Source: Saonia flava
Lineage (GTDB): Bacteria; Bacteroidota; Bacteroidia; Flavobacteriales; Flavobacteriaceae
NCBI RefSeq assembly: GCF_011927795.1
Contig: NZ_JAATJJ010000002.1
Span: forward strand, 682,001 to 746,000
DNA length: 64,000 nucleotides
Direction: 5' to 3'
Positions 1-64,000 of the stretch are shown piece by piece. Within the stretch, counting starts at the first letter, position 1; each line of letters opens with the position of its first letter. The notes beneath the pieces are model-generated. The model did no database searches, was not told the origin of the DNA, and was given only the letters and a program-made list of their open reading frames with translations. The position numbers and the translations under genes are program-made.

Positions 1-151
1 CTGGTTTTTCCCAAAGCAAATCCTCTGAAAAACCCTTTGTATATCTTTTAACTTCCTCTAGAGATTGCAAAAGGGCGTGAGCTCCAGGTTGCAGCAAAGC
101 GGGAATTTCTGGTATTGGACCTCGAAGCCAAAATTCTGGTTGCCCACTCAT
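1..151 (-). CDS. DinB family protein, N-terminal part (cut by window edge)
   Basis: The reverse strand opens with ATG at 149-151 and reads about 50 codons to the window edge without a stop (start MSGQPEFWLRGPIPEIP). The sequence matches what I know of the N-terminus of DinB-superfamily four-helix proteins in Flavobacteriia, including the LLQSLEEV helix and a DLLWEKP segment. These proteins are thiol- or metal-dependent enzymes or damage-inducible proteins of mostly unknown substrate. It lies 8 bp downstream of another DinB-like gene on the same strand, so the two are probably co-transcribed. The metal-binding histidines lie outside the window and cannot be checked. Confidence 0.7.
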   Translation of the reverse strand, partial: MSGQPEFWLRGPIPEIPALLQPGAHALLQSLEEVKRYTKGFSEDLLWEKP

Positions 152-159
152 TTATTTTG

Positions 160-720
160 TTATTGAATTAAATCATCCGTAAAATGTCCTGAATGTTTCC
201 CTTTGGAAAACATCTTCTCATTAAATTCCGAAGATTCTCCTTTTGGAATAGATAGACTCTTCCAACTACTACCTTTAATCATTCTTCCAATAAATACGAT
301 TTGGCCAATGTGATAGGAATAATGGGAAAGTTGCCTGTTTACAGCTTCTATGATTGTATGGCTTTGATTTCGGATATAAACTTTATTGTCAAAATTTTCA
401 GAATTAATAGACTTCAATGCCTTGAATAAACATTCCCATCCTTCATTCCATTTACTTAACATTTGTTCCTTGGTCCCAATTATATTTTCAAATTCATTAT
501 CCCTATTTCTCCATTCTTTTTCCCCATCTGAGGTTAAGAAATCTGTCCATCTAGATTTCATGTTCCCATGTAGATGGTTTACTATAATTGCCACTGAATT
601 GCTTTCAGGGTCAAACTGCCACAAAACCTCCTCGTCACTTAACTGGTCAAATGTCTTTTCACCTAAGGTTTTATAATATTGAAATTGCTTAATAATACTA
701 TCGATATAATTCTTTTGCAC
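160..720 (-). CDS. DUF1572 / DinB-superfamily protein
   Basis: A 186-aa cytoplasmic protein with no signal peptide. Histidines at positions 49 and 51 (NHLHGN) and the pair H133/H137 in SHYSYHIGQ fit the metal-binding triad and the closing HxGQ motif of the DinB fold; overall it fits DUF1572. The reaction is unknown; relatives include bacillithiol- and mycothiol-dependent transferases, but no substrate can be assigned here. It lies just upstream of a second DinB-like gene (8-bp gap), which suggests an operon of two related proteins. The region upstream, up to 1020, is free of genes. Confidence 0.8.
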   Translation of the reverse strand: MQKNYIDSIIKQFQYYKTLGEKTFDQLSDEEVLWQFDPESNSVAIIVNHLHGNMKSRWTDFLTSDGEKEWRNRDNEFENIIGTKEQMLSKWNEGWECLFKALKSINSENFDNKVYIRNQSHTIIEAVNRQLSHYSYHIGQIVFIGRMIKGSSWKSLSIPKGESSEFNEKMFSKGKHSGHFTDDLIQ

Positions 721-1020
721 TTGGTTTTATTTTTACCCGAAGCAAAGATTTAAGCTAATTTAAATAATTTGCAATAATTACTGCTATACTAACAAAATAT
801 ATAAAGTGCTTCGAAATTGCTTAAAGAGTATAGCAAGTTAGCCAAATATGTATTCCTTAAAAAACATATTTGTTAGAAGTTATGATAGTTAAACGGCTTA
901 ATTTATGATGCATTTCGCTCTACTTGGTCCCTACCCCGTAGAAATGAATCTAAGTGAAGTGCTCATTCTTGTTGAAGACAATACGTTAAGTTAACTCCAG
1001 TGCAGAGAATGTATTCACCT
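721..1020. other. Gene-free spacer with an imperfectly placed inverted repeat
   Basis: About 300 bp between the DUF1572 gene and the leucine-rich-repeat gene. I see no convincing open frame. A perfect 9-bp inverted repeat (CAAATATGT at 843-851, ACATATTTG at 864-872) could form a hairpin with a 12-nt loop. It lacks a T-run, so it is not a clear terminator. The stretch presumably holds the promoter of the DUF1572 gene and the 3' untranslated region of the LRR gene. Confidence 0.4.
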
Positions 1021-1938
1021 CTATTTCATTTTTTTGCCCTTAATTTTATCAAGATCGGTATTGGACAAACCATTGCCTTCGGCCCATATAGCTTCTAGTT
1101 TGCCTAAATTTTCTATGGATGCCGGTAGAGATATAATGCCATTATTGGCCATAAGCAAGTTACTAAGGTTTGTCAAATCCCCAATTTCATTGGGCAAACT
1201 AGTAAGGTTATTGTTTCCAATGTTTAGGTACTTAAGCCCTATCATTTGATTGCTAAAAATACCATTTAAAGATACTATCTGGTTATTTTCAAGCCTTAGA
1301 CTGTACAAATTGGACAACCTGTTAATGGAAGTGGGTAACGCGGCCAAGTTATTGTTACTCAACGCCAAAATCTTAAGATTAGAAAGATTACCAAGGTTTG
1401 GGGGCAAATAGGTTAATCTATTGTTATCCAAATACAACCATTCAAGACCTCCCAAATTGCATAGGGAATTTGGCAGGGATGTTAATTTATTGTTCTGAAA
1501 ATTTAGACGCTCCAAATTGCGCAAAAAACCTATCCACTCGGATATGGAACCTATTTCATTATTCCTAAATGAAATCACTTTTAAGCCCCTTATTCTATAT
1601 AGGTCATTTGGTACAGTCCTAAAATTGTTTTGGGAAAGGTCCAATTCCTCCAAATTTCTAAGATTCCTAAAGAAACGTGGCAGTGTTGATATATTGTTAT
1701 TCCCAAGATTTAATCTTTTTAGATTTGATAAGCTACCAATCTCATTAGGTACAGCATTTAAATTTTGATTGGACAAATCTACATACATGGCCGTTCGTCT
1801 ATTGGCATAGGCATCCTGTATAGAAGTATAAACCTTTAAATCTGTTAATTGGTTCCTTTGGGCAACACTGGAAAAAGAAATAAATACACAAATAAAGAAT
1901 ATGATTTTCTTGTAATACATCATACGAGGCTTGTTCAA
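1021..1938 (-). CDS. Secreted leucine-rich-repeat protein
   Basis: A 305-aa protein with an N-terminal signal peptide (hydrophobic IIFFICVFISF, likely cleavage after SSVAQ). Nearly all of the mature chain is about ten LRRs of roughly 23 residues with the pattern LxxLxxLxLxxNxLxxLPxxIxxLxNL, the 'typical bacterial/plant-like' subtype. There is no T9SS or LPXTG tail, so it may be periplasmic or surface-released. LRRs usually bind proteins, but the ligand is unknown. MMYYKK, six residues in, is an alternative start. It is a single gene flanked by about 190 bp of non-coding DNA before rluA. Confidence 0.8.
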   Translation of the reverse strand: MNKPRMMYYKKIIFFICVFISFSSVAQRNQLTDLKVYTSIQDAYANRRTAMYVDLSNQNLNAVPNEIGSLSNLKRLNLGNNNISTLPRFFRNLRNLEELDLSQNNFRTVPNDLYRIRGLKVISFRNNEIGSISEWIGFLRNLERLNFQNNKLTSLPNSLCNLGGLEWLYLDNNRLTYLPPNLGNLSNLKILALSNNNLAALPTSINRLSNLYSLRLENNQIVSLNGIFSNQMIGLKYLNIGNNNLTSLPNEIGDLTNLSNLLMANNGIISLPASIENLGKLEAIWAEGNGLSNTDLDKIKGKKMK

Positions 1939-2130
1939 TAATTTATAGAAAAATATAATTGTTACATATTGTAAGATTTGCCTTACTAAATATTAACGGT
2001 GCAGCTACATATTTGTTGTATGGACATCCTAAACTATTGGCTTCAAAAGTCTTTATTTCTCCAAAGCAACAAAATACTAGGCAAAAAACATCATGGATAC
2101 CCTAATTGATTTGCGATTAATCTAGGCTTC

Positions 2131-2991
2131 TCATTCAGCAAAAATTTTATCGAACTTAGTAGGTGGATTTTTTTTTACATGCATTCTTTTATGGGTAAAG
2201 GGATGAATAAATTCCAATGAAAAAGCATGCAAATACAACCCTTTTCCTTTTAAAATTAAATTATCCTGACCATATTCTAAATCTCCAAAAATTGGGTTCC
2301 CAATACCCGAAAGGTGCTTTCTTAATTGGTGACGCCTTCCCGTGGTAGGAACCAACTTTACCAAATTTAGACAACCAAACCTCGCTGAAGGAACTGTCTT
2401 TAGTACTTCATAAAAAGATTCCGCCTCTTTTACATCTATGGTTTGGTTTATACTCCCTTTTATGGACATAGGACCAATTGTGACAGCTTTATATGTTTTT
2501 GCTATTTCTTTATTTTGGAACAGTTGATTTAAGGCCAAGATGCTAGAAGTTGTTTTACCTACCAATAATAACCCCGTAGTAGGATAATCCAATCGATGTA
2601 CGGGTTGTGGTTTAGTTACATCAACCTGGCCACTTCTATCAAGGTTTAACACTAATGCATTGGTAATAGTTTTAAAAGAATTACCGCTTACCAAAATACC
2701 TGCAGGTTTGTTCACAATAGCCAAATAATCATCTTCATAAACCACTTCCAGTTTAAGAACCAGCTTTTTTCCTCTCTCAACTTCAATTGCTGGGCTATAG
2801 GTTATCCTTTCAGTTCCTTTGATCATTGTAGCTGTGGAAGCAATTTTACCATCTACAAAGACCAACTTCTTTTTTATAGCCTTTTTAAGAGCAGATTTTG
2901 TTGGGATTTTAATAAAAATCCCAACCCCATATTCTTGTAGCCGTATTGGTCTTTCCTGTAAGGGTGCTATATGTGTTTCTATGATTGATAT
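2131..2991 (-). CDS. RluA-family pseudouridine synthase, start codon unclear
   Basis: RNA pseudouridine synthase of the RluA/RsuA superfamily. The motif HRLDYPTTG carries the catalytic Asp, and the chain ends with the usual GRRHQLRKHL and HAFSLEFIHP segments. The first conventional in-frame start is TTG at 2863-2865. The S4-like N-terminus known from flavobacterial relatives (RPIRLQEYGVGIF, KSALKKAIKKKLVFVDGK) lies upstream of it, and the frame is open back to a TGA at 3016-3018. No ATG or GTG exists in that stretch; ATA (2989-2991) or ATC is the most plausible initiator from the expected N-terminus. The TGA is the stop codon of a short OmpA-gene remnant, so the gene sits at the edge of the inserted unit described below. 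Product certain to family level; start uncertain. Confidence 0.8.
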   Translation of the reverse strand: MSIIETHIAPLQERPIRLQEYGVGIFIKIPTKSALKKAIKKKLVFVDGKIASTATMIKGTERITYSPAIEVERGKKLVLKLEVVYEDDYLAIVNKPAGILVSGNSFKTITNALVLNLDRSGQVDVTKPQPVHRLDYPTTGLLLVGKTTSSILALNQLFQNKEIAKTYKAVTIGPMSIKGSINQTIDVKEAESFYEVLKTVPSARFGCLNLVKLVPTTGRRHQLRKHLSGIGNPIFGDLEYGQDNLILKGKGLYLHAFSLEFIHPFTHKRMHVKKNPPTKFDKIFAE

Positions 2992-3015
2992 TTTATTGGT
3001 CCAGTAATTTAAGAA

Positions 3016-3068
3016 TCATTGTTTGGATATCACAAACTCCGCACGACGATTTTGTTGTCGACCCTCTT
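3016..3068 (-). pseudogene. 3'-terminal remnant of an OmpA-like gene
   Basis: On the minus strand this 53-bp stretch reads EGRQQNRRAEFVISKQ and then TGA. The first 13 residues are identical, and the DNA is identical over 40 bp, to the last part of the intact OmpA-like gene about 1.5 kb to the right, which instead ends VIMKK. No coding sequence precedes it on the minus strand: its upstream neighbour is the inserted Nudix-like gene. I read it as the orphaned original 3' end of the OmpA-like gene, left behind when the unit inserted. A residue of an ancient tandem OmpA paralogue is the alternative. Confidence 0.65.
3029..3068. repeat. 40-bp direct repeat, left copy
   Basis: Perfect 40-bp match to 4520-4559, beginning ATCACAAACTCCGCACGACG and ending GTCGACCCTCTT. 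Identity stops abruptly at both ends. It corresponds to the C-terminal codons of an OmpA domain (RRAEFVI), including all wobble positions, so it is a recent DNA duplication and not protein-level conservation. Confidence 0.9.
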
Positions 3069-3115
3069 AGTAGCAATTGTATGAAACCTTATAGTCTTTT
3101 TTTTACTAAAACCAT

Positions 3116-3123
3116 TATCTTAG
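3116..3123 (+). promoter_or_regulatory. Possible -7 box of the cassette gene
   Basis: TATCTTAG matches the Bacteroidota -7 consensus TAnnTTTG at all but one position and lies 20 bp before the chosen ATG at 3144. A clear -33 TTG is lacking. If used, it rules out the upstream ATG at 3081 as the start, because that ATG would lie in front of the promoter. Confidence 0.3.
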
Positions 3124-3143
3124 ACACAACCAACAAAAAATTT

Positions 3144-4520
3144 ATGTCCAAACAATCTCCAAATATTGGAAAACCAAGCTTTTTTCCTTACTCCGTAATT
3201 AATTTTTATTTTGAACTTATTGGGAAAAACAAGTCAAGTTTTTTTTTACTTAACCTATTACTAGGCATATTTAGTTTTATAATCACTTTTTGGGGGTTGG
3301 AGCGTTTTGCACTATCCTTAACTTCTGCAATAAACCTCTTAATTTCCCTGTTAGCTTTTATCCTTATGATATTTGCCACTACTTTTAAATTTATCAAAAA
3401 CAGAAAATTAAAAGTTTCTTCATCAAAAAAAATTGATAAATTTTTGTTCCAAACCTTCTACAAGAATAAGGTAAATAATTTTAATACTGTTTTGCATCCT
3501 TCCAAAATAGAAGAAGAAGCCGGATATAAACGAATTGATCTGCCCTTAAGAAAAGATTCTATTTTATTTTCAAAAACGGTAAATACTTTTTTGAGGAATG
3601 AGGTGACCAGTGTTTGCCTTAGAATAGTTAAGGGAAAAAAGAAAGAAATCATGAAAACTTTGGAGCCAGATGCCGAATTAATAAAAGATGCTCTTTTGAA
3701 TAATTATTACAAATCGAGGCGTACCAATAAAATGTTTTTTAATGATAATAAAATTTCCTTGTTAACAACTCCAAAACAGGGAGTAAAAACCCTTGAGGTT
3801 TTCAAAAGTTCCTATTATCTATCTTATGTCACTAACGATATGTCAACAAAAAATATTGAAGACAATACAGTTAAAGGAAAAAATAGATACCGATGGCAAG
3901 CAATAAATAAATTTCCATACATTTTAGATCCTGCTAAAAAAATAAATAGAATCAAACCCTTAGAAACTTCGAACTTTTCAAATCATATAGGCGGTAACAC
4001 CATCGCCTTTTCAGATAATGAAATGATTTTATGGCAACAAAGTCAATCTGCACAAAGATCTGAAGACCTAATCGCACCAACCGGTTCCGGATCTCTTGAT
4101 ATAGCGGATTATGAAAATAATCCCCATAAATTATTTCCAATGTTAAGAGAAGGTATGGAGCGAGAACTATCTGAAGAAGGAACTGAAAAAAATGCGCCTA
4201 TATTTAATCTTGCTGAAAAAACCAAAATAGTAGGTTTTTATAGATGGGTAGGAAAAGGAGGCCTCCCAGGGTTTTTGGGTGTTTCTAAAATTAAGGGTAA
4301 CATCGCTCTTAAACCCAACTCCTCAGAAGTAAAATTATTTATTCCAGAAACGGATGAGATTGATATGAAAGTGAATACCATAAATGAATTGATTGAATTA
4401 ATAGACTTCTTATTTACTAATGAAATGGACAATCTTTCTGTCCCATTATATGCTAATTTAAAAGCATTAAAACAAGCAGCAATCGAAGACCCTCGTTTCT
4501 TGGATTTTATTTTTTCATAA
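3144..4520 (+). CDS. Two-helix membrane protein with C-terminal Nudix-like domain, cassette gene
   Basis: A 458-aa protein I do not recognise as a named family. From the chosen ATG it has a short cytoplasmic lead, two hydrophobic segments (about residues 33-50 and 61-82), a basic linker, a charged middle region of about 200 residues, and a Nudix-like core near 305-420. The core contains IAPTGSGSLDI followed by REGMERELSEEG (R340, E341, E344, E345), close to the Nudix box RExxEE; the expected glycine three residues on is shifted, so activity is uncertain. The frame stays open leftward to 2985, but those codons overlap the repeat and OmpA remnant; starts at 3081 and 3144 are the realistic ones. 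Its stop overlaps the convergent OmpA-like gene by 14 bp. It is the only cargo of the repeat-flanked unit. Membrane-tethered nucleotide hydrolase or nucleotide-sensing effector is an inference. Confidence 0.7.
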   Translation: MSKQSPNIGKPSFFPYSVINFYFELIGKNKSSFFLLNLLLGIFSFIITFWGLERFALSLTSAINLLISLLAFILMIFATTFKFIKNRKLKVSSSKKIDKFLFQTFYKNKVNNFNTVLHPSKIEEEAGYKRIDLPLRKDSILFSKTVNTFLRNEVTSVCLRIVKGKKKEIMKTLEPDAELIKDALLNNYYKSRRTNKMFFNDNKISLLTTPKQGVKTLEVFKSSYYLSYVTNDMSTKNIEDNTVKGKNRYRWQAINKFPYILDPAKKINRIKPLETSNFSNHIGGNTIAFSDNEMILWQQSQSAQRSEDLIAPTGSGSLDIADYENNPHKLFPMLREGMERELSEEGTEKNAPIFNLAEKTKIVGFYRWVGKGGLPGFLGVSKIKGNIALKPNSSEVKLFIPETDEIDMKVNTINELIELIDFLFTNEMDNLSVPLYANLKALKQAAIEDPRFLDFIFS

Positions 4521-5592
4521 TCACAAACTCCGCACGACGATTTTGTTGTCGACCCTCTTCTGTGTCATTTTCAGTCACAGGTTGTTCTCCCCCATGCCCT
4601 TTCCAATTTACCCTTTCCTTGGACAATCCCAATTCTATTAAATAATTTCCAACAGCTTGGGCCCTATTATTGGAAAGCCTTTTGTTATGTTTATTGGAAC
4701 CTTGATTATCTGTATGTCCATGAATCGTTATATACAATGCTTCATCCCCTCCTATTTCTTTGAACAAGCGCTTCAAACTTATTTTGGCCGTTTCCTTTAA
4801 ACTATACTCGTCAAAATCAAAAAGTACTTTTTCAAAAATATTGGTTTTATCCAATTCTATAGTAGCCGTAACTTTGTTGGGATTCTCTGGCACCACTGAA
4901 ACCAAATCCACATAGTAATATGCTCCTTTCTTGACTTTTTTACCCGTTTTAAATCGCCTTGTTGCGGCATTACTTTTAAAATTACCAAGAATTAGAAAAT
5001 TTTCTTTTCCCTTTGCCACGATCTCTATTGAAACCAATACCCAAGTATCCTTATTGTCATAAAACTTAACATTCTCAATGTCGATCATATGGTAGGCATT
5101 GTCCCTTATTTTATATCGCTGGCGTCCAGAAAGTGGTTTTTTTGTAGGCAAATACACCTGTTTTTCTGAAAAAAGAACACCAAAATCTCGAATGGCCATA
5201 TCCGACTCGTCCGCCCAACTTACATAAAAAGAAACCGTATACTTTTCGCCCTTTATTAATGTGGTTTTAAGTTGAGCCTGTATATACTCCCTATAGTCAT
5301 CTGGTGCGTGCATATAAAACCCAACATAACCTTGACCAAAATCTGCTACTTGACTGCCGTTAAAATTTTTAGGAGCACCCATAATAGTACTACACGTATT
5401 AAAATAGTCTGTAGTACCAGCTGTTGGAGCTGACCAATCCTTAACATCATCTTCAAAATTCCCCATAGTTTTGGGGCATATTATGTACTCCTCAAAACTG
5501 GGGTTTTTCACCAAATTTTGCGCCATCGCCGGAACATATTGAAAAAGGTTCAATACAAGCAAAAAAAATCCTTTCCGAATAGTTGAAAGCAT
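4507..5592 (-). CDS. OmpA-family outer membrane protein with N-terminal carbohydrate-binding-like domain
   Basis: A 361-aa protein with a signal peptide (cleavage near PAMAQ). Residues about 26-240 look like a jelly-roll/galactose-binding-type domain (NLVKNPSFEEY start, YTVSFYVSWADES). Residues about 250-361 form an OmpA C-terminal peptidoglycan-binding domain (VLFDFDEYSL, HGHTDNQGSN with the key Asp, and NRRAEFVI with the key Arg). It probably tethers the outer membrane to the cell wall. Its last 18 codons contain the right copy of the 40-bp direct repeat, and the final residues MKK come from the inserted unit. Convergent overlap of 14 bp with the cassette gene. The upstream neighbour is divergent. 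Confidence 0.85.
   Translation of the reverse strand: MLSTIRKGFFLLVLNLFQYVPAMAQNLVKNPSFEEYIICPKTMGNFEDDVKDWSAPTAGTTDYFNTCSTIMGAPKNFNGSQVADFGQGYVGFYMHAPDDYREYIQAQLKTTLIKGEKYTVSFYVSWADESDMAIRDFGVLFSEKQVYLPTKKPLSGRQRYKIRDNAYHMIDIENVKFYDNKDTWVLVSIEIVAKGKENFLILGNFKSNAATRRFKTGKKVKKGAYYYVDLVSVVPENPNKVTATIELDKTNIFEKVLFDFDEYSLKETAKISLKRLFKEIGGDEALYITIHGHTDNQGSNKHNKRLSNNRAQAVGNYLIELGLSKERVNWKGHGGEQPVTENDTEEGRQQNRRAEFVIMKK
4520..4559. repeat. 40-bp direct repeat, right copy (inside the OmpA-like gene)
   Basis: Identical to 3029-3068. This copy is in frame inside the intact OmpA-like gene and encodes part of GRQQNRRAEFVI. Its first base is the last base of the cassette gene's TAA stop codon. Confidence 0.9.
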
Positions 5593-5703
5593 ATTGGTAT
5601 ATTTTTCTTCTTACTCTAAGGTATTAATTTTAAAATTGTTCTTCACTGATAGGATTTTAGCAACAACTTGATTAAGTTTGGTTACAAATAAAATTCTATT
5701 CCC

Positions 5704-6495
5704 ATGAAGTCCAAAATCTCATCCTTTTTCACTTTTGCAATTTTACTTTTTGCCCTTACGGCAACAATTACCGTACAGGCCCAACGCAATGAATTTTATC
5801 AGCTAAAAACTTACATTTTTGATACGGACGAACAAATGGCGACTACAGATGCCTATCTTGAAAATGCATATTTACCGGCCTTAAAAAGATTGGGAATAGA
5901 ACATGTAGGTGTTTTTAAGTATAGAAAAATAGAAGGAGAGGAAACTCCCAAGAAAACAATATTGTTAATTCCATCCCCTTCTCTGGATGTTTTTAGTTCT
6001 TTAGATTATGAATTAAGCAGGGACAAAGAACATTTGGCAGCGGGTGTAGACTATTTAAAAGCTTCTTATGACAACCCTCCCTATGCGCGCATAGAATCTG
6101 TTTTAATGGAGGCTTTTGATGATATGCCCAACATGAAGCCTTCCCCTCTTACAGGTCCAAGGGAGGACAGGGTATACGAATTAAGAAGTTATGAATCTGC
6201 TACCGAAGCCATTTACAGAAATAAGGTTCATATGTTCAATGAGGGCGGAGAAGTAAAGTTATTTGATGATTTAGATTTCAATGCCGTTTTTTATGCCGAT
6301 GTAATTTCTGGTCCAAAAATGCCCAATCTCATTTATATGACCACCCATGAAAACATGGAAATAAGGGATGCCAATTGGAAAGCTTTTGGAAATGCTCCTG
6401 CATGGAAAGAAATGTCGTCCATGTCTAAATACCAAAACAATGTATCCCATGCGGACATTTGGTTGCTATATCCTACTGAGTATTCGGATTATTAA
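5704..6495 (+). CDS. Secreted NIPSNAP-family protein
   Basis: A 263-aa protein with a signal peptide (FAILLFALTATITVQAQ). It contains two ferredoxin-like NIPSNAP halves: one starting FYQLKTYIFDTDEQ, the second starting VYELRSYESATEA with KVHMFNEGGEVKLFDDL. The family forms dimeric alpha-beta barrels of largely unknown function; members in Bacteroidota are often exported and found near carbohydrate or oxidoreductase genes. It is monocistronic, divergent from the OmpA-like gene, and overlaps the 3' end of the convergent beta-barrel gene by 4 bp. Confidence 0.85.
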   Translation: MKSKISSFFTFAILLFALTATITVQAQRNEFYQLKTYIFDTDEQMATTDAYLENAYLPALKRLGIEHVGVFKYRKIEGEETPKKTILLIPSPSLDVFSSLDYELSRDKEHLAAGVDYLKASYDNPPYARIESVLMEAFDDMPNMKPSPLTGPREDRVYELRSYESATEAIYRNKVHMFNEGGEVKLFDDLDFNAVFYADVISGPKMPNLIYMTTHENMEIRDANWKAFGNAPAWKEMSSMSKYQNNVSHADIWLLYPTEYSDY

Positions 6496-8246
6496 AAATC
6501 GAATTTGTAGGTAGCTCCTCCCAGTATTTGAAATCCCTGAACGGGATAATTTGCCCAGCGATTGTAATTATTATTGGCAATATTGGCGGCCTTTGCAAAA
6601 ATAGATAGTTGCTCGTTAAATCTATACCCAATATGTGCATTGGCATCAAAATAACTATCTAAAGCAACAATAGCTGCAGGAAAATTTTCGGGTGCTGTAT
6701 TCTGTACAAAAACAGTTGTAAAATCTTCTCTTTCTCCAACATAAAATAAGTTAAGCCCCATGAACCACTCCTCGCCTATTTGGTAATCCATAAAAAGAGT
6801 ACCTTTTATGTTTGGTAGATTCCATGCTGGATTATCAGTTTCCGTATCATACTCATACACCTCCGCATTGACTCCCAAAGAGAAATTTCGATTTACATCA
6901 ACATTCAATTCACCAAATATGCCCAGTGTTCGCACGTCATCATAAAACAATTCAAAAGAGTTACCATAATAGTATCCCTTTTCATCAGTTCTAAAAAGAT
7001 TTGTTGGGTTTAATTTAAACAGGGGTTTTCTATTTTCGGCCATATAAGAACCCTTTATATTATAGCTAACATTAGAAAACAATTGTCCCTTTAATCCAAT
7101 ATAAGCATCATACTGCTGGTCCGTGGGCACTATAGATAAAGTAGGGGATACATAAGGATTCTCCTCTACAAAACTATAATACGAATTTTGTTTTAGTTCT
7201 CCCTCTATACCTCCATAAGCAATAACATCATCCTCCACCAAACGGTAAGAAGCTGTTACAGTGGGGTAAATGAAAAAATTACCGTCACTATTTTCCATAT
7301 CCATTCCATAAACAAAATTGGCTCCTAAATTTAAAGTCAAATCATCTCTAAGAATTAAAATACTGGGATTTACACCCGCTTGAAAATAACTATAATCAAT
7401 CCCAGGTATATTGGCTTCATTGGCAAGGTTGGCATTTTCAAAAGTACCGCCCACATAATCCAATTTGGCCTTAATGGTCACCAATTCCTCGGTAAGTGGC
7501 AACTCAATAGTGGGTGACAATACCGCTCTATTCTCTCCAGATTCAACTCCGTCCCAAAACCGTCTTAAAAGTAGCTCACCCCTTTTAAAAAAAGAGTCTT
7601 CCATATTGACATGGGCTCCAGCCTGTGCTTTATAATAATTCTGACGTTCATCTATTCCATCAATAGTAGCATCATCAAAAGCTCCATCAGGAATTCCATA
7701 CCAATTGTACAATTGGTGTTGCAGTCCAAGATTTACACCCCAATCATAATCACTATCTTTTTTAGCATAAGAACTTTCCAGTTTTGTATTATAAAATATA
7801 TTGTCCAATGCAGTTCCGTCTATTTCTCCTCTAGACGAATGATGGTTAAACCCTACGTCTAATAAATCCTCTCCCCTATTAAAACTTCTACTGGTATAAA
7901 AATCTACTAGGGCATTGTTATAATTTCCCAAACCTACTGATGCATAAGAATTGAACAACACAGGTGGTGGAGTTTTTTCCACCGTCGCAGCCTTTCCTTT
8001 GGCCGGAGTAAAAGTGGACGCAACTGGCACGGAAAAAATATTGTACTCAATTTCCTTTTTTCGCAACACAATGGAATCATTCAAACTTGGGGTGGATTTC
8101 AACTTAAAAGCATCTGAAATAGTGGGTGTATATGCCTTTGTCACTGTAACCGTTTCTGTACCAATAGTCTCTTCCTCCTGTGCTTGCGCCCATACTGAAA
8201 ACCCCATAAAAAATATCAAAACTATCCTTATTTTCTTCTGCATCAT
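6492..8246 (-). CDS. Plugless TonB-receptor-like outer membrane beta-barrel
   Basis: A 584-aa protein with a signal peptide (MMQKKIRIVLIFFMGFSVWAQAQ). After a short segment containing TETVTVTKAYTPTISDAFK come alternating hydrophobic/polar strands and a terminal aromatic (FKFDF), as in outer membrane barrels. It resembles the barrel half of TonB-dependent receptors but is too short to hold a normal plug domain, and no carboxypeptidase-like repeat is present. It starts 13 bp after the stop of the 1006-aa TPR gene, so the two form an operon, presumably a barrel with its periplasmic TPR partner. Substrate unknown. Confidence 0.75.
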   Translation of the reverse strand: MMQKKIRIVLIFFMGFSVWAQAQEEETIGTETVTVTKAYTPTISDAFKLKSTPSLNDSIVLRKKEIEYNIFSVPVASTFTPAKGKAATVEKTPPPVLFNSYASVGLGNYNNALVDFYTSRSFNRGEDLLDVGFNHHSSRGEIDGTALDNIFYNTKLESSYAKKDSDYDWGVNLGLQHQLYNWYGIPDGAFDDATIDGIDERQNYYKAQAGAHVNMEDSFFKRGELLLRRFWDGVESGENRAVLSPTIELPLTEELVTIKAKLDYVGGTFENANLANEANIPGIDYSYFQAGVNPSILILRDDLTLNLGANFVYGMDMENSDGNFFIYPTVTASYRLVEDDVIAYGGIEGELKQNSYYSFVEENPYVSPTLSIVPTDQQYDAYIGLKGQLFSNVSYNIKGSYMAENRKPLFKLNPTNLFRTDEKGYYYGNSFELFYDDVRTLGIFGELNVDVNRNFSLGVNAEVYEYDTETDNPAWNLPNIKGTLFMDYQIGEEWFMGLNLFYVGEREDFTTVFVQNTAPENFPAAIVALDSYFDANAHIGYRFNEQLSIFAKAANIANNNYNRWANYPVQGFQILGGATYKFDF

Positions 8247-8259
8247 GTATTTGATTGAT

Positions 8260-11200
8260 TTAGTTCCCGTCTGGGTTGACCGATGAATTACTTTCTGATT
8301 CCTTTGTTTTAATACTAGCCAATTCTTCTTTCGCCTCTACCACTATTTCTTCATATTGGGCAAAATTGGAAATAACACTTTCCAGTATGTAAGTTGCTTG
8401 GAAGGCATCGCCCAAAGCATAGAAATTTTTGGCCATGATAATCAGTCCTTTTCCTCCCCATTCCTTATAAGCGGCAAAATCCTTCGCCAATTTTTGAACG
8501 GAAATATTAGAGGTCGCATGATTTTCTGACTTATTTTTAAAATATGCATCGTAGTACCACGCCTCAGCGGCCAACTCTCCATTTGCTATTTTTTGCACTT
8601 CTCTATAGGCGCTTTCCGCCCTATTTTCATCATTGGTCTGTATAGCTGAGCGTGCGATCATGGTATGTGCATCACTCTTTATACGATTATCAATTTTTGG
8701 GGAAGCCAGCACTTTTTCGGCATATGAGATTGTTCTGCGATAATCCTTTTGACCGTAATATCCCTTCATTAAATTAGATTGGGCAAAAGTGACATTTTGC
8801 TGAATTTGGGCCATACTTTCCAATCGCTCCAAAAATGGAATTGCCATGACATAATCTTTGTTTCCAATATAAATCTCGCACACTCTTGTCAAAGCCTGCT
8901 CCTGATATTCACTGGTTCCTCTATTTGCCACATCTTGGTAAAAGGGCAACGCTTTATCACGTTGTTCTTTCCCAAAATAAAGTTGAGCCAAATTAAAGTT
9001 GGCGTTGAGCGCATGCAATCCATTAGGGAACTGCTTTACATAACTTTCATACCCCTTAATCGCGGCATCCTGGTTGCCCTCTATATATTGTTTATTGGCT
9101 GACTCAAAAGTAGCATTATCCAATTCGGTATCAGTCACTTCAACAAAATCCAATCCCCTGACCCAATCGGCATATTCGTTTACACGGCCCAAATCAACAT
9201 AAATTAATTTTGCGGTGGCCACGGCCTGGACCGCTTCCTGTGTCTTGGGATAACTACGAACCACTGTTTTGAATTTACCCAGAGCTTCCTCATTTCTATT
9301 GGCATTGTAATGCACCAGCCCTTGCCTCATTAATGCTTGTGGTGCCAAAGAACTGCCTCTATACTCATCTATCAGTCTATCGTAGGCATTCATTCCATCA
9401 CTTTCCCTATTTGCTTTTATATATGAATTTCCCAACTCGAACAAAGCATCATCCTTTAAGCTTGATCTAGAAAACCTATCCACAAACTTATTAAGTTCTT
9501 CAATTTTTCTTTCATTCCTATCTACAAAACCATAGCTTATTGCTTTTTGGAATGCAGCATAATCCCTTTCGGCCCCGTTCATTTCCAAGGCTTTGTTGTA
9601 AGCTTCAATGGCGGGCCAGTATTTACTTGTTACAAAATGGCTATCTCCCAAACGGAGATAACTGTCATTTAACCTTTCATCATCATCCCCGGAACTGGCA
9701 AAGCTCGTAAAGTAGGTTATAGCACTTCCATAGTCCTTCATTTTAAAATAACTGTAACCCAAATTATAGTCCAGCTCTTTAAATTCCTCAGTAGTAGAGG
9801 CCATTGGATTTTTTTGAAATTGCACAAAATCTACCAGTGCTTCATCAAATCTATTCAACCTATATGCTGATTCTGCCTTCCAGTAACTTGCTCTTGCCTC
9901 AAACAATCTGTCCTCGGCACTTTTTAAGGATTTTGAAAAGGCATCGATAGCCCCAGAATAATCGGTATCCAAGAAAAGCTCCACTCCACGATAAAAAGCT
10001 ACTTTTTGATAGGTCGCTTTGCTTGCGTAATTTTTGTTCTCTTCCAGTAAAGTCATGGCACCTTCAAAATTTTTGGAAGTTATATAGGAATCTACCAACA
10101 ATTCCTGCATCTCATTCTGATGCTCATCATTGGGATATTTCTTTAAATAATTGGAAAGAACATTGGGTACAGGTTCGTATGCATTCCCAATCTCGTAACT
10201 TAATCTGGCATAGTTTAAATAGGAATCTTTTTCTATTTCTGGACTAAAATCCATTTGGGAAGCATTCCTAAAAGCATTTAAAGCCTCTTGTTTTTTATCC
10301 AACTTTAAATAACATTCCGCCAAATGATAGTATGCATTTTGGGAAACACTATTTGTTCCTCCAATAATTTTATTAAATTGTTGAATGGCATTCGCATAGT
10401 CTCCCTGCTTATAATAGCTGTACCCAAGAAAATAATAATCGGTGTTGTTCCATTTACCCCTTCTGCCTTTATACTCCTCCAAATAGGGAATGGCATTGGC
10501 ATATTGTTCTAGATTAAAATAACTTTCCCCAATAATTTTATTAAGTTCGGAAACCTCTCGCCTATCTGATTTTGGCAATTGTTTTTTGGCCAATACAATA
10601 GCTTCTTCAAAATTCCCCAGCTTAAAATTCATATCAGCCTGAAAATAGGAAAGCTTTTCCTCCAATACATCTTGATCTGTTATTTCATCAAAACGCTCGT
10701 TGGCACCTTCATAATCGTCCTGTTGATAGGCTATATACCCTAGGTAATACTTTGCTTGGGAACCATAGGTAGGTGAATTTTCTACTTTGCTCAAATATCG
10801 TTCTGCCTCTTTTGGTTTTTTGGAAGAAAATAAAGCATATCCATTATTGAAATTAAAACGTTCCTTATCTTTTCTGGACATGGCACTTTGATCTACCTTT
10901 TTGTACCACTTTAAGGCATAAGGATATTTTCCAGTCTCAAAATAGTAGTCTGCCACATCTATAAAAGCAGAATTTCTCTTTGTGGAGGTTGGGTAACGCT
11001 CCACAAAATCTTCCATCAACCTATCTGCACCCAACTGATTCAATCGTATGGCCGCATTGGCCATATAGTAGGCACTATTGGCCTCAGTTTCCATATCTTT
11101 TGTAGTGGACTTTACTTTGGCAAAAATAGTCTGGGCCGCCTGATATTGTTCATTATTATAGAGTGCAAGAGCATCTTGGTATTCTTTTTCAGAATGTGTA

Positions 11201-11280
11201 TATATTTTGGTTTCTTGGGAAATGCTCCATAGAAACATTCCCAAAAAAATGGGAAGTAGAGCGGTGATTTTTTTATGCAT
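8260..11280 (-). CDS. Giant periplasmic tetratricopeptide-repeat protein
   Basis: A 1006-aa protein with an N-terminal signal sequence (ITALLPIFLGMFLWSISQ). The rest is a continuous array of TPR/Sel1-like helical pairs, with recurring YYxLGYxYYxxxDYxxAIxxF, LAECYLKLDKKQEAL and LAQLYFGKEQRDKAL elements. It is the first gene of a two-gene operon with the plugless barrel (13-bp gap), and divergent from ftsE with a 135-bp intergenic region. TPR scaffolds of this size at the cell envelope usually mediate complex assembly; the partner barrel is the obvious candidate. The same gene order beside ftsE is, from memory, common in Flavobacteriaceae, but I could not check that here. Confidence 0.85.
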   Translation of the reverse strand: MHKKITALLPIFLGMFLWSISQETKIYTHSEKEYQDALALYNNEQYQAAQTIFAKVKSTTKDMETEANSAYYMANAAIRLNQLGADRLMEDFVERYPTSTKRNSAFIDVADYYFETGKYPYALKWYKKVDQSAMSRKDKERFNFNNGYALFSSKKPKEAERYLSKVENSPTYGSQAKYYLGYIAYQQDDYEGANERFDEITDQDVLEEKLSYFQADMNFKLGNFEEAIVLAKKQLPKSDRREVSELNKIIGESYFNLEQYANAIPYLEEYKGRRGKWNNTDYYFLGYSYYKQGDYANAIQQFNKIIGGTNSVSQNAYYHLAECYLKLDKKQEALNAFRNASQMDFSPEIEKDSYLNYARLSYEIGNAYEPVPNVLSNYLKKYPNDEHQNEMQELLVDSYITSKNFEGAMTLLEENKNYASKATYQKVAFYRGVELFLDTDYSGAIDAFSKSLKSAEDRLFEARASYWKAESAYRLNRFDEALVDFVQFQKNPMASTTEEFKELDYNLGYSYFKMKDYGSAITYFTSFASSGDDDERLNDSYLRLGDSHFVTSKYWPAIEAYNKALEMNGAERDYAAFQKAISYGFVDRNERKIEELNKFVDRFSRSSLKDDALFELGNSYIKANRESDGMNAYDRLIDEYRGSSLAPQALMRQGLVHYNANRNEEALGKFKTVVRSYPKTQEAVQAVATAKLIYVDLGRVNEYADWVRGLDFVEVTDTELDNATFESANKQYIEGNQDAAIKGYESYVKQFPNGLHALNANFNLAQLYFGKEQRDKALPFYQDVANRGTSEYQEQALTRVCEIYIGNKDYVMAIPFLERLESMAQIQQNVTFAQSNLMKGYYGQKDYRRTISYAEKVLASPKIDNRIKSDAHTMIARSAIQTNDENRAESAYREVQKIANGELAAEAWYYDAYFKNKSENHATSNISVQKLAKDFAAYKEWGGKGLIIMAKNFYALGDAFQATYILESVISNFAQYEEIVVEAKEELASIKTKESESNSSVNPDGN

Positions 11281-11388
11281 AGCGTTCTCTAACTATTGTG
11301 AATTACCGATATTATTACCCATAACGTCAAATATTGTACCTAAGTATGTTTTTGGTTAAAAGAAAAAGATTTTTGATTTGCAATAACC

Positions 11389-11398
11389 TCTATTCTTT
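11389..11398 (+). promoter_or_regulatory. Candidate ftsE promoter, -7 region
   Basis: TATTCTTTG resembles the Bacteroidota -7 box TAnnTTTG with one extra spacer base. A TTTTG lies about 18 bp upstream as a possible -33 element. The likely ATG at 11434 follows about 36 bp downstream. Confidence 0.3.
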
Positions 11399-11433
11399 GG
11401 GAACTTCTTACTTTTATGACAACAATCCCTATT

Positions 11434-12117
11434 ATGTCCGAAACTATTTTAAAATTAGCTAATGTAGCTGTCTTCCAAAAAGAAAATCTTGTTTTGAACG
11501 ATATTTCTTTGGAAGTCCATAAAGGAGAGTTTGTTTATTTAATTGGAAAAACCGGTAGCGGAAAAAGTAGTTTCATGAAAATGCTTTATGGCGACCTTCC
11601 CTTAAAACAAGGGACAGGTTCCATAGTAGACTTTGACCTAAAAACACTTAAAGAAAATGACATTCCCTATCTAAGAAGAAAGTTGGGCATTGTTTTTCAG
11701 GATTTTAAACTCTTGCCAGATAGAAATATAAACAACAATCTAATTTTTGTACTTAAAGCCACTGGTTGGAAAGACCCTGTAAAAATGAACTTAAAGGTGG
11801 AAGAAGTCTTGGACAAGGTTGGCATGAAAACAAAAGGCTTTAAATTTCCACATGAAATTTCTGGTGGTGAACAGCAACGTGTGGCAATAGCTAGAGCACT
11901 GTTGAACGACCCAGAATTGATTCTTGCTGATGAGCCCACTGGAAATCTTGACCCACAGACCAGTGTAGAAGTCATGAAGGTACTGCAGGATATTAATAAA
12001 ACAGGTCGTACCATCCTTATGGCAACCCATGACTACGCACTTATTCTAAAATATCCATCCAAAACATTGAAATGCGATGGAAGCAAAGTCTTTGAAGTCA
12101 TACAGAAAGCTGTATGA
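11434..12117 (+). CDS. ftsE: Cell-division ABC ATPase FtsE
   Basis: ATP-binding subunit of the FtsEX complex, which couples the divisome to peptidoglycan hydrolases. Visible: Walker [11 protein letters not shown]-loop [13 protein letters not shown] signature [14 protein letters not shown], Walker [14 protein letters not shown] and switch His in [18 protein letters not shown] is the typical FtsE stretch after the Q-loop. I prefer the ATG at 11434 (MSETILKL), giving 227 aa, over the ATG at 11416 (MTTIPIMSE), which adds a non-conserved lead. ftsX is not adjacent; instead the stop overlaps the next gene by 4 bp (ATGA), indicating translational coupling with a membrane-Nudix fusion. Confidence 0.9.
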
Positions 12118-12929
12118 TATTTAAAAAACAGGTATATCAACCAGACAAGAAAACAAATCCGTTAATAGGGTTTTTACTTTTTCTGATCTCCATTGTCCTT
12201 TTAGTTCTTACAGGCCCATTTGGGTTTATTTATGGGCTTTTTCATTCTTTGTTTGCAAAAGGATTTACCGGTCTTGGCGAGTTTTTTTTGAAAATTGCCA
12301 TTTCTATAGACCAACTTGGAAACGTATTAATGCAACATCTTTTAAACCTCCTTTGGATAAAGAAAGATGGTTATAAGTTTGGAAATAGAGATGAAACCAT
12401 ATCCAGTGCTTTGGGAAGAAATAACAAAATGAACACATTGACCAGTTTTGGGCAATTCATTGATAAAATTTTGGACATCATAGACAATAACCATTCTCTA
12501 GACTCAATTGATTATTATATAGAGCCATCCAAACAGATTATTGACAAATTGGCGTGGATACATCTAGCAGACGGCAAGATATTGAGTACAAGAAGTAAGG
12601 GTAAGACAAAGTATTACATTCCAGGTGGAAAAAGAGAACTAGGTGAACCTGATGCCAAGGCCCTAATTAGAGAAATAAAAGAGGAATTAAGTGTTGAATT
12701 AGATGTTTCTTCATTACAATTTATGGGAGTTTTTGAAGCTCAAGCAGATAGTCATAAGCCAGGTGTGTTAGTTAAGATGACCTGTTACTATGGAAACTAT
12801 CATGGAACTTTATTGCCCGATTCGGAAATTGAGGAAATGGTTTGGCTTAATTATAAGGATATAGAAATGGTTTCCGAAGTAGACAAACTCATATTTGATT
12901 ACCTCTACCAAAAAGGACAACTTCTATGA
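12114..12929 (+). CDS. Membrane domain fused to Nudix hydrolase
   Basis: A 271-aa protein. Residues 17-45 hold a strongly hydrophobic helix pair (IGFLLFLISIVLLVLTGPFG), then an amphipathic region to about 135 with GRNNKMNTLTSFGQFIDKILD. Residues about 142-271 are a Nudix hydrolase (WIHLADGKILSTRSKGK). The Nudix box is at 171-195: G171, E178, R186, E187, E190 and E191, with Ser where the usual Gly stands. Nudix enzymes cleave nucleoside diphosphates linked to another group; the substrate is unknown, 8-oxo-dGTP being only the generic guess. It overlaps ftsE by 4 bp and is followed 63 bp later by a kinase gene. A short membrane protein plus a separate Nudix gene would be the commoner layout, and I see no frameshift creating the fusion. 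Confidence 0.8.
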   Translation: MIFKKQVYQPDKKTNPLIGFLLFLISIVLLVLTGPFGFIYGLFHSLFAKGFTGLGEFFLKIAISIDQLGNVLMQHLLNLLWIKKDGYKFGNRDETISSALGRNNKMNTLTSFGQFIDKILDIIDNNHSLDSIDYYIEPSKQIIDKLAWIHLADGKILSTRSKGKTKYYIPGGKRELGEPDAKALIREIKEELSVELDVSSLQFMGVFEAQADSHKPGVLVKMTCYYGNYHGTLLPDSEIEEMVWLNYKDIEMVSEVDKLIFDYLYQKGQLL

Positions 12930-12992
12930 AAGTTACTCCTTACCCCAAAAACTTTTTGTTATTTTTACCCCGCTTAAATACAAATTAAACAA

Positions 12993-13742
12993 ATGGAAGT
13001 CCTAGGTATTGATATTGGTGGTTCTGGAATTAAAGGAGCACTGGTAAACGCTTTAACAGGAGAAATGATTTCGGAAAGGTACCGTATCCCCACACCACCT
13101 TCTAGAAAGCCAAAAGAAATGGCCAAGGTTGTCAATAAAATCGTAAAGCATTTTAACTATAACGGCCCAGTTGGTGTTGGGTTTCCCACACTTGTTAAAC
13201 ATGGGGTTTGTAAATCCTCAGGTAATCTGCACAAAAAATGGTTAGGGGTCAATGTCAAAGAGCTATTTAGTGAATATACTGGACTCCCTGTAACAGTAAT
13301 AAATGATGCTGATGCAGCTGGTTATGCCACAATGAACTATGGCGTTGGCAAAGGAAAGATGGGCCTAGTGGTCATGATTACTATAGGGACAGGTTTAGGA
13401 AGTGGAGCCTTTATGGACGGGGAACTTCTACCTAATTTTGAACTTGGACAAATACCTTATAAAAAGTACAGTAAAATTGAATTGTGGGCGGCTGGTTCTG
13501 CCATGGAGCGAGAAAATCTTTCCTATAAAAAATGGGGCAAACGCTTCAATAAATTCCTTGAATATGTGGAGTTATTAATTGCTCCCGACCTTATTATAAT
13601 CGGTGGGGGTGCTTCAAAAGATTTTAAGGAATTCGAGGAATGTATCACTATAGAAACACCTGTAATACCAGCAGAACTTAGAAATCATGCTGGAATCATT
13701 GGTGCTGCGGCCGGGGCACTGCACCAAATGCCAAAGGATTAA
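12993..13742 (+). CDS. ppgK: Polyphosphate glucokinase-like ROK family kinase
   Basis: A 249-aa ROK-fold sugar kinase. Visible: phosphate-binding DIGGSGIKG at residues 6-14, catalytic Asp in INDADAAGYA, TIGTGLGSG, and the C-terminal adenosine region IIIGGGASKDF. The length and motifs fit polyphosphate-dependent glucokinases, which phosphorylate glucose with polyphosphate or ATP in the cytoplasm; the phosphate donor cannot be proven from sequence. It lacks the CxCGxxGC zinc motif of canonical ROK kinases, as expected for this subgroup. It ends just before a strong bidirectional hairpin shared with convergent typA. Confidence 0.8.
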   Translation: MEVLGIDIGGSGIKGALVNALTGEMISERYRIPTPPSRKPKEMAKVVNKIVKHFNYNGPVGVGFPTLVKHGVCKSSGNLHKKWLGVNVKELFSEYTGLPVTVINDADAAGYATMNYGVGKGKMGLVVMITIGTGLGSGAFMDGELLPNFELGQIPYKKYSKIELWAAGSAMERENLSYKKWGKRFNKFLEYVELLIAPDLIIIGGGASKDFKEFEECITIETPVIPAELRNHAGIIGAAAGALHQMPKD

Positions 13743-13762
13743 AACTATTGACTTTAGTAATA

Positions 13763-13800
13763 AAAACAAACCCCTAAGTTTTCACTTGGGGGTTTGTTTT
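13763..13800 (+). terminator. Bidirectional intrinsic terminator between ppgK and typA
   Basis: Inverted repeat AAAACAAACCCC ... GGGGGTTTGTTTT around an AAGTTTTCACTT loop region. A T-run follows on the plus strand and an A-run precedes (T-run on the minus strand), so it can serve both convergent genes. Confidence 0.8.
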
Positions 13801-13837
13801 ATCTAAATTCCCATTTCACAAGAAATGACTTCAATTA

Positions 13838-15637
13838 TTATGCAATCTTATTACGTTTACGGTCAACTTCCGTTAAGTAAATTTTTCTTAAACGCAAATG
13901 CTTGGGAGTTACCTCAACATATTCATCCTTTTGAATATATTCCAACGCTTCTTCCAAAGAAAACTTTATAGCAGGTACAATTTTTGCCTTATCATCCGCT
14001 CCCGAAGAACGTACATTAGAAAGCTTCTTTGTTTTAGTGATATTTATGGTCATATCGTCTCCACGAGAATTTTCACCAATAACCTGACCTTCATAAATAT
14101 CTTCTCCTGGATCTACAAAAAACTTACCTCTATCCTGTAACTTATCAATTGAATAAGGAATAGCTTTTCCTTTTTCCATGGATACCAAAGAACCATTCTG
14201 TCTTTGTGGAATATCTCCCTTCATAGGTTGGTATTCCAAAAATCTATGTGCCATAATGGCTTCACCAGCAGTAGCGGTCAACAATTGATTTCTTAGGCCA
14301 ATGATACCTCTAGATGGTATAATGAACTCACACAACATACGTTCCCCTTTAGCCTCCATACTGGTCATTTCCCCTTTACGGATAGAAACCATTTCTACAG
14401 CTCTACCAGATACTTCTTCTGGCAAATCAATAGTCAAATGTTCAACAGGCTCACATTTTACACCATCTATTTCCTTTATAATAACCTGTGGTTGACCAAT
14501 TTGTAGTTCATATCCCTCTCTACGCATGGTTTCAATCAAAACAGAAAGGTGCAACACCCCTCTTCCAAAAACCATAAATTTATCTGCGCTATCTGTCTCC
14601 TCTACTCTAAGAGCAAGGTTCTTTTCCAATTCTTTTTCCAGTCTTTCCTTAATATGGCGAGAAGTAACAAATTTACCATCCTGACCAAAAAATGGACTAT
14701 CATTAATAGTGAAAAGCATACTCATAGTAGGCTCATCTATTGCTATGGTTTTTAATCCCTCAGGATTTTCTATATCGGCAATGGTATCTCCAATTTCAAA
14801 ACCTTCCAAACCAACTAAGGCACAAATATCTCCTGTAGCAACTTCCTGTACTTTCTTTCTGCCCAAGCCCTCAAAAACAAACAATTCTTTCACTTTTGAT
14901 TTTACAATGCTACCATCCCTTTTTACCAAAGAAACTTGTTGTCCTTCTTTTAAAGAACCTCTTGTTAATCTTCCAATGGCAATACGACCTGTAAAAGATG
15001 AGAAATCCAAGGAAGTAATCAGCATTTGGGTATTTCCTTCTTTGGGTTCAAAAGTAGGGATATGCTCAATCACCATGTCCAATAGGGGCTCAATAGAATT
15101 TGTAGGAACCTTCCAATCTTCTCCCATCCAATTGTTTTTAGCAGAACCATAGACTGTTGGAAAATCCAATTGCCATTCCTCTGCTCCCAATTCAAACATT
15201 AAGTCGAATACTTTTTCGTGCACTTCTTCCGGCGTACAGTTTTCCTTATCCACTTTATTGATAACCACACAAGGCTTTAAACCAAGATCAATCGCTTTTT
15301 GCAATACAAAACGTGTTTGTGGCATAGGACCCTCAAAAGCATCTACCAATAAGAGAACACCATCGGCCATATTTAAGACTCTCTCCACTTCTCCACCAAA
15401 ATCGGCGTGACCAGGAGTATCAATGATATTGATTTTAGTATCCTTATAGACAACAGAAACGTTCTTAGAAGTAATCGTAATTCCTCTTTCACGCTCCAAA
15501 TCGTTGTTATCCAAAATAAGGTCTCCCGTATTTTCATTTTCACGGAACAAACTACATTGGTACATAATCTTATCTACCAAGGTTGTCTTCCCATGATCAA
15601 CGTGTGCTATTATAGCAATGTTCTTTGTATTGGACAT
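13838..15637 (-). CDS. typA: Translational GTPase TypA/BipA
   Basis: A 599-aa ribosome-binding GTPase of the EF-G-like superfamily, active in ribosome assembly and stress adaptation. G1 AHVDHGKTTLVD, switch II DTPGHADFGGEVERV and G4 NKVD are intact. ERERGITI precedes the effector region. The C-terminus carries the BipA-specific domain (GRGVLHLSVLIETMRREGYE, SRGIIGLRNQLLT). Full length, unbroken, with a good TAnnTTTG promoter box upstream and a shared terminator downstream. Confidence 0.95.
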   Translation of the reverse strand: MSNTKNIAIIAHVDHGKTTLVDKIMYQCSLFRENENTGDLILDNNDLERERGITITSKNVSVVYKDTKINIIDTPGHADFGGEVERVLNMADGVLLLVDAFEGPMPQTRFVLQKAIDLGLKPCVVINKVDKENCTPEEVHEKVFDLMFELGAEEWQLDFPTVYGSAKNNWMGEDWKVPTNSIEPLLDMVIEHIPTFEPKEGNTQMLITSLDFSSFTGRIAIGRLTRGSLKEGQQVSLVKRDGSIVKSKVKELFVFEGLGRKKVQEVATGDICALVGLEGFEIGDTIADIENPEGLKTIAIDEPTMSMLFTINDSPFFGQDGKFVTSRHIKERLEKELEKNLALRVEETDSADKFMVFGRGVLHLSVLIETMRREGYELQIGQPQVIIKEIDGVKCEPVEHLTIDLPEEVSGRAVEMVSIRKGEMTSMEAKGERMLCEFIIPSRGIIGLRNQLLTATAGEAIMAHRFLEYQPMKGDIPQRQNGSLVSMEKGKAIPYSIDKLQDRGKFFVDPGEDIYEGQVIGENSRGDDMTINITKTKKLSNVRSSGADDKAKIVPAIKFSLEEALEYIQKDEYVEVTPKHLRLRKIYLTEVDRKRNKIA

Positions 15638-15657
15638 CCTCTTTTATTTTAAGCCTG

Positions 15658-15692
15658 CAAAGATACTTCTATTTTTCTCTTCTCAATACAAA
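15658..15692 (-). promoter_or_regulatory. typA promoter, Bacteroidota-type
   Basis: On the minus strand, TTTG (complement of 15689-15692), a 23-bp spacer and TATCTTTG (complement of 15658-15665) match the TTTG/TAnnTTTG sigma-factor consensus of Bacteroidota. The start codon follows about 20 bp downstream. Confidence 0.55.
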
Positions 15693-15750
15693 CTTATGTT
15701 ATTTTTATCTTATTGATTTTTAGAGTGTTCGAAGCCCAATCAATTCAATT

Positions 15751-16341
15751 TTAATCAAGAATGGGTTTCCTAGATTTTCTTTTGGTCACCACCCAGCCAA
15801 AGGTAAAGTTCACTAAAGGACCAAAGCCGTCCGGAACACCATCTCCCTTGTACAGTCCTCCTCCAATTTCTGCGTTAAAATTAAATCCACTATTATATGT
15901 CCTTTGAACACCATAAACAAGTCCATAAAAACCTAGGTTAAAATCATCCGGACCACTGATACTGGTGGAAAACCTCATTTGGGAAAAGAATATAGCCTGG
16001 GCGGCTGCAACATAATTACCCGAGTTACCTGAAACATTCTTGTCCTTAAAGATTCGCTTTTGAAAATTATGATAATAACGATATCTATTGTTCATAGTCA
16101 AACCAAAAGCGTAGCCTTCTTGGTAGGTTGCCGTTGCCAATCCCAAACTAGATGAAACACTTTGATTTCTAAACAACCCCAATTCATAACTTAATCCTGG
16201 ACTAAGCAAGTTAAACTTAAATTGATGTCTTTCAAGGTTAATCAAATCAAAAACATTTCCTTTTTCATGCATTTGGCAATGCACCATATGGGGCATAAAA
16301 AATAAGGAAATAAACAAGCTAAAGATTAATTTATGCTTCAT
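15751..16341 (-). CDS. Small outer-membrane beta-barrel-like protein, function unknown
   Basis: A 196-aa protein with a signal peptide (LIFSLFISLFFMPHMVHCQ). The mature part has alternating strands with glycine and aromatic residues (FKFNLLSPGLSYELGLF, GFNFNAEIGGGLYKG, VNFTFGWVV), typical of an 8-stranded outer membrane barrel. No family is recognised. It is divergent from kdsA; the spacer holds a 15-bp palindromic element (ATAGGT-TAG-ACCTAT, 16346-16360) that could be a shared operator. The pairing with kdsA may be incidental. Confidence 0.6.
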   Translation of the reverse strand: MKHKLIFSLFISLFFMPHMVHCQMHEKGNVFDLINLERHQFKFNLLSPGLSYELGLFRNQSVSSSLGLATATYQEGYAFGLTMNNRYRYYHNFQKRIFKDKNVSGNSGNYVAAAQAIFFSQMRFSTSISGPDDFNLGFYGLVYGVQRTYNSGFNFNAEIGGGLYKGDGVPDGFGPLVNFTFGWVVTKRKSRKPILD

Positions 16342-16392
16342 GTAAATAGGTTAGACCTATATAAATCTAGACAGGATGCCACAGTTTAATAC

Positions 16393-16400
16393 TATATTTG
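16393..16400 (+). promoter_or_regulatory. Possible kdsA -7 box
   Basis: TATATTTG fits TAnnTTTG exactly, 15 bp before the ATG at 16416. No convincing TTTG is seen at the -33 distance, so support is partial. Confidence 0.35.
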
Positions 16401-16415
16401 TGTAAATTTTATGAT

Positions 16416-17234
16416 ATGGACCTAACCAAACTACCCCAAATAAAACATACTAATAGCAACAATTTTTTTCTTCTCTGTGGTCCATGTGCCATAGAAGGGG
16501 AAGAAATGGCTTTAAGAATTGCAGAAAAAATTGTTTCAGTTACTGATAAATTAAAAATTCCCTACGTTTTTAAAGGAAGCTTTAAAAAAGCCAATCGCAG
16601 TAGGGTAGATTCTTTCACCGGTATTGGTGATGAAAAAGCATTGAAAATATTAAGAAAAGTATCCGAAACTTTTGAAGTTCCCACTGTAACGGATATCCAT
16701 GAAATCTCCGATGCCGGCATGGCCGCTGAATATGTGGATATATTACAAATTCCTGCATTTTTGGTGAGACAGACAGATTTGGTAGTCGCAGCAGCCAAAA
16801 CTGGCAAAACCATTAATCTTAAAAAAGGTCAGTTTATGAGCCCTGAAAGCATGAAGCATGCTGCAAAAAAAGTAACAGATTCTGGAAACGAACAGGTAAT
16901 GATCACAGACCGTGGCACCATGTTCGGGTATCAAGATATGATAGTAGATTTTAGGGGAATCCCAACAATGAAACAATATGCCCCAGTCATATTAGATGTT
17001 ACCCATTCCCTACAACAACCTAATCAAAGTACTGGAGTTACAGGGGGAAGACCAGACATGATTGAAACCATTGCTAGAGCCGGAATTGCAACTGGAGTGG
17101 ATGGTATTTTTATGGAAACCCATTTTGACCCTTCCATTGCCAAAAGTGATGGGGCCAATATGTTACATTTAGACCATTTGGAAAAATTGTTGACCAATTT
17201 GGTGGCTATAAGGAAAACTGTGAATAGTTTATAA
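16416..17234 (+). CDS. kdsA: 3-deoxy-8-phosphooctulonate synthase KdsA
   Basis: Condenses arabinose 5-phosphate with phosphoenolpyruvate to Kdo-8-phosphate, the first step toward the Kdo of lipopolysaccharide. Conserved: CGPCAIEG, FKGSFKKANRS, IPAFLVRQTDL, KKGQFMSPE, DRGTMFGY, DVTHSLQQP and METHFDP. The Cys in GPCAIE (C24) occupies the metal-ligand position of class II, metal-dependent enzymes. I start at ATG 16416 (MDLTKLPQ); the frame continues back to a TTG at 16398, but that TTG lies within the apparent -7 box. 272 aa, normal length. Confidence 0.95.
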   Translation: MDLTKLPQIKHTNSNNFFLLCGPCAIEGEEMALRIAEKIVSVTDKLKIPYVFKGSFKKANRSRVDSFTGIGDEKALKILRKVSETFEVPTVTDIHEISDAGMAAEYVDILQIPAFLVRQTDLVVAAAKTGKTINLKKGQFMSPESMKHAAKKVTDSGNEQVMITDRGTMFGYQDMIVDFRGIPTMKQYAPVILDVTHSLQQPNQSTGVTGGRPDMIETIARAGIATGVDGIFMETHFDPSIAKSDGANMLHLDHLEKLLTNLVAIRKTVNSL

Positions 17235-17355
17235 AACTTAAGACAAACAACCATTTTTATTAAACTATTAATAATGATTGCTTTGTTTACTTAAGATAAT
17301 ATAACTATATTAAACTTTTCATTTACAGGTATTTATTGTTCTAATTCATCAAGGA

Positions 17356-18537
17356 ATGAAAGACATTTCTTCACTTTTCATTTTACTCCTTTTGACTGCC
17401 AGCTGTAGTAAATCTGCAGGGGACCTTACCAATACCAAAGGAAATACTCCCAATACTTCTGAACAATTAGACCAAGGCGAAGTAACAACAAACGGCGAAA
17501 ACGACCCCAATACAGAAATTTCTGAGACCAGCTTAAATGATATTACTTCGGATTTTAAAACATTAATGTCAGATTATAACATTCCAGGTGCCCAAATAGC
17601 AATCACTAGAAATGAGAAGCTTGTTTATTTGGAATCATTTGGTATGGCAGATTTGGAGAATGAAATTAAAGTAGATGAAAAATCCCTGTTTAGAATTGCC
17701 AGCATCTCTAAACCTATAACCCTAATGGCAATTTCCAAGCTAGTATTAGAAAACAAGTTGAAATTAAATGAGTTTGTCTTTGGGAATGGTGCAATTTTAG
17801 GCAATGAATATGGTAAGCTACCTTATGAAGCATGGGAGGAGTCCATTAACATTTCCCATTTGTTGGAACACAAAAGTGGTTTCACCAACGACCCATACGA
17901 TATTATGTTCGATGATGTTGCTCTAAGTCATACAGACTTAATAGGAAAGGTTTTAGATGAACGATCTTTGACTTTCCAGCCAGGAACGCAATATGAGTAT
18001 TCAAACTTTGGTTATAGTCTTTTGGGGAGAATAATTGAAAAAGTTACCGGAATGACCTACGAAGAATATGTAAACAACGTAATATTGAAACCAATGGGCA
18101 TTACAGACATGAAGATTGGAGGCAATACAAAAGAAGAGGCTTTAGAAGGAGAGGTTGTATATTATTCCAACTGGTTTTCTCCCTATGACATGAATGTTAC
18201 CAGAATGGATTCTCATGGGGGATGGATAGCCTCAGCTAAATCTCTGGCGCTTCTTGCTGTACAATCGGATACCCGTACCGCTTATCCGGATTTATTTAGA
18301 AGAGGAGAAGGACTAGACTATCTTATATCTGGACACTGGAATCACAATGGAGCCTTGCCCGGCACAATAACGGTCCTTTATGTTGGTAGTCCAGTATCTT
18401 ATACTGTATTAATGAACAAAGGTGATGCTAATTTCCAAGAAATGATTCAAATTATAAGAGGGTTTATGGATCGAAAAATTAGCGATAGGGAAAGTTGGCC
18501 AAGTATTGACCTTTTTAATTTTTTTCCCAAAAATTAA
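17356..18537 (+). CDS. Beta-lactamase-fold serine hydrolase lipoprotein
   Basis: A 393-aa lipoprotein: the signal peptide ends at a lipobox (LLTASC18), followed by a low-complexity Asn/Thr/Glu linker to about residue 60. The catalytic domain is class C beta-lactamase/DD-peptidase-like, with S116-I-S-K119 (nucleophile and base), EYSNFGYSLLGRIIEK (YxN motif) and a late HNGALPG replacing the KTG box. Likely roles are D-amino-acid peptide or ester hydrolysis at the envelope; real antibiotic hydrolysis is not implied. Single gene; the spacer after it contains a coding-like fragment on the opposite strand. Confidence 0.85.
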   Translation: MKDISSLFILLLLTASCSKSAGDLTNTKGNTPNTSEQLDQGEVTTNGENDPNTEISETSLNDITSDFKTLMSDYNIPGAQIAITRNEKLVYLESFGMADLENEIKVDEKSLFRIASISKPITLMAISKLVLENKLKLNEFVFGNGAILGNEYGKLPYEAWEESINISHLLEHKSGFTNDPYDIMFDDVALSHTDLIGKVLDERSLTFQPGTQYEYSNFGYSLLGRIIEKVTGMTYEEYVNNVILKPMGITDMKIGGNTKEEALEGEVVYYSNWFSPYDMNVTRMDSHGGWIASAKSLALLAVQSDTRTAYPDLFRRGEGLDYLISGHWNHNGALPGTITVLYVGSPVSYTVLMNKGDANFQEMIQIIRGFMDRKISDRESWPSIDLFNFFPKN

Positions 18538-18696
18538 ATGCTTGTTGCCATACGCAAAATCTTTGAAGATTGGGGTGCCATTTTCAGCTTCCAAGCTCTG
18601 ATCAGTGCCCCAAGCAAGTCTAATCTTTCCATTGATTTCCACCTCTTTTAAATAATAGATTTCCCATTCTTTGCTAAAAGCAATAGGGACAATATG
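18535..18696 (-). pseudogene. Possible gene remnant (coding-like fragment)
   Basis: The minus strand is open from just below the TAG at 18697-18699 through this spacer. It reads protein-like sequence with normal local codon choice (for example KEWEIYYLKEVEINGK and WGTDQSLEAENGTPIFKD). It then runs without break into the antisense of the hydrolase gene, where it loses protein-like character. No start codon with context and no family recognised. It may be the tail of a decayed gene or a chance open frame. Confidence 0.25.
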
Positions 18697-18783
18697 CTAA
18701 ATTTGGGTAATTTGGAAAATTGTTAATCTATTATACTTTTACAAGTCAATCTTCGTTTTTCTTTCATTGACCAACTACAAATT

Positions 18784-20733
18784 ATGAAGAATTCCTTCCT
18801 AATCTCTATTTTTTTCCTATTTATTCTTTTACCCACAAATGCTCAAAAAGGTCATGTTTTTGGTGAGCTTACAGCAGTAGAAAAAGAATTGACTGTTTAT
18901 ATAAAAGATCCTAGTGCACATGCAGTTGTGCTTTATGAATGGGGAGATAATTACTTTGATGTATTTCGAAATAGCATAAGGCTAATAAAAAAATACCATG
19001 TTAAAATAAAAATCTTAGATGAAAAAGGATTTGATGAGGGCACCATTTCAATTAAGTATTTAAATGATGAAAAAATAAAAAAAATAAAGACATTAATCCA
19101 TAATGACAACGACCTTACTTCCGTATCAGAGTCTCAAATTTACACTACACAACTGAATAAGTTTACGAATGAATTAAAATTTACGTATCCAAGTCTCAAA
19201 GTGGGAAGTATTATAGAGTATGAGTATACTCTAGAATCCCCGTACATATATAGGCTTAACGGATGGGAATTTCAGTCACACATTCCTAAAATACATAGTG
19301 AATATAATGCGCGAATTCCTGGCATGTATGTGTACAACAGAGCCTTATATGGTTCCTTGAGCTTACATGAAAATTCCGCCAAAGTTAAAAAAGGCTGTTT
19401 CAAATCAACTTTTTTAAAGTGGGATTGTGAAGAACTAATATATGTGATGAAAAATATTCCCGCCTTCAATTCGGACAGTAATTTTATGCTATCAGCAAGT
19501 AATTACATGTCTCGAATAGAGTTTGAGCTTGCAGAAATAGTATACACCAACGGCCAAAAGCAAGATGTTTCTTCCACATGGGAAGAAATAGATTCTGATT
19601 ACAAAAATGCGGAAAGTATTGGGGAGCAATTAACTAAGAAAAATTTTTTCGCAAGAAAAGTTCCCGACAAACTATTTGATCCTGTAAATCAATTGGATAA
19701 AGCAAAAATGATTTATTCGTTTGTTCAAGAACATTTTAACTGGAACAACACGTTTGGAAGTTATAACTATAGCAATGTTAAAGAGGCTTTTAGGATAAAA
19801 AAAGGAAGTGTTTCTGAAATAAATATGTCTCTCATAAATCTTTTAAATGCGGCAGGAATAAAGGCTGATTTAATGTTAATTTCCACGAGGGAAAATGGCT
19901 TACCAAAGAAAATCCATCCAGTAGTTTATGATTTCAACTATTTTGTGGCTAAGTTAAAAATTGGTGAAAAGGACTACCTATTAGATGCATCGGATAAGAA
20001 TCTTTCTTTTGGCATGCTCCCATTCAGGTGTCTTAACCATTATGGACGAGTCATGGATTTTGAAAATAAAAGTTATTGGTATGACATAACACCTTTTGTT
20101 GAAAGCAAAAAAATGATAAGGGGCAAGTTGACCTTTGACCCTGTGAATAAGAAGGCTTTGGGTATATTTGATGAATTGAACTATGGGTACGATGCTGTTT
20201 TCAAAAGACAAAAGATATCCAATAATTCTGAAACTGAATATTTTGAGGACTTAGAAAATAGTGTTGTTGGAAATTTTGATATTATATCTTACAAAATTGT
20301 AGAAGAGAGAAGTGACGATAAGAAAATTACAGAACGAATTGAATATGAAATTGAAAATGTACTAGAGAGTGATAATGTTTACTTTAATCCATTTATTACA
20401 AAGTTTTTTGATAAAAACCCTTTCCTATTAGAAGAAAGGAATTACCCAATTGACTTTGGTTATAAAAGAAATTATACATTTAGCATAAGCATTGAGGTGC
20501 CTAATGGATATTCAGTTGATCAGCTTCCAGAAAAAATCAAAAAAGTATTATCTGACAATATGGGTCTGTTACAATTTGAAACCTCATTGACCGGTAACAA
20601 TATCACAGTATATTTTAATCTGTCCTTGAACAAAACCCACTATCTTCCTGAAAACTATAATGAGCTAAAAGAGTTGTTCGCCAATGTGGTAACCGTTCAA
20701 AACAACACGGTAATCGTATTAAAAAAGAAGTAA
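18784..20733 (+). CDS. DUF3857 / transglutaminase-like protein with Ser at the Cys position
   Basis: A 649-aa exported protein (signal peptide ending PTNAQ). Residues about 40-250 match the DUF3857 beta-rich domain (QIYTTQLNKFTNELKFTYP, VGSIIEYEYTLESP). Residues about 300-400 form a transglutaminase-like fold (AKMIYSFVQEHFNWN, VKEAFRIKKGSVSEINMSLINLLNAAGIKADLM is the usual core region, quoted here only as far as KKGSVSEINMSL). The catalytic Cys expected in G-x-C is a Ser (KKGSVSE), while later His (HPVVYDFNYF) and Asp (LLDASDK) elements persist. The C-terminal part is beta-rich. The protein may therefore be non-enzymatic or peptide-binding. Single gene. Confidence 0.75.
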   Translation: MKNSFLISIFFLFILLPTNAQKGHVFGELTAVEKELTVYIKDPSAHAVVLYEWGDNYFDVFRNSIRLIKKYHVKIKILDEKGFDEGTISIKYLNDEKIKKIKTLIHNDNDLTSVSESQIYTTQLNKFTNELKFTYPSLKVGSIIEYEYTLESPYIYRLNGWEFQSHIPKIHSEYNARIPGMYVYNRALYGSLSLHENSAKVKKGCFKSTFLKWDCEELIYVMKNIPAFNSDSNFMLSASNYMSRIEFELAEIVYTNGQKQDVSSTWEEIDSDYKNAESIGEQLTKKNFFARKVPDKLFDPVNQLDKAKMIYSFVQEHFNWNNTFGSYNYSNVKEAFRIKKGSVSEINMSLINLLNAAGIKADLMLISTRENGLPKKIHPVVYDFNYFVAKLKIGEKDYLLDASDKNLSFGMLPFRCLNHYGRVMDFENKSYWYDITPFVESKKMIRGKLTFDPVNKKALGIFDELNYGYDAVFKRQKISNNSETEYFEDLENSVVGNFDIISYKIVEERSDDKKITERIEYEIENVLESDNVYFNPFITKFFDKNPFLLEERNYPIDFGYKRNYTFSISIEVPNGYSVDQLPEKIKKVLSDNMGLLQFETSLTGNNITVYFNLSLNKTHYLPENYNELKELFANVVTVQNNTVIVLKKK

Positions 20734-20742
20734 ACATGTTCT

Positions 20743-21102
20743 TCATTTCCAAAATCCCTTATCTTTTACAGAATATGCTTCTTTAAGGACATCCATAAGA
20801 ATATCATCATTTATTTCTTCCAGGGTTTTATAGCGCAATGATTTTACTACTTTTCTTCCTTCCGTACACATGAGTTCAATATGCCTGGTTAAGTAAGCAG
20901 AACTCCAAAAACCCAAATCAACATAATCCTTGGCTTGGTTCATATAACAAATAGGGGTCTTCCCAATATAAAAATAAGGCACCCTATACTTAAATTTCAT
21001 TTCAACTTCCGGAATTGTATGTTCAATAACCCCCTTTAAATGCATCAGTATGCTTCTAAAAGGCTCAGGTTGATTAAATATATATTCTTCTGCCGGATTC
21101 AT
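20743..21102 (-). CDS. DUF1801 domain protein
   Basis: A 119-aa cytoplasmic protein starting MNPAEEYIFNQPEPFR. DUF1801 hallmarks: IPEVEMKFKYRVPYFYIGKTPICYM and DYVDLGFW. The fold is related to YdhG/frataxin-like small proteins; function not established. The open frame continues 24 codons upstream, but the ATG at 21100-21102 begins the conserved part, and the added residues would overlap the divergent promoter region. Convergent with the preceding DUF3857 gene. Confidence 0.8.
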   Translation of the reverse strand: MNPAEEYIFNQPEPFRSILMHLKGVIEHTIPEVEMKFKYRVPYFYIGKTPICYMNQAKDYVDLGFWSSAYLTRHIELMCTEGRKVVKSLRYKTLEEINDDILMDVLKEAYSVKDKGFWK

Positions 21103-21163
21103 ATCTATTACTTTCAATATTAAAAATAAACATTTCTTAACTTCAAGAAATAATTGGGTAACT

Positions 21164-21191
21164 TTTGAAACCAATTAATCCAATACATTTG
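21164..21191 (+). promoter_or_regulatory. Promoter of the PHP phosphodiesterase gene
   Basis: TTTG (21164-21167) and TACATTTG (21184-21191) match the Bacteroidota TTTG/TAnnTTTG consensus with a short 16-bp spacer. The ATG follows 16 bp downstream. Confidence 0.45.
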
Positions 21192-21207
21192 AAGAAATAA
21201 TCATACC

Positions 21208-22320
21208 ATGAAAAGAATACTACTTTCCTTAACCACTTGTTTTTGTTTAGCAACCCTTTTCTCCCAATCCCATTCGCATGTTGCAGAACCTATTACCTAC
21301 CCAAATATTGAAGGCTACGTTACCTTAAAAACGGATTTACACCAACATACTGTTTTTTCGGATGGCAATGTGTGGCCCACCATTCGGGTAATGGAAGCTT
21401 TGCATGAAAATATGGATGCCATTTCCTTAACGGAGCATATAGAATATCAGCCTCACAAAGATGATATTCCCCATCCGGACCGTAACAGAAGTTACCATTT
21501 GGCTTTGGAAGAGGCAAAAGAACATGATTTGTTAATTATACATGGTTCTGAGATTACCCGTTCTGCTCCCGTTGGTCATAACAATGCCATATTTATCTCC
21601 AACGCCAATAGTCTTCTCGTAGATAATGCTGAAGATTCCTTTGCAGAGGCAAAAAAACAAGGTGCTTTTGTTTTTTGGAACCACCCCGCATGGTACGCAC
21701 AAAGTTCAACCGGAAATCCTATTCTGAGTGATTTTCAAAAAGAGCGTATTAAAAATGGAGAGCTACATGGAATAGAAGTGATTAATACTGGTGATTATTC
21801 TGAAGAATCCCTAAAAATTGCCCTTGAAAACAATCTTACCATTATGGGCACGAGTGATATCCATGGATTAATAGATTGGGATTATATTGACAAAGGAAAT
21901 CATAGGCCCGTAACCTTAGTTTTTGCCAAGGAAAAAAGTATAGAAAGTTTAAGAGAAGCTTTGTTTGCTGGCAGAACGGTTGCAATTTACAACTCGCTTT
22001 TGGTAGGGAAACCGGATTTCTTGAAGCCTTTGATACAGGCTAGTGTACAAATTAAAAAAGCAACTTATATAAATAAGACCGAAGTAATTGAACTAGAATT
22101 GGAAAATATTTCCAGTAGTGACTTACTTTTTGAGAATGAAATGCCCTTTACCTTCTATAACAGTTCACCCGTATTTGAAATCCCTGCCGGAAAAAGTTAT
22201 ACACTTTTGGTAAAAACATTGAAAAAGATTGATGCTTTACCTTTAAAATTAAAAGCATTGGGAGCCTATACAGCACCCAAACAACATCCAGTGATTGAAT
22301 GGCAAATCCCTGTGAACTAA
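21208..22320 (+). CDS. Exported PHP-domain phosphodiesterase (Sb-PDE-like)
   Basis: A 370-aa protein with a signal peptide (LLSLTTCFCLATLFSQ). It has a PHP polymerase/histidinol-phosphatase-type metal site: H45/H47 in DLHQHTVFSDG, SLTEHIEY, GSEITR, WNHPAW and GTSDIHGLIDW. This matches the family of Sb-PDE from Sphingobium, which hydrolyses phosphodiesters derived from organophosphates; here the natural substrate is unknown. The C-terminal 100 residues are a beta-sandwich (VIELELENISSSDLLFENE). The gene is convergent with a small gene 3 bp away. Confidence 0.8.
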   Translation: MKRILLSLTTCFCLATLFSQSHSHVAEPITYPNIEGYVTLKTDLHQHTVFSDGNVWPTIRVMEALHENMDAISLTEHIEYQPHKDDIPHPDRNRSYHLALEEAKEHDLLIIHGSEITRSAPVGHNNAIFISNANSLLVDNAEDSFAEAKKQGAFVFWNHPAWYAQSSTGNPILSDFQKERIKNGELHGIEVINTGDYSEESLKIALENNLTIMGTSDIHGLIDWDYIDKGNHRPVTLVFAKEKSIESLREALFAGRTVAIYNSLLVGKPDFLKPLIQASVQIKKATYINKTEVIELELENISSSDLLFENEMPFTFYNSSPVFEIPAGKSYTLLVKTLKKIDALPLKLKALGAYTAPKQHPVIEWQIPVN

Positions 22321-22323
22321 AAA

Positions 22324-22587
22324 TCAACAACAAACACCATTGAACTCCGACTCAAAATCCTTTTCTATTTTTTTTCGGTATTTAAGTGGTGTTTTGCTGG
22401 AAATCTTAATCTGTTTGCCTTTGAAATGAATATCAAAATAAAACTTTGAAAAGTCACCTTCACAATCACTTTCCAAACGATTAAGAAGGAACTTGGTTAT
22501 TTTAGGCCTTAATTCGTATTCCATATCAATACAAACCTTTTTTTCCTTCTTATTATTCCCGGGAGATAGAATATATTTAAATTTCAC
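22324..22587 (-). CDS. Small conserved-looking hypothetical protein
   Basis: An 87-aa basic/acidic cytoplasmic protein without signal peptide or membrane helix. It contains VCIDMEYELRPKITKFLLNR, FYFDIHFKGKQIKI and ends GVCC. Alternating beta strands suggest a small alpha/beta fold. I do not recognise it. Codon use is like its neighbours, and the gene fits tightly between the PHP gene and the dehydrogenase, so it is probably real. Confidence 0.5.
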   Translation of the reverse strand: MKFKYILSPGNNKKEKKVCIDMEYELRPKITKFLLNRLESDCEGDFSKFYFDIHFKGKQIKISSKTPLKYRKKIEKDFESEFNGVCC

Positions 22588-22672
22588 AGTCCTTATTTAA
22601 GAAACAGAGTATCAAAATAAGGAATTATTAGCAGAATCCAATTCTTGCTCAATATAAATCGATTAAGGCAAG

Positions 22673-23878
22673 TTAATCGAGACCATCTACATAATCTTGT
22701 AAGTAACTGTATTTGGCCGTAAGTTTTCCATTTTGAGTCATTCTTGCCCTCTCTAACACTCCATCCTTGTCACCATTGAAAAATGCGGGAATCACATACT
22801 GGGAAAAGGCCTCGCCAAAACCAACACTTGCATCATTTGGAAGTTCACAAGGTAAATTATCCACTGCCATAACCGCTATGGCATTTGGATTTTTGTAATC
22901 TGTCTCAGATTCGGTTGCTGGGTCATAACCATAAATAGGATCTGCAATTGTGGAAGCCCTAAGGGTTGTGGCCACTGGACCGTCTATGTCGCAACTTACA
23001 TCCGCCACCACTTTTATTTTAAAATCAGGGTGTTTTACATCTTCACGGGTATATAAATAAGGTGCTCCATCTCCATAAAAATGTCCTGCGATATAAAAAT
23101 CGGTGACTTTGGCGAACCTAAAAAAGTTGGACTTGTACTCCTCGGGATGATCAAAAAAGTCTTGCATATTTCCTTTTACCCCATCCTTTCTAAGATTATA
23201 TTCTGATACATCTTCTTGGCAATATACAGGCTCATCATAATCCTTTTCCAAATAATCATGCACAGCTACCTGTTTAATATTCATGGCATCCAACATTTCC
23301 TTGGCTCCATTGCCAACCCGGCCTTTACCCGTTAAAAATATTTTGATATTGGGAAGCTGTATTTTTTTAAGCTCTGTAATCAATGCTTGTTGGTCTGCCA
23401 AGGTTTCTGCTTTTGGCAATTTATATAAGTTAAATTTTAATCCATAGGTCCTAAACCCATTGTAAGCACCCACAATACCAGCATACCGGCCAAAGGCAAC
23501 CAACCGTTGTCCATTTGGTGCAGTAATAACCTCATGGTCATAGAGTTCAATGTTCTTTTCTAATATAGCCTTGAGCAATTCCCTATTGTAGGGTTGTTTT
23601 TTAATGGTATGTGAAAAGAAAAAATACTTTTTATTGGGAATTAAAAACTCTATAGGAACTTCTTTGACTCCTACAAGTACATCGCATTGTTCCATATCTG
23701 GACTTAATTGCAACCCAGCTGCTTTATATTCTTCATCCTTAAAAACCCGAATTCGGGAAGGTTCTACCACAATTTCAGCCATTGGAAAGTCTAACCTGAC
23801 TTTTTGGCAAGCCACTGGGGACAGCACCACACGCCTATCTGGTGGGGTTTTGCGTTCTCTAATGATACCGAATTTCAT
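22673..23878 (-). CDS. Saccharopine/alanine dehydrogenase-like NAD(P)-dependent enzyme
   Basis: A 401-aa cytoplasmic protein. The N-terminal alanine dehydrogenase/PNT domain starts MKFGIIRERKTPPDRRV and has CDVLVGVKEVP and the motif YFFFSHTIKKQ, typical of lysine-forming saccharopine dehydrogenase relatives. The Rossmann part contains IKIFLTGKGRVGNGAKEML in place of the usual GxGxxG pattern (GKGRVG). VADVSCDIDGPV and PDY-like YGYDPATES follow. The probable reaction is oxidoreduction of an amino acid or a secondary amine; the substrate is not defined. It is transcribed away from the ncRNA/tmRNA region. Confidence 0.75.
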   Translation of the reverse strand: MKFGIIRERKTPPDRRVVLSPVACQKVRLDFPMAEIVVEPSRIRVFKDEEYKAAGLQLSPDMEQCDVLVGVKEVPIEFLIPNKKYFFFSHTIKKQPYNRELLKAILEKNIELYDHEVITAPNGQRLVAFGRYAGIVGAYNGFRTYGLKFNLYKLPKAETLADQQALITELKKIQLPNIKIFLTGKGRVGNGAKEMLDAMNIKQVAVHDYLEKDYDEPVYCQEDVSEYNLRKDGVKGNMQDFFDHPEEYKSNFFRFAKVTDFYIAGHFYGDGAPYLYTREDVKHPDFKIKVVADVSCDIDGPVATTLRASTIADPIYGYDPATESETDYKNPNAIAVMAVDNLPCELPNDASVGFGEAFSQYVIPAFFNGDKDGVLERARMTQNGKLTAKYSYLQDYVDGLD

Positions 23879-23962
23879 AAATTTATTTTGGTATAACTTT
23901 TGCCTAAATTAAGACGAATTACAGCAGTGAACAAACTTTATTCGCCATTGACGGATAAATGT

Positions 23963-23970
23963 TAACTTTG
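23963..23970 (+). promoter_or_regulatory. -7 box in front of the structured RNA
   Basis: TAACTTTG is an exact TAnnTTTG match. A TTTA lies about 22 bp upstream at the -33 distance. Transcription would begin right at the 5' strand of the closing helix described in the next entry. Confidence 0.5.
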
Positions 23971-23973
23971 CTG

Positions 23974-24048
23974 CCCGCGTTAGGGATAGAGGCAAGTACC
24001 TTGTACTGCCGAAAGCCCGACCCTAAACTTGTTTTAGGGTAACGCCAT
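23974..24048 (+). ncRNA. Compact structured RNA candidate
   Basis: About 75 nt that fold well by eye. Outer helix GCGTTA (23977-23982) pairs with TAACGC (24040-24045). Inside it, GGG pairs with CCC around an ATAGA/GAAAG internal loop that caps a GGCAAGTAC-CTT-GTACTGCC hairpin. A second hairpin CCCTAAA/TTTAGGG follows. The CCCGCGTTAGGGATAGA and AAGCCCGACC strings recur, from memory, in many flavobacterial genomes as a conserved small RNA; it may correspond to a known Rfam Flavobacteria motif, but I cannot confirm which. No open frame fits. It has its own -7 box and lies 100 bp ahead of ssrA. Confidence 0.6.
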
Positions 24049-24119
24049 AAAAATTTGTTCATTGAAAAAAATAATAGGTTAGAAGAGTTCCCGGGATAAA
24101 CTCGGAATTAATTCCTTTA

Positions 24120-24136
24120 CGAAAAACAAGTTTTTC
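24120..24136. repeat. Short perfect hairpin ahead of ssrA
   Basis: GAAAAAC-AA-GTTTTTC is a perfect 7-bp inverted repeat just upstream of the tmRNA 5' end. It may be a processing signal or a weak terminator of the upstream small RNA; its role is not shown. Confidence 0.3.
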
Positions 24137-24147
24137 TAACCCATTAA

Positions 24148-24543
24148 GGGGCCGACTGGTTTTGACAGCGAGACCAATTGGAATGTAAGCATGCCGAGCG
24201 CTGATATACAGCTCGTAAATCTCATATTTCACACTTTTAATTGGCGATAATAACTACGCTCTTGCCGCTTAATCTGAATTATAGTAAGATTAGCCTCGTC
24301 CCTACCAGGTAGGGAAGCGAGATGTCCCTGAATAGCCCTTGTTGACGGCGATTCATATTGGGGCACCATAAATGTCAACATAGAGATGTTAGTGCTTTGA
24401 TAGCATCTTAAAACTAAAGAAGCTAAGTGTGTATTAGGTTGTTTCTAATCAGGTACACATCGAAAATTAAATAGAAACTAAGCACGTAGAAAGCATTGTA
24501 ATTGCTTGTTTGGACGAGGGTTCGAATCCCTCCGGCTCCACCA
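24148..24543 (+). ncRNA. ssrA: tmRNA (transfer-messenger RNA)
   Basis: Rescues stalled ribosomes by acting as tRNA(Ala) and then as mRNA for a degradation tag. The 5' end GGGGCCGACTGGTTTTGACA and the 3' end GGTTCGAATCCCTCCGGCTCCACCA form the tRNA-like domain; the acceptor stem GGGGCCG pairs with CGGCTCC. The tag frame at 24243-24272 reads GDNNYALAA then TAA, the form expected in Flavobacteriaceae (first Ala comes from the charged tmRNA). Length of about 396 nt is normal. The CCA is encoded. A strong hairpin follows. Confidence 0.97.
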
Positions 24544-24547
24544 TACA

Positions 24548-24590
24548 AAATCATACCCTATTGAAAGTAAATAGGGTATGATTTATTTCA
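24548..24590 (+). terminator. ssrA terminator
   Basis: A 15-bp stem, AAATCATACCCTATT (24548-24562) with AATAGGGTATGATTT (24570-24584), followed by TATTTC. It lies 4 bp after the encoded CCA. Confidence 0.75.
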
Positions 24591-24659
24591 TTAAAGATTT
24601 ATAAAAAGTCATTCATCACGATACGGCGATATTAATTCCTTTTAGCGCTGTCCCTCTTC

Positions 24660-24696
24660 ATCCCTCCTGTTCCACTGCTTAGGGAAGCAGTTTTTT
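24660..24696 (+). other. ssrA-3'-end-like motif and hairpin with T-run
   Basis: ATCCCTCCTGTTCCAC (24660-24675) resembles the ssrA 3' end ATCCCTCCGGCTCCAC with two mismatches. It is followed by hairpin ACTGCTT-AGGG-AAGCAGT and T6 (24674-24696). tmRNA 3' ends are common integration sites, so this could be a degraded attachment remnant with a terminator; no integrase or element genes are near. The remaining spacer to glsA (24697-24772) shows nothing else. Confidence 0.3.
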
Positions 24697-24772
24697 ACAA
24701 ATGAGTAAGGTAGCTGTGAGTACCCATGCGGCATCTCCTGAATTAAAAGTATTTTCCTTTTTTGTTATTAAT

Positions 24773-26353
24773 TTAAACTTGAGCTTTGGCGTTACCTTTA
24801 CTTTGAGATGTAATTACCTGCTCCAATATTTCCCTTATTTCCTTATTTTTAAACTTTATGGCATCGTCCAAAGGTGTGTTTCCCCATCTATCTTTAGGTG
24901 CTAGATTAACCTTCATTCCAACAAGATGTCTAACTACATCTGTTTGTCCTTCACATGCTGCCAAGTGCAAGGGTGTACGCCCATCATAATCTGCTATGTT
25001 TGGACTAACGCCCTCTGCCTCTAACCGAAATATTTCATCCATATCTCCATGACTGGCTGCTCTAATTAATTCCATCACTTTTGATGCCTGCAGCTCACTT
25101 TCTTTTCTTCGGGGATTAATTTTATTTGAATGCCCTATAAGTGAATCGTATTGATGAAAACTAAAACGCTCCACTAGTCGTTCACAAAACTCTACCCCAC
25201 GAACACTGTTTCCCAAATGGTCCAACCTTGGAGACCAAATACTGATTCCCATTACATTTGGAATCACTAGCATTAAAGCGCCTGAAACTCCACTTTTAGC
25301 TGGCAAACCTATCTTAAATGCAAACTCCCCCGAGAAATCATACATACCGCAACTCAACATCAATGAAAGACAATTTTGAACTGTTGATGGCTGAAAAATC
25401 ATATTCCCTGTCAATGGATTGGTACCTGCATTGGCCAGTGTGGCGGCTGCAACAGAAAGGTTGGTGGTACAAGATTCTATTGAGCAACACTGAAAATAGA
25501 ATTCCAAAGTTTCTGTTAGGTTGGTCTTTTCGGGAAAAGCATTTTTCTCACGCATAAAATATGCTAAAGCAAAATTTCTATCTGCTGTTTGCCGCTCAGA
25601 TAAATACACTGAATTATTAAAATTCACCTGCTTCTCTCCGCAGAGTGCTTGCCATGTTTTACTAACTTTATCAAAACGATCAGCAATATTATTTTCCCTA
25701 TCTATTAAAGAAGTACTCATTATAGCTCCGGCATTGATCATAGGATTATGGGGCAGACCGCGAGAATTTAATGTTAGTTCATTAAAGGAATGTCCGCTAG
25801 GCTCACGGCCTACATGACTATGTACTTTTTCTCCACCAAGTTCTTCCAGAGCAAGACAATAATTAACGGGCTTACATGAAGACTGCAGGCAAAAATTAAC
25901 AGTGGCATCCCCCAAGGAGAATCGCTGTCCGTCCACAGTACAAATGGAAATAGCAAATTGATTTGGATTTACACGTGCTAGTTGGGGAATATAATCGGCA
26001 ACATTACCTTTTCTATTTTTTAATGTTTCCAAAAACATTTTTTCAACCTCCTTACAGAAGGATTCAAAATCTGGAATAACCAAATTTTCTGTAAGCGATT
26101 TTTTAATCAATGCATTCTGCTTAAGAATTTCATTGAAATCAACTTGTGTTATGGCCTTAAATATTTTCTCTTCCTTTCCCCGTAAATTGAATGTATTGAG
26201 TACTTCCTGTATTCTAGGGTCATCCAACAAAATACCTGCTCGGGCCAATTGAACCAAAAATTTATCGGATTCTATGGTGTTTTTCTTGCCATGATCCAAC
26301 ATTTTAAAAAGCGAATCAGCTGCACTGTTATCAATTTGTGTAGTAGTTATCAT
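24773..26353 (-). CDS. glsA: Glutaminase with helical N-domain and ankyrin repeats
   Basis: Hydrolyses glutamine to glutamate and ammonia. A 526-aa protein with the layout of animal GLS. An N-terminal helical/EF-hand-like region (about 10-110, DSLFKMLDHGKKNTIESDKF) is followed by a serine-dependent glutaminase domain (about 115-400). In it, S158-S-C-K161 is the nucleophile/base motif, with GREPSGHSFNELTLN, PHNPMINAGAI and AKSGVSGALMLV conserved. C-terminal ankyrin repeats (about 430-520) include DGRTPLHLAACEGQTDVVRHL and WGNTPLDDAIKF. Most bacterial GlsA are about 310 aa and lack both flanking domains. Cytoplasmic; single gene. Confidence 0.92.
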   Translation of the reverse strand: MITTTQIDNSAADSLFKMLDHGKKNTIESDKFLVQLARAGILLDDPRIQEVLNTFNLRGKEEKIFKAITQVDFNEILKQNALIKKSLTENLVIPDFESFCKEVEKMFLETLKNRKGNVADYIPQLARVNPNQFAISICTVDGQRFSLGDATVNFCLQSSCKPVNYCLALEELGGEKVHSHVGREPSGHSFNELTLNSRGLPHNPMINAGAIMSTSLIDRENNIADRFDKVSKTWQALCGEKQVNFNNSVYLSERQTADRNFALAYFMREKNAFPEKTNLTETLEFYFQCCSIESCTTNLSVAAATLANAGTNPLTGNMIFQPSTVQNCLSLMLSCGMYDFSGEFAFKIGLPAKSGVSGALMLVIPNVMGISIWSPRLDHLGNSVRGVEFCERLVERFSFHQYDSLIGHSNKINPRRKESELQASKVMELIRAASHGDMDEIFRLEAEGVSPNIADYDGRTPLHLAACEGQTDVVRHLVGMKVNLAPKDRWGNTPLDDAIKFKNKEIREILEQVITSQSKGNAKAQV

Positions 26354-26759
26354 AATGTTTATTTTTTTTGAAAAAAAGAGGGAAGAAAAGCCATGGCTAG
26401 ATGGCCTTTCTTCAACTAACTCTCCTCCTATATACCTATAAGTTTATACCAGTGTTGTTCTCTATATTTTTGAAGTAATCCATATAGACAGCATTTGACA
26501 CTTATCATCTAAATATCCTCTTCAAGAATGTTTATAGATGGCCAATTAATGGACTTCCTTAAAAATTTAATCTTGGAACAGACGCTGGACGGTATCTCCT
26601 TTTAATATTCCAGACATAACCTATTGTATTCTTTGGTTTCTCTATACGGGTGTTATGATGTATTGTTTTCAAATTTCTTACTGTTTTGCATATCCCTTTT
26701 CAAGAAATATTGTTTTGTTAAGTTTATTAAATAGAATAGTCAATTATCCTTATTAAACT
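26354..26759. other. Gene-free spacer
   Basis: About 400 bp between glsA and the small repeat-protein gene, both on the minus strand. I find no coding-like frame, strong hairpin or clear promoter box. It presumably carries the glsA promoter; nothing else is supported. Confidence 0.4.
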
Positions 26760-27095
26760 CTATTGGATTATTTCACTACTACTTTCCATGCTCGCCCAAT
26801 AATCATCATGTTCAGGGCGTGTATTTTTGGCTTTCGGTCCTGTAATGATTTTTCGTTGTTCGTATACTACAGCAATCCTTTCACATTTATCTTCCCAAAG
26901 TTTCAGATTTTTGGCCTTTGGGCCAGTAAGTGGTTTGTGGTTGTGATTTTTAACCATTACAATTGAAGATTCCCTAGGGTTCTCCCATGGTTTGCGATTT
27001 TTGGCCTCTGGACCAGTTAATTGGTTTTGCTGGGCACTCATGAACCAAATTGATAATAGGCAGAGTCCGATTGTTATGAAAATTCTGTTTTTCAT
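26760..27095 (-). CDS. Small exported protein with three TGPxAKN repeats
   Basis: A 111-aa protein with a signal peptide (IFITIGLCLLSIWFMSAQ). The mature chain consists of three spaced copies of [LI]TGP[EK]AKN at residues 26-33, 56-63 and 84-91 (spacing 30 and 28). The first two are followed by KPWE or KLWE and then a Glu/Arg-rich linker. The DNA of the three copies is also recognisably similar, so they arose by internal duplication. Family and function not recognised. Upstream lies the divergently regulated region of the AraC-fusion gene, on the same strand. Confidence 0.65.
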   Translation of the reverse strand: MKNRIFITIGLCLLSIWFMSAQQNQLTGPEAKNRKPWENPRESSIVMVKNHNHKPLTGPKAKNLKLWEDKCERIAVVYEQRKIITGPKAKNTRPEHDDYWASMESSSEIIQ

Positions 27096-27249
27096 GATAT
27101 TTGTTATTTTTATTGTTTTACGGATGCAAAAGTATAGGGCAATGAAGGTGTATTGTTAGCACAAATCCGAAAAATTCGTGAACATTTCCGACTTGTTCAT
27201 AGTACAAAACCGACCACTTATAACAATTCCGACAAATGCTATTTAAGGC

Positions 27250-28923
27250 CTATTCCTTTTTCTGAAGTAAAGACGAAGGGCTTAATCCAAACTCCTTTTT
27301 GAAAGATTTAGAGAAGTAGGACGGGTTGGAAAAACCTGTCTGATAAGCAATTTCAGCTATATTGTTCTGCTGTTGAAGAAGCAGTTCCTTTGCCCGGTGC
27401 AAGCGCACCGAAGAAATTAATTGAATTGGCGATTTATTAGTGGTAGCTTTAAGTTTTCGCTGCAGTTGACGCTCACTAATGCCAATTTCTTTGCAAAGCA
27501 CCTCAACGCCAAAAAGTTCATCATCCAGATGCGCATCAATGCATTGCAATACATTCTCCAATATGGAATCGTATTTAGGAAGTTTGTGGGGAAATACTAT
27601 ATTGCTAGGTTGGTTATCGGATCTAGAGTCATCCGTAACCCCATATAGTAAAAGTGATTCACCTGTTGAGGGTTCAATTACAGATTTATTTTGTGTAAAA
27701 TTTAAGCCTGCCCCAGATAAAAGATATTTTACAGTCTGTGTCACCAAAATTTGATTGGAACCCGCCTGCCCAAAGATAGACTCTATCAATAAACCCGTTT
27801 CTTTACTTATAAAATGAGACTCATCCACTGCACCTTCTTTGATATGAATACCTATTACTATTTGTGCATTTAAACTTTTGGCAGTATCAATTAAACCGAA
27901 TGCACAATTAACCGCTTTACTTGGCCCCTCAAAATTGGCAATAAAGGTTTGCCCATCACCTTGAATCACCTTTCCACGGTATTGGCCAACATATTGAGCA
28001 AAAAACTCTTGTTGATCATCATTGGGTCTTTGACTTGAAATAATCCGTGCTGCTCCTATAGTGAAAAGCTGTTGCTCATAGTTTTTATCCGGATTCTTTT
28101 TTAAAACAAATAGCTTCATTTGATCAAGAACTTCCTTTGTCTTCCCGACCCAAAAAAGATGGTCACTTCCATCCAGTTCCACAAACTTTGCTCCTTCAAT
28201 TCGGTCAGCAATAAATCTTCCTTCCTCAATTTTCACATCGATATCATTTGTTCGTTGCATAATAAGTGTCGGAACTTTTATGGAACCTAAAATGTTAATG
28301 ATATCCACCTCAGTGTTCATTTTGGTAAGTACAAGGGCTGCACTAGGGCTAGCTCCTGAGCGAAAATAATTGGCGAGCCAATCCATGAACTCCTTATCGT
28401 TAGTTTTGGAAGGAGCTAAAGATTCCAGACCTATTTCTCCACTTCCCCAGCTGTTCTCGATCATATCGTAAACAGCTTGGCGTTCCCCGTCTTTTGGAGC
28501 CCATGGATAATTTTCTGCATACCTTCGTTTGGCGAAAATTCCAAATGTAATCAAGGAAATAGTGCGGTTGGGATAGGTTGCTGCAAACAGTGCAGAAACC
28601 GACCCTCCTTCTGAATGCCCAAAGAGAACTGCCTTTTCCGACTGTACTGCGTCCATGACCGCTCTTATATCATCCATTCTTTCCTCTAGAGTAGAAAGTT
28701 CTACAATACGATCGGATAGACCAGTGCCTCTTTTATCAAATAAAATAACCCTGGCTATTTTACCTAATTCCAATAAAAAATTCACCAATTCCGGACAAGC
28801 CCACATCAAATCAATATTGGACACCCATCCCGGAATATAAACCAAGTCAATTTTGCCAGAACCAAAAACTTGGTATGCAATATTGATACTCCCGCTTTTT
28901 GTATATTGGGTCGTGGGTTTCAT
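27250..28923 (-). CDS. Alpha/beta-hydrolase - cyclase-homology - AraC triple-domain regulator
   Basis: A 557-aa cytoplasmic protein. Residues 1-275: alpha/beta hydrolase with nucleophile S104 in FGHSEGG, oxyanion PGWVSN, acid in RTNDIDV and His in DGSDHLFW. Residues about 290-430: sequence like class III adenylyl/guanylyl cyclase domains (FFAQYVGQYRGKVIQGDG, FIANFEGPSKAVNCAFGL, IGIHIKEG), lacking a clear pair of metal Asp residues, so probably a binding and not a catalytic domain. Residues about 457-557: AraC-type double HTH (ISERQLQRKLKA, IAEIAYQTGFSNPSYFSKSFKKEFG). A ligand-hydrolysing or ligand-sensing transcription factor is the natural reading. A 19-bp palindrome sits 14 bp ahead of its start. 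Confidence 0.85.
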   Translation of the reverse strand: MKPTTQYTKSGSINIAYQVFGSGKIDLVYIPGWVSNIDLMWACPELVNFLLELGKIARVILFDKRGTGLSDRIVELSTLEERMDDIRAVMDAVQSEKAVLFGHSEGGSVSALFAATYPNRTISLITFGIFAKRRYAENYPWAPKDGERQAVYDMIENSWGSGEIGLESLAPSKTNDKEFMDWLANYFRSGASPSAALVLTKMNTEVDIINILGSIKVPTLIMQRTNDIDVKIEEGRFIADRIEGAKFVELDGSDHLFWVGKTKEVLDQMKLFVLKKNPDKNYEQQLFTIGAARIISSQRPNDDQQEFFAQYVGQYRGKVIQGDGQTFIANFEGPSKAVNCAFGLIDTAKSLNAQIVIGIHIKEGAVDESHFISKETGLLIESIFGQAGSNQILVTQTVKYLLSGAGLNFTQNKSVIEPSTGESLLLYGVTDDSRSDNQPSNIVFPHKLPKYDSILENVLQCIDAHLDDELFGVEVLCKEIGISERQLQRKLKATTNKSPIQLISSVRLHRAKELLLQQQNNIAEIAYQTGFSNPSYFSKSFKKEFGLSPSSLLQKKE

Positions 28924-28936
28924 AAATTTGTTCTAA

Positions 28937-28955
28937 TTGATAAGTTACTTATCAA
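28937..28955. promoter_or_regulatory. 19-bp perfect palindrome, possible operator
   Basis: TTGATAAGTTACTTATCAA has 9-bp arms around one T, immediately upstream of the hydrolase-AraC gene. The position suggests autoregulation or a leader hairpin. Binding by the downstream protein is inference only. Confidence 0.4.
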
Positions 28956-29115
28956 ATTGACTCCAACTAGTTAATTAACCTATATGAAGAATCTTTTCAT
29001 ATCAAAATTATAATAAAGACATAAAATTTTAAGCAAATTTATAATAAGATTTTTATGGTTTTATCCAATAGATTCCTTCTTAATCATGTTTTAATTATTG
29101 AATCTGTAAAATAAA

Positions 29116-29844
29116 TTAATTGGTCCTAAAGCTCCATATATCCCCAATACTTGTAGATTGTCCGTCCGAAACATGGATTTGCCAATAATATGTTTGATTA
29201 GGTTCCAAGCTTAGCTCAATACTTTTGGAGTTTCGTCCTGTTTCATACAATTCTGGAGGTGTATCTGCGCCCAAATATATGTCATAGCTCAGCAAGTCGC
29301 CATCCAAATCGGAGGTATCCCATTCAAGAATGACGTTCTCAGAATTAACAGTACTGTTTTGCTTTGGACTATACAAACTTGGATTAAAAGGTATATGATT
29401 AATAATTGGTATGCCTTCCACGTAAAAAGCTGAAGAATTACTAAAATCCCCTTTAACACCCTGCTCATCAATGGCGAGTACACGCCAATAATAATCTTGT
29501 CCATCTTCCATTACCAACATTATACTTGTTTCATCCAAGACCTGATTCTCCACAAATTCTGTAAAGGCTCTGTTAGTAGAAATTTGCATTTGATAGGTCA
29601 AGGGTCCTCCTTCTGGATCCACGGCCTCAGACCAATTAAATGTGATTTCTTGTTTTAGGCATAATTGGTCCTTTTCGGGAAAGACCAAACTAGGAACGGT
29701 AGGTGCAAAATTTTCATTTTCAGAACTTTCATTATTTTCTTCGTTAATTTCTTCTTCTGGTTCTGGCGTTAACGAATCAGTTCTATCACCTTTAGAGCAA
29801 GCCAGAACTAAAAAGCAAAGTACTAAATAGTATATCTTTTTCAT
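29116..29844 (-). CDS. Fibronectin type III-like lipoprotein, last gene of T9SS operon
   Basis: A 242-aa lipoprotein: lipobox FLVLAC16, then an acidic Glu/Asn linker to about residue 45. Two fibronectin type III-like domains follow (NWSEAVDPEGGPLTYQMQIS with YYWRVLAIDEQG, then EWDTSDLDGDLLSYDIYLG with YYWQIHVSDGQ). It overlaps the preceding gene by 4 bp. It repeats the domain type of the 624-aa lipoprotein in the same operon (DIDGDVVTYDIYVG there), so the two are paralogues. A surface or periplasmic adhesion/accessory role for the T9SS cargo upstream is inferred. Confidence 0.8.
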   Translation of the reverse strand: MKKIYYLVLCFLVLACSKGDRTDSLTPEPEEEINEENNESSENENFAPTVPSLVFPEKDQLCLKQEITFNWSEAVDPEGGPLTYQMQISTNRAFTEFVENQVLDETSIMLVMEDGQDYYWRVLAIDEQGVKGDFSNSSAFYVEGIPIINHIPFNPSLYSPKQNSTVNSENVILEWDTSDLDGDLLSYDIYLGADTPPELYETGRNSKSIELSLEPNQTYYWQIHVSDGQSTSIGDIWSFRTN

Positions 29845-32800
29845 TTTTTGACAATCTTAAGTAAGGTTTGTTGGCTATTACCAATCTCAACAATGTACAT
29901 CCCAGGTGGATATGAAGATATATCATAGTGAAAGGAATTGTTAACAACAACTACCGTAGACTCGGACACTAACTGCCCCCCCAATGTAAAAATGTTAATA
30001 CTTACCTGTTTTTCCTTTACAGGGTTGTCATTAAATACCACTGTAAAAGAATCTTTCACTGGGTTTGGGCTTATAAAGGGTTCATTAGAAAAGTAAACAA
30101 TCTCAGTATGTGAAAAGGAACAATTGCTCGAAGATAGAACTTCTATTTTATCACCGTTCTCAGCCCTTAAATTGTATGTAGATTGGCTGGTTTCTGCAAT
30201 TTGATGACCATTTAGCAGAATAGTATAAGGGGACAATCCTCCCTTAAACTCTAATTTAACTTCCTTTGAGGATTTCGTTCCTTTTTTTGACGATACTTCA
30301 AAAGGTTCAGGCTCCCCTATGATAAATTGATAACAATATTTTTTTTCACCATCTATTTCTTCTATACAAAGATTGTATGTTCCTATTGCTAAATCTTCTA
30401 AAATAGTTTCACCGGTAAATTCGTAGGTAAACGTATTTTCATCATTAGATAAAATGGCATAGTAAGTAACCTGTTCCAAACGCGAGGTTATTTGTAAACT
30501 TCCATTAGACATTCCCCTACAACTTGCGTCAGACTGCAACAAAGTAAAAGGGTCTGTAGGCACCACAACAACAAACACCTGGTTATCGGCACGAACACCT
30601 GATATCAAATCTGTCTTTATTAAACCTATTTCAAACTCACCAACTGTATCCCAATCCACAATAAGTTCATTCCCTCTAGTGTAATACGAAACATCGCCAC
30701 TTACGGACCAAATATACCTAGCCTGTTCATCATTCGGAGTTGAGTATACAATTTCCTTACTATTTTCAATCACTTCAGATGGACCAATAATTTCTGGTGC
30801 CGTCATTTCTTTAAGAACTTGAACCGTTATTTGGGTTGGGGCACCAGTAGAACATGTTGCATATGGAGTTACCTCTAGAACGTAAGTTCCAGGGGCTTCC
30901 CATGTAATACGGGCAAAATTATCTTCTGAAACTAAGCTATTCGGTTCGGTAACGGTCCAAACATATTTGTTATCACTATGTTTCAACACTTCATATATCT
31001 CTTGATCACCCACTCTTACAATTTGGTCACCTTGAATATATCCTGCATTCAAAGGACTTGGATCTTCAATTAATTTGAGAACTTCCCCATCATCATTGGA
31101 GATATACAAATTGCCATTGTCAAAATCCATATCCGAAATACTATATTGACCTTGAAAAAAAACATCCCAAGTTAAGCCTCCATCATTGGATTGGTAAATT
31201 GTTCGCCCAATACCAATATACCATTCCAATTCACTCAAGGCAATTATGTTTCGAGTACTAGTAAAATTCCTATCTACCCTTACCCATGTATCACCTTCGT
31301 CAACAGTTCTATAAAAACCATCGTCAGTTGACATTAATCCTACATTGCCGATAAACTTAATCTTAGAAATATATGAAGCACTTGGGTCACTATCTATTTC
31401 AACCCAAGTTACCCCTCCATCCTCAGTTTTTCTCCAAGCCAAACCTAATGAAAAACCAATATTTTCATTAATAAATCTTGTAAATACATGTGGAAAATAA
31501 GAAGACCCATCAATTATCACCCAAGTATCTCCCCCATTTTCAGATTTTAATACTCTTCCATCTGCGCCCCTACCCATTATTAAACTATCACTAATTATAT
31601 CATTTATATCAAAATTGATAGACTCGTCTTTTAAAATCTCTGTCCAATTTTCTCCGCTATCTATACTCTTGTAATAATTATTTAGATTATTGTATACAAA
31701 AAGAGTACTACCTATTTTTTCCCCGTTGTACTTTTCTTCTTCAGTTGGCATGGTAATTTCATTCCATGTTGTACCCTGATCATATGATTTTCTGGTCTGA
31801 CTTGTTGAAAACAAATATCCCTCATCCCCATCAAAAATAATACTTCGTACTTCTCTTGTTCCTATAAGGGAACTAACTTCAGTCCATTCACCACCAAATG
31901 AATTATAATGTATTGAACGGCCGTTACCTGTATAACACCCTCCCCCAACAACTAAAATATCTTCTTGATTATTTGAAGAAAAACCTGATATATCAGAGCA
32001 TAAACTTAATTCAGCTGTATTCCAAGTAATCCCACCATCAGAGGTCTCCCATAAAGCCCCCCCTACAATAAACCCTTGGTTTTCATCTAAAAAATGAATT
32101 TCATCTATCCAACTTCTATAATCCGAATTTATAAGGTTCCATGTTATCCCTCCATCTTCGGTTTTTATTATATCCCGCCCCGATGTTGATGCATATCCAG
32201 TGGTTGAATCTATAAATGAAAAACTTGTTATATCCTCATTGTTAAGACCATCTACTTCCAATTTATGGATTTCCCATGTAATTCCCCCATCCTGAGTGAT
32301 ATAATAGTTTTCATAATCGTCACTAACCATACCAAAGTTATCATCATAAAAATAGAGAGAAATCAAATCATAATAACCAAAATTCTTAGCCTGTGCCCAA
32401 GTCTTTCCCCCATCGTTACTTTCATACAAGTAATTACTTGATGAAAAATTGTTAACAGTAATTAATATTTTTTCAGTGCTCAGTGCTTTAATGAAAGAAT
32501 CTCTATTTGGCCTTATTCCGTCAAGACTCAAGGGCTTCCAACTCATACCAGCATCATCGGTCCGCAGTATTGTCTCTTCACCAAGAATAAAACCTGTATT
32601 TTCATCAACAAAATCAACGCGATATAATGTTGAAGGGTATGGAGAATTACCTAAAAGATTTGACCTTTCCATGACCTGAATCTGTTCCCAATTCAATCCC
32701 TTGTCATAGGTTTTTAACACGGTTCCATTATTGCCAGCCGCAATGGCATCGGTCTCGTTGATAAAATCAACATCGTATATATCACTAGTCAAAGAAATAG

Positions 32801-34892
32801 CAATCATTTCACAAGCCTGAAGTTCCACATCGATTGACACCTCAGTTACCTCAAGCACGAAAAAACCGTCCACTTCGACTCCAACATTATCAATTGATTT
32901 AACATGAATTGAATAGCTATTCTGTTTGTTCTCACCAAATCTTTCACCAACTATTAATTGATTATTATCAATTGTAAAAATTACATTGTCTTCTCCACCA
33001 GGTCCCTCCACAAATTCATATCTATAATTTGTATCTGAAGAATTAGTGCTAAAAGCCCCTACCGCTGATCCCGGCAAAACTCCTTTGGATATCTTATTAT
33101 TGTCCAGTTCAATTTTTGCATCGGGAACATCCCACATTAGTTCCTTATTTAAAGAAAATGCTGAACTAAGAGAATCCGCTGGAAACTCGGATGCGTATCC
33201 CTTTAGCTTTATTTTGAACTCTGGCTGGGAGGTGTCATTGGACCTCAAAACAAGATACCCATTATAATTACCAGGGAAAGATGGTAAAAAGCCTACCTCA
33301 AAAAGCCCCCTTTCCTTAGGTAAAATTCTCCTAGGAAATTGGGTCTGGTTTTCTTGATGACCCCACGCAACCTCTACATCCCCATTAATATAAAATCCTT
33401 CTCCACTCACAAAAACATCTGAAAACACCAAATTAGAATTTCCCAAATTTTGAATATTGATTTCCCTTACAATTAGGCTATCCACTTTACTGGAAAAACT
33501 TAAGGATTCATTATTTTTTATCTCCTGTGGTGTTATAACGTTTATTAAGGGATTTGCTTTAGTATGAAATAAGTCGAAATTATTCCCAATGTCCTCTCGC
33601 TCATTTTGTACCGCAGCGTAAATAAATTGACCATCTGTTTTAATAAAAAAAATGTCTGCCGTACTCCGTCTATATGATTTTAATGGCCATACAGGTTTGG
33701 ACTCCTGGGTAAAAAAATCAAATTCTGTTAAATGACCACCGAAAGAAAGGAAAAACAATTTATCGCCCAAGACTATCATTGGTGCATCTTCCCAAATGCT
33801 TACATTCCCTAAAACCTCCATAGTGCCCTGTGTGGTTCCATTGGTTTTCCACAATGTACTGTTGGCAGCCGGACCCGCATTAAAATAAAGGTCACCGTTA
33901 TATTCTACAAAGCCATAAAAGTGGGGTTGAAACCACAAAGAATCATCTCCTCCCTGACTCATTAGTTCAACTGTTCCATCTGGAGTCCCGTCCGTGGACC
34001 ATAAAGTATCTTTGACATCCTTATAGGTTTGACCGGAAACAACTGAGAAAACCACTTTTCCCCCAACTTCACTTAGGCCGTAAAACTCTAAACCACCATA
34101 ATTCTCGGTTGAAAACTCCTTCAACATTTCATAGTTATCCAATCCTGATAACCGATATAATCTAATGTAAGTGTTGTTAGAATTATGGGTAATAAAATAC
34201 AACCCACTGTCAAAAGACTTTAAGGAACTGATGTTTTGAAGACCATCAATAGTAACACTACTGGTTCCCTCAGGGGCACCATCAGTTTCATATAACAACG
34301 ACCCAGAGCTAAAATATAATTTCTCATCCCTTATTACAGGACTGTTAAAACTGGAGTAATCATCAACAATATTATCCGCCAGTACTGTACCTTCTTGGGT
34401 TCCGTCCGTCCTAAATATTCTCCGTTTTCCTCCAGTAGTATAATAATCTACCGCTGAAAAATAAAGTAATCCTTTGTATACTATAAAATCAGCGGGGCGA
34501 GAGTCTCCATAACCACTTGGGTTAATGTTCTTAAGTCGATAAGTACCTTCAGATGTTCCATCAGATTTCCATAGTTCTACACCTTCTTCGGTCGATTGTT
34601 TAGCTGAAAAATACAAAGATTGATTATATACAATCATCTCCCTCCCAACATCGTATTCATTTACGGAAAACGAACTTACCAGAGTTGTACCCTTTTGGGT
34701 ACCATCGGTTTTCCATAAGCCCATACCTCTTTCAGAAGCAGCAAAAAAATAAGAATCATTCCCCATTTTTATGAATTCCTCACCTATGGTACCAAAATTT
34801 TCCATATACGTTTGGGAAGAAGCATATGAAAAGACAAGTAGTATACTTAAAACAATAAAATAGTTTCTTTTACCAAGTGTTAATATTTTCAT
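29841..34892 (-). CDS. 1683-aa T9SS-exported multidomain surface protein
   Basis: Signal peptide (FIVLSILLVFSYASSQ). In order: ELWxxDGT repeats (GLWKTDGTQKGT, ELWKSDGTSEGT, LWSTDGTPDGT; about 50-410), an ASH/choice-of-anchor-like domain (about 455-560), a cadherin-like segment (about 600-690), a long beta-propeller of BNR/Ycf48-type repeats (TYDKGLNWEQ, DGGKTWAQA, EDGGITWN; about 700-1330), a PKD-like pair (about 1340-1480), an ACRGMSNG-type module, and a T9SS type A sorting domain in the last 80 residues (PNPVKDSFTV ... YPPGMYIVEI). Exported through the outer membrane and released or surface-attached. Ligand unknown. Tightly coupled to the lipoprotein gene after it. Confidence 0.88.
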   Translation of the reverse strand: MKILTLGKRNYFIVLSILLVFSYASSQTYMENFGTIGEEFIKMGNDSYFFAASERGMGLWKTDGTQKGTTLVSSFSVNEYDVGREMIVYNQSLYFSAKQSTEEGVELWKSDGTSEGTYRLKNINPSGYGDSRPADFIVYKGLLYFSAVDYYTTGGKRRIFRTDGTQEGTVLADNIVDDYSSFNSPVIRDEKLYFSSGSLLYETDGAPEGTSSVTIDGLQNISSLKSFDSGLYFITHNSNNTYIRLYRLSGLDNYEMLKEFSTENYGGLEFYGLSEVGGKVVFSVVSGQTYKDVKDTLWSTDGTPDGTVELMSQGGDDSLWFQPHFYGFVEYNGDLYFNAGPAANSTLWKTNGTTQGTMEVLGNVSIWEDAPMIVLGDKLFFLSFGGHLTEFDFFTQESKPVWPLKSYRRSTADIFFIKTDGQFIYAAVQNEREDIGNNFDLFHTKANPLINVITPQEIKNNESLSFSSKVDSLIVREINIQNLGNSNLVFSDVFVSGEGFYINGDVEVAWGHQENQTQFPRRILPKERGLFEVGFLPSFPGNYNGYLVLRSNDTSQPEFKIKLKGYASEFPADSLSSAFSLNKELMWDVPDAKIELDNNKISKGVLPGSAVGAFSTNSSDTNYRYEFVEGPGGEDNVIFTIDNNQLIVGERFGENKQNSYSIHVKSIDNVGVEVDGFFVLEVTEVSIDVELQACEMIAISLTSDIYDVDFINETDAIAAGNNGTVLKTYDKGLNWEQIQVMERSNLLGNSPYPSTLYRVDFVDENTGFILGEETILRTDDAGMSWKPLSLDGIRPNRDSFIKALSTEKILITVNNFSSSNYLYESNDGGKTWAQAKNFGYYDLISLYFYDDNFGMVSDDYENYYITQDGGITWEIHKLEVDGLNNEDITSFSFIDSTTGYASTSGRDIIKTEDGGITWNLINSDYRSWIDEIHFLDENQGFIVGGALWETSDGGITWNTAELSLCSDISGFSSNNQEDILVVGGGCYTGNGRSIHYNSFGGEWTEVSSLIGTREVRSIIFDGDEGYLFSTSQTRKSYDQGTTWNEITMPTEEEKYNGEKIGSTLFVYNNLNNYYKSIDSGENWTEILKDESINFDINDIISDSLIMGRGADGRVLKSENGGDTWVIIDGSSYFPHVFTRFINENIGFSLGLAWRKTEDGGVTWVEIDSDPSASYISKIKFIGNVGLMSTDDGFYRTVDEGDTWVRVDRNFTSTRNIIALSELEWYIGIGRTIYQSNDGGLTWDVFFQGQYSISDMDFDNGNLYISNDDGEVLKLIEDPSPLNAGYIQGDQIVRVGDQEIYEVLKHSDNKYVWTVTEPNSLVSEDNFARITWEAPGTYVLEVTPYATCSTGAPTQITVQVLKEMTAPEIIGPSEVIENSKEIVYSTPNDEQARYIWSVSGDVSYYTRGNELIVDWDTVGEFEIGLIKTDLISGVRADNQVFVVVVPTDPFTLLQSDASCRGMSNGSLQITSRLEQVTYYAILSNDENTFTYEFTGETILEDLAIGTYNLCIEEIDGEKKYCYQFIIGEPEPFEVSSKKGTKSSKEVKLEFKGGLSPYTILLNGHQIAETSQSTYNLRAENGDKIEVLSSSNCSFSHTEIVYFSNEPFISPNPVKDSFTVVFNDNPVKEKQVSINIFTLGGQLVSESTVVVVNNSFHYDISSYPPGMYIVEIGNSQQTLLKIVKK

Positions 34893-34903
34893 AAATATAA
34901 ACT

Positions 34904-36778
34904 TTAGTTTACATTAAAATAAACAATGTTAGAATTGAGCTTATGTTCGTACCCTTCTATTAATGTTTGAATAGCCATTGGTTTTTCGTTGTTACCTGTC
35001 CATGACTTTAAATGCCCATAGGTGTTGGTGGTAAAAATCAACTCTAATTCTGTACCCTCTTGATTTACGCTAAGACCATTAACATATTCATTGAACCCAT
35101 AAATACTGCCGTCGGATTTAATAGCAAATTCCTTTCTTAAATTAACCCCTTTAAGTTTCAAAGTGTCACCCCTACTAAAATCTGTTTTGTTGATTTCTGT
35201 AATTCTAACTAAACGGTCATCATTAATAACTTCAAAATGATGTGGATAGGATGTACTACGTTCTCCTTCAGAAATTCTTAAACTGTAAGAACCTTCTGGT
35301 AAATCATAAGGAATTACAACTGTTAAACGATTACTTGACAAAGATTCTTCGTAACTGTGTTGGTGGGAATACGAAGACCTAAACACTTCAGCAGCAAAAA
35401 CATCTCCATTCAAATTTAAGAGTTCAATTAAAATATTATCTTGATTTTGAATATTGTAAGCATTTAAATATTGTGTTGAACCTGCAAATACTTTGTAACC
35501 AGTATCAATATTTGATGTTGTAAAATTAAATCCAGGATTTTTAAAATATGAATATAGATGTGATATAGTTATTGGAGTAACGACCGAATACTCTTTGGTA
35601 GTACCTATTTCTGAAGTTACCATAAAGGTGGATTTTTCGGTTAAATCCATTTGGGTTACTTCAGAGGACTCAACAGTAGCCTTGGACGAGACTTCAATTT
35701 CAGGTGTAATACTCGCATAACTAAAGTTGCCCAACTGAATAGTAATAGTAGCACTGTCCTCATCAATCTTGGCATAGTATTTTTCATTCCCATTTTTTAC
35801 AATAAATGACTTTACCATATGCTGACCACTTTTGACAAGTACCTTAAAAATGGTCTCAATTCCATTTGGGTCCTTAACTGTATAAAATAGGTCATCATGG
35901 AAATTAAATGTTTCACCACTTTCTGGACTTATACTATAACCATCTTTCATTAAAATTTCTGGAGTGAGTTTTTCATATGCAAAATTCCCCAATGTAAGTT
36001 GGATCTCCTTTTTTTCTTCATCAATAAAAGCTTCAAAACCTTCACCCTCATTTTGAATTTCAAAAGATATAATACCTGTTTCTTGCCCAACAATAAAATT
36101 TCCTATTTTGGAATTGGAACTGTTGTTTTTCTCATCTTTTGCAACTACCATCCAATATAATTGACCTATTGTATGAGAATTCATATAGTAAACAGTTTCT
36201 GTTATATCTTCTGCCACTTTTTCACTGGGCGGGCTTTCATTACCTACATATATATCATAGGTAACAACATCTCCATCTATATCAATACTATTCCATTCTA
36301 ATTTTATTTGTTCCGAACTACCGTCAAATTGAGCGCTCTGTTTGGGACTTATTAAATCAGCAGGAAATGGCGCATAATTAGATACTCCCGTTCCGGCTGA
36401 ATAAAAGCTCCAGTGCTCACTTTCTTTTTCAGAAACAGAAGAATTCGTTTTAGAAACAACATACCACTTATAAGGAGTGTTTTTGTCCAATTGAATCTCT
36501 ATAAAGTGCTCCTCCGTCGTAGTCCTTGTTACTTGGTTAGATGAAAGGTTTTCTAGGACCAATTCGTACGAATCATTTTCAGCATTGGCCCATTTAAATT
36601 CAATCAATGTTTTATCTAAGCCTTGATCCACACCTAGCGTACATTCCGAATTCTTTAGGGGAAATTCCAGTTTTACAGCTACCGGGTCATTAACGGTTTC
36701 AGGAGTTGAAGAATCATTGTTTTTTGAACAACTGTTTACCAAAACTGCAATTATGAGAATGCACCAGCCCTTTTTCAT
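34904..36778 (-). CDS. 624-aa lipoprotein with fibronectin-like and repeat domains
   Basis: Lipobox VLVNSC17 followed by a Ser/Asn linker. Two fibronectin-like domains (about 35-230; EWNSIDIDGDVVTYDIYVG). Then come two related repeats, each with IQLTLGNFAYEKLTPEI or ITIQLGNFSYASITPEI, of the type seen in Bacteroidota DUF5018-like surface lipoproteins. The beta-rich C-terminal half has IPT/TIG-like character (GDTLKLKGVNL). It overlaps the preceding T9SS gene by 4 bp (36775-36778) and precedes the next by 11 bp. Function unknown; probably a surface partner of the adjacent cargo protein. Confidence 0.75.
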   Translation of the reverse strand: MKKGWCILIIAVLVNSCSKNNDSSTPETVNDPVAVKLEFPLKNSECTLGVDQGLDKTLIEFKWANAENDSYELVLENLSSNQVTRTTTEEHFIEIQLDKNTPYKWYVVSKTNSSVSEKESEHWSFYSAGTGVSNYAPFPADLISPKQSAQFDGSSEQIKLEWNSIDIDGDVVTYDIYVGNESPPSEKVAEDITETVYYMNSHTIGQLYWMVVAKDEKNNSSNSKIGNFIVGQETGIISFEIQNEGEGFEAFIDEEKKEIQLTLGNFAYEKLTPEILMKDGYSISPESGETFNFHDDLFYTVKDPNGIETIFKVLVKSGQHMVKSFIVKNGNEKYYAKIDEDSATITIQLGNFSYASITPEIEVSSKATVESSEVTQMDLTEKSTFMVTSEIGTTKEYSVVTPITISHLYSYFKNPGFNFTTSNIDTGYKVFAGSTQYLNAYNIQNQDNILIELLNLNGDVFAAEVFRSSYSHQHSYEESLSSNRLTVVIPYDLPEGSYSLRISEGERSTSYPHHFEVINDDRLVRITEINKTDFSRGDTLKLKGVNLRKEFAIKSDGSIYGFNEYVNGLSVNQEGTELELIFTTNTYGHLKSWTGNNEKPMAIQTLIEGYEHKLNSNIVYFNVN

Positions 36779-39186
36779 TTTTTAATTAGTTTTTGAGAAT
36801 GGCGTGTATTACCCCAAGATAATTCCAATAGATATATCCCTGCAGGAATATCTGTTAGATTCCTTAAAACAAGTTCATCCTTTGGATTATATTTTTTAGA
36901 ATAAATCTTTTGACCAGTTTGGTTATATATTGATACATCTAAAGGTTCATCAACCATCAAATGGGACAAGTTAATCTGATTCTTAAATGGATTTGGAGCC
37001 ACTTGTAAATGGGAACCCATAAAAACTTTGAAGGAGGCGACTCCCTTGCAAGAATCTTTTGTTGACACATAAGCTTCATTAATTCCCTCCCTTAAATCCA
37101 ATTCCAAAGCAGTACTGTTTGTCTCAAAAACATTTCCGTTATAATTTACAGAATAAACATCTCCTCCAGATAGTTCAATTTTTAGGGTCCTGGCAGAATA
37201 ATTTACCTTTCCACTTAATGAAACTTCTTCCCCCTCTTCAATACTTAAGTTATAACACAACATATCAGAATCGACTTCATGGGCAAATAGGCAAATTTCA
37301 TATTGTCCCGCCTTCAAGTCTTCAAACTCGGTTTCCCCAACAAACACTATTTCTTCACCATCACTTAAAATAGCTTTATATTCCCTGGTTGAATCCCTTA
37401 CATTTATTTTGACTTTGCCATTGGAAGACCCTCTACAGGCTTCACTTACAGTTTCTATCTCAAAAAGATTTGGGTCTAGAATTACAACTTCACAACCTTC
37501 TTCATTAACTTGACGACCTTGTGGGGTACTAGGACAATTATCATGAATATCAGGAACTCCATCACCATCAGTATCTATTTGAGTTTCTGAACACCCATTT
37601 TCGTCAACTTGATATCCAATTGCAGTATTTGGACAAATATCCAAATCATCCATGACCCCATCGTTATCTGAATCTCTTTCGACTATAGAACATCCTGAAC
37701 TGTTTACCTCCACTCCCACTATAGTGTTCGGACATAAATCTAAAGCATTAGAAACCCCATCACCGTCATCATCCAATTCCGCTTGGGAAAAATCAAGGGA
37801 TTTAAGATTAAATTTTGCAAGGAAATAATCTTGGTCATTATTGCCACTATTATTATACAAACTAACATTGGGTGCCAAGTGAAGCGTATCAGATGAAAAA
37901 CTTCCAGAATAATATAAATCATCTCCCTTTGTAACTATGGGCCCAGACCAATCCTTTACAGAAGTATGATAAGGTTGGGGAACTCCCGTTAGATGCATAA
38001 TATAGTTAAAATGAAAACTGTTCAAATCCACTGTGAGCATCACTGGCTCTTCACCCATGCCCAATGCGTTTAGAGTTTTATTTTCAAACTCCAAAGAATC
38101 TCTAAAAGTAGTTGCAATTAATAGATGAGATTTATAATCAACCATGAATCCACTTCGACCATTAATACTTAAACCATCAAAAGAATGATAGTTCAAAAAA
38201 GAACCACTTAGCGAGTTATATTCTATGAGACCTCCGGTATATCCATATTGCCGGTTTTTTATAAATCTAAAATCATTGGAAATAACAGTATTGGATGCAT
38301 ATACCCAAACATATAGTTTATCATTTGACCCAACAAATAGATTTGAAGGAACTAATATGGCAGGGCCATTTCCCTCTTCATAAGATCTGCTTATTGTTTT
38401 GGACCATACGGTTTTAAGTTCTGGAGTAAGTTTATGTATTTGAGTTTCGTCAACGGTACAACTTCCTACTCCATAGTTTACAGTTAAAAATATATTACCT
38501 TTTTTATCTTTGGAAACTGCTCTAAGATCTTCGCTTGCCATACCTCCAAAAACGATAGCATCCTTAATTTGACCAATGGTATTAAATTTGGCTATATAGA
38601 TATCTCTAGCGAATATATTTTCAGCGTCATTAATATTGCATTCCGTATTTTCTGTATTCTCAAAAATATAATTATTGTCAATATTGATGGTATCATTAAA
38701 CTCTCCTATGGCATATATGTGGCCATTATCATACAAAAGATGTGTGTTGCGCGCACCCGTAAGATTACGGGCCCAAAGCATTTTCCCTACGGCACTTATT
38801 TTTATCAAGGAATCACCATGAGGAATGTCTATATTTGAAATTGTAGTATAGCCCACTTCTTTGGATGGAAAAGTTAACTGTGCATAGATATTTCCAGATT
38901 CATCTACAGTTATAGCGCCCAGTGCAGGTTTTCCAGAATATCTATATTCATCAAGTTCAAAGAAATCGAATTTCCATAATTGCTCACCTGACTCATTTCT
39001 CTTTTCCAAACCTTCGCTTGAAAGAAACACTATCCCATCAGGAACTTTCTGGACATCCCAAGCTAGTTCAGTTAAATGTCCACCATTGGAAAATGCCCAA
39101 TTCAGTTCTTGAGAATTAATAAAATGTATTGAGAAAATAAAAAAGAAGGTGACACAAGGAATTAAGTTATTCTTGAAATTTAACAA
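36775..39186 (-). CDS. 803-aa T9SS-exported protein with thrombospondin type 3 repeats
   Basis: First gene of the operon. Signal peptide near IPCVTFFFIFSIHFINSQ. Residues about 28-480 form a beta-propeller-like region (NLTGARNTHLLYDNGHIYAIG and similar). Three calcium-binding TSP3 repeats follow, about 485-590, each DxDxDGVxDxxDxCPxT then xVxxxGC. An ACRGSSNG module shared with the 1683-aa protein comes next, and the last 80 residues are a T9SS type A sorting domain (VAPNPFKNQINL ... IPAGIYLLELSW). Exported to the surface. Upstream is a 528-bp gene-free region that should hold the operon promoter. Confidence 0.88.
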   Translation of the reverse strand: MLNFKNNLIPCVTFFFIFSIHFINSQELNWAFSNGGHLTELAWDVQKVPDGIVFLSSEGLEKRNESGEQLWKFDFFELDEYRYSGKPALGAITVDESGNIYAQLTFPSKEVGYTTISNIDIPHGDSLIKISAVGKMLWARNLTGARNTHLLYDNGHIYAIGEFNDTINIDNNYIFENTENTECNINDAENIFARDIYIAKFNTIGQIKDAIVFGGMASEDLRAVSKDKKGNIFLTVNYGVGSCTVDETQIHKLTPELKTVWSKTISRSYEEGNGPAILVPSNLFVGSNDKLYVWVYASNTVISNDFRFIKNRQYGYTGGLIEYNSLSGSFLNYHSFDGLSINGRSGFMVDYKSHLLIATTFRDSLEFENKTLNALGMGEEPVMLTVDLNSFHFNYIMHLTGVPQPYHTSVKDWSGPIVTKGDDLYYSGSFSSDTLHLAPNVSLYNNSGNNDQDYFLAKFNLKSLDFSQAELDDDGDGVSNALDLCPNTIVGVEVNSSGCSIVERDSDNDGVMDDLDICPNTAIGYQVDENGCSETQIDTDGDGVPDIHDNCPSTPQGRQVNEEGCEVVILDPNLFEIETVSEACRGSSNGKVKINVRDSTREYKAILSDGEEIVFVGETEFEDLKAGQYEICLFAHEVDSDMLCYNLSIEEGEEVSLSGKVNYSARTLKIELSGGDVYSVNYNGNVFETNSTALELDLREGINEAYVSTKDSCKGVASFKVFMGSHLQVAPNPFKNQINLSHLMVDEPLDVSIYNQTGQKIYSKKYNPKDELVLRNLTDIPAGIYLLELSWGNTRHSQKLIKK

Positions 39187-39714
39187 GGTTTTTTTGGTTT
39201 AAGTTGGTATTCCCTTCTTGGGAAGAATCATAATTACATGCTACAATATATTAAAAAAATAACGAAATTTCGTACGCATCGACAAAGAGCTCTTTTTTCT
39301 GTCATATGGGGATTCATACCATATTTTCACACAAAATTGGCTTCAAAATACTATTTAAGTTCTTCAAAAAGAAGTACGATAAATTTTATGAAATATAACA
39401 TGAATCATACATTTTAGTATAATAGTCTTCACTACAACAAACAAAGTACCATTTAACATGAATATCCAAACCGATTCAAGTTCTTTAACGATATATCATT
39501 TTACAATTTTTTCAAGTGTGCAGATATGAATGTTTCAAAGGTATAGCAATTCGGAAAAGTGTAAACAACCACATTTATTCATTTTCTAAAACTATCTTTT
39601 TAAGATCTTCTGCTCTCCATAAAAAAAATCCCAATTATTTATTAATTGGGATTTTGTGTATTAAATGTTCATTTTTTGATGATATAAAGAGTCTTCCAAC
39701 GAATTTTTCAACTG
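39187..39714. other. Gene-free spacer upstream of the T9SS operon
   Basis: About 530 bp between the T9SS operon start and the AraC gene's stop. It is very AT-rich, with a palindromic CGAAATTTCG near 39263 and the AraC-gene terminator at its right end. I found no exact TAnnTTTG box for the operon and no coding-like frame. Confidence 0.4.
39621..39656 (-). terminator. Terminator of the AraC operon
   Basis: On the minus strand, AAAATCCCAATTA pairs with TAATTGGGATTTT and is followed by a run of eight T. It lies about 60 bp after the AraC stop codon. Confidence 0.8.
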
Positions 39715-40596
39715 TTACGCCATGGTTGCCTTTGCAAAACCCACATTTTTCCTGTATATCAGTGGGGAAACCTCAGCCTTCTTTTTAAAAAACCGACTAA
39801 AGTAATACTCATCATCATATCCCAATTCATAGGCTATTTCCTTTACAGTCTTATCGGTAAGGTAAAGTTCTCTTTTAGCCTCTATGATGATTCGTTCAGA
39901 AATAAGATCCGTCAAGGTTTTATTGAAATACGATTTGGTCAACTTGGCCAAGGCTTTGGGGCTTATGGTCAACATATCTGCATAATCGCTTGCCGAATGC
40001 TTTGTCTTGTAATGCTGGTTGATATAGTCTTTTAATTTTTGAAGCACAAACGGTTCTTCATTCTGGTTTACCTTTCCCTCTATCTCCTCCCGCTGTTCAT
40101 TTTTCAAACGTGAGGCAGTAATCAAGAAAATCTTAAGGTAGGATACCAGCAACTCATATTGCGCCAACTCTGGTTGCTGCATTTCGCCCCTCATTTGATC
40201 CACTACCATACCCAACTTTACAATACTGTCCATATCTATCTTAACCATGGGCGGGTTATAGATATTATTAAACAGCACACCATCACAGGCCACTTCTTTC
40301 TGGTGCTTATGGATACAGAAAAAATCTGGGTGAAAATGAATGACTTCAGCCTCCAAATCAGGGGCATCCAATGTAAAAGGTTGATAAGGAGAAAAAGAGA
40401 AGAGGGTGTTTTCACCAAAACCATGTTCGGCAAAATCGGATTTAGCAATGCCACCACCCTTTTTTATCCAAATGAGGGAATAATAGCTTAACCTTTGAAC
40501 TTCATTAAAAGGATTATCCTTCTTTATAGAATAAATTTTTAAAGCCAGATTCCCAGTTTTGGAATCAATTAAGGTATAGTCCGAATTTGCCATCAT
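39715..40596 (-). CDS. AraC-family transcriptional regulator
   Basis: A 293-aa protein with an N-terminal cupin-like sensing domain (about 1-160; SPYQPFTLDAPDLEAEVIHF) and C-terminal double HTH (about 190-290; ISPKALAKLTKSYF and VKEIAYELGYDDEYYFSRFFKKKAEVSP is the usual second helix pair, quoted only by its position near 255-283). Last gene of a four-gene minus-strand operon with a SnoaL-like protein, a membrane protein and an AhpD-like enzyme, so it probably controls that operon. M2 is an equally good start. Confidence 0.88.
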   Translation of the reverse strand: MMANSDYTLIDSKTGNLALKIYSIKKDNPFNEVQRLSYYSLIWIKKGGGIAKSDFAEHGFGENTLFSFSPYQPFTLDAPDLEAEVIHFHPDFFCIHKHQKEVACDGVLFNNIYNPPMVKIDMDSIVKLGMVVDQMRGEMQQPELAQYELLVSYLKIFLITASRLKNEQREEIEGKVNQNEEPFVLQKLKDYINQHYKTKHSASDYADMLTISPKALAKLTKSYFNKTLTDLISERIIIEAKRELYLTDKTVKEIAYELGYDDEYYFSRFFKKKAEVSPLIYRKNVGFAKATMA

Positions 40597-40603
40597 GGTT
40601 GTT

Positions 40604-41023
40604 CTATTTTAATAATCTATCTTTCTCTTCTATTTCCAGGTCATTGATACTTGCATAACGTCTTTGCATAAGTCCGTTTTCATTAAATTCCCACAACTCA
40701 TTCCCATACGCCCTAAACCATTGACCCTGCTCGTTGTGGTACTCATATGTAAACTTTACTGCAATTCTATTGTTCCGAAAGCCCCATAACTCTTTTTTTA
40801 GGGTATACTGTTTCTCTTTTTCCCATTTATTGGTCAAGAATTGTTCAATTTCCTTTCGGCCAATAATAAATTTTGTTCTGTTCCTCCATTCAGAATCCTT
40901 AGTATAGGCCCTGGACACTTTTTTAGAATCTTTACTGTTCCATGCATCTTCTGCCATTTGTACTTTTTGCAAAGCGGTTTCCATGGTAAAAGGAGGAAGT
41001 GGATGTTTTATCTCCGTTGACAT
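40604..41023 (-). CDS. DUF1348 / SnoaL-like protein
   Basis: A 139-aa NTF2/SnoaL-fold protein: [20 protein letters not shown], then [20 protein letters not shown], then [21 protein letters not shown] are the DUF1348 signatures. Function unproven; homologues are small cytoplasmic proteins of about 150 aa. I start at ATG 41021-41023 (MSTEIKHPL); the three extra codons upstream need a TTG. It follows the membrane-protein gene by about 100 bp and precedes the AraC gene by 7 bp. Confidence 0.8.
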
Positions 41024-41125
41024 TATTTCCAATTTAATAATTTTGTTTAAACAACTTTCTTCACCTATCGAAATAAGGTGAAGAAGGTTGTTAAATTTTG
41101 GTTTTTAGTTCTTAATATGACAGCA

Positions 41126-41578
41126 TTATCTTGTCTTTAAAGTAGCGCTACTGCTTGCCATATTCTGCTGAAAGACATGCACAAAGAACCATAAGGGCAC
41201 ACCGTATGCCAGATGCCTAACCATGGACAAAACAGGCAACATTGCATCGGCTTTAACACCGGCCACACCTGCTCCCAAAAGCGGGAACATAAAAAACCAG
41301 ACCAAGGCTATAGTTTCGGCAATTACAAAAATTTGTGCCTTCAGCCAATTGGGGCCGGCCAATGAGGGCGCAATGCCCGCATACAAAATAGCTAAAAGGA
41401 TTCCGTTGGAATAATGTCCAAAAACACCATAGACTAATCCCAAACCTGTTTTTTCTCCAATAATTCCGGCAATATCCCACCAAGTTCCCGTAAACATAAG
41501 CCCTACAAGGTCAAAAGCCAAAGTGCCTATTATACCGGCCAATATGGCGTTCCTCCAATTTATTTTATTTGAATTCAT
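41126..41578 (-). CDS. Four-helix integral membrane protein
   Basis: A 150-aa protein with four hydrophobic segments (about 10-30, 58-75, 82-107 and 118-140), the second containing GHYSNGILLAILYAGIAP. It resembles small DUF membrane proteins of Bacteroidota that accompany oxidoreductase or stress genes, but I cannot name it. It is in an operon between the AhpD-like and SnoaL-like genes. A stable hairpin lies just upstream of its start. Confidence 0.6.
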   Translation of the reverse strand: MNSNKINWRNAILAGIIGTLAFDLVGLMFTGTWWDIAGIIGEKTGLGLVYGVFGHYSNGILLAILYAGIAPSLAGPNWLKAQIFVIAETIALVWFFMFPLLGAGVAGVKADAMLPVLSMVRHLAYGVPLWFFVHVFQQNMASSSATLKTR

Positions 41579-41610
41579 TTCTTTCTATTTTTTAATTGAT
41601 TAACAACAAG

Positions 41611-41641
41611 GCACTCCTCCAATTGAGGAGTGCTTTTTTTT
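41611..41641 (+). terminator. Hairpin with plus-strand T-run inside the AhpD operon
   Basis: GCACTCCTC pairs with GAGGAGTGC and is followed by T8 on the plus strand. The surrounding genes are on the minus strand, where the hairpin is preceded by A8 and not followed by T. It is therefore not a terminator for them; it may block antisense read-through or stabilise a processed mRNA end between the AhpD-like and membrane-protein genes. Confidence 0.5.
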
Positions 41642-41650
41642 GAATATTTT

Positions 41651-42196
41651 TTATACGGTTTTGGCCACTGGAAAATCCACTGGAATTTTGGTAAGATTGT
41701 GCAAATAGTTCATTGCTGTTTTGTCACTCACTTGAAGGATCAAGTCAACCAAGTTCTCTTTGGTATGGCCTTGGGCAAAGAAATTTTGTATGTTTTCTTC
41801 ACTGGCATTCCCTTTGTTCTTAGTTATATCGGCTGCCAGTTTCACCAAAGCATTCAATTTGGTGTTCTCGCTTTTTCCTCTTCTAATATCCAATAACTGA
41901 TCATCACGAAAACCATTCATTTTCCCTATTACAGTATGGGCACTTTGGCAATATACACAGCCATTTACCTCACTCACGATTAAGTTGATGGCTTCTTTTT
42001 CTTTATTGGAGAAAGAAGTTTTGGCATTTTGAAAATTTAAATATCTCTCAAGACCATTATCCGAATATGCTATGGTAGCATAGAGATTGGGAACAAACCC
42101 CAAGGCATTGTTTAAATTATCAAAAATTGCTTGATTCACTGTTGATACCTCCCCTTTGGTTGGCACATTAAATTCAATTTTTTTTACTGTTTCCAT
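41651..42196 (-). CDS. AhpD-like carboxymuconolactone decarboxylase-family protein
   Basis: A 181-aa all-helical cytoplasmic protein with the redox motif C80-x-x-C83 and H87 in VNGCVYCQSAH. This is the catalytic signature of the AhpD subgroup (alkylhydroperoxidase-like), so a thiol peroxidase role is more likely than decarboxylation. First gene of the operon ending with an AraC regulator. A near-consensus -7 box (CATCTTTG on the minus strand, 42228-42235) lies 32 bp upstream of the start. Confidence 0.88.
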   Translation of the reverse strand: METVKKIEFNVPTKGEVSTVNQAIFDNLNNALGFVPNLYATIAYSDNGLERYLNFQNAKTSFSNKEKEAINLIVSEVNGCVYCQSAHTVIGKMNGFRDDQLLDIRRGKSENTKLNALVKLAADITKNKGNASEENIQNFFAQGHTKENLVDLILQVSDKTAMNYLHNLTKIPVDFPVAKTV

Positions 42197-42227
42197 TTTA
42201 TTTTTCTGTTTAAAAATTATTACGGTA

Positions 42228-42235
42228 CAAAGATG
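42228..42235 (-). promoter_or_regulatory. Possible -7 box of the AhpD-like operon
   Basis: CATCTTTG on the minus strand matches TAnnTTTG with one mismatch and lies 32 bp before the start codon. The -33 element is weak. Confidence 0.3.
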
Positions 42236-42438
42236 CCCCGTAACAAGCCACTATAAAATGGATGTATTACGCCAATGGATGGACAATTTTCTTACTTAAA
42301 GGTTTTTGGTAATTCTTATGTTATTCTATATAATACAATAAGCCTAACCTCACTGATAACAAGAATTAATACCACAGCCATGTAATTGACAAAAAATTGC
42401 AGATTAGATCAGAAAATAAATAAAAAATTAAAAGTCAA

Positions 42439-42453
42439 GGAACCTTCGGTTCC
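42439..42453 (-). terminator. Probable terminator of the exopolysaccharide locus
   Basis: GGAACC-GAA-GGTTCC on the minus strand, followed by a T-rich tract. It lies 40 bp after the stop of the Wzc-type kinase gene, the last gene of the locus. No other gene occupies 42197-42493. Confidence 0.5.
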
Positions 42454-42493
42454 GATAAGAGACTCATAAAACTCCAAGGTTTAGCAATAAATT

Positions 42494-44830
42494 TTAAGCA
42501 CCATATCCGTACTCACGCCCATAATTATAGTCCTTGGCTTTTCCATGGCCAATGTCATTAAGTACATAAGCCATATTTTTTAATTTCTTCCTTTTATTTA
42601 GAGAAGCGCTAAACTCCATAAGTTTTTTATCAGTCAAACCTGCTCTTACAACAAACAAGGTAATATCCGCATAATTTGAAATAAGCATAGTATCAGTAAC
42701 CAAAATAGTAGGAGCCGTATCTACAATTATATAGTCATACTCTTTTTTAGCATGGCTAATTAATTTCCCAAACCCCTTTCCAGCCAATAATTCTGTTGCA
42801 TTGGGCCGTATTGCTCCACTAAAGCATACCTTGTGAAACTCATCTTTACTAAATCCTCCGTCATGAATACATTCTTGCCAGCTCATATTTGGATTGCTTA
42901 GAAAGTCAGAAAGTCCTTTTACTTTTTTATTATTATCAAAGTAGTCATTTAGTTGGGGGTTTCGTAAATCGGCACCAATCAATAACACTCTTTTTTTAAT
43001 ACTGGCATATGACAAGGACAAGTTATATGCTACTAAAGTTTTTCCCTCTCCTTTTATAGCTGAGGTCACAAAAATTACCTGCCCTTCCTCTTTGCTTTTC
43101 TCAGGTAGAAGATAGTTAACATTGGTACTCAATATTCTGAATGATTCTGCCAAAATAGAACGATCGTTAGCTCCTTTAAAATTTTTATTTCCCTTTATAA
43201 ATGGAATCTCGCCCAATACATCCAGCTCTGGATTTAACTTCTCAATTTCCCCTCTATTATAAATTTTGGTGTCAAACAAAAAACGAGTGTACAAGAATCC
43301 AAATGGAAGCAACATCCCCAACAACAAAGACAGTGGGTATATGATTCTTTTTTTAGGTGACACAGGAATACTATTTGTAAGGCCGTAATCCACTACTTTT
43401 ATGGATGGTGTGGTGGCCGCTAGACTTATGGCAGCCTCTTCCCTTTTTTGCAACAAGACAAGGAACAAATTTTCTTTTATACTTTGTTGCCGTTCAATGG
43501 CCCTCAATGCTTTTTCCTTTTCTGGAAGCCCAGAAAATATAGCTCCCGCAATTGCTTTTTCTTGATTTAACTGTTTTAAGAATACTCGCAGCTGCGCTTG
43601 ATATACATTTATGGTTTTAAGAATATTTACCTTTCCCCTTTCCAATTGTTCTGTTAGAGCCACCAATGTTGGATGGTTTCTACCAACATTAAATAATAAT
43701 TTATCCCTTTGCAATGCCATTTCATTATAGGTATTTACAAGGTTGTTCAAATTATTATTTTCCAACCCAATATCGGCGGGCAACAAACTATAGTCTGGTT
43801 GATTGACCACTGTTTTCTTTAACAGGTCGGATAATGACACCTGAGTCCTTAAATTAAATACTTCGTCCTCTGTATTGGATTTTCGTTGCAGGGTCAGACC
43901 TGCATCAGCTTCAATATAAGAAAGGTTGTTAGATTGTTTAAAATCCTGTTTTCCAATTTCTATAGAATCCAACTCCCCGGATAAAAAAACAAAGCGTTTG
44001 TCTATAACATCCAAAGTCCGTTTAGAAATTAATTGCCTGTCCAATATCCCATCTTGATCAAATTTCTGAATAAGGGTATTCAAAATTGCCTCGGAATGAT
44101 TCATATTACCCCTAATCAATGATAATGATAAGATTTCACTGGTCTTATTGGTTGACTCTACTTTTAAATCTTCGGAAAGTTCCAACACCGCTTCTTTTAC
44201 TGGATTGAGTACAACAGAATACTCTATGTTTTGATAATTGGCTTGGGTAACGCTATCTTTTAGTTTAATGGTGAATGGCAACATTGTTATAACAGAATCC
44301 GGTAGGTTTAAGCCTAAAGTAACCGCTTGGTCATAATCATCAACAACAGTAAAGGCAGAGGGGTTTAATTTAATCCTATAAGACAAGGTATTGGCTAAGG
44401 GCTCCTGTATGCTATCACCAAAAAATTTCTTTTCTACTTTAAATGGGGGGTTCCATTCTCTTTTAGTAAAAAAACCATCTTTCCTATAATAAGAAATGTC
44501 CAAGTCCAGATCTGTAACAACCTGTCTTAACAACCTATAGGATTTTAAAACCTCTATTTCATTGTCCAGATTAATAGCACTACTTCCATTAAGAAAAGAC
44601 AGTGCCTCCGAGGCCACATTTACTTCTTTGGTATCATCTATAATTTTTATTTTGGCCACAGATTCGTAGGCCACTGGTTTATACCATGTATAGAAGTACC
44701 CCAAACCAATACACACAATAATAGATACTAAAAACCATGGCCAATAGGGAAGGTACTTTAAAAGTGTTTCCTTAAGGTTAAAAGATTCCTCGTCCTCATT
44801 AAAATCTACAATAAAGGGTGATTCTTTCAT
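42494..44830 (-). CDS. Wzc-type polysaccharide co-polymerase and tyrosine autokinase
   Basis: A 778-aa inner membrane protein that controls chain length and export. It has an N-terminal TM helix (about 30-50, PWFLVSIIVCIGLGYFYTWY), a Wzz periplasmic domain with coiled coil, and a second TM at about 495-515 (IYPLSLLLGMLLPFGFLY). The cytoplasmic BY-kinase domain has Walker A SAIKGEGKT, Walker A' LLIGADLRNP and Walker B IIVDTAPT. The C-terminal tail is tyrosine-rich (DYNYGREYGYG), the autophosphorylation cluster. Distal gene of the exopolysaccharide locus, 125 bp after the GH5 gene. Confidence 0.92.
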   Translation of the reverse strand: MKESPFIVDFNEDEESFNLKETLLKYLPYWPWFLVSIIVCIGLGYFYTWYKPVAYESVAKIKIIDDTKEVNVASEALSFLNGSSAINLDNEIEVLKSYRLLRQVVTDLDLDISYYRKDGFFTKREWNPPFKVEKKFFGDSIQEPLANTLSYRIKLNPSAFTVVDDYDQAVTLGLNLPDSVITMLPFTIKLKDSVTQANYQNIEYSVVLNPVKEAVLELSEDLKVESTNKTSEILSLSLIRGNMNHSEAILNTLIQKFDQDGILDRQLISKRTLDVIDKRFVFLSGELDSIEIGKQDFKQSNNLSYIEADAGLTLQRKSNTEDEVFNLRTQVSLSDLLKKTVVNQPDYSLLPADIGLENNNLNNLVNTYNEMALQRDKLLFNVGRNHPTLVALTEQLERGKVNILKTINVYQAQLRVFLKQLNQEKAIAGAIFSGLPEKEKALRAIERQQSIKENLFLVLLQKREEAAISLAATTPSIKVVDYGLTNSIPVSPKKRIIYPLSLLLGMLLPFGFLYTRFLFDTKIYNRGEIEKLNPELDVLGEIPFIKGNKNFKGANDRSILAESFRILSTNVNYLLPEKSKEEGQVIFVTSAIKGEGKTLVAYNLSLSYASIKKRVLLIGADLRNPQLNDYFDNNKKVKGLSDFLSNPNMSWQECIHDGGFSKDEFHKVCFSGAIRPNATELLAGKGFGKLISHAKKEYDYIIVDTAPTILVTDTMLISNYADITLFVVRAGLTDKKLMEFSASLNKRKKLKNMAYVLNDIGHGKAKDYNYGREYGYGA

Positions 44831-44955
44831 TTCTAAGCAAATAATTAAATACAGGTAGGTAAAAATAAGGAAACATTAATGGATAACATTACAAAACAAC
44901 CTAATGCTCCATATAATTTCTAGTAAAAATAAATCTTGAAACAACATTTATTTTA

Positions 44956-46095
44956 TCACTGATTATTTTTGCTCCAGAAATTTTCCAGTATTTGTCGGGT
45001 TTTTGTCTTTTCAGGGGTTTTATTAAGAATGGTACTATTCTTTTCTATGGGTTCGTAATCCATATTCCACCCAACCCACTCATTTAAAACCCAATAGGTA
45101 TAGCTAATGTTATTTTCTTCAAATACATTTAAAACATCCTCAATGTATTGCTCTTTGCCTTCTGCCCAACGTACCACACTAAATTCCCCAACATATAATA
45201 ATTTATCATTTTCTTTTGCCCATTTTGACACATATTCAATATCATTTCTAATAGCATTTTCATTCCAATGCTTATCATTTATAACATCTGGATAATTAAA
45301 AATTCCCGCCCAGTTATTGATTCCCTGATGGGTATAAGTATGGGGGTTATAATAATGAAAACCATAAATTATTTTTTCATCATCAATAGGGGTTTTAAAA
45401 TCATGATAGCCATTTGGCAAACCCCATGCCCCTGGAGTAAAAACAACATATTTATTTGAATTGTTTCTAACAGTTTGTAATAATTTATCAAAAAAACCAT
45501 ACCAATTCGGAGGTCTCACTCCCACACCATCTAAAGAAACAGCTGTTGGTTCAGAAAAGAAGTCATAGGCAACCACATTTTCATATTTATCAAGTCGTAT
45601 TACCAATTCCTCAATATAATTTATGGCTTCATTAAGAGCAACTTCCGATTCCCAGAATTCAGGAGAGGTAATATTAACTTTTTCTTGATTATGGGTATAA
45701 TCAAGAGATTCGATAATAACTACAATACCCTCTTTAGCACACCATTTAATAATGTTCTCACACCAAATCAAATTCTGGTCAATCCCTTCCTCAATATCTA
45801 AGTCATAATTAATGCTAAAAGTTCTTGCATCTATTACAATTCTAATAGTATTAACCCCTAAATCCTTAACCTCTTTAATTCTGTTTTCATTAACGCCAAT
45901 AGTGTCCTTACTTGTTATATTAATGCCTCGCCAAGGCCAATTTAAAGGAGTCCCTGAATTATCGTAACTTCCTCTTTGCAAATCATTGGATGCATTTTCC
46001 ATTGCCAAGACTTTTTCCAAATCTTGATCAGCACTGCACTGAAGTAATAACAATCCAAAAAAAAGTATTAAGAGTGTTCTCATTTTGTAAATCAT
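44956..46095 (-). CDS. GH5-family glycoside hydrolase lipoprotein
   Basis: A 379-aa protein with lipobox LLLLQC20. GH5 (cellulase-like) (beta/alpha)8 barrel: NTIRIVIDARTF, E182 in FFSEPT as acid/base (usually NEP), H247 in GFHYYNPH and E304 in VGEFSVVRW as nucleophile. It cleaves beta-1,4-type glucan, mannan or a similar linkage; the true substrate is unknown. Its position between glycosyltransferase and co-polymerase genes suggests trimming or release of the polymer made by this locus, not nutrient degradation. ATG at 46083 (MRTLLILFF) is an alternative start. Confidence 0.82.
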   Translation of the reverse strand: MIYKMRTLLILFFGLLLLQCSADQDLEKVLAMENASNDLQRGSYDNSGTPLNWPWRGINITSKDTIGVNENRIKEVKDLGVNTIRIVIDARTFSINYDLDIEEGIDQNLIWCENIIKWCAKEGIVVIIESLDYTHNQEKVNITSPEFWESEVALNEAINYIEELVIRLDKYENVVAYDFFSEPTAVSLDGVGVRPPNWYGFFDKLLQTVRNNSNKYVVFTPGAWGLPNGYHDFKTPIDDEKIIYGFHYYNPHTYTHQGINNWAGIFNYPDVINDKHWNENAIRNDIEYVSKWAKENDKLLYVGEFSVVRWAEGKEQYIEDVLNVFEENNISYTYWVLNEWVGWNMDYEPIEKNSTILNKTPEKTKTRQILENFWSKNNQ

Positions 46096-46247
46096 TTTTC
46101 GGCCAAAAACTAATTTTTAGTATAACATTGTTGCATTAAGAGTATAAATGTTACACTAGAATATTTTGTATTTACGAAAAGACCACAAAAATAGTTGTCC
46201 CTGCCCTAAAATTGGCATATTATTACTCCTCTAGTAGCCAACTACCA

Positions 46248-47318
46248 CTAAAACAAGGAGGCATATTGATTTGTGATTACTTCCCAAGAATATTTTTCAT
46301 CTGCAATATCTTTCATCTTTCTAGCTACTTTTGATAAATCCTCTTCTTTTGTATTTGCCAACATATCAATTAGTTCTTTTTCATCCTTAAAATACAAAGC
46401 ACTACATGCAGTTGTTTCTTTGTTATAGTTTACTTTATAGGCAAAAATGGGCAACTCCAAATACATGGCCTCTACCAAAGAAGGATTAGTCCCTCCGGCA
46501 CTATGCCCATGTATATAGAGATAGCAGTTACTTCGTATTTGATTTAATATATGCTGGTCATAAATTGGGTTTAATAAATGAATATTTTTTACTATTGCAT
46601 ATTTACCTTTTAAATCTTGTCCATACTTACTTTTCTGCCAATTACCAACCATCACTAGGTTTACATCGGGATACCTTGAAAAAGCCTCCAATATCATGTG
46701 AACATTGTTTTCTGGCTCTATTCTACATACTTTAAAGGCATAGCGATCTTTTAAAAAAGAGTATTGCTTAAATACCTCATCGGTAAACTTTTCTTTATTA
46801 GTGTGATTGGCCCCATAGGCAATTAATTCGCAGTCAACACTATATACATTCCTTACGTATTGTTGAATTACCTTATTGTCAGAAATGACCGTGTCAGCAT
46901 AGTTCACCGCTAATTTTTCGGAATACTTTAAAAACCATTTGGCAAATTTTCCCCATTTGGCTCGTTTCCATTCCAAGCCATCAATATTTACAATAATTTT
47001 TTTATTGGATATTGCTTTTACCAAAGGAAGAACTATGCAGCCAGACACCCCTAAAATTAGTATCGTATCCACATAGCGCAAGGCACTGAACAAAGAAACT
47101 AAATCATACAAAATACTTTGTACCCCATTGGCTTGCAAGGGTATATATTTTAACCGCGCTCCATTGTATGTTTTTAACTTTTTTGCATACACTTTACTAC
47201 TACAATATACCGTAATAGCATATTTACCCCCTAAATGTTTGGTTAAATATTCTGTAAGGGTTTCAAAACCCCCATATTTGGCAGGCAAGCCTACTGTTCC
47301 TATAATTGCAAGCTTCAT
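46248..47318 (-). CDS. DUF1972-type glycosyltransferase (GT4)
   Basis: A 356-aa protein. The N-terminal DUF1972 domain starts MKLAIIGTVGLPAKYGGFETL, followed by a GT-B fold with IVNIDGLEWKRAKWGKFAKWF and the donor-site region GHSAGGTNPSLVEAMYLELP. These enzymes are retaining transferases, often rhamnosyltransferases, which fits rhamnose synthesis upstream. Overlaps the preceding GT4 gene by 4 bp. Confidence 0.85.
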   Translation of the reverse strand: MKLAIIGTVGLPAKYGGFETLTEYLTKHLGGKYAITVYCSSKVYAKKLKTYNGARLKYIPLQANGVQSILYDLVSLFSALRYVDTILILGVSGCIVLPLVKAISNKKIIVNIDGLEWKRAKWGKFAKWFLKYSEKLAVNYADTVISDNKVIQQYVRNVYSVDCELIAYGANHTNKEKFTDEVFKQYSFLKDRYAFKVCRIEPENNVHMILEAFSRYPDVNLVMVGNWQKSKYGQDLKGKYAIVKNIHLLNPIYDQHILNQIRSNCYLYIHGHSAGGTNPSLVEAMYLELPIFAYKVNYNKETTACSALYFKDEKELIDMLANTKEEDLSKVARKMKDIADEKYSWEVITNQYASLF

Positions 47319-48424
47319 AAGGAGCTATAAAAATTTAGTGTTTTATGACCAATATTTATCCAATTAAAATTTTTCTCAATAAGCTTTTTTGAATTAGAGG
47401 TGGTCTCTATTATACTATTATAATTCAATTTTAAAATGCAACTTGCCAAATCTTTCGAATTCTCAGATTCAAAAATAAACCCATTTTCATTGTCTGTTAT
47501 AATTTCCCTAAAAGGCTCCAGATTAGACGTAATTACAGTCCTCCCATAGGACAATGTTAGCAATAGCACTCCACTTTGGTATATTTTTTTATAAGGCAAT
47601 ACTACTACATGTGCATTCTTATAAAATGATGCCACTTCTTCATCTTTAATAAACCGAAAATGTCTTTCTACAAAATCTGATAAATCTAAGTCCAAAATCA
47701 TCCTTTCATACATAGCCCCATCAGTTTTCCATGGTCTTCCAACAATAGTCAGCCTATAATTTTTATTTTCTTCTACAACTATTTTCATGGCATTGAGCAA
47801 CACCTCCAAACCTTTTACCTCTTTAATCTGTCCAAAAAACAATATGTTAATAGTTTTACTTCTTTCTGGCCTAGGTAGTATTTCTACAAATGGCAAATAA
47901 TTGCCATGAGGTATAATTGCCAAGTCCGGCAATTTTACACCCTTACTTAACAATTCCTCTTTAGAGGCTTGGTTATGAACAATAACCCCATTTACAAGAC
48001 GTAAGGACAGTTTCTCTATTAAACCAATAGAATTTCCATAAAAGGGATCAATATCATGTAAAGTGACGACTTTCTTTTGTTTAAAAAGAGAAGCCATTAA
48101 GAGTACAATTAAATTTAGGATTCCCAGGCTAAAAAAGTGAAAGTGGAATATATCACTTTTTTGTTTTTTGGAAATTAAAAATGAAGTAAAATATCCTTTT
48201 AAGAAAATAAATCCTCTCATAAAACCTTTGGTACTCCATACATCACCAAATGATTTAAATAAGATTACATTTTTAAAATCTCTGTCTTGGATATTAGCAC
48301 AAGTAAAGTAAAGCACCGCCAACTTATTTTGACCCAACCCATAACTTAAGCCATAATCATAATAGTCCATTCCCCCATATGCACCAATGGGTTCAATAAT
48401 GCTAATTTTTTTTACATTCATCAA
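47315..48424 (-). CDS. GT4-family glycosyltransferase
   Basis: A 369-aa GT-B enzyme. The N-domain has SYGLGQNKLAVLYFTC, the C-domain has NILFFGQIKEVKGLEVLL and the nucleotide-sugar region VLLLTLSYGRTVITSNLEPFREII, with E near the usual EX7E position replaced by a QSGV...LSYG form. Acceptor and sugar are unknown. It follows a GT2 gene by 5 bp. Confidence 0.82.
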   Translation of the reverse strand: MMNVKKISIIEPIGAYGGMDYYDYGLSYGLGQNKLAVLYFTCANIQDRDFKNVILFKSFGDVWSTKGFMRGFIFLKGYFTSFLISKKQKSDIFHFHFFSLGILNLIVLLMASLFKQKKVVTLHDIDPFYGNSIGLIEKLSLRLVNGVIVHNQASKEELLSKGVKLPDLAIIPHGNYLPFVEILPRPERSKTINILFFGQIKEVKGLEVLLNAMKIVVEENKNYRLTIVGRPWKTDGAMYERMILDLDLSDFVERHFRFIKDEEVASFYKNAHVVVLPYKKIYQSGVLLLTLSYGRTVITSNLEPFREIITDNENGFIFESENSKDLASCILKLNYNSIIETTSNSKKLIEKNFNWINIGHKTLNFYSSL

Positions 48425-48429
48425 AAAGA

Positions 48430-49359
48430 CTATTTCAAATTTTTAATTAGTACTTTTTTATATGTTTCTAACATATCAAACCGTTGGCACAAAAGATATC
48501 TTAAAGCTTTATAGGTAAATTCCATCCAATAAACGATTTTAAACTTAAATCTTTTGTATCCTTTTAAATGCTTTTTGAAAGTCAAATACTGGTTTGTTTT
48601 CATATGATAGAATAAAAAAGCAAGGTTTGGGTTTTTGGGATGGTCCCCAGTAAATTCATTATTACCCATCTTAGTACTACCCTGTACTTTATGATAAATT
48701 ATGGCATTACTTTCATAAAATAGTTTATACCCCATTTTTTTTGCTCTAATACATAACTCCAAGTCTTCACAATACATAAAATAATCATCATCAAAACCTT
48801 TAATTTTATTTATTGAATTTTTAGAAAACATCATTGTGCATCCAGAAATGAAACTTACATATCTGGACTGATTGGCCCCTTCATCTGATGGTAATTGATT
48901 ATAATTGGCTATTTTGGGCCAACCTCGCAAATAGTTGATTTCTCCACCACCATACCAAACAATCTCCCTGTTCGCTTCATAAAAAGTTTTCCCAGTGGTA
49001 ATCCCAATTGATGAATCTTCTAAATATGGCTCTATAAGCCATGATATTGTATTTGGCTCAATTAATGTGTCATTGTTCAATAGCAGTATATATTCAAAAT
49101 TTAAATTCTTGAGTGCCCACTTAATTCCCATATTGTTAGCTCTGCCAAATCCAATGTTCGCTTCATTAAATAGTATTTTTATATTTTTATAAACAGATGG
49201 TAAGTTTTTTAAATTTTCCTTGTCCCTGGAGTTATTGTCCACCAAAACCACGAATGGTTTTTCTCCATTTACCTCATTTATACTTTTTATACATGCCGAA
49301 GTATCATTAAAACTATTGTAATTAACTAAAACTATAATTACTTTATGTTTAGAACCCAC
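48430..49359 (-). CDS. GT2-family glycosyltransferase
   Basis: A 309-aa GT-A enzyme, rhamnosyltransferase-like. It starts KVIIVLVNYNSFNDTSACIKS, then VVLVDNNSRD, NIGFGRANNMGIKWAL and the metal site LLLNNDTLIEPN (DxD-type), with later GFDDDYFMYCEDLELCIRAK as the acceptor region. Inverting transfer from an NDP-sugar. Its start overlaps the polymerase gene by 11 bp. Confidence 0.88.
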   Translation of the reverse strand: MGSKHKVIIVLVNYNSFNDTSACIKSINEVNGEKPFVVLVDNNSRDKENLKNLPSVYKNIKILFNEANIGFGRANNMGIKWALKNLNFEYILLLNNDTLIEPNTISWLIEPYLEDSSIGITTGKTFYEANREIVWYGGGEINYLRGWPKIANYNQLPSDEGANQSRYVSFISGCTMMFSKNSINKIKGFDDDYFMYCEDLELCIRAKKMGYKLFYESNAIIYHKVQGSTKMGNNEFTGDHPKNPNLAFLFYHMKTNQYLTFKKHLKGYKRFKFKIVYWMEFTYKALRYLLCQRFDMLETYKKVLIKNLK

Positions 49360-50569
49360 TGATTTGACTTTTTTTAATAGGAATATATGTTAGCCTCATT
49401 AAACTTATATAAAAGAAAAAAGTACTGAAACCATTAATACTTGACCCCGTCAATAATGTAAATACCATCATAAAAAACAAGGACAAGACAAAAGTAAATT
49501 GATAATAGTTCTTTAATCTCAATTTTAAAAAGTGTATCAATAGATTTAATTGACCCATAATGACAATAATTCCTATTATACCAAAAACATATAGAATACC
49601 AAATAGGCCTATATCACTAACATGAAAATAGGTATCCTCCCCATATATTTTATCGACTTCACTAGCCCTTGCATAACCATTTCCAAATAAGGGGTGCAAC
49701 TTAAATCTTTCAATTGCAAATTCTGTTTCAGAAATTCTAATAGAAGTTGAAATATCATTGATATTATCCTCTCTATTTGTAAAAATTTTTGAGGCTTCAT
49801 AAAACCTTTCCAAAATTGACTCACCGCCTGAAGTATTGAAAAGAAATACCCCTATAAAGAATAGAGTAAAAATACCAGGTATAATGAATTTTAAATTAAC
49901 CTTCTTACTTCCATATTTGAACAGCCCAACACCCATTATTAACATGGTTACCAAAAGAACAAATCTTTGTATTTCCCCATAATGATTCGCACTAAAGAAT
50001 AATAAAGAATATAGTAAGTACTTATAAGAGGTTAGCTGCAAAAATTTGGCAAGCCAAAAAATTGCAATAAAATTGATTAAATTTTTTGATACGATTTCCA
50101 CATTAACAATGATTACTTTGCCTGTTAACTCAGATTCATTTATGAATTCAAAGCCAGTAATTGCCATGAGAATCATTAAAAACAATAAAATCCAACCAAG
50201 CTTTGATATTAAACTGAAAAATAGTGGGAACGAAACGCGATACTTAACAAGTATATATATGAATAAAACAATACTGCCCACTCTATAAAAATCAACATTT
50301 GCAACAAATCCAGATACAAATGACTGATTGTAATAAGTATAAGCAGTTAATATTGATATTATCATTAAGGAAATTCCAATGTAATACCAAATTCTAATGT
50401 TTCTAGGAAATACTTTTCTTTTTAAAAAAAATATTCCATGTCCCACAGTACTGAAAATTAATGACAGGTAGATAAATATTTTGTTTAACGGTGTAAGATT
50501 AAAAACTCCAAAAACACAAATTGATATTAAAAGTAATATTATTAAAATCCACTTTTTCTTATTTATCAT
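49349..50569 (-). CDS. Wzy-type polysaccharide polymerase
   Basis: A 406-aa multi-spanning membrane protein with about ten to eleven predicted helices. A large loop at about 265-315 (ESEILERFYEASKIF, HPLFGNGYARASEV) resembles the O-antigen ligase/polymerase loop (GxGxx). Sequence conservation of Wzy is low; the call rests on topology, the loop and the position among transferases. Only one such gene is in the locus. Confidence 0.7.
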   Translation of the reverse strand: MINKKKWILIILLLISICVFGVFNLTPLNKIFIYLSLIFSTVGHGIFFLKRKVFPRNIRIWYYIGISLMIISILTAYTYYNQSFVSGFVANVDFYRVGSIVLFIYILVKYRVSFPLFFSLISKLGWILLFLMILMAITGFEFINESELTGKVIIVNVEIVSKNLINFIAIFWLAKFLQLTSYKYLLYSLLFFSANHYGEIQRFVLLVTMLIMGVGLFKYGSKKVNLKFIIPGIFTLFFIGVFLFNTSGGESILERFYEASKIFTNREDNINDISTSIRISETEFAIERFKLHPLFGNGYARASEVDKIYGEDTYFHVSDIGLFGILYVFGIIGIIVIMGQLNLLIHFLKLRLKNYYQFTFVLSLFFMMVFTLLTGSSINGFSTFFFYISLMRLTYIPIKKSQISGF

Positions 50570-50661
50570 GAGTTAAATCCTAAATCTTTAATATTAAAAT
50601 TGATACCCTCGCTTTTAATATATCATAAATGCCTTTTCAAGTAAAATAGACAATGAAGTAT

Positions 50662-51612
50662 TTAAAAATGTAAAATACTCTTTCCTTTATATAAAATTTT
50701 AAAAAGATGTTTGGATATCCTAAAAAATCCCACCTTATAAAACAACCGTTCTTTTAATGACTTTCGATTTTTTTTCCAGTATTGCCTGGCCTCTTCTACA
50801 AAAGAATTATTCCCTAGGGCGGAGGCCATGGGGAAAATTGCGACATATGCTTTTCTATAAATTTTATCTACCAATTCCTTTGATTGTGGGTATTCATCCA
50901 AGAAATCCTTTTGTATCTTAAACACCCCATGAGCAAAATTAAATCTTTTGTCCATAGAAGTGGACTTGCTGGCACTTTCCCTCAACACTCTATATACCGT
51001 TGTATTGTCTTCTAAAAATTTAATTTTTGAGTTTGCCATAACATTCAACATCCAGGGAAATGTCCCATCCACATAATGCTCATCAATAAAAGAGACCAAT
51101 TCCTTTCTGCACAACCAAGTGCAGGGTGCCAAATAACCTGCATTTTCCAAATGTTCTTCAAAAGAAAAATACAAAGGCATGGATTTGCTTTTAAAAACAT
51201 CTTTTAAAAAAACATTGGTCTCATTATGATAAAAGTCCAAATCCGTAAAAACCAACCCAAACTCTTTATTAGCATTAAGAAAATCTACCTGTTTTTGCAG
51301 TTTTAGTGGGTCTGTCCAATAGTCATCCCCTTCACATAAGGCAATATATTCCCCCTTTGTTTGTTCATATGCCCATATTCCATTAGGGATCATTCCTTTA
51401 TTTTCTTTATGTTTTGTGTATTTAACCCATTCTTTTTTAGGATGGTTTTTTATAAGGTCCTTTACCACATCCTCCGTTTTATCTGGAGAGTTATCATCTG
51501 CAACAATAAGTTCTACATTAAAAGTACATTCTTGCATTAAAACACCGTTTATGGCATCTGCAATATATTTTTCGTGACCATAGGTGGTCATAATAATACT
51601 TACCGTAATCAT
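50662..51612 (-). CDS. GT2-family glycosyltransferase
   Basis: A 316-aa GT-A enzyme: TVSIIMTTYGHEKYIADAIN, ELIVADDNSPDKTEDVV, and IALCEGDDYWTDPLKLQKQ with the D-D metal/UDP site. The C-terminal part is basic and helical. The donor sugar is unknown. It overlaps the acetyltransferase gene by 4 bp, so it belongs to the amino-sugar block. Confidence 0.88.
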   Translation of the reverse strand: MITVSIIMTTYGHEKYIADAINGVLMQECTFNVELIVADDNSPDKTEDVVKDLIKNHPKKEWVKYTKHKENKGMIPNGIWAYEQTKGEYIALCEGDDYWTDPLKLQKQVDFLNANKEFGLVFTDLDFYHNETNVFLKDVFKSKSMPLYFSFEEHLENAGYLAPCTWLCRKELVSFIDEHYVDGTFPWMLNVMANSKIKFLEDNTTVYRVLRESASKSTSMDKRFNFAHGVFKIQKDFLDEYPQSKELVDKIYRKAYVAIFPMASALGNNSFVEEARQYWKKNRKSLKERLFYKVGFFRISKHLFKILYKGKSILHF

Positions 51613-52022
51613 AGCACCCTTCTTACCCTTATCTTTTCGCCTCTTTCCATAATCTTAAACCCATACCTTTTAGCAAAATCTATGGCAATACTATTATCCA
51701 CATCGATATCAATATCAAAATACCTAAACCCTTTTTTTCTTAAAATATTTATAGCCGTTTCCATAAGTACTTTGCCATAAGATTTTCCCAAAGAACCATA
51801 ATCTACGGCCAACATGCTTAAATATGCAATTTCCTTCTTAGGGTCATTGTCATAAAAAGCAATAAAAGCTTCTAATTTATCTTGCTCTAAAATGGGCACT
51901 ATATTTGCATTGGAAACAATTTTATTAGCATATTCTGCAATACTTTTTTCTTGCATTTTAAGAAAATTGCCTTCCAGCTTATTATTAAGGTTAGATAAGA
52001 GATATTCAATTTTTTTTCTCAT
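51609..52022 (-). CDS. GNAT-family acetyltransferase
   Basis: A 137-aa GNAT fold: EAFIAFYDNDPKKEIAYLSM, acetyl-CoA loop VDYGSLGKSYGKVLMETAI (Q/RxxGxG-like: SLGKSYGK), and C-terminal FDIDIDVDNSIAIDFAKRYGF. Within a four-gene overlapping block (aminotransferase, WbqC, GNAT, GT2), it likely acylates an amino sugar. Substrate inferred from context only. Confidence 0.78.
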   Translation of the reverse strand: MRKKIEYLLSNLNNKLEGNFLKMQEKSIAEYANKIVSNANIVPILEQDKLEAFIAFYDNDPKKEIAYLSMLAVDYGSLGKSYGKVLMETAINILRKKGFRYFDIDIDVDNSIAIDFAKRYGFKIMERGEKIRVRRVL

Positions 52023-52720
52023 ATCAACCTATAACTTTTTAACATCTGTTGTATTTCTGTTACCGAGTTAAACATGAGTACATCCACTATTGACAAATAC
52101 GGAACAAAATCATTACCCAATTGCTTATAAATTTCATTTTCAGATTTTATAAAATTAAGTGCCACACCCTGATCATTAAAATAAGACTTATCGTAAATTT
52201 CCTGACCCCCTATTAGGTTTATATAGTGGGCACTATTCAATTGCTTGGTAATATTTATTAGTCTATTTGACCTTTCCTGACCTTTTGTATGGCCGAACTC
52301 CTCTGAGGTATACAGAAACTCCGTATCAATTTCCAAATATTCTGAAATAACCATTACTGTATTGCTAGCAAATTTGGATAAATTTTTAATATTGGAATTA
52401 ATCAACCCCTCTAAAATCGGAAATACAATATCATAATAAGGAGCAAATTTATATGCTCTATGAATAGTGGGCAGAATTTTATAAAATTCTTTAGAATCCA
52501 ATTTTAATTCCAATTCATTAATCAATTTATTCTGACTTTTTTTTATACATGGAAATGAAATATATTGAGGTTTACCGTCTACCAAGATTCTGTTTCTATG
52601 AATCCATCCTCCTTTAATAAAGTTTACATCATCACAAAACACAAAAGTATCTACAGCGCTTATCAATTGAAAATATCCAAGGTAGGGAAAAATATAAGGT
52701 TGCATTATGGCAATTCTCAT
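52019..52720 (-). CDS. WbqC-family protein
   Basis: A 233-aa protein. It starts MRIAIMQPYIFPYLGYFQLI and has FCDDVNFIKGGWIHRNRIL and ALNFIKSENEIYKQLGNDFVP, which are WbqC hallmarks. WbqC proteins occur in polysaccharide clusters beside DegT aminotransferases; they are suspected to act in amino-sugar N-acylation, but the activity is not proven. Overlaps neighbours by 1 and 4 bp. Confidence 0.85.
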   Translation of the reverse strand: MRIAIMQPYIFPYLGYFQLISAVDTFVFCDDVNFIKGGWIHRNRILVDGKPQYISFPCIKKSQNKLINELELKLDSKEFYKILPTIHRAYKFAPYYDIVFPILEGLINSNIKNLSKFASNTVMVISEYLEIDTEFLYTSEEFGHTKGQERSNRLINITKQLNSAHYINLIGGQEIYDKSYFNDQGVALNFIKSENEIYKQLGNDFVPYLSIVDVLMFNSVTEIQQMLKSYRLI

Positions 52721-53805
52721 TACTTACTGTTTTGTGCTCTTAGCAATAAACGACAAATTAAATTTACTTCCTCTAAGGTTAAATCGTAGTATAAGGGTAA
52801 ACAAAATACCCTTTTGGATATATCATCCGTAAATTCCAGTTTTTTATAGTCTACATAAGGCAAACTATCTGCTAAGGAAGGATAAAAATAGCGTCTTCCA
52901 AAAATTTCATTTAACATAAGTGTCTTTATACATTTAATAAGCAAAGCTTCACTCTCAAAAACAATGGGATAATAGGAATAATTGGGTTTAGAATCTTTAT
53001 GCCATTTAGGCTTGGTTGCCTTTAATGTTTTTAATTTTTTATCATACCTAGAAGTCAACGACTTAGCTTGATTATGAACGGTTTGCACATAATTTATATT
53101 GGCCAATCCCATAGCTGCATGAAATTCAGAATTTTTTCCATTTATTCCTAAGTTTTTAAATTTTTCAGGACCATCATGTCCAAAATTATGGGAATAGGCC
53201 ATACTTTTTATTAGCTCTGGGTCTTTGGTTACCACTAACCCTCCTTCTACCGTATGAAATAGTTTGGTAGCATGGAAACTACAGGTAGAAACATCACCAT
53301 AGTTAAATATGGAATTTCCATTCACTTTTACCCCAAAAGCATGAGCTCCGTCATATACCACTTTAAGATTGTATTTATCTGCAATTTTTTGAATAGCCAC
53401 CACATCACACGGGTTTCCAAATAAATGGGTCGCCAAAATTGCAGATGTTTTTTTGGTAATGGCAGCTTCTATTTTAGTTGGATCTATATTAAGATTTTCT
53501 TTATCAATATCAACAAACACTGGAGAACAGCCTTCCCAAACTATGCTACTTGTAGTGGCTACATATGTATAGGGTGTTGTAATTATCTCTCCCTTTAATT
53601 CCAAAGCTTTAATAGCCAATTGAAGAGCAATCGTGCCGTTTGTAACAAACAAAGCATTCTCCAATCCCAAATTTTCCTTGAGCTTTGTTTCCAATTCGCT
53701 GACCAAAGGTCCCATATTAGTGACCCAATTACGTTTCCAGATTCCATTTAATAATGCATTGTACACTTTTTTAGGGGGTAAAAAAGGTTTAGTAATAGGA
53801 ATCAT
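52720..53805 (-). CDS. DegT/DnrJ/EryC1/StrS-type sugar aminotransferase
   Basis: A 361-aa PLP enzyme with VTNGTIALQLAIKALEL, ITTPYTYVATTSSIVWEG, and internal aldimine Lys181 in TCSFHATKLFHT. It transfers an amino group, usually from glutamate, to a keto-dNDP-sugar. With dTDP-sugars made upstream, a dTDP-amino-6-deoxyhexose is a plausible product, but no isomerase for that route is nearby. Overlaps the flippase gene by 4 bp. Confidence 0.88.
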   Translation of the reverse strand: MIPITKPFLPPKKVYNALLNGIWKRNWVTNMGPLVSELETKLKENLGLENALFVTNGTIALQLAIKALELKGEIITTPYTYVATTSSIVWEGCSPVFVDIDKENLNIDPTKIEAAITKKTSAILATHLFGNPCDVVAIQKIADKYNLKVVYDGAHAFGVKVNGNSIFNYGDVSTCSFHATKLFHTVEGGLVVTKDPELIKSMAYSHNFGHDGPEKFKNLGINGKNSEFHAAMGLANINYVQTVHNQAKSLTSRYDKKLKTLKATKPKWHKDSKPNYSYYPIVFESEALLIKCIKTLMLNEIFGRRYFYPSLADSLPYVDYKKLEFTDDISKRVFCLPLYYDLTLEEVNLICRLLLRAQNSK

Positions 53806-55241
53806 ATATTTCTGTCTTTAATAATTGCTAATAAATCATACATAGGACTTTTTTTAATTAAAGAATGAATAGATAGATAAAATAAGGTCCCTAAAAAAGT
53901 TGCGCTTAGTATTTGCACTCCATTTTGGTAATTATTGAATCCATCTACCACACAATACATTAATAAGCAAGCACTTACTGCCAACACTAAAATTGGAACC
54001 ATATCCAATAACTGTTTCTTTGTACTGTAATCAATTAATTGACTACTGTAATATGTATTAACCAGTAAAGCCAAAAAGGAAGTGAGCACTCCACTCCATA
54101 CCAATCCCAATATTCCAAATTGAAAACCAACCACTATACCCACTACAATAATTATTTTTTTTATGATTTCCAATTTTAAGAAAAGGTCACTCCGTCCAAA
54201 CACTTTCAAAACATTTATATTAAAAGCATGTATGGGGTAAAACATATAAGCAATACTAAGTATTTGAAAGTAAGGAACGGCCGGCAACCATTCCTCTCCC
54301 AAAACAATTTCAAAAATAGGTTGGGCCATAGCGGCCACACCTAACATTAATGGAGCCGTTATAAAAAAAGCCAGCCGTAACATTTTTCTATAAATAACTG
54401 ACAGTTTTTGTTTGTCGTCTTGCAACTTGGCCATCATAGGATATGTTACTTTTTCTACAATGCCCGTTATTGTTATAGACGGATACTCGTTAAATCGTTG
54501 TGCCCTTTCATAGTAGCCCAATGTTTGCAAGGGAAAATACTTTCCAATCAACACATGATAACTATTATTAAAAACAATGTTTAGCAAACCAGAAAGCATT
54601 AGTTTATACCCAAATTTATAGTGATATTGTAATTTCTCTATTGAAAAAGTGAAACTAGGTCGCCAATTTGTAGTTGACCACAAAAGAAAAGATAATATAA
54701 CTTGTGTGGTAAGGTACATTGCCACAATGCTCCATACACCATAATCATTATATCCCAAACACAAACCTACCAAAACTCCAAGAATGGTACTGGGAACATT
54801 CAACAATGTAATTTTTTTAAATTTCATTTCTTTTTGTAAAATGGTCAATTGCACGGTTGAAAAGGCAGAAATAATAAAACTTATACAATAAACTCTTATA
54901 ATATTGACCAAAATTTGTTGTCCATAAAAATCTGCTATATAAGGGGCTATAAAAAAGAGTAGCGTATATACTACCAAGCTCATGGCCATGTTCATATAAA
55001 AAACCGTAGAAAAATCAATATTATCAGTTTTTTTTGTTCTAATTAAAGATGCGGGCAAACCACTCTCAACCAATGAAGTACCTATACCTATAAACAATGC
55101 CAGCATTCCAATTAATCCAAAATCATTGGGTCCCAACCAACGGGCCAATAAAAGCATAGACACAAAGGAAAGTCCCTTCACCAAAAATGCATCGGCAAAA
55201 GTCCACAAAATCCCATATACTGTTTTTTGCTTTAAGGACAT
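53802..55241 (-). CDS. Polysaccharide flippase, Wzx/WzxC-like (MOP superfamily)
   Basis: A 479-aa inner membrane protein with about 12-14 helices. It starts MSLKQKTVYGILWTFADAFL and has the LARWLGPNDFGLIGMLALF first-helix signature and ESGLPASLIRTKK. It matches WzxC-like lipid-linked oligosaccharide flippases. It is the second flippase-type gene in the locus, the other lying 1.1 kb upstream in the transcript. Confidence 0.88.
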   Translation of the reverse strand: MSLKQKTVYGILWTFADAFLVKGLSFVSMLLLARWLGPNDFGLIGMLALFIGIGTSLVESGLPASLIRTKKTDNIDFSTVFYMNMAMSLVVYTLLFFIAPYIADFYGQQILVNIIRVYCISFIISAFSTVQLTILQKEMKFKKITLLNVPSTILGVLVGLCLGYNDYGVWSIVAMYLTTQVILSFLLWSTTNWRPSFTFSIEKLQYHYKFGYKLMLSGLLNIVFNNSYHVLIGKYFPLQTLGYYERAQRFNEYPSITITGIVEKVTYPMMAKLQDDKQKLSVIYRKMLRLAFFITAPLMLGVAAMAQPIFEIVLGEEWLPAVPYFQILSIAYMFYPIHAFNINVLKVFGRSDLFLKLEIIKKIIIVVGIVVGFQFGILGLVWSGVLTSFLALLVNTYYSSQLIDYSTKKQLLDMVPILVLAVSACLLMYCVVDGFNNYQNGVQILSATFLGTLFYLSIHSLIKKSPMYDLLAIIKDRNI

Positions 55242-55276
55242 TAATGATAATTTAAAAACCTCAAGAAAATATATTA

Positions 55277-56383
55277 TTATAAAGCTTCATTCATTTCCAG
55301 TTTTAAAACTTGATTCCATTTTTTAAAAACATTCTCTACACTATATTTAATACTTTCATTATAAGCATTGTTCTTAATTTCTATTAATCCTGAAATATTA
55401 TTTGAAAAATTTTGTAAAATTTCGAATGAATTTTGCACATAATTTTTCTCTGAAAATAAAAATCCAGAAAAACCACTATTAATTATCTCGCTTGGTCCGG
55501 AATGATTTGTAGCTATTGGCACTGTAAAACAAGCCATTGACTCTATAATACTCATTCCAAACAACTCTTCCCAAGAATCTGTTTTAATTGATGGTGCTAA
55601 TAAAATATCAGCTTTATCATATATTGCTTTCAAATCTTGATTTTTTATATATCCATAGAAAACACAGTTTTTGTTATTTGCAATATATTCTCTTACTTCT
55701 TCTTCCATATTTCCTTTTCCTACAAAAGAAAATGTAAAATTATCTGAAGAAAGTCTGTCTATTAAATTAAATATTAGCTTTAAGCCTTTACATTCTGTAA
55801 GCCTTCCAACAAACAAACAATTAATGGTTTTTAACTTTTTAGAATAGGGGGTGGCAATACCATTAAGGAAATACGATGAAACAATAGAGTGGTTAACAAT
55901 TGATATTTCTGAAACATTATAATAAAGCGAAATTTCCTTTGCTGTTTTATTAGTTGCGCAAAAAACTCCATTTGAATTATTAATGAATTTCCTCCAGCTT
56001 GATTTTGAAATATCTGTTTCTGCTAAAATTTTTTTTGGGTATTTATAACGCCATGAAGTATTTGAAGTATGATAATAATATTTGTTTTTTCTTAAAAAAG
56101 GATAATAGAAAATCAATCTCCAATCATATGGAGCTATACCAACTATAATTATTTTATTTCTTGAAAAAATCGAATCAATGATGAAACTTAAATTGATAAA
56201 TTGTTTTACAAATAAATTAACATCCAATTTAATGAACGACTTTATCAACTTCCTGGTAATAGAAAATTCTATATATTTTATTTTTAAGTTTTCGTGAGAA
56301 TTAGCAAACCAATCTAATGCCCTATAATGACCTTTATCTCCGTATTCATGAAAAATATAAATTTTATCTGTTTTTATATTCAT
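55277..56383 (-). CDS. GT4-family glycosyltransferase
   Basis: A 368-aa GT-B enzyme. The C-domain has INCLFVGRLTECKGLKLIF and SFVGKGNMEEEVREYI, with the retaining-transferase EX7E motif in EELFGMSIIESMACF. It is more AT-rich than its neighbours, as is the flippase before it, consistent with exchange of the strain-specific middle of the locus. It starts 7 bp after the flippase. Confidence 0.85.
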   Translation of the reverse strand: MNIKTDKIYIFHEYGDKGHYRALDWFANSHENLKIKYIEFSITRKLIKSFIKLDVNLFVKQFINLSFIIDSIFSRNKIIIVGIAPYDWRLIFYYPFLRKNKYYYHTSNTSWRYKYPKKILAETDISKSSWRKFINNSNGVFCATNKTAKEISLYYNVSEISIVNHSIVSSYFLNGIATPYSKKLKTINCLFVGRLTECKGLKLIFNLIDRLSSDNFTFSFVGKGNMEEEVREYIANNKNCVFYGYIKNQDLKAIYDKADILLAPSIKTDSWEELFGMSIIESMACFTVPIATNHSGPSEIINSGFSGFLFSEKNYVQNSFEILQNFSNNISGLIEIKNNAYNESIKYSVENVFKKWNQVLKLEMNEAL

Positions 56384-56390
56384 ACAAAAA

Positions 56391-57707
56391 CTATTGGTGA
56401 TTAATTATTTTATTTTTCATAAAAAATGGAAATACATATATACCGCTTTTATACAATAGTATTCCGGCATAAACTGTTAAAGTAGTTTCACATATTAGCA
56501 ATGAAATTCCAGCTCCAATGGTTGACAATTTAACCACAAAAAGTAATAATCCCAGTAAAATAACATTCAAAATAGCTCCAGTTCTATATATTTTGAAAAA
56601 GTGTGTATCCATTTTAAATGACAACAAGGCTATATTAAACAAAATCGAAGCAATAGGTAAAATGATAATAAGTGGAGATAATAATCTAAATAATAATATG
56701 GAGTGTTCAACATCATGTCCAAACACCAAATAAAACAGTGGCCGGGTAAAGAAAATCCCAATCAGTAGTATTCCTATTGAAATAATTATTGTGTACTTCA
56801 TAATTTTTCTAACAAATGATGCGGCCTCTTTGGGCGATTTTTTTGTTAGCTGAACAATATGAGGGTAAACTGATTGATTTAATGGCGCGAACAGTGTTGC
56901 AATTATTTTTATCATTTTAACAGCAATCGCGTAGTAACCCACCATTGAAGCATTGGTTACCAATCCCAAAACAAAGGTTGTTGTTGCAGAATACAAATTT
57001 ATGGAGACATTTGAAATGAAAACATACCATCCATTTTTTAGCTGTTGAAAAACAGAATTAGCTTTTTGCAGTCTAAAAGGAATATCAAATTGTTTGTTTA
57101 TTATTATCAATGAAATTATACCAACAAAAATATTACCAATTGAATACAATGAAGGAACCCATAAATAATCCTCAGAAGATTTGACCAATACAAATATTAG
57201 TACTGTAAATATTGTTTTAGATATCACAGTTAATATGGTAATGAACTTCATTTTTTCCATTCCCTGAAAAAACCAAGTTGGAAACAAAGCTGTTCCAACA
57301 ACCACTCCATATGTTAGAAAATATAATTTCCAATCAATGGAAAACTTTTCAAAGCTTAAAACTACAATGGACATTATTACAAAACCTAAGCTCACTAACA
57401 TAAGCCTAGCCCCTAAAATAGAATTATAGATTTTAATTAGCTTATTAGAATCATTTTTATGAAGAGATATTTCTCTAGTTCCCGTTAAATTAAAACCGTA
57501 TTCTGTTAATGTAGAGAAATAGGCTATAAATGCTTGTGCAAAAAAGACAAGTCCATATTTTTCTATACCTAACACTCTAACCAAGTATGGGAATGTAATA
57601 AGGGGCAACAACAGGCTTACACCTTGCAAAAAAAATAATGATACAAAATTAGAAAAGATTTTTTTGTTTTCTTCCTTTCCCAATAAGTCACTTATTTGTT
57701 TTCTCAT
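56391..57707 (-). CDS. Oligosaccharide flippase (Wzx, MOP superfamily)
   Basis: A 438-aa membrane protein of about 12 helices. It has the Wzx signature GVSLLLPLITFPYLVRVLGIEKYGL and GTREISLHKND near the N-terminus. It flips undecaprenyl-linked repeat units to the periplasm. It follows rfbD by 36 bp and is adjacent to a GT4. Two distinct Wzx-type proteins in one locus may serve two glycans, or one may be a recent acquisition. Confidence 0.9.
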   Translation of the reverse strand: MRKQISDLLGKEENKKIFSNFVSLFFLQGVSLLLPLITFPYLVRVLGIEKYGLVFFAQAFIAYFSTLTEYGFNLTGTREISLHKNDSNKLIKIYNSILGARLMLVSLGFVIMSIVVLSFEKFSIDWKLYFLTYGVVVGTALFPTWFFQGMEKMKFITILTVISKTIFTVLIFVLVKSSEDYLWVPSLYSIGNIFVGIISLIIINKQFDIPFRLQKANSVFQQLKNGWYVFISNVSINLYSATTTFVLGLVTNASMVGYYAIAVKMIKIIATLFAPLNQSVYPHIVQLTKKSPKEAASFVRKIMKYTIIISIGILLIGIFFTRPLFYLVFGHDVEHSILLFRLLSPLIIILPIASILFNIALLSFKMDTHFFKIYRTGAILNVILLGLLLFVVKLSTIGAGISLLICETTLTVYAGILLYKSGIYVFPFFMKNKIINHQ

Positions 57708-57743
57708 AGATTTAACTCCCTTTCTACAAAATAAAACATGTAA

Positions 57744-58607
57744 TTAGCTACCTATTTTTTCCAAACACTCTTCTAACGCATCTTTCCAATACCGAATGTC
57801 TAAAGCAAATGTATTTTTTATTTTACTACTGTCCAAGACACTATAATTTGGTCGTTTTGCAGGTGTTGGGTATTGCCAAGTTTGAATGGAATTTACCTTA
57901 ATGGGCATTCCTTTTATTCTGAATATTGTTTTAGCAAAATCATACCAACTACAGGCCCCTTCATTGGTATAATGATATAGCTCTACACCGGTATTTTTTA
58001 TTTTTGGGAGTATTTCCAGAATGGTTTTTGCCAAATCCCTTGCGTATGTAGGTGAACCCATTTGATCGCCAACCACACTCAGTTCGTGCCCCTCTTTCCC
58101 CAACCGCAACATGGTCTTTACAAAATTAGAGCCATAAGAAGAATACACCCATGAGGTCCTAATAATAACAGAATTTTTAGGGTTCCTTTTTAGAATAGCG
58201 TTTTCACCATCCAATTTTGTCCTGCCATAAACGCTTTGGGGGCTGGGGACATCTTTTTCGGTATATGGCTTCTTAGAGCTTCCATCAAAAACATAATCAG
58301 TGGAAATATGTACCAATTCTATTTTTTTGGTCTTTGCAATTTGGGCAAAATTTTTAGCTGATAAATGGTTTATTGCATTGGCACGTTCATAGTCTTTTTC
58401 TGCATTATCCACAACCGTATATGCCGCACAATTGATTATAATGTTAATCTTATTTGCTTCCACAAACTTTTCAACGGCAATATGGTCTGTAATATCTAGC
58501 TCCGCTATATCTGTGAAAAAAAAATTATAGTTTGTATAAAAAGGCTGTAACTCTTGTATTTCTGACCCCAATTGCCCATTTCCACCCGTTACCAATATAG
58601 TTCTCAT
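57744..58607 (-). CDS. rfbD: dTDP-4-dehydrorhamnose reductase
   Basis: Last step of dTDP-L-rhamnose synthesis (NADPH-dependent reduction). A 287-aa SDR protein: LVTGGNGQLGSEI nucleotide-binding start, HISTDYVFDG, catalytic Tyr/Lys in VYGRTKLDGE. Starts 2 bp after rfbC, in one rfb operon block. Confidence 0.95.
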   Translation of the reverse strand: MRTILVTGGNGQLGSEIQELQPFYTNYNFFFTDIAELDITDHIAVEKFVEANKINIIINCAAYTVVDNAEKDYERANAINHLSAKNFAQIAKTKKIELVHISTDYVFDGSSKKPYTEKDVPSPQSVYGRTKLDGENAILKRNPKNSVIIRTSWVYSSYGSNFVKTMLRLGKEGHELSVVGDQMGSPTYARDLAKTILEILPKIKNTGVELYHYTNEGACSWYDFAKTIFRIKGMPIKVNSIQTWQYPTPAKRPNYSVLDSSKIKNTFALDIRYWKDALEECLEKIGS

Positions 58608-58609
58608 CC

Positions 58610-59173
58610 TTATTGGTTTTTTGTTTCAAAATATTCTGCATTCCTGAACAAAGGAAGTTGGGCGTCCTTTTCTGATAATTTTAAGTTATTCCCGTTTAAC
58701 TTCCAATCTATTGCAAGTTCCGGATCATTAAACAAAATTCCCTTTTCACTTTTATAATTATAATAATTATCTGCTTTATAGGCAAATATGGCCTCTTTGC
58801 TCAGCACAACAAAACCATGGGCAAAGCCTTTAGGTATAAACAATTGGTTCTTAAGCTCAGAATTTAACTCTACGGCCACATGCTGACCAAATGTTGGAGA
58901 ACCCATGCGAAGATCTACTACCACATCCAAAACACTTCCTTCTATTACGCGTACCAACTTAGCCTGTGCAAAGGGTGGTGATTGGTAATGAAGGCCCCTT
59001 AAAACCCCATAAGACGATTTGGATTCGTTGTCTTGGCAAAAATTAATTTTCTTCCCCAAAAATGCGGTAAACTTATCCTCCCTAAAGGTTTCAAAAAAAT
59101 ACCCACGTTCATCCCCAATAACTTTTGGTTCACATAAGATAACCTCGGGTATATTTAATTTTTTAAAATTCAT
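58610..59173 (-). CDS. rfbC: dTDP-4-dehydrorhamnose 3,5-epimerase
   Basis: A 187-aa cupin-like epimerase that inverts C3 and C5 of dTDP-4-keto-6-deoxyglucose. Motifs: [33 protein letters not shown] (catalytic His in RGLHYQ), [14 protein letters not shown] and [12 protein letters not shown]. Overlaps rfbA by 4 bp. Confidence 0.95.
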
Positions 59174-60054
59174 AAAGGAATTTCATTTGCTCTTTGGATT
59201 AAATATTGGCCGTAATTATTTTTCCTAAGAGGTTCTGCAAGTTCTAACAGTTGACTTTTTGTTATATATCCTTTTTCATAGGCAATTTCCTCTAAACAAG
59301 CCACTTTCAAGCCCTGTCTGTTCTCAATGGTCTGTATATAATTAGATGCTTCCAAAAGAGATTCATGTGTACCTGTATCCAGCCATGCAAAGCCCCTTCC
59401 CAATTGCTCAACTTTTAGGTTTTTCTGTGTGAGGTATTCTTGGTTAATGGCCGTAATCTCCAATTCTCCCCTTTTACTGGGCCTTACTTTCTTGGCAATT
59501 TCCACTACGCTGTTCGGATAAAAATATAAGCCTACAACGGCATAGTGGCTTTTTGGTTTTAAAGGTTTTTCTTCTATACTAATCGCATCTCCATTTGCAT
59601 TGAACTCCACTACCCCATACCGTTCCGGATCCAAAACATAGTACCCAAAAATAGTGGCGTTTTTCTTTTCCTTAACTTCTCCCACTACTTTGGTCAATAG
59701 CTTTGTAAACCCCTGTCCGTGAAAAATGTTGTCCCCCAAAACCAAACACACATCATCACTACCTATAAACTCTTCCCCTATTATAAAGGCTTGTGCCAAA
59801 CCATCTGGCGAAGGTTGCTCCTTGTAAGAAAATTGCATGCCGATGTCTGACCCATCTCCCAATAACTGTTTAAATCGAGGCAAGTCTCTTGGAGTAGAGA
59901 TAATAAGGACCTCTCTTATTCCTGCCAACATTAGCGTGGACAAGGGATAATAAATCATGGGTTTGTCGTTGATGGGCAACAACTGTTTGGACGTACCTTT
60001 GGTCAACGGGTACAATCTAGTACCTGAGCCTCCAGCTAAAACAATTCCTTTCAT
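59170..60054 (-). CDS. rfbA: Glucose-1-phosphate thymidylyltransferase
   Basis: First step of the pathway: dTTP plus glucose 1-phosphate gives dTDP-glucose. 294 aa: [20 protein letters not shown] nucleotide-binding signature, [14 protein letters not shown] metal site, VVEF and [15 protein letters not shown]. Starts 3 bp after rfbB. Confidence 0.96.
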
Positions 60055-60057
60055 AAG

Positions 60058-61113
60058 CTAATGATATTGGGCTTTGTAATAATTTTGATAGGCTCCTGAG
60101 GTTACATTTTTTAACCAATCTGTATTGTTCAAATACCAATCTATCGTCTGAGAAAGTCCTTCCTCAAAAGTAACAGTTGGACTCCATCCCAATTCTTTAT
60201 TTATTTTTGTTGCATCAATGGCATATCGCAAATCATGACCTGGTCTGTCTTTTATATAGGTAATCAATTCTTCACCTCTACCTTTTTTTCTTCCTAATTT
60301 TTCATCCATTTGTTTACATAACATTTTCACCAAATCAATATTTTTCCACTCATTGAATCCACCTATGTTATATGTTTCCTTAATCATGCCTTTATGAAAA
60401 ACCAAATCTATGGCCATTGCATGATCTATCACATACAACCAATCCCTTGTATTAATGCCTTCTCCATATACAGGCAATGGTTTATTGTGAATAATATTAT
60501 TTATAAATAATGGAATTAATTTTTCTGGAAATTGATTTGGGCCATAATTATTGGAACAATTGGTAATAACGTATGGCAATCCATAAGTTTCCCCATAAGC
60601 TCTTACAAAATGATCTGAACTTGCCTTAGAAGCTGAATAAGGAGAATTTGGATCGTATGCTGTAATTTCAGTAAACTGACCAGTTTCCCCTAATGACCCA
60701 TACACTTCATCTGTACTAATATGATAAAACCGTTTTTCTTCCCAGTCTCCTTTCCACAAGGACAAAAATGCATTCAAAAGAACCATAGTTCCCAAAACAT
60801 TGGTCTTAGCAAATGCTAAAGGGTCATTTATGGATCTATCAACATGGGACTCCGCTGCCAGATGAATAACGCTATCAAATCTATATTCATTAAAAATATC
60901 ATTTATATATTTTTCATTCCGAATATCACCTTGAATAAAAGTATAATTTTTTTTATCCTCAATATCTATTAGATTTTCTAGGTTCCCTGCATATGTCAAT
61001 GCATCCAAATTATAGATATGGTAATCAGGATATGTGTTCACAAATCTTCTAACGGTATGCGATCCAATAAAACCGGCACCTCCAGTAATTAGAATATTTT
61101 TTGCGAAACTCAT
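60058..61113 (-). CDS. rfbB: dTDP-glucose 4,6-dehydratase
   Basis: A 351-aa extended SDR protein. ITGGAGFIGSHTVRRF nucleotide site, HISTDEVYGSL with the Thr/Asp/Glu catalytic trio, YSASKASSDHFVRAY with Tyr/Lys and NCSNNYGPNQFPEKLIPL. Produces dTDP-4-keto-6-deoxyglucose, the branch point for rhamnose and possibly for the amino sugar made by the DegT enzyme in the same locus. 90 bp after the WecA-like gene. Confidence 0.96.
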   Translation of the reverse strand: MSFAKNILITGGAGFIGSHTVRRFVNTYPDYHIYNLDALTYAGNLENLIDIEDKKNYTFIQGDIRNEKYINDIFNEYRFDSVIHLAAESHVDRSINDPLAFAKTNVLGTMVLLNAFLSLWKGDWEEKRFYHISTDEVYGSLGETGQFTEITAYDPNSPYSASKASSDHFVRAYGETYGLPYVITNCSNNYGPNQFPEKLIPLFINNIIHNKPLPVYGEGINTRDWLYVIDHAMAIDLVFHKGMIKETYNIGGFNEWKNIDLVKMLCKQMDEKLGRKKGRGEELITYIKDRPGHDLRYAIDATKINKELGWSPTVTFEEGLSQTIDWYLNNTDWLKNVTSGAYQNYYKAQYH

Positions 61114-61203
61114 AATTTTTAATTTTTAATTTTTAAAGGTAATAAAACATAAAAAAAGTTCCCCTTAAATATCCACATGGAATTTTCAACATGCCAAATG
61201 GAT

Positions 61204-62517
61204 TTAAAACTGTTGCCTTTTTTGTTTTGATGCCATTTTTTTTAATTCGGCCAATCTTTTTGCGAAGATTTTTTTCATTCTTTTGTTTTCCACCTCTTCC
61301 CTTACTTCCTCATGATTAGGTAAATCTGTTGCTATGTTATACTCTCTCTGAACCGGCACAAAAGGAATTTCTTGTGTGATTTTAGTCTTATTGGTTACCA
61401 TTAGCACATCTTCTTCTTTAAAAAGTGTTTCTTTTTTATAAGATATTAAAAATGGTGAAAGATATAGTAGAGATCCCATGCCCACACATATCAACAATTG
61501 GATATTTATATTGTAGTCCCTAACTAAAAAACTCAATGTCATGATTAGAATATTGATTATGGAAATCAACAATGAGGCCCTTCCATGCTTAAACCCCAAA
61601 TCCAACAGGCGATGATGAATATGATTTCGATCTGCAGTAAATGGGCTTAATCCCTTTTTTGCCCGAATAATAAAAACTCGAAGAGTATCCAATAATGGAA
61701 ATGATAAAACCACCAATAACATTATTGGGGCATTAGAAATATAATATTGAGTAGTTTCAAGACTATTTTCTGTTAAAAAAATAATGCCTTGATATGTAAG
61801 AAGGAACCCAATGAACAAAGAGCCAGAATCACCCATGAACATCTTTTTTTCATGAGATAGATTATATCTTAAAAAACCAATTATTGCTCCAATCAAGACA
61901 AAAGAAATCAAAACCATTATATGGCTTTTATTCAAAAGAAAGTAGATACCAAAAGACAAACTGCATATTATTGCTATAGATCCAGCTAATCCATCTATTC
62001 CATCAATCAAGTTATATGAGTTAACAACTAAAAGGAAAACAAAAAGGGTAAAGACTATTGATGCAATGTAAGACAATTCATGTATCCCTAAAAGACCGTA
62101 AAAATTTGTTATTCTAGCATCTGTTAAAAAAATCACAATGGATGCGGAAATAAGTTGTGCAATAAATTTTTTCTTTGGCGCTAAATCTACAAGGTCATCT
62201 TTAGCACCCAAAAACATTAAAATCATGGTGGCCGCAACCAATCCAAGTATTTTAGACAAGTGTTCTTGTTCCAATTGCATGAACAATCCAAATAATATAA
62301 GCAATAATGCAAAAGCAATAAACAACCCTACCCCACCAAGCGTTGGAGTCTTATTTTTATGAATACTATGACCCTTGCTCGGGTCATCCATCAAATTTTT
62401 AATATGAACAATGTTAATGATGGCAGGATATATTTTAAGTGACAAAAACAAGGCCCCTAATAAAGAAAACAACCCTAAAACATATAAATTAGAAAACAAA
62501 TCTTGAAAGTAAGTCAT
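61204..62517 (-). CDS. WecA/MraY-family undecaprenyl-phosphate sugar-1-P transferase
   Basis: A 437-aa membrane protein with about 11 helices. Family motifs: KDDLVDLAPKKKF, NLIDGIDGLAG, FMGDSGSLFIGF and cytoplasmic HIHH loop (DRNHIHHRLLDLG). It starts repeat-unit synthesis by loading a HexNAc-1-phosphate on undecaprenyl phosphate. The C-terminal 70 residues are a charged cytoplasmic tail (KRMKKIFAKRLAELKKM). First gene of the locus; the 580-bp region ahead of it should hold the promoter. No other priming transferase is present. Confidence 0.9.
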   Translation of the reverse strand: MTYFQDLFSNLYVLGLFSLLGALFLSLKIYPAIINIVHIKNLMDDPSKGHSIHKNKTPTLGGVGLFIAFALLLILFGLFMQLEQEHLSKILGLVAATMILMFLGAKDDLVDLAPKKKFIAQLISASIVIFLTDARITNFYGLLGIHELSYIASIVFTLFVFLLVVNSYNLIDGIDGLAGSIAIICSLSFGIYFLLNKSHIMVLISFVLIGAIIGFLRYNLSHEKKMFMGDSGSLFIGFLLTYQGIIFLTENSLETTQYYISNAPIMLLVVLSFPLLDTLRVFIIRAKKGLSPFTADRNHIHHRLLDLGFKHGRASLLISIINILIMTLSFLVRDYNINIQLLICVGMGSLLYLSPFLISYKKETLFKEEDVLMVTNKTKITQEIPFVPVQREYNIATDLPNHEEVREEVENKRMKKIFAKRLAELKKMASKQKRQQF

Positions 62518-63098
62518 AAGATTGGTTGTTAATTTATTTTACGATGGCCATACCATCAAACATTATGAAAATACCATATAGATATTTAATAAAAAAGATA
62601 TTGCAAGTTATATTAGGATTCATAAAAAAAGCCTTTTATATATTGTGAAATCATTAACAAACAGTTATAAAATTTACCAAAAGGTGGAATTATAAAATCC
62701 AATTAAAAAGGCACATGTATAATATTAAGATTATGTTTAAAATACAGAAACCTGTTATTAACGAACCATAAGCCCTAGCATTATATAGTGAATCCTTGTG
62801 AGAGGGGGAGTATATTTCTCACACTTGGACTAACAAGTTAAAATTACTTCAAAAAAATATCTCGTGAATTGGTAGTGATAAATTTTATTATTAAATCTAT
62901 TAACAATTTGGTCATAACATATCTGCATTTCACCGATTCATCATTTATATAGTAGGAGAAACTCATCTATATTAATATACAGTTAAACGATGGGCCATAC
63001 CGTTTACCCTAAAAATCTTCTCCTTATCTATTTCATTGAACAAATAAAATACACATGGTAGATATTTGAAATAACAAATCACACTAATTCAAAAGGAC
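62518..63098. other. Long gene-free leader ahead of the exopolysaccharide locus
   Basis: About 580 AT-rich bp between the divergent WecA-like gene and the small membrane protein gene. A weak hairpin (GTGAGA 62798-62803, TCTCAC 62817-62822) is the only structure noticed. No exact promoter box or coding-like frame was found. Room for a regulatory leader exists, but none is demonstrated. Confidence 0.4.
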
Positions 63099-63269
63099 AT
63101 GAAAAAACTACTACTTATTAGAGAACTTTATATTGAAGCATTCAAAAATTTCGGAAATATTATTATTCGAAATTCATTTAAAATATACTCATGGATGTGT
63201 ATAGCATTAATTTTTGTTGTTTTATATGCTTTCATTTTTAGAATTTCTACAGGATTCATTTTCGATTAG
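63099..63269 (+). CDS. 56-aa single-helix membrane protein, DUF6747-like
   Basis: ATG (63099-63101) with AAAAGGAC just ahead, TAG at 63267-63269. The protein reads MKKLLLIRELYIEAFKNFGN, then a membrane helix (about 31-47, WMCIALIFVVLYAFIF), and ends RISTGFIFD. Length and the pattern of a charged amphipathic lead, one helix and FxF-D end match, from memory, the flavobacterial DUF6747 family; function unknown. It stands alone, followed by an intrinsic terminator. Confidence 0.65.
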   Translation: MKKLLLIRELYIEAFKNFGNIIIRNSFKIYSWMCIALIFVVLYAFIFRISTGFIFD

Positions 63270-63293
63270 GAAAGAACAGGTTTATTTAAGTTG

Positions 63294-63327
63294 AGCTCTA
63301 GGCGTGCCATGTTCTAGAGCTTTTTTT
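63294..63327 (+). terminator. Intrinsic terminator after the small membrane protein
   Basis: AGCTCTAG (63294-63301) pairs with CTAGAGCT (63314-63321) and is followed by a T-run to 63327. It also lies at the stop of the convergent molybdopterin oxidoreductase gene. Confidence 0.75.
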
Positions 63328-64000
63328 ATGCTCTTTTCTCAACAAAAACCACTATTGATTTACTTACAGGGGTATTACTTTTATCTGCATAGTAATTTAT
63401 CGGAACCAAGACATTGGTTTCTGGAAAATAGGAGGCCAAATTTCCTTGCGGTATATTATAAGTAACTATCAAAAAGTTTTCCGCAAGACGTTCCTTGCCC
63501 TCATATTTACTAACTAAATCTACCTTTTCATTGGGTTTTAGCCCAAGCTTGTATATATCTATCTCATTCATAAAAACTACCCTACGCTCATTATAAACAC
63601 CTCTATACCGGTCATTAAGACCGTAAATAGTTGTGTTAAATTGGTCATGGGACCGAATAGTCATTAATAAAAATTCATTTTCCTTTAATTGATGTTTTGG
63701 TAAACTACAAATACTTAATTGTGCTTTCTGATTGGGAAGTTTACTAAAATCCAAATCCCGAACATTATTTGGCAAGTAAAAACCTGAACCACTAGATTTT
63801 TGGTCCAGATTTTCAAAACCATTCAAAACAGCTTCAATCTTGTTTCTGATTAAGTTGTAATCAGAGCCCAAAACCTTCCAGTCCACAATATGGTTTTCTT
63901 TGAAATAAGCATTGGCAATACCTGCAACTATTTCAGGCTCACTTTTTAATTTACTAGATACGGGTTGAAGCATCCCTTTAGTTCTATGAACCTTTCCCAT
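63326..64000 (-). CDS. FdhF/YdeP-type molybdopterin oxidoreductase, C-terminal part (cut by window edge)
   Basis: The last 224 residues of a larger protein; the Met at the window edge is not the true start. It contains the molybdopterin-dinucleotide-binding C-domain: LLMTIRSHDQFNTTIYGLNDRYRGV, then VNLVSKYE-like VDLVSKYEGKERLAE and ending NTPVSKSIVVFVEKR. This fits the FdhF/YdeP family, formate-dehydrogenase-like proteins of unknown donor; the [4Fe-4S] and catalytic parts lie outside the window. It ends on the convergent terminator. Confidence 0.82.
   Translation of the reverse strand: MGKVHRTKGMLQPVSSKLKSEPEIVAGIANAYFKENHIVDWKVLGSDYNLIRNKIEAVLNGFENLDQKSSGSGFYLPNNVRDLDFSKLPNQKAQLSICSLPKHQLKENEFLLMTIRSHDQFNTTIYGLNDRYRGVYNERRVVFMNEIDIYKLGLKPNEKVDLVSKYEGKERLAENFLIVTYNIPQGNLASYFPETNVLVPINYYADKSNTPVSKSIVVFVEKRA

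What the first reader, a model, noticed from the sequence alone, without database searches (positions are those of the whole stretch)
27250..28955. Hydrolase - cyclase-like - AraC fusion with a palindromic site at its start
Three modules in one chain: an intact alpha/beta hydrolase triad, a class III cyclase-like region without clear metal residues, and an AraC DNA-binding end. It could couple hydrolysis of a small molecule, or sensing of a cyclic nucleotide, to transcription.
Basis: partly seen in the sequence, partly recalled or inferred. Interest (0 to 1): 0.55.

Follow-up and report, generated by a model that had tools for sequence, protein, structure and literature searches.

The report
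Hydrolase-pseudocyclase-AraC regulator with conserved operator
A bacterium encodes a gene switch made of a small-molecule-hydrolysing domain, a dead signalling-enzyme domain and a DNA-binding end, and related genomes reveal the repeated DNA sites that it probably binds, which makes its unknown trigger open to test.

Summary
The 557-aa ORF (27250-28923, minus strand) is an alpha/beta hydrolase with an intact triad, a class III cyclase fold without catalytic residues, and an AraC end. It recurs over all or nearly all its length in 36 further loci, nearly all Bacteroidota. The triad is kept in 43 of 43 sequences; the first metal Asp and the transition-state Arg in 0 of 43. The closest relatives found outside are LipJ-like hydrolase-cyclases. 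In the window's own family there are also a hydrolase with an intact cyclase and no HTH, and hydrolases joined directly to AraC; the hydrolase is the constant part. The palindrome at the gene's start is not conserved. The likely operator lies behind the gene: four direct repeats (about TGTCGGAAATGTTATA) spaced 19-22-21 bp, a Bacteroidota -7 box 36 bp past the last, then a small exported repeat protein. This layout, whole or in part, recurs behind 29 of 42 regulator genes before different genes, and once more in this genome. Best reading: a one-component activator whose hydrolase senses a small ester or lactone and whose dead cyclase pairs the AraC ends. Ligand, binding and activation are not shown.

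The parts
27250..28923 (-). ORF, 557 aa: hydrolase-pseudocyclase-AraC regulator
   Evidence: ORF; Pfam; orthologues
28099..28923 (-). residues 1-275: alpha/beta hydrolase domain, triad S104-D227-H255
   Evidence: triad in 43 of 43; structure match Z about 31 to esterases; mean pairwise identity 0.79 over 35 sequences
27634..28074 (-). residues 284-430: class III cyclase fold without catalytic residues (pseudocyclase)
   Evidence: mean pairwise identity 0.38
27568..27630 (-). residues 432-452: poorly conserved linker, low model confidence
   Evidence: pLDDT under 50 at 436-452; mean pairwise identity 0.15
27259..27567 (-). residues 453-555: AraC-type DNA-binding domain with two helix-turn-helices
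   Evidence: invariant in 35 sequences: R485, Q488, R489, K490, K492, S535, Y536, F537
27220..27235 (-). operator site 1 (TTGTCGGAATTGTTAT)
27201..27216 (-). operator site 2, 19 bp on
27179..27194 (-). operator site 3, 22 bp on
27158..27173 (-). operator site 4, 21 bp on
27127..27134 (-). -7 box TACTTTTG (TAnnTTTG), 36 bp from the TCGG of site 4
   Evidence: that TAnnTTTG is the Bacteroidota -7 consensus is recalled
26760..27095 (-). probable target: 111-aa protein with an apparent signal peptide and three TGPxAKN repeats
   Evidence: no Pfam or NCBIfam family
24773..26353 (-). neighbour: glutaminase with EF-hand and ankyrin parts; its relatives also lie near orthologues L001, L002, L028

Best explanation
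It is a one-component transcription activator, probably cytoplasmic. The alpha/beta hydrolase binds, and probably hydrolyses, a small ester- or lactone-like molecule. The middle domain is a dead class III cyclase kept as a dimerising scaffold that passes on the state of the hydrolase. A flexible linker lets the two AraC ends of a two-fold symmetric dimer bind direct repeats in tandem. Two dimers would fill four 16-bp sites spaced 19-22-21 bp; the site nearest the promoter ends 23 bp before a -7 box, so the protein would recruit RNA polymerase at the adjacent gene (here a TGPxAKN repeat protein) and at a few more promoters. Shown by computation: domains, invariant triad, lost cyclase residues, cyclase fold of the model, operator array and its fixed distance to the -7 box, recurrence beside orthologues. 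Inferred: binding of this protein to the array, activation rather than repression, the scaffold role, ligand sensing by the hydrolase.
For: Domains. Triad 43 of 43; first metal Asp 0 of 43 (R or K in 27); transition-state Arg 0 of 43; 8 of 8 intact cyclases keep both, and the second Asp. Mean pairwise identity hydrolase 0.79, AraC 0.65, cyclase 0.38, linker 0.15 (35 sequences). Architecture series in one family: L074 with intact cyclase and no HTH, L075-L081 direct hydrolase-AraC. Operator: site pair plus -7 box above all 200 shuffles in 16 of 16 seed loci and 14 of 26 held-out loci. At a fixed threshold 29 of 42 loci have it within -40 to +400 of the regulator's end, and there are 19 further places in 1.09 Mb, against 2 for the same sequences read backwards. 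All 19 are outside ORFs of 100 aa or more, where 469 of 600 random positions lie inside one; 18 of 19 have an ORF of 100 aa or more starting 85-237 bp on, against 285 of 600 random positions with one within 55-400 bp. In the four-site scan 14 of 19 places have TAnnTTTG at exactly +36, 2 at +35, 3 elsewhere or not. A second array in this genome has the same 19-22-21-36 spacing.
Against: No binding, expression or enzyme data. The site model was built from 16 of the 42 loci, so those are circular. Of 26 held-out loci 12 fail the shuffle test, and two that pass score low (L033 12.6, L051 4.7); of the 12, six (L012, L015, L016, L022, L029, L032) have a match elsewhere in the locus at the fixed threshold. 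The scan of 395 genomes missed four other genomes that carry the regulator (G065, G108, G127, G139), so co-occurrence was not shown. In this genome the composite pattern at up to 2 mismatches also gives one place that looks like chance, and the control gives 2. Many arrays have only two recognisable sites. Dimer and tetramer are inferred from the sites; only monomers were modelled. Direct hydrolase-AraC fusions show that no cyclase domain is needed for such a regulator, which leaves open why it was kept.
Confidence: 0.75

Rival explanations
1. The middle domain senses a nucleotide: it lost catalysis but binds ATP, GTP or a cyclic nucleotide without metal (Arg or Lys where the metal Asp was), and this, together with the hydrolase, sets DNA binding.
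For: The residue at the first metal position is R or K in 27 of 43; the fold is kept; [quoted passage not shown]
Against: The catalytic positions vary freely and the domain is the least conserved of the three; no conserved replacement pocket was looked for beyond the alignment.
Confidence: 0.1
2. A repressor or autoregulator: the array represses the adjacent gene, and the hydrolase removes or admits an inducer.
For: Same operator evidence; the array lies right behind the regulator's own gene.
Against: All four sites lie upstream of the -7 box and none overlaps it; AraC-type proteins in this geometry usually activate (recalled).
Confidence: 0.12
3. The chain is chiefly an enzyme whose DNA-binding end only controls its own amount; the hydrolase does housekeeping catalysis.
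For: Intact triad and the strongest conservation in the hydrolase.
Against: Invariant AraC residues and a conserved operator-like array in front of unrelated genes.
Confidence: 0.03

Closest known systems
LipJ / Rv1900c of Mycobacterium tuberculosis (NCBIfam NF058673; 1ybt, 1ybu)
   Same: Same order of hydrolase and cyclase domain; 233.7 bits over residues 3-411; nearest solved structure of the middle domain.
   Different: Described as a working, atypical cyclase (PMC4886424, passage), and its model has no DNA-binding end; the window protein is far below the LipJ cut-off of 800 bits and has lost catalytic residues.
Proteobacterial hydrolase-adenylate/guanylate cyclase proteins (Sinorhizobium, Paraburkholderia, Bradyrhizobium plasmids)
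   Same: Up to about 40% identity over residues 1-430.
   Different: Catalytic residues intact in the 7 read; 431-447 aa, too short for an AraC end; Pfam of L066 shows hydrolase and Guanylate_cyc only.
Mclx proteins (cyclase-AAA-LuxR) of mycobacteria
   Same: A cyclase homology domain in one chain with a DNA-binding domain; Mclx2 and Mclx3 lack some canonical residues (PMC4452763, passages).
   Different: LuxR end, AAA/NB-ARC middle, no hydrolase.
Hydrolase-LuxR proteins (L054, L055, L057, L058)
   Same: Hydrolase as N-terminal part of a transcription factor (GerE confirmed for L054).
   Different: LuxR end, no cyclase, 28-31% identity, Ser replaced by Cys in 3 of 4.
RsbQ, KAI2 and D14 hydrolase receptors
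   Same: Hydrolase fold with triad used for signalling (recalled); Z 29.5-30.9.
   Different: Plain esterases and haloperoxidases match at least as well (Z up to 32.3), so a receptor role is not shown; no fused DNA-binding domain.

Membership tests
AraC/XylS transcription regulators | C-terminal double helix-turn-helix domain above the curated score | tested here: met
   HTH_18 89.5 bits, cut-off 33.6
AraC/XylS transcription regulators | binding to direct repeats about two helical turns apart near the promoter | tested here: inconclusive
   conserved arrays 19-22-21 bp with a fixed -7 box; binding itself not measured
alpha/beta hydrolases | fold and Ser-Asp-His triad | tested here: met
   triad 43 of 43
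alpha/beta hydrolases | hydrolytic activity | not testable with these tools
   needs an assay
class III nucleotide cyclases | cyclase homology fold | tested here: met
   model matches 1ybt/1ybu, TM 0.76-0.81
class III nucleotide cyclases | metal-binding Asp pair and transition-state Arg | tested here: not met
   first Asp 0 of 43, Arg 0 of 43, second Asp 6 of 43 in the alignment column or 4 of the 40 that could be read without gaps; the window protein has none of the three
LipJ equivalog (NF058673) | score above the curated cut-off of 800 bits | tested here: not met
   233.7 bits
Mclx (cyclase-LuxR) | LuxR HTH | tested here: not met
   AraC HTH, no GerE match, hydrolase instead
RsbQ/KAI2/D14 receptors | closest structural relatives are the receptors | tested here: inconclusive
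   Z 29.5-30.9 against up to 32.3 for esterases and haloperoxidases

The most novel reading that the evidence does not exclude
A new class of two-input transcription factor: a KAI2/D14-like hydrolase receptor for an endogenous or shared lactone- or ester-type signal, in which the dead cyclase has become a metal-free nucleotide sensor (Arg/Lys in place of the metal Asp) and gates a four-site activator across Bacteroidota; the LipJ-type hydrolases fused to working cyclases would then sense the same kind of signal and report it through cAMP instead of through DNA.
Probability: 0.15. Interest if true: 0.85.

Novelty: new variant of a known kind. Interest (0 to 1): 0.6.

Why it matters
What the hydrolase half of Rv1900c-type proteins is for is, as far as I recall, unsettled. 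This family joins the same hydrolase to an AraC end and leaves a readable operator, so its ligand and the need for its serine can be tested with a simple promoter reporter. It also gives an evolutionary series within one bacterial family from a signalling enzyme to a transcription factor by death of the enzyme: intact cyclase, dead cyclase plus AraC, and AraC without cyclase. The operator model lets one predict targets in genomes with an orthologue.

Tried and rejected
The palindrome as operator: rejected. The sigma-70-type consensus scan was not run, since Bacteroidota promoters differ (recalled). Co-occurrence of operator and regulator over 395 genomes: inconclusive. Apart from the two places in this genome there were 10 places in 9 genomes, against 18 (my count of the rows) for the control pattern, so no excess, but four regulator-bearing genomes were missed too. 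A looser pair pattern in this genome gave 2 places, both in the known array, against 3 for the control. Second copy of the TGPxAKN gene in this genome: none at E up to 1. The idea that the TGPxAKN protein belongs only to this regulator was rejected: it occurs in 17 of 296 relatives, of which only G000 and G544 also match the regulator at E 1e-100, and G544 has the direct hydrolase-AraC form. For print I ran (open-licence PMC library only; titles and abstract starts seen) and looked at passages of PMC4886424, PMC2447327, PMC4452763 and PMC3466318; none of what I saw describes a hydrolase-cyclase-AraC protein. PMC2447327's held text gave only a reference line, though the listing says it names Rv1900c; it could not be used.

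Rows dropped: L037 and L038 (partial matches) from all alignments and counts; L010 and L022 from A1 and A2, because the matched range holds the stop codon; L070 from A1; L076 from the tree, because my script cut its ORF; L052, L059 and L081 as copies; L056 and L060 from the LuxR group. L021 (contig edge) and L051 (cut by my script) lack the start of the protein in the copies used. The Asp check by position flagged L025, L050 and L051; in the aligned column none of 43 has Asp there. The tree has long branches among the plasmid cyclases and its bootstrap had not settled; only the single origin of the pseudocyclase-AraC clade (100/99) and the place of L074 are used.

Full report
The observation. 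The ORF at 27250-28923 on the minus strand encodes 557 aa. Pfam gives an alpha/beta hydrolase at 27-256, an AraC helix-turn-helix at 476-554 and no cyclase model. By sequence the middle matches the cyclase domain of Rv1900c/LipJ (1ybt, E 2e-9) and, weakly, Ma1120 (E 0.003). NCBIfam's LipJ model matches residues 3-411 with 233.7 bits, far below its cut-off of 800. The whole-chain model has mean pLDDT 83.5 and pTM 0.76, with low confidence at 436-452. Residues 280-434 predicted alone give mean pLDDT 90.9; the best four Foldseek matches are the Rv1900c cyclase domain, TM 0.76-0.81 by query length.

Relatives. A scan of species genomes returned 38 loci; 36 hold the protein over all or nearly all its length (L021 starts at residue 45, at a contig edge) at 51-80% identity. 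Nearly all records are Bacteroidota; L008 is filed as Rickettsiales and L022 only as 'bacterium'. The protein is patchy: in a sample of 395 genomes of the phylum, five (the window's own included) have it with an open frame of 560 codons or more, and G282 has a fragment at a contig end. On an alignment of 35 sequences the mean pairwise identity is 0.79 for the hydrolase, 0.65 for the AraC end, 0.38 for the cyclase part and 0.15 for the linker.

A dead cyclase. Against 8 intact hydrolase-cyclases (7 from plasmid records, and L074), the 43 pseudocyclase-AraC sequences have no Asp at the first metal position (R in 18, K in 9, Q in 7), no Arg at the transition-state position, and Asp at the second metal position in 6 of 43, not in the window protein; the 8 comparators keep all three (a gapless count of the second Asp gives 4 of 40, with 3 not read). 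About 12 residues after the first strand are missing too. The motif positions are named from memory of the class III cyclases. The hydrolase triad S104, D227, H255 is present in 43 of 43, in 8 of 8 cyclases and in 5 of 5 direct-AraC sequences counted.

An architecture series. In relatives of the window's own family (f1; Flavobacteriaceae by its closest named orthologues, an inference) I found L074, the same hydrolase with an intact cyclase and no HTH (444 aa; Guanylate_cyc 53.3 bits), and L075-L081, the hydrolase joined directly to an AraC end (open frames of 400-409 codons; HTH_18 confirmed for L078 and L079). They are 54-59% identical to the window in the shared part. Elsewhere in the phylum hydrolases of 28-31% identity end in LuxR (GerE confirmed for L054). 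In the hydrolase tree the pseudocyclase-AraC form is one clade (100/99), while the direct AraC forms need two changes, L075 and L077 grouping with the intact cyclase L074 at 95/93 (long branches, bootstrap not settled). The hydrolase is the constant part; the output was exchanged.

The operator. The palindrome upstream is not conserved. Downstream, between the regulator and the next gene, lie four direct repeats, TTGTCGGAATTGTTAT and variants, at 27235-27220, 27216-27201, 27194-27179 and 27173-27158, spaced 19, 22 and 21 bp, then TACTTTTG at 27134-27127 and the ATG of a 111-aa protein at 27095. A four-site scan of 42 loci gave 19 places; in 14 a TAnnTTTG box starts exactly 36 bp after the TCGG of site 4, in 2 at 35, in 3 (L013, L019, L048) not. 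The 19 places score 14.9-77.3; the best scores in 20 shuffles of one 13.6-kb locus, one strand, were all below -11. With a site pair plus box, 16 of 16 seed loci and 14 of 26 held-out loci beat all 200 mononucleotide shuffles of their own downstream segment; 12 held-out loci do not. A fixed threshold puts a match within -40 to +400 of the regulator's end in 29 of 42 loci and at 19 further places in 1.09 Mb, against 2 in the same sequences read backwards. All 19 lie outside ORFs of 100 aa or more, where 469 of 600 random positions of the same loci lie inside one; 18 of 19 have an ORF of 100 aa or more starting 85-237 bp on, against 285 of 600 random positions with such an ORF within 55-400 bp.

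What is controlled. The genes behind these arrays differ: the TGPxAKN protein (window, L001, L002, L004, L005, L006, L028; and L016, 2.3 kb from the regulator); SprB-repeat lipoproteins with a possible cytochrome part (below Pfam's cut-off in L010) followed by YceI and DUF5777 proteins; Lipoprotein_15 proteins (L007 by Pfam, L021 by likeness); glutamine synthetase (L007, second array); beta/gamma crystallin proteins (L025 by Pfam, L027 and L031 by likeness; second arrays); a BspA-type leucine-rich repeat protein (L029 by Pfam; L020 looks alike); an Amidase_2 protein (L012). Many have an apparent signal peptide, judged by eye. In this genome two searches found one further array, with the same 19-22-21-36 spacing, before a 112-aa protein with an apparent signal peptide and no family match worth the name; the wider one also gave a place with 2 mismatches that looks like chance, with 2 control matches. 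In some loci the regulator sits near nitrogen genes: glutamine synthetase in 4 of 37, glutaminase in 4 of 37 including the window, ammonium transporter in 4 of 37 (families tested on single members).

Mechanism. A two-fold symmetric cyclase-type dimer with flexible linkers can place two AraC ends on tandem repeats, as in AraC itself (recalled); four sites fit two dimers, and loci with two clear sites would fit one. The last site lies where AraC-type activators commonly lie (recalled), so activation is the likelier sign. The ligand is unknown; the fold comparison gives esterases and haloperoxidases first and D14, KAI2 and RsbQ just behind, so a substrate-receptor is possible but not shown.

Known and new. 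Cyclase domains in DNA-binding proteins are known (Mclx: cyclase-AAA-LuxR, some lacking canonical residues; PMC4452763, passages; PMC3466318, passages). Hydrolase-cyclase proteins are known (LipJ; NCBIfam, PDB). I found no account of the hydrolase-dead cyclase-AraC combination, its sister forms or its operator in the open-licence library, which lacks most subscription papers. I file it as a new variant of a known kind.

Noticed in passing
window 26760-27095; L090-L100: Proteins of about 100 aa with an apparent signal peptide and three GPxxKNxKPW repeats form a family without a Pfam or NCBIfam match (two members tested), found in 17 of 296 relatives. In 8 of 11 loci read the gene lies next to a LuxR-type response regulator and a histidine kinase (by eye; Pfam for L095), and in L096 what looks like a glutamine synthetase lies next to it. 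Possible signal or matrix peptide precursor.
   Followed up: partly
L010, L013, L018, L019, L020, L021, L026, L033, L035: Recurrent neighbours of the regulator in 9 of 37 loci: SprB/cytochrome-like lipoprotein, YceI and DUF5777 beta barrel, and in 4 a further small membrane protein (families tested on L010 members only).
   Followed up: partly
L076, L078, L079, L080, L081: Direct hydrolase-AraC genes are followed at about 100 bp by a small SnoaL-like protein (Pfam on L078), with an alike intergenic stretch (about GGACGTTTTAGAA ... TTGAAC) that may be their own operator.
   Followed up: no
L012 and L015, 5-7 kb before the regulator's end: Operator-like arrays in front of an Amidase_2 protein and a 223-aa lipoprotein-like protein, alike in both Aquimarina loci.
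   Followed up: partly
L023 and L024, downstream of the regulator: Genes that look like contractile injection or tail sheath proteins follow the regulator (named by eye, not tested).
   Followed up: no
L029 6001-7653 and about 8099-9763: Two tandem copies of the regulator.
   Followed up: no
L004 about 8000-8200: The TGPxAKN gene reads in two pieces; it is interrupted there.
   Followed up: no
window 24773-26353 and 22673-23878: Glutaminase with EF-hand and ankyrin parts, followed by an alanine dehydrogenase/PNT-type protein.
   Followed up: partly
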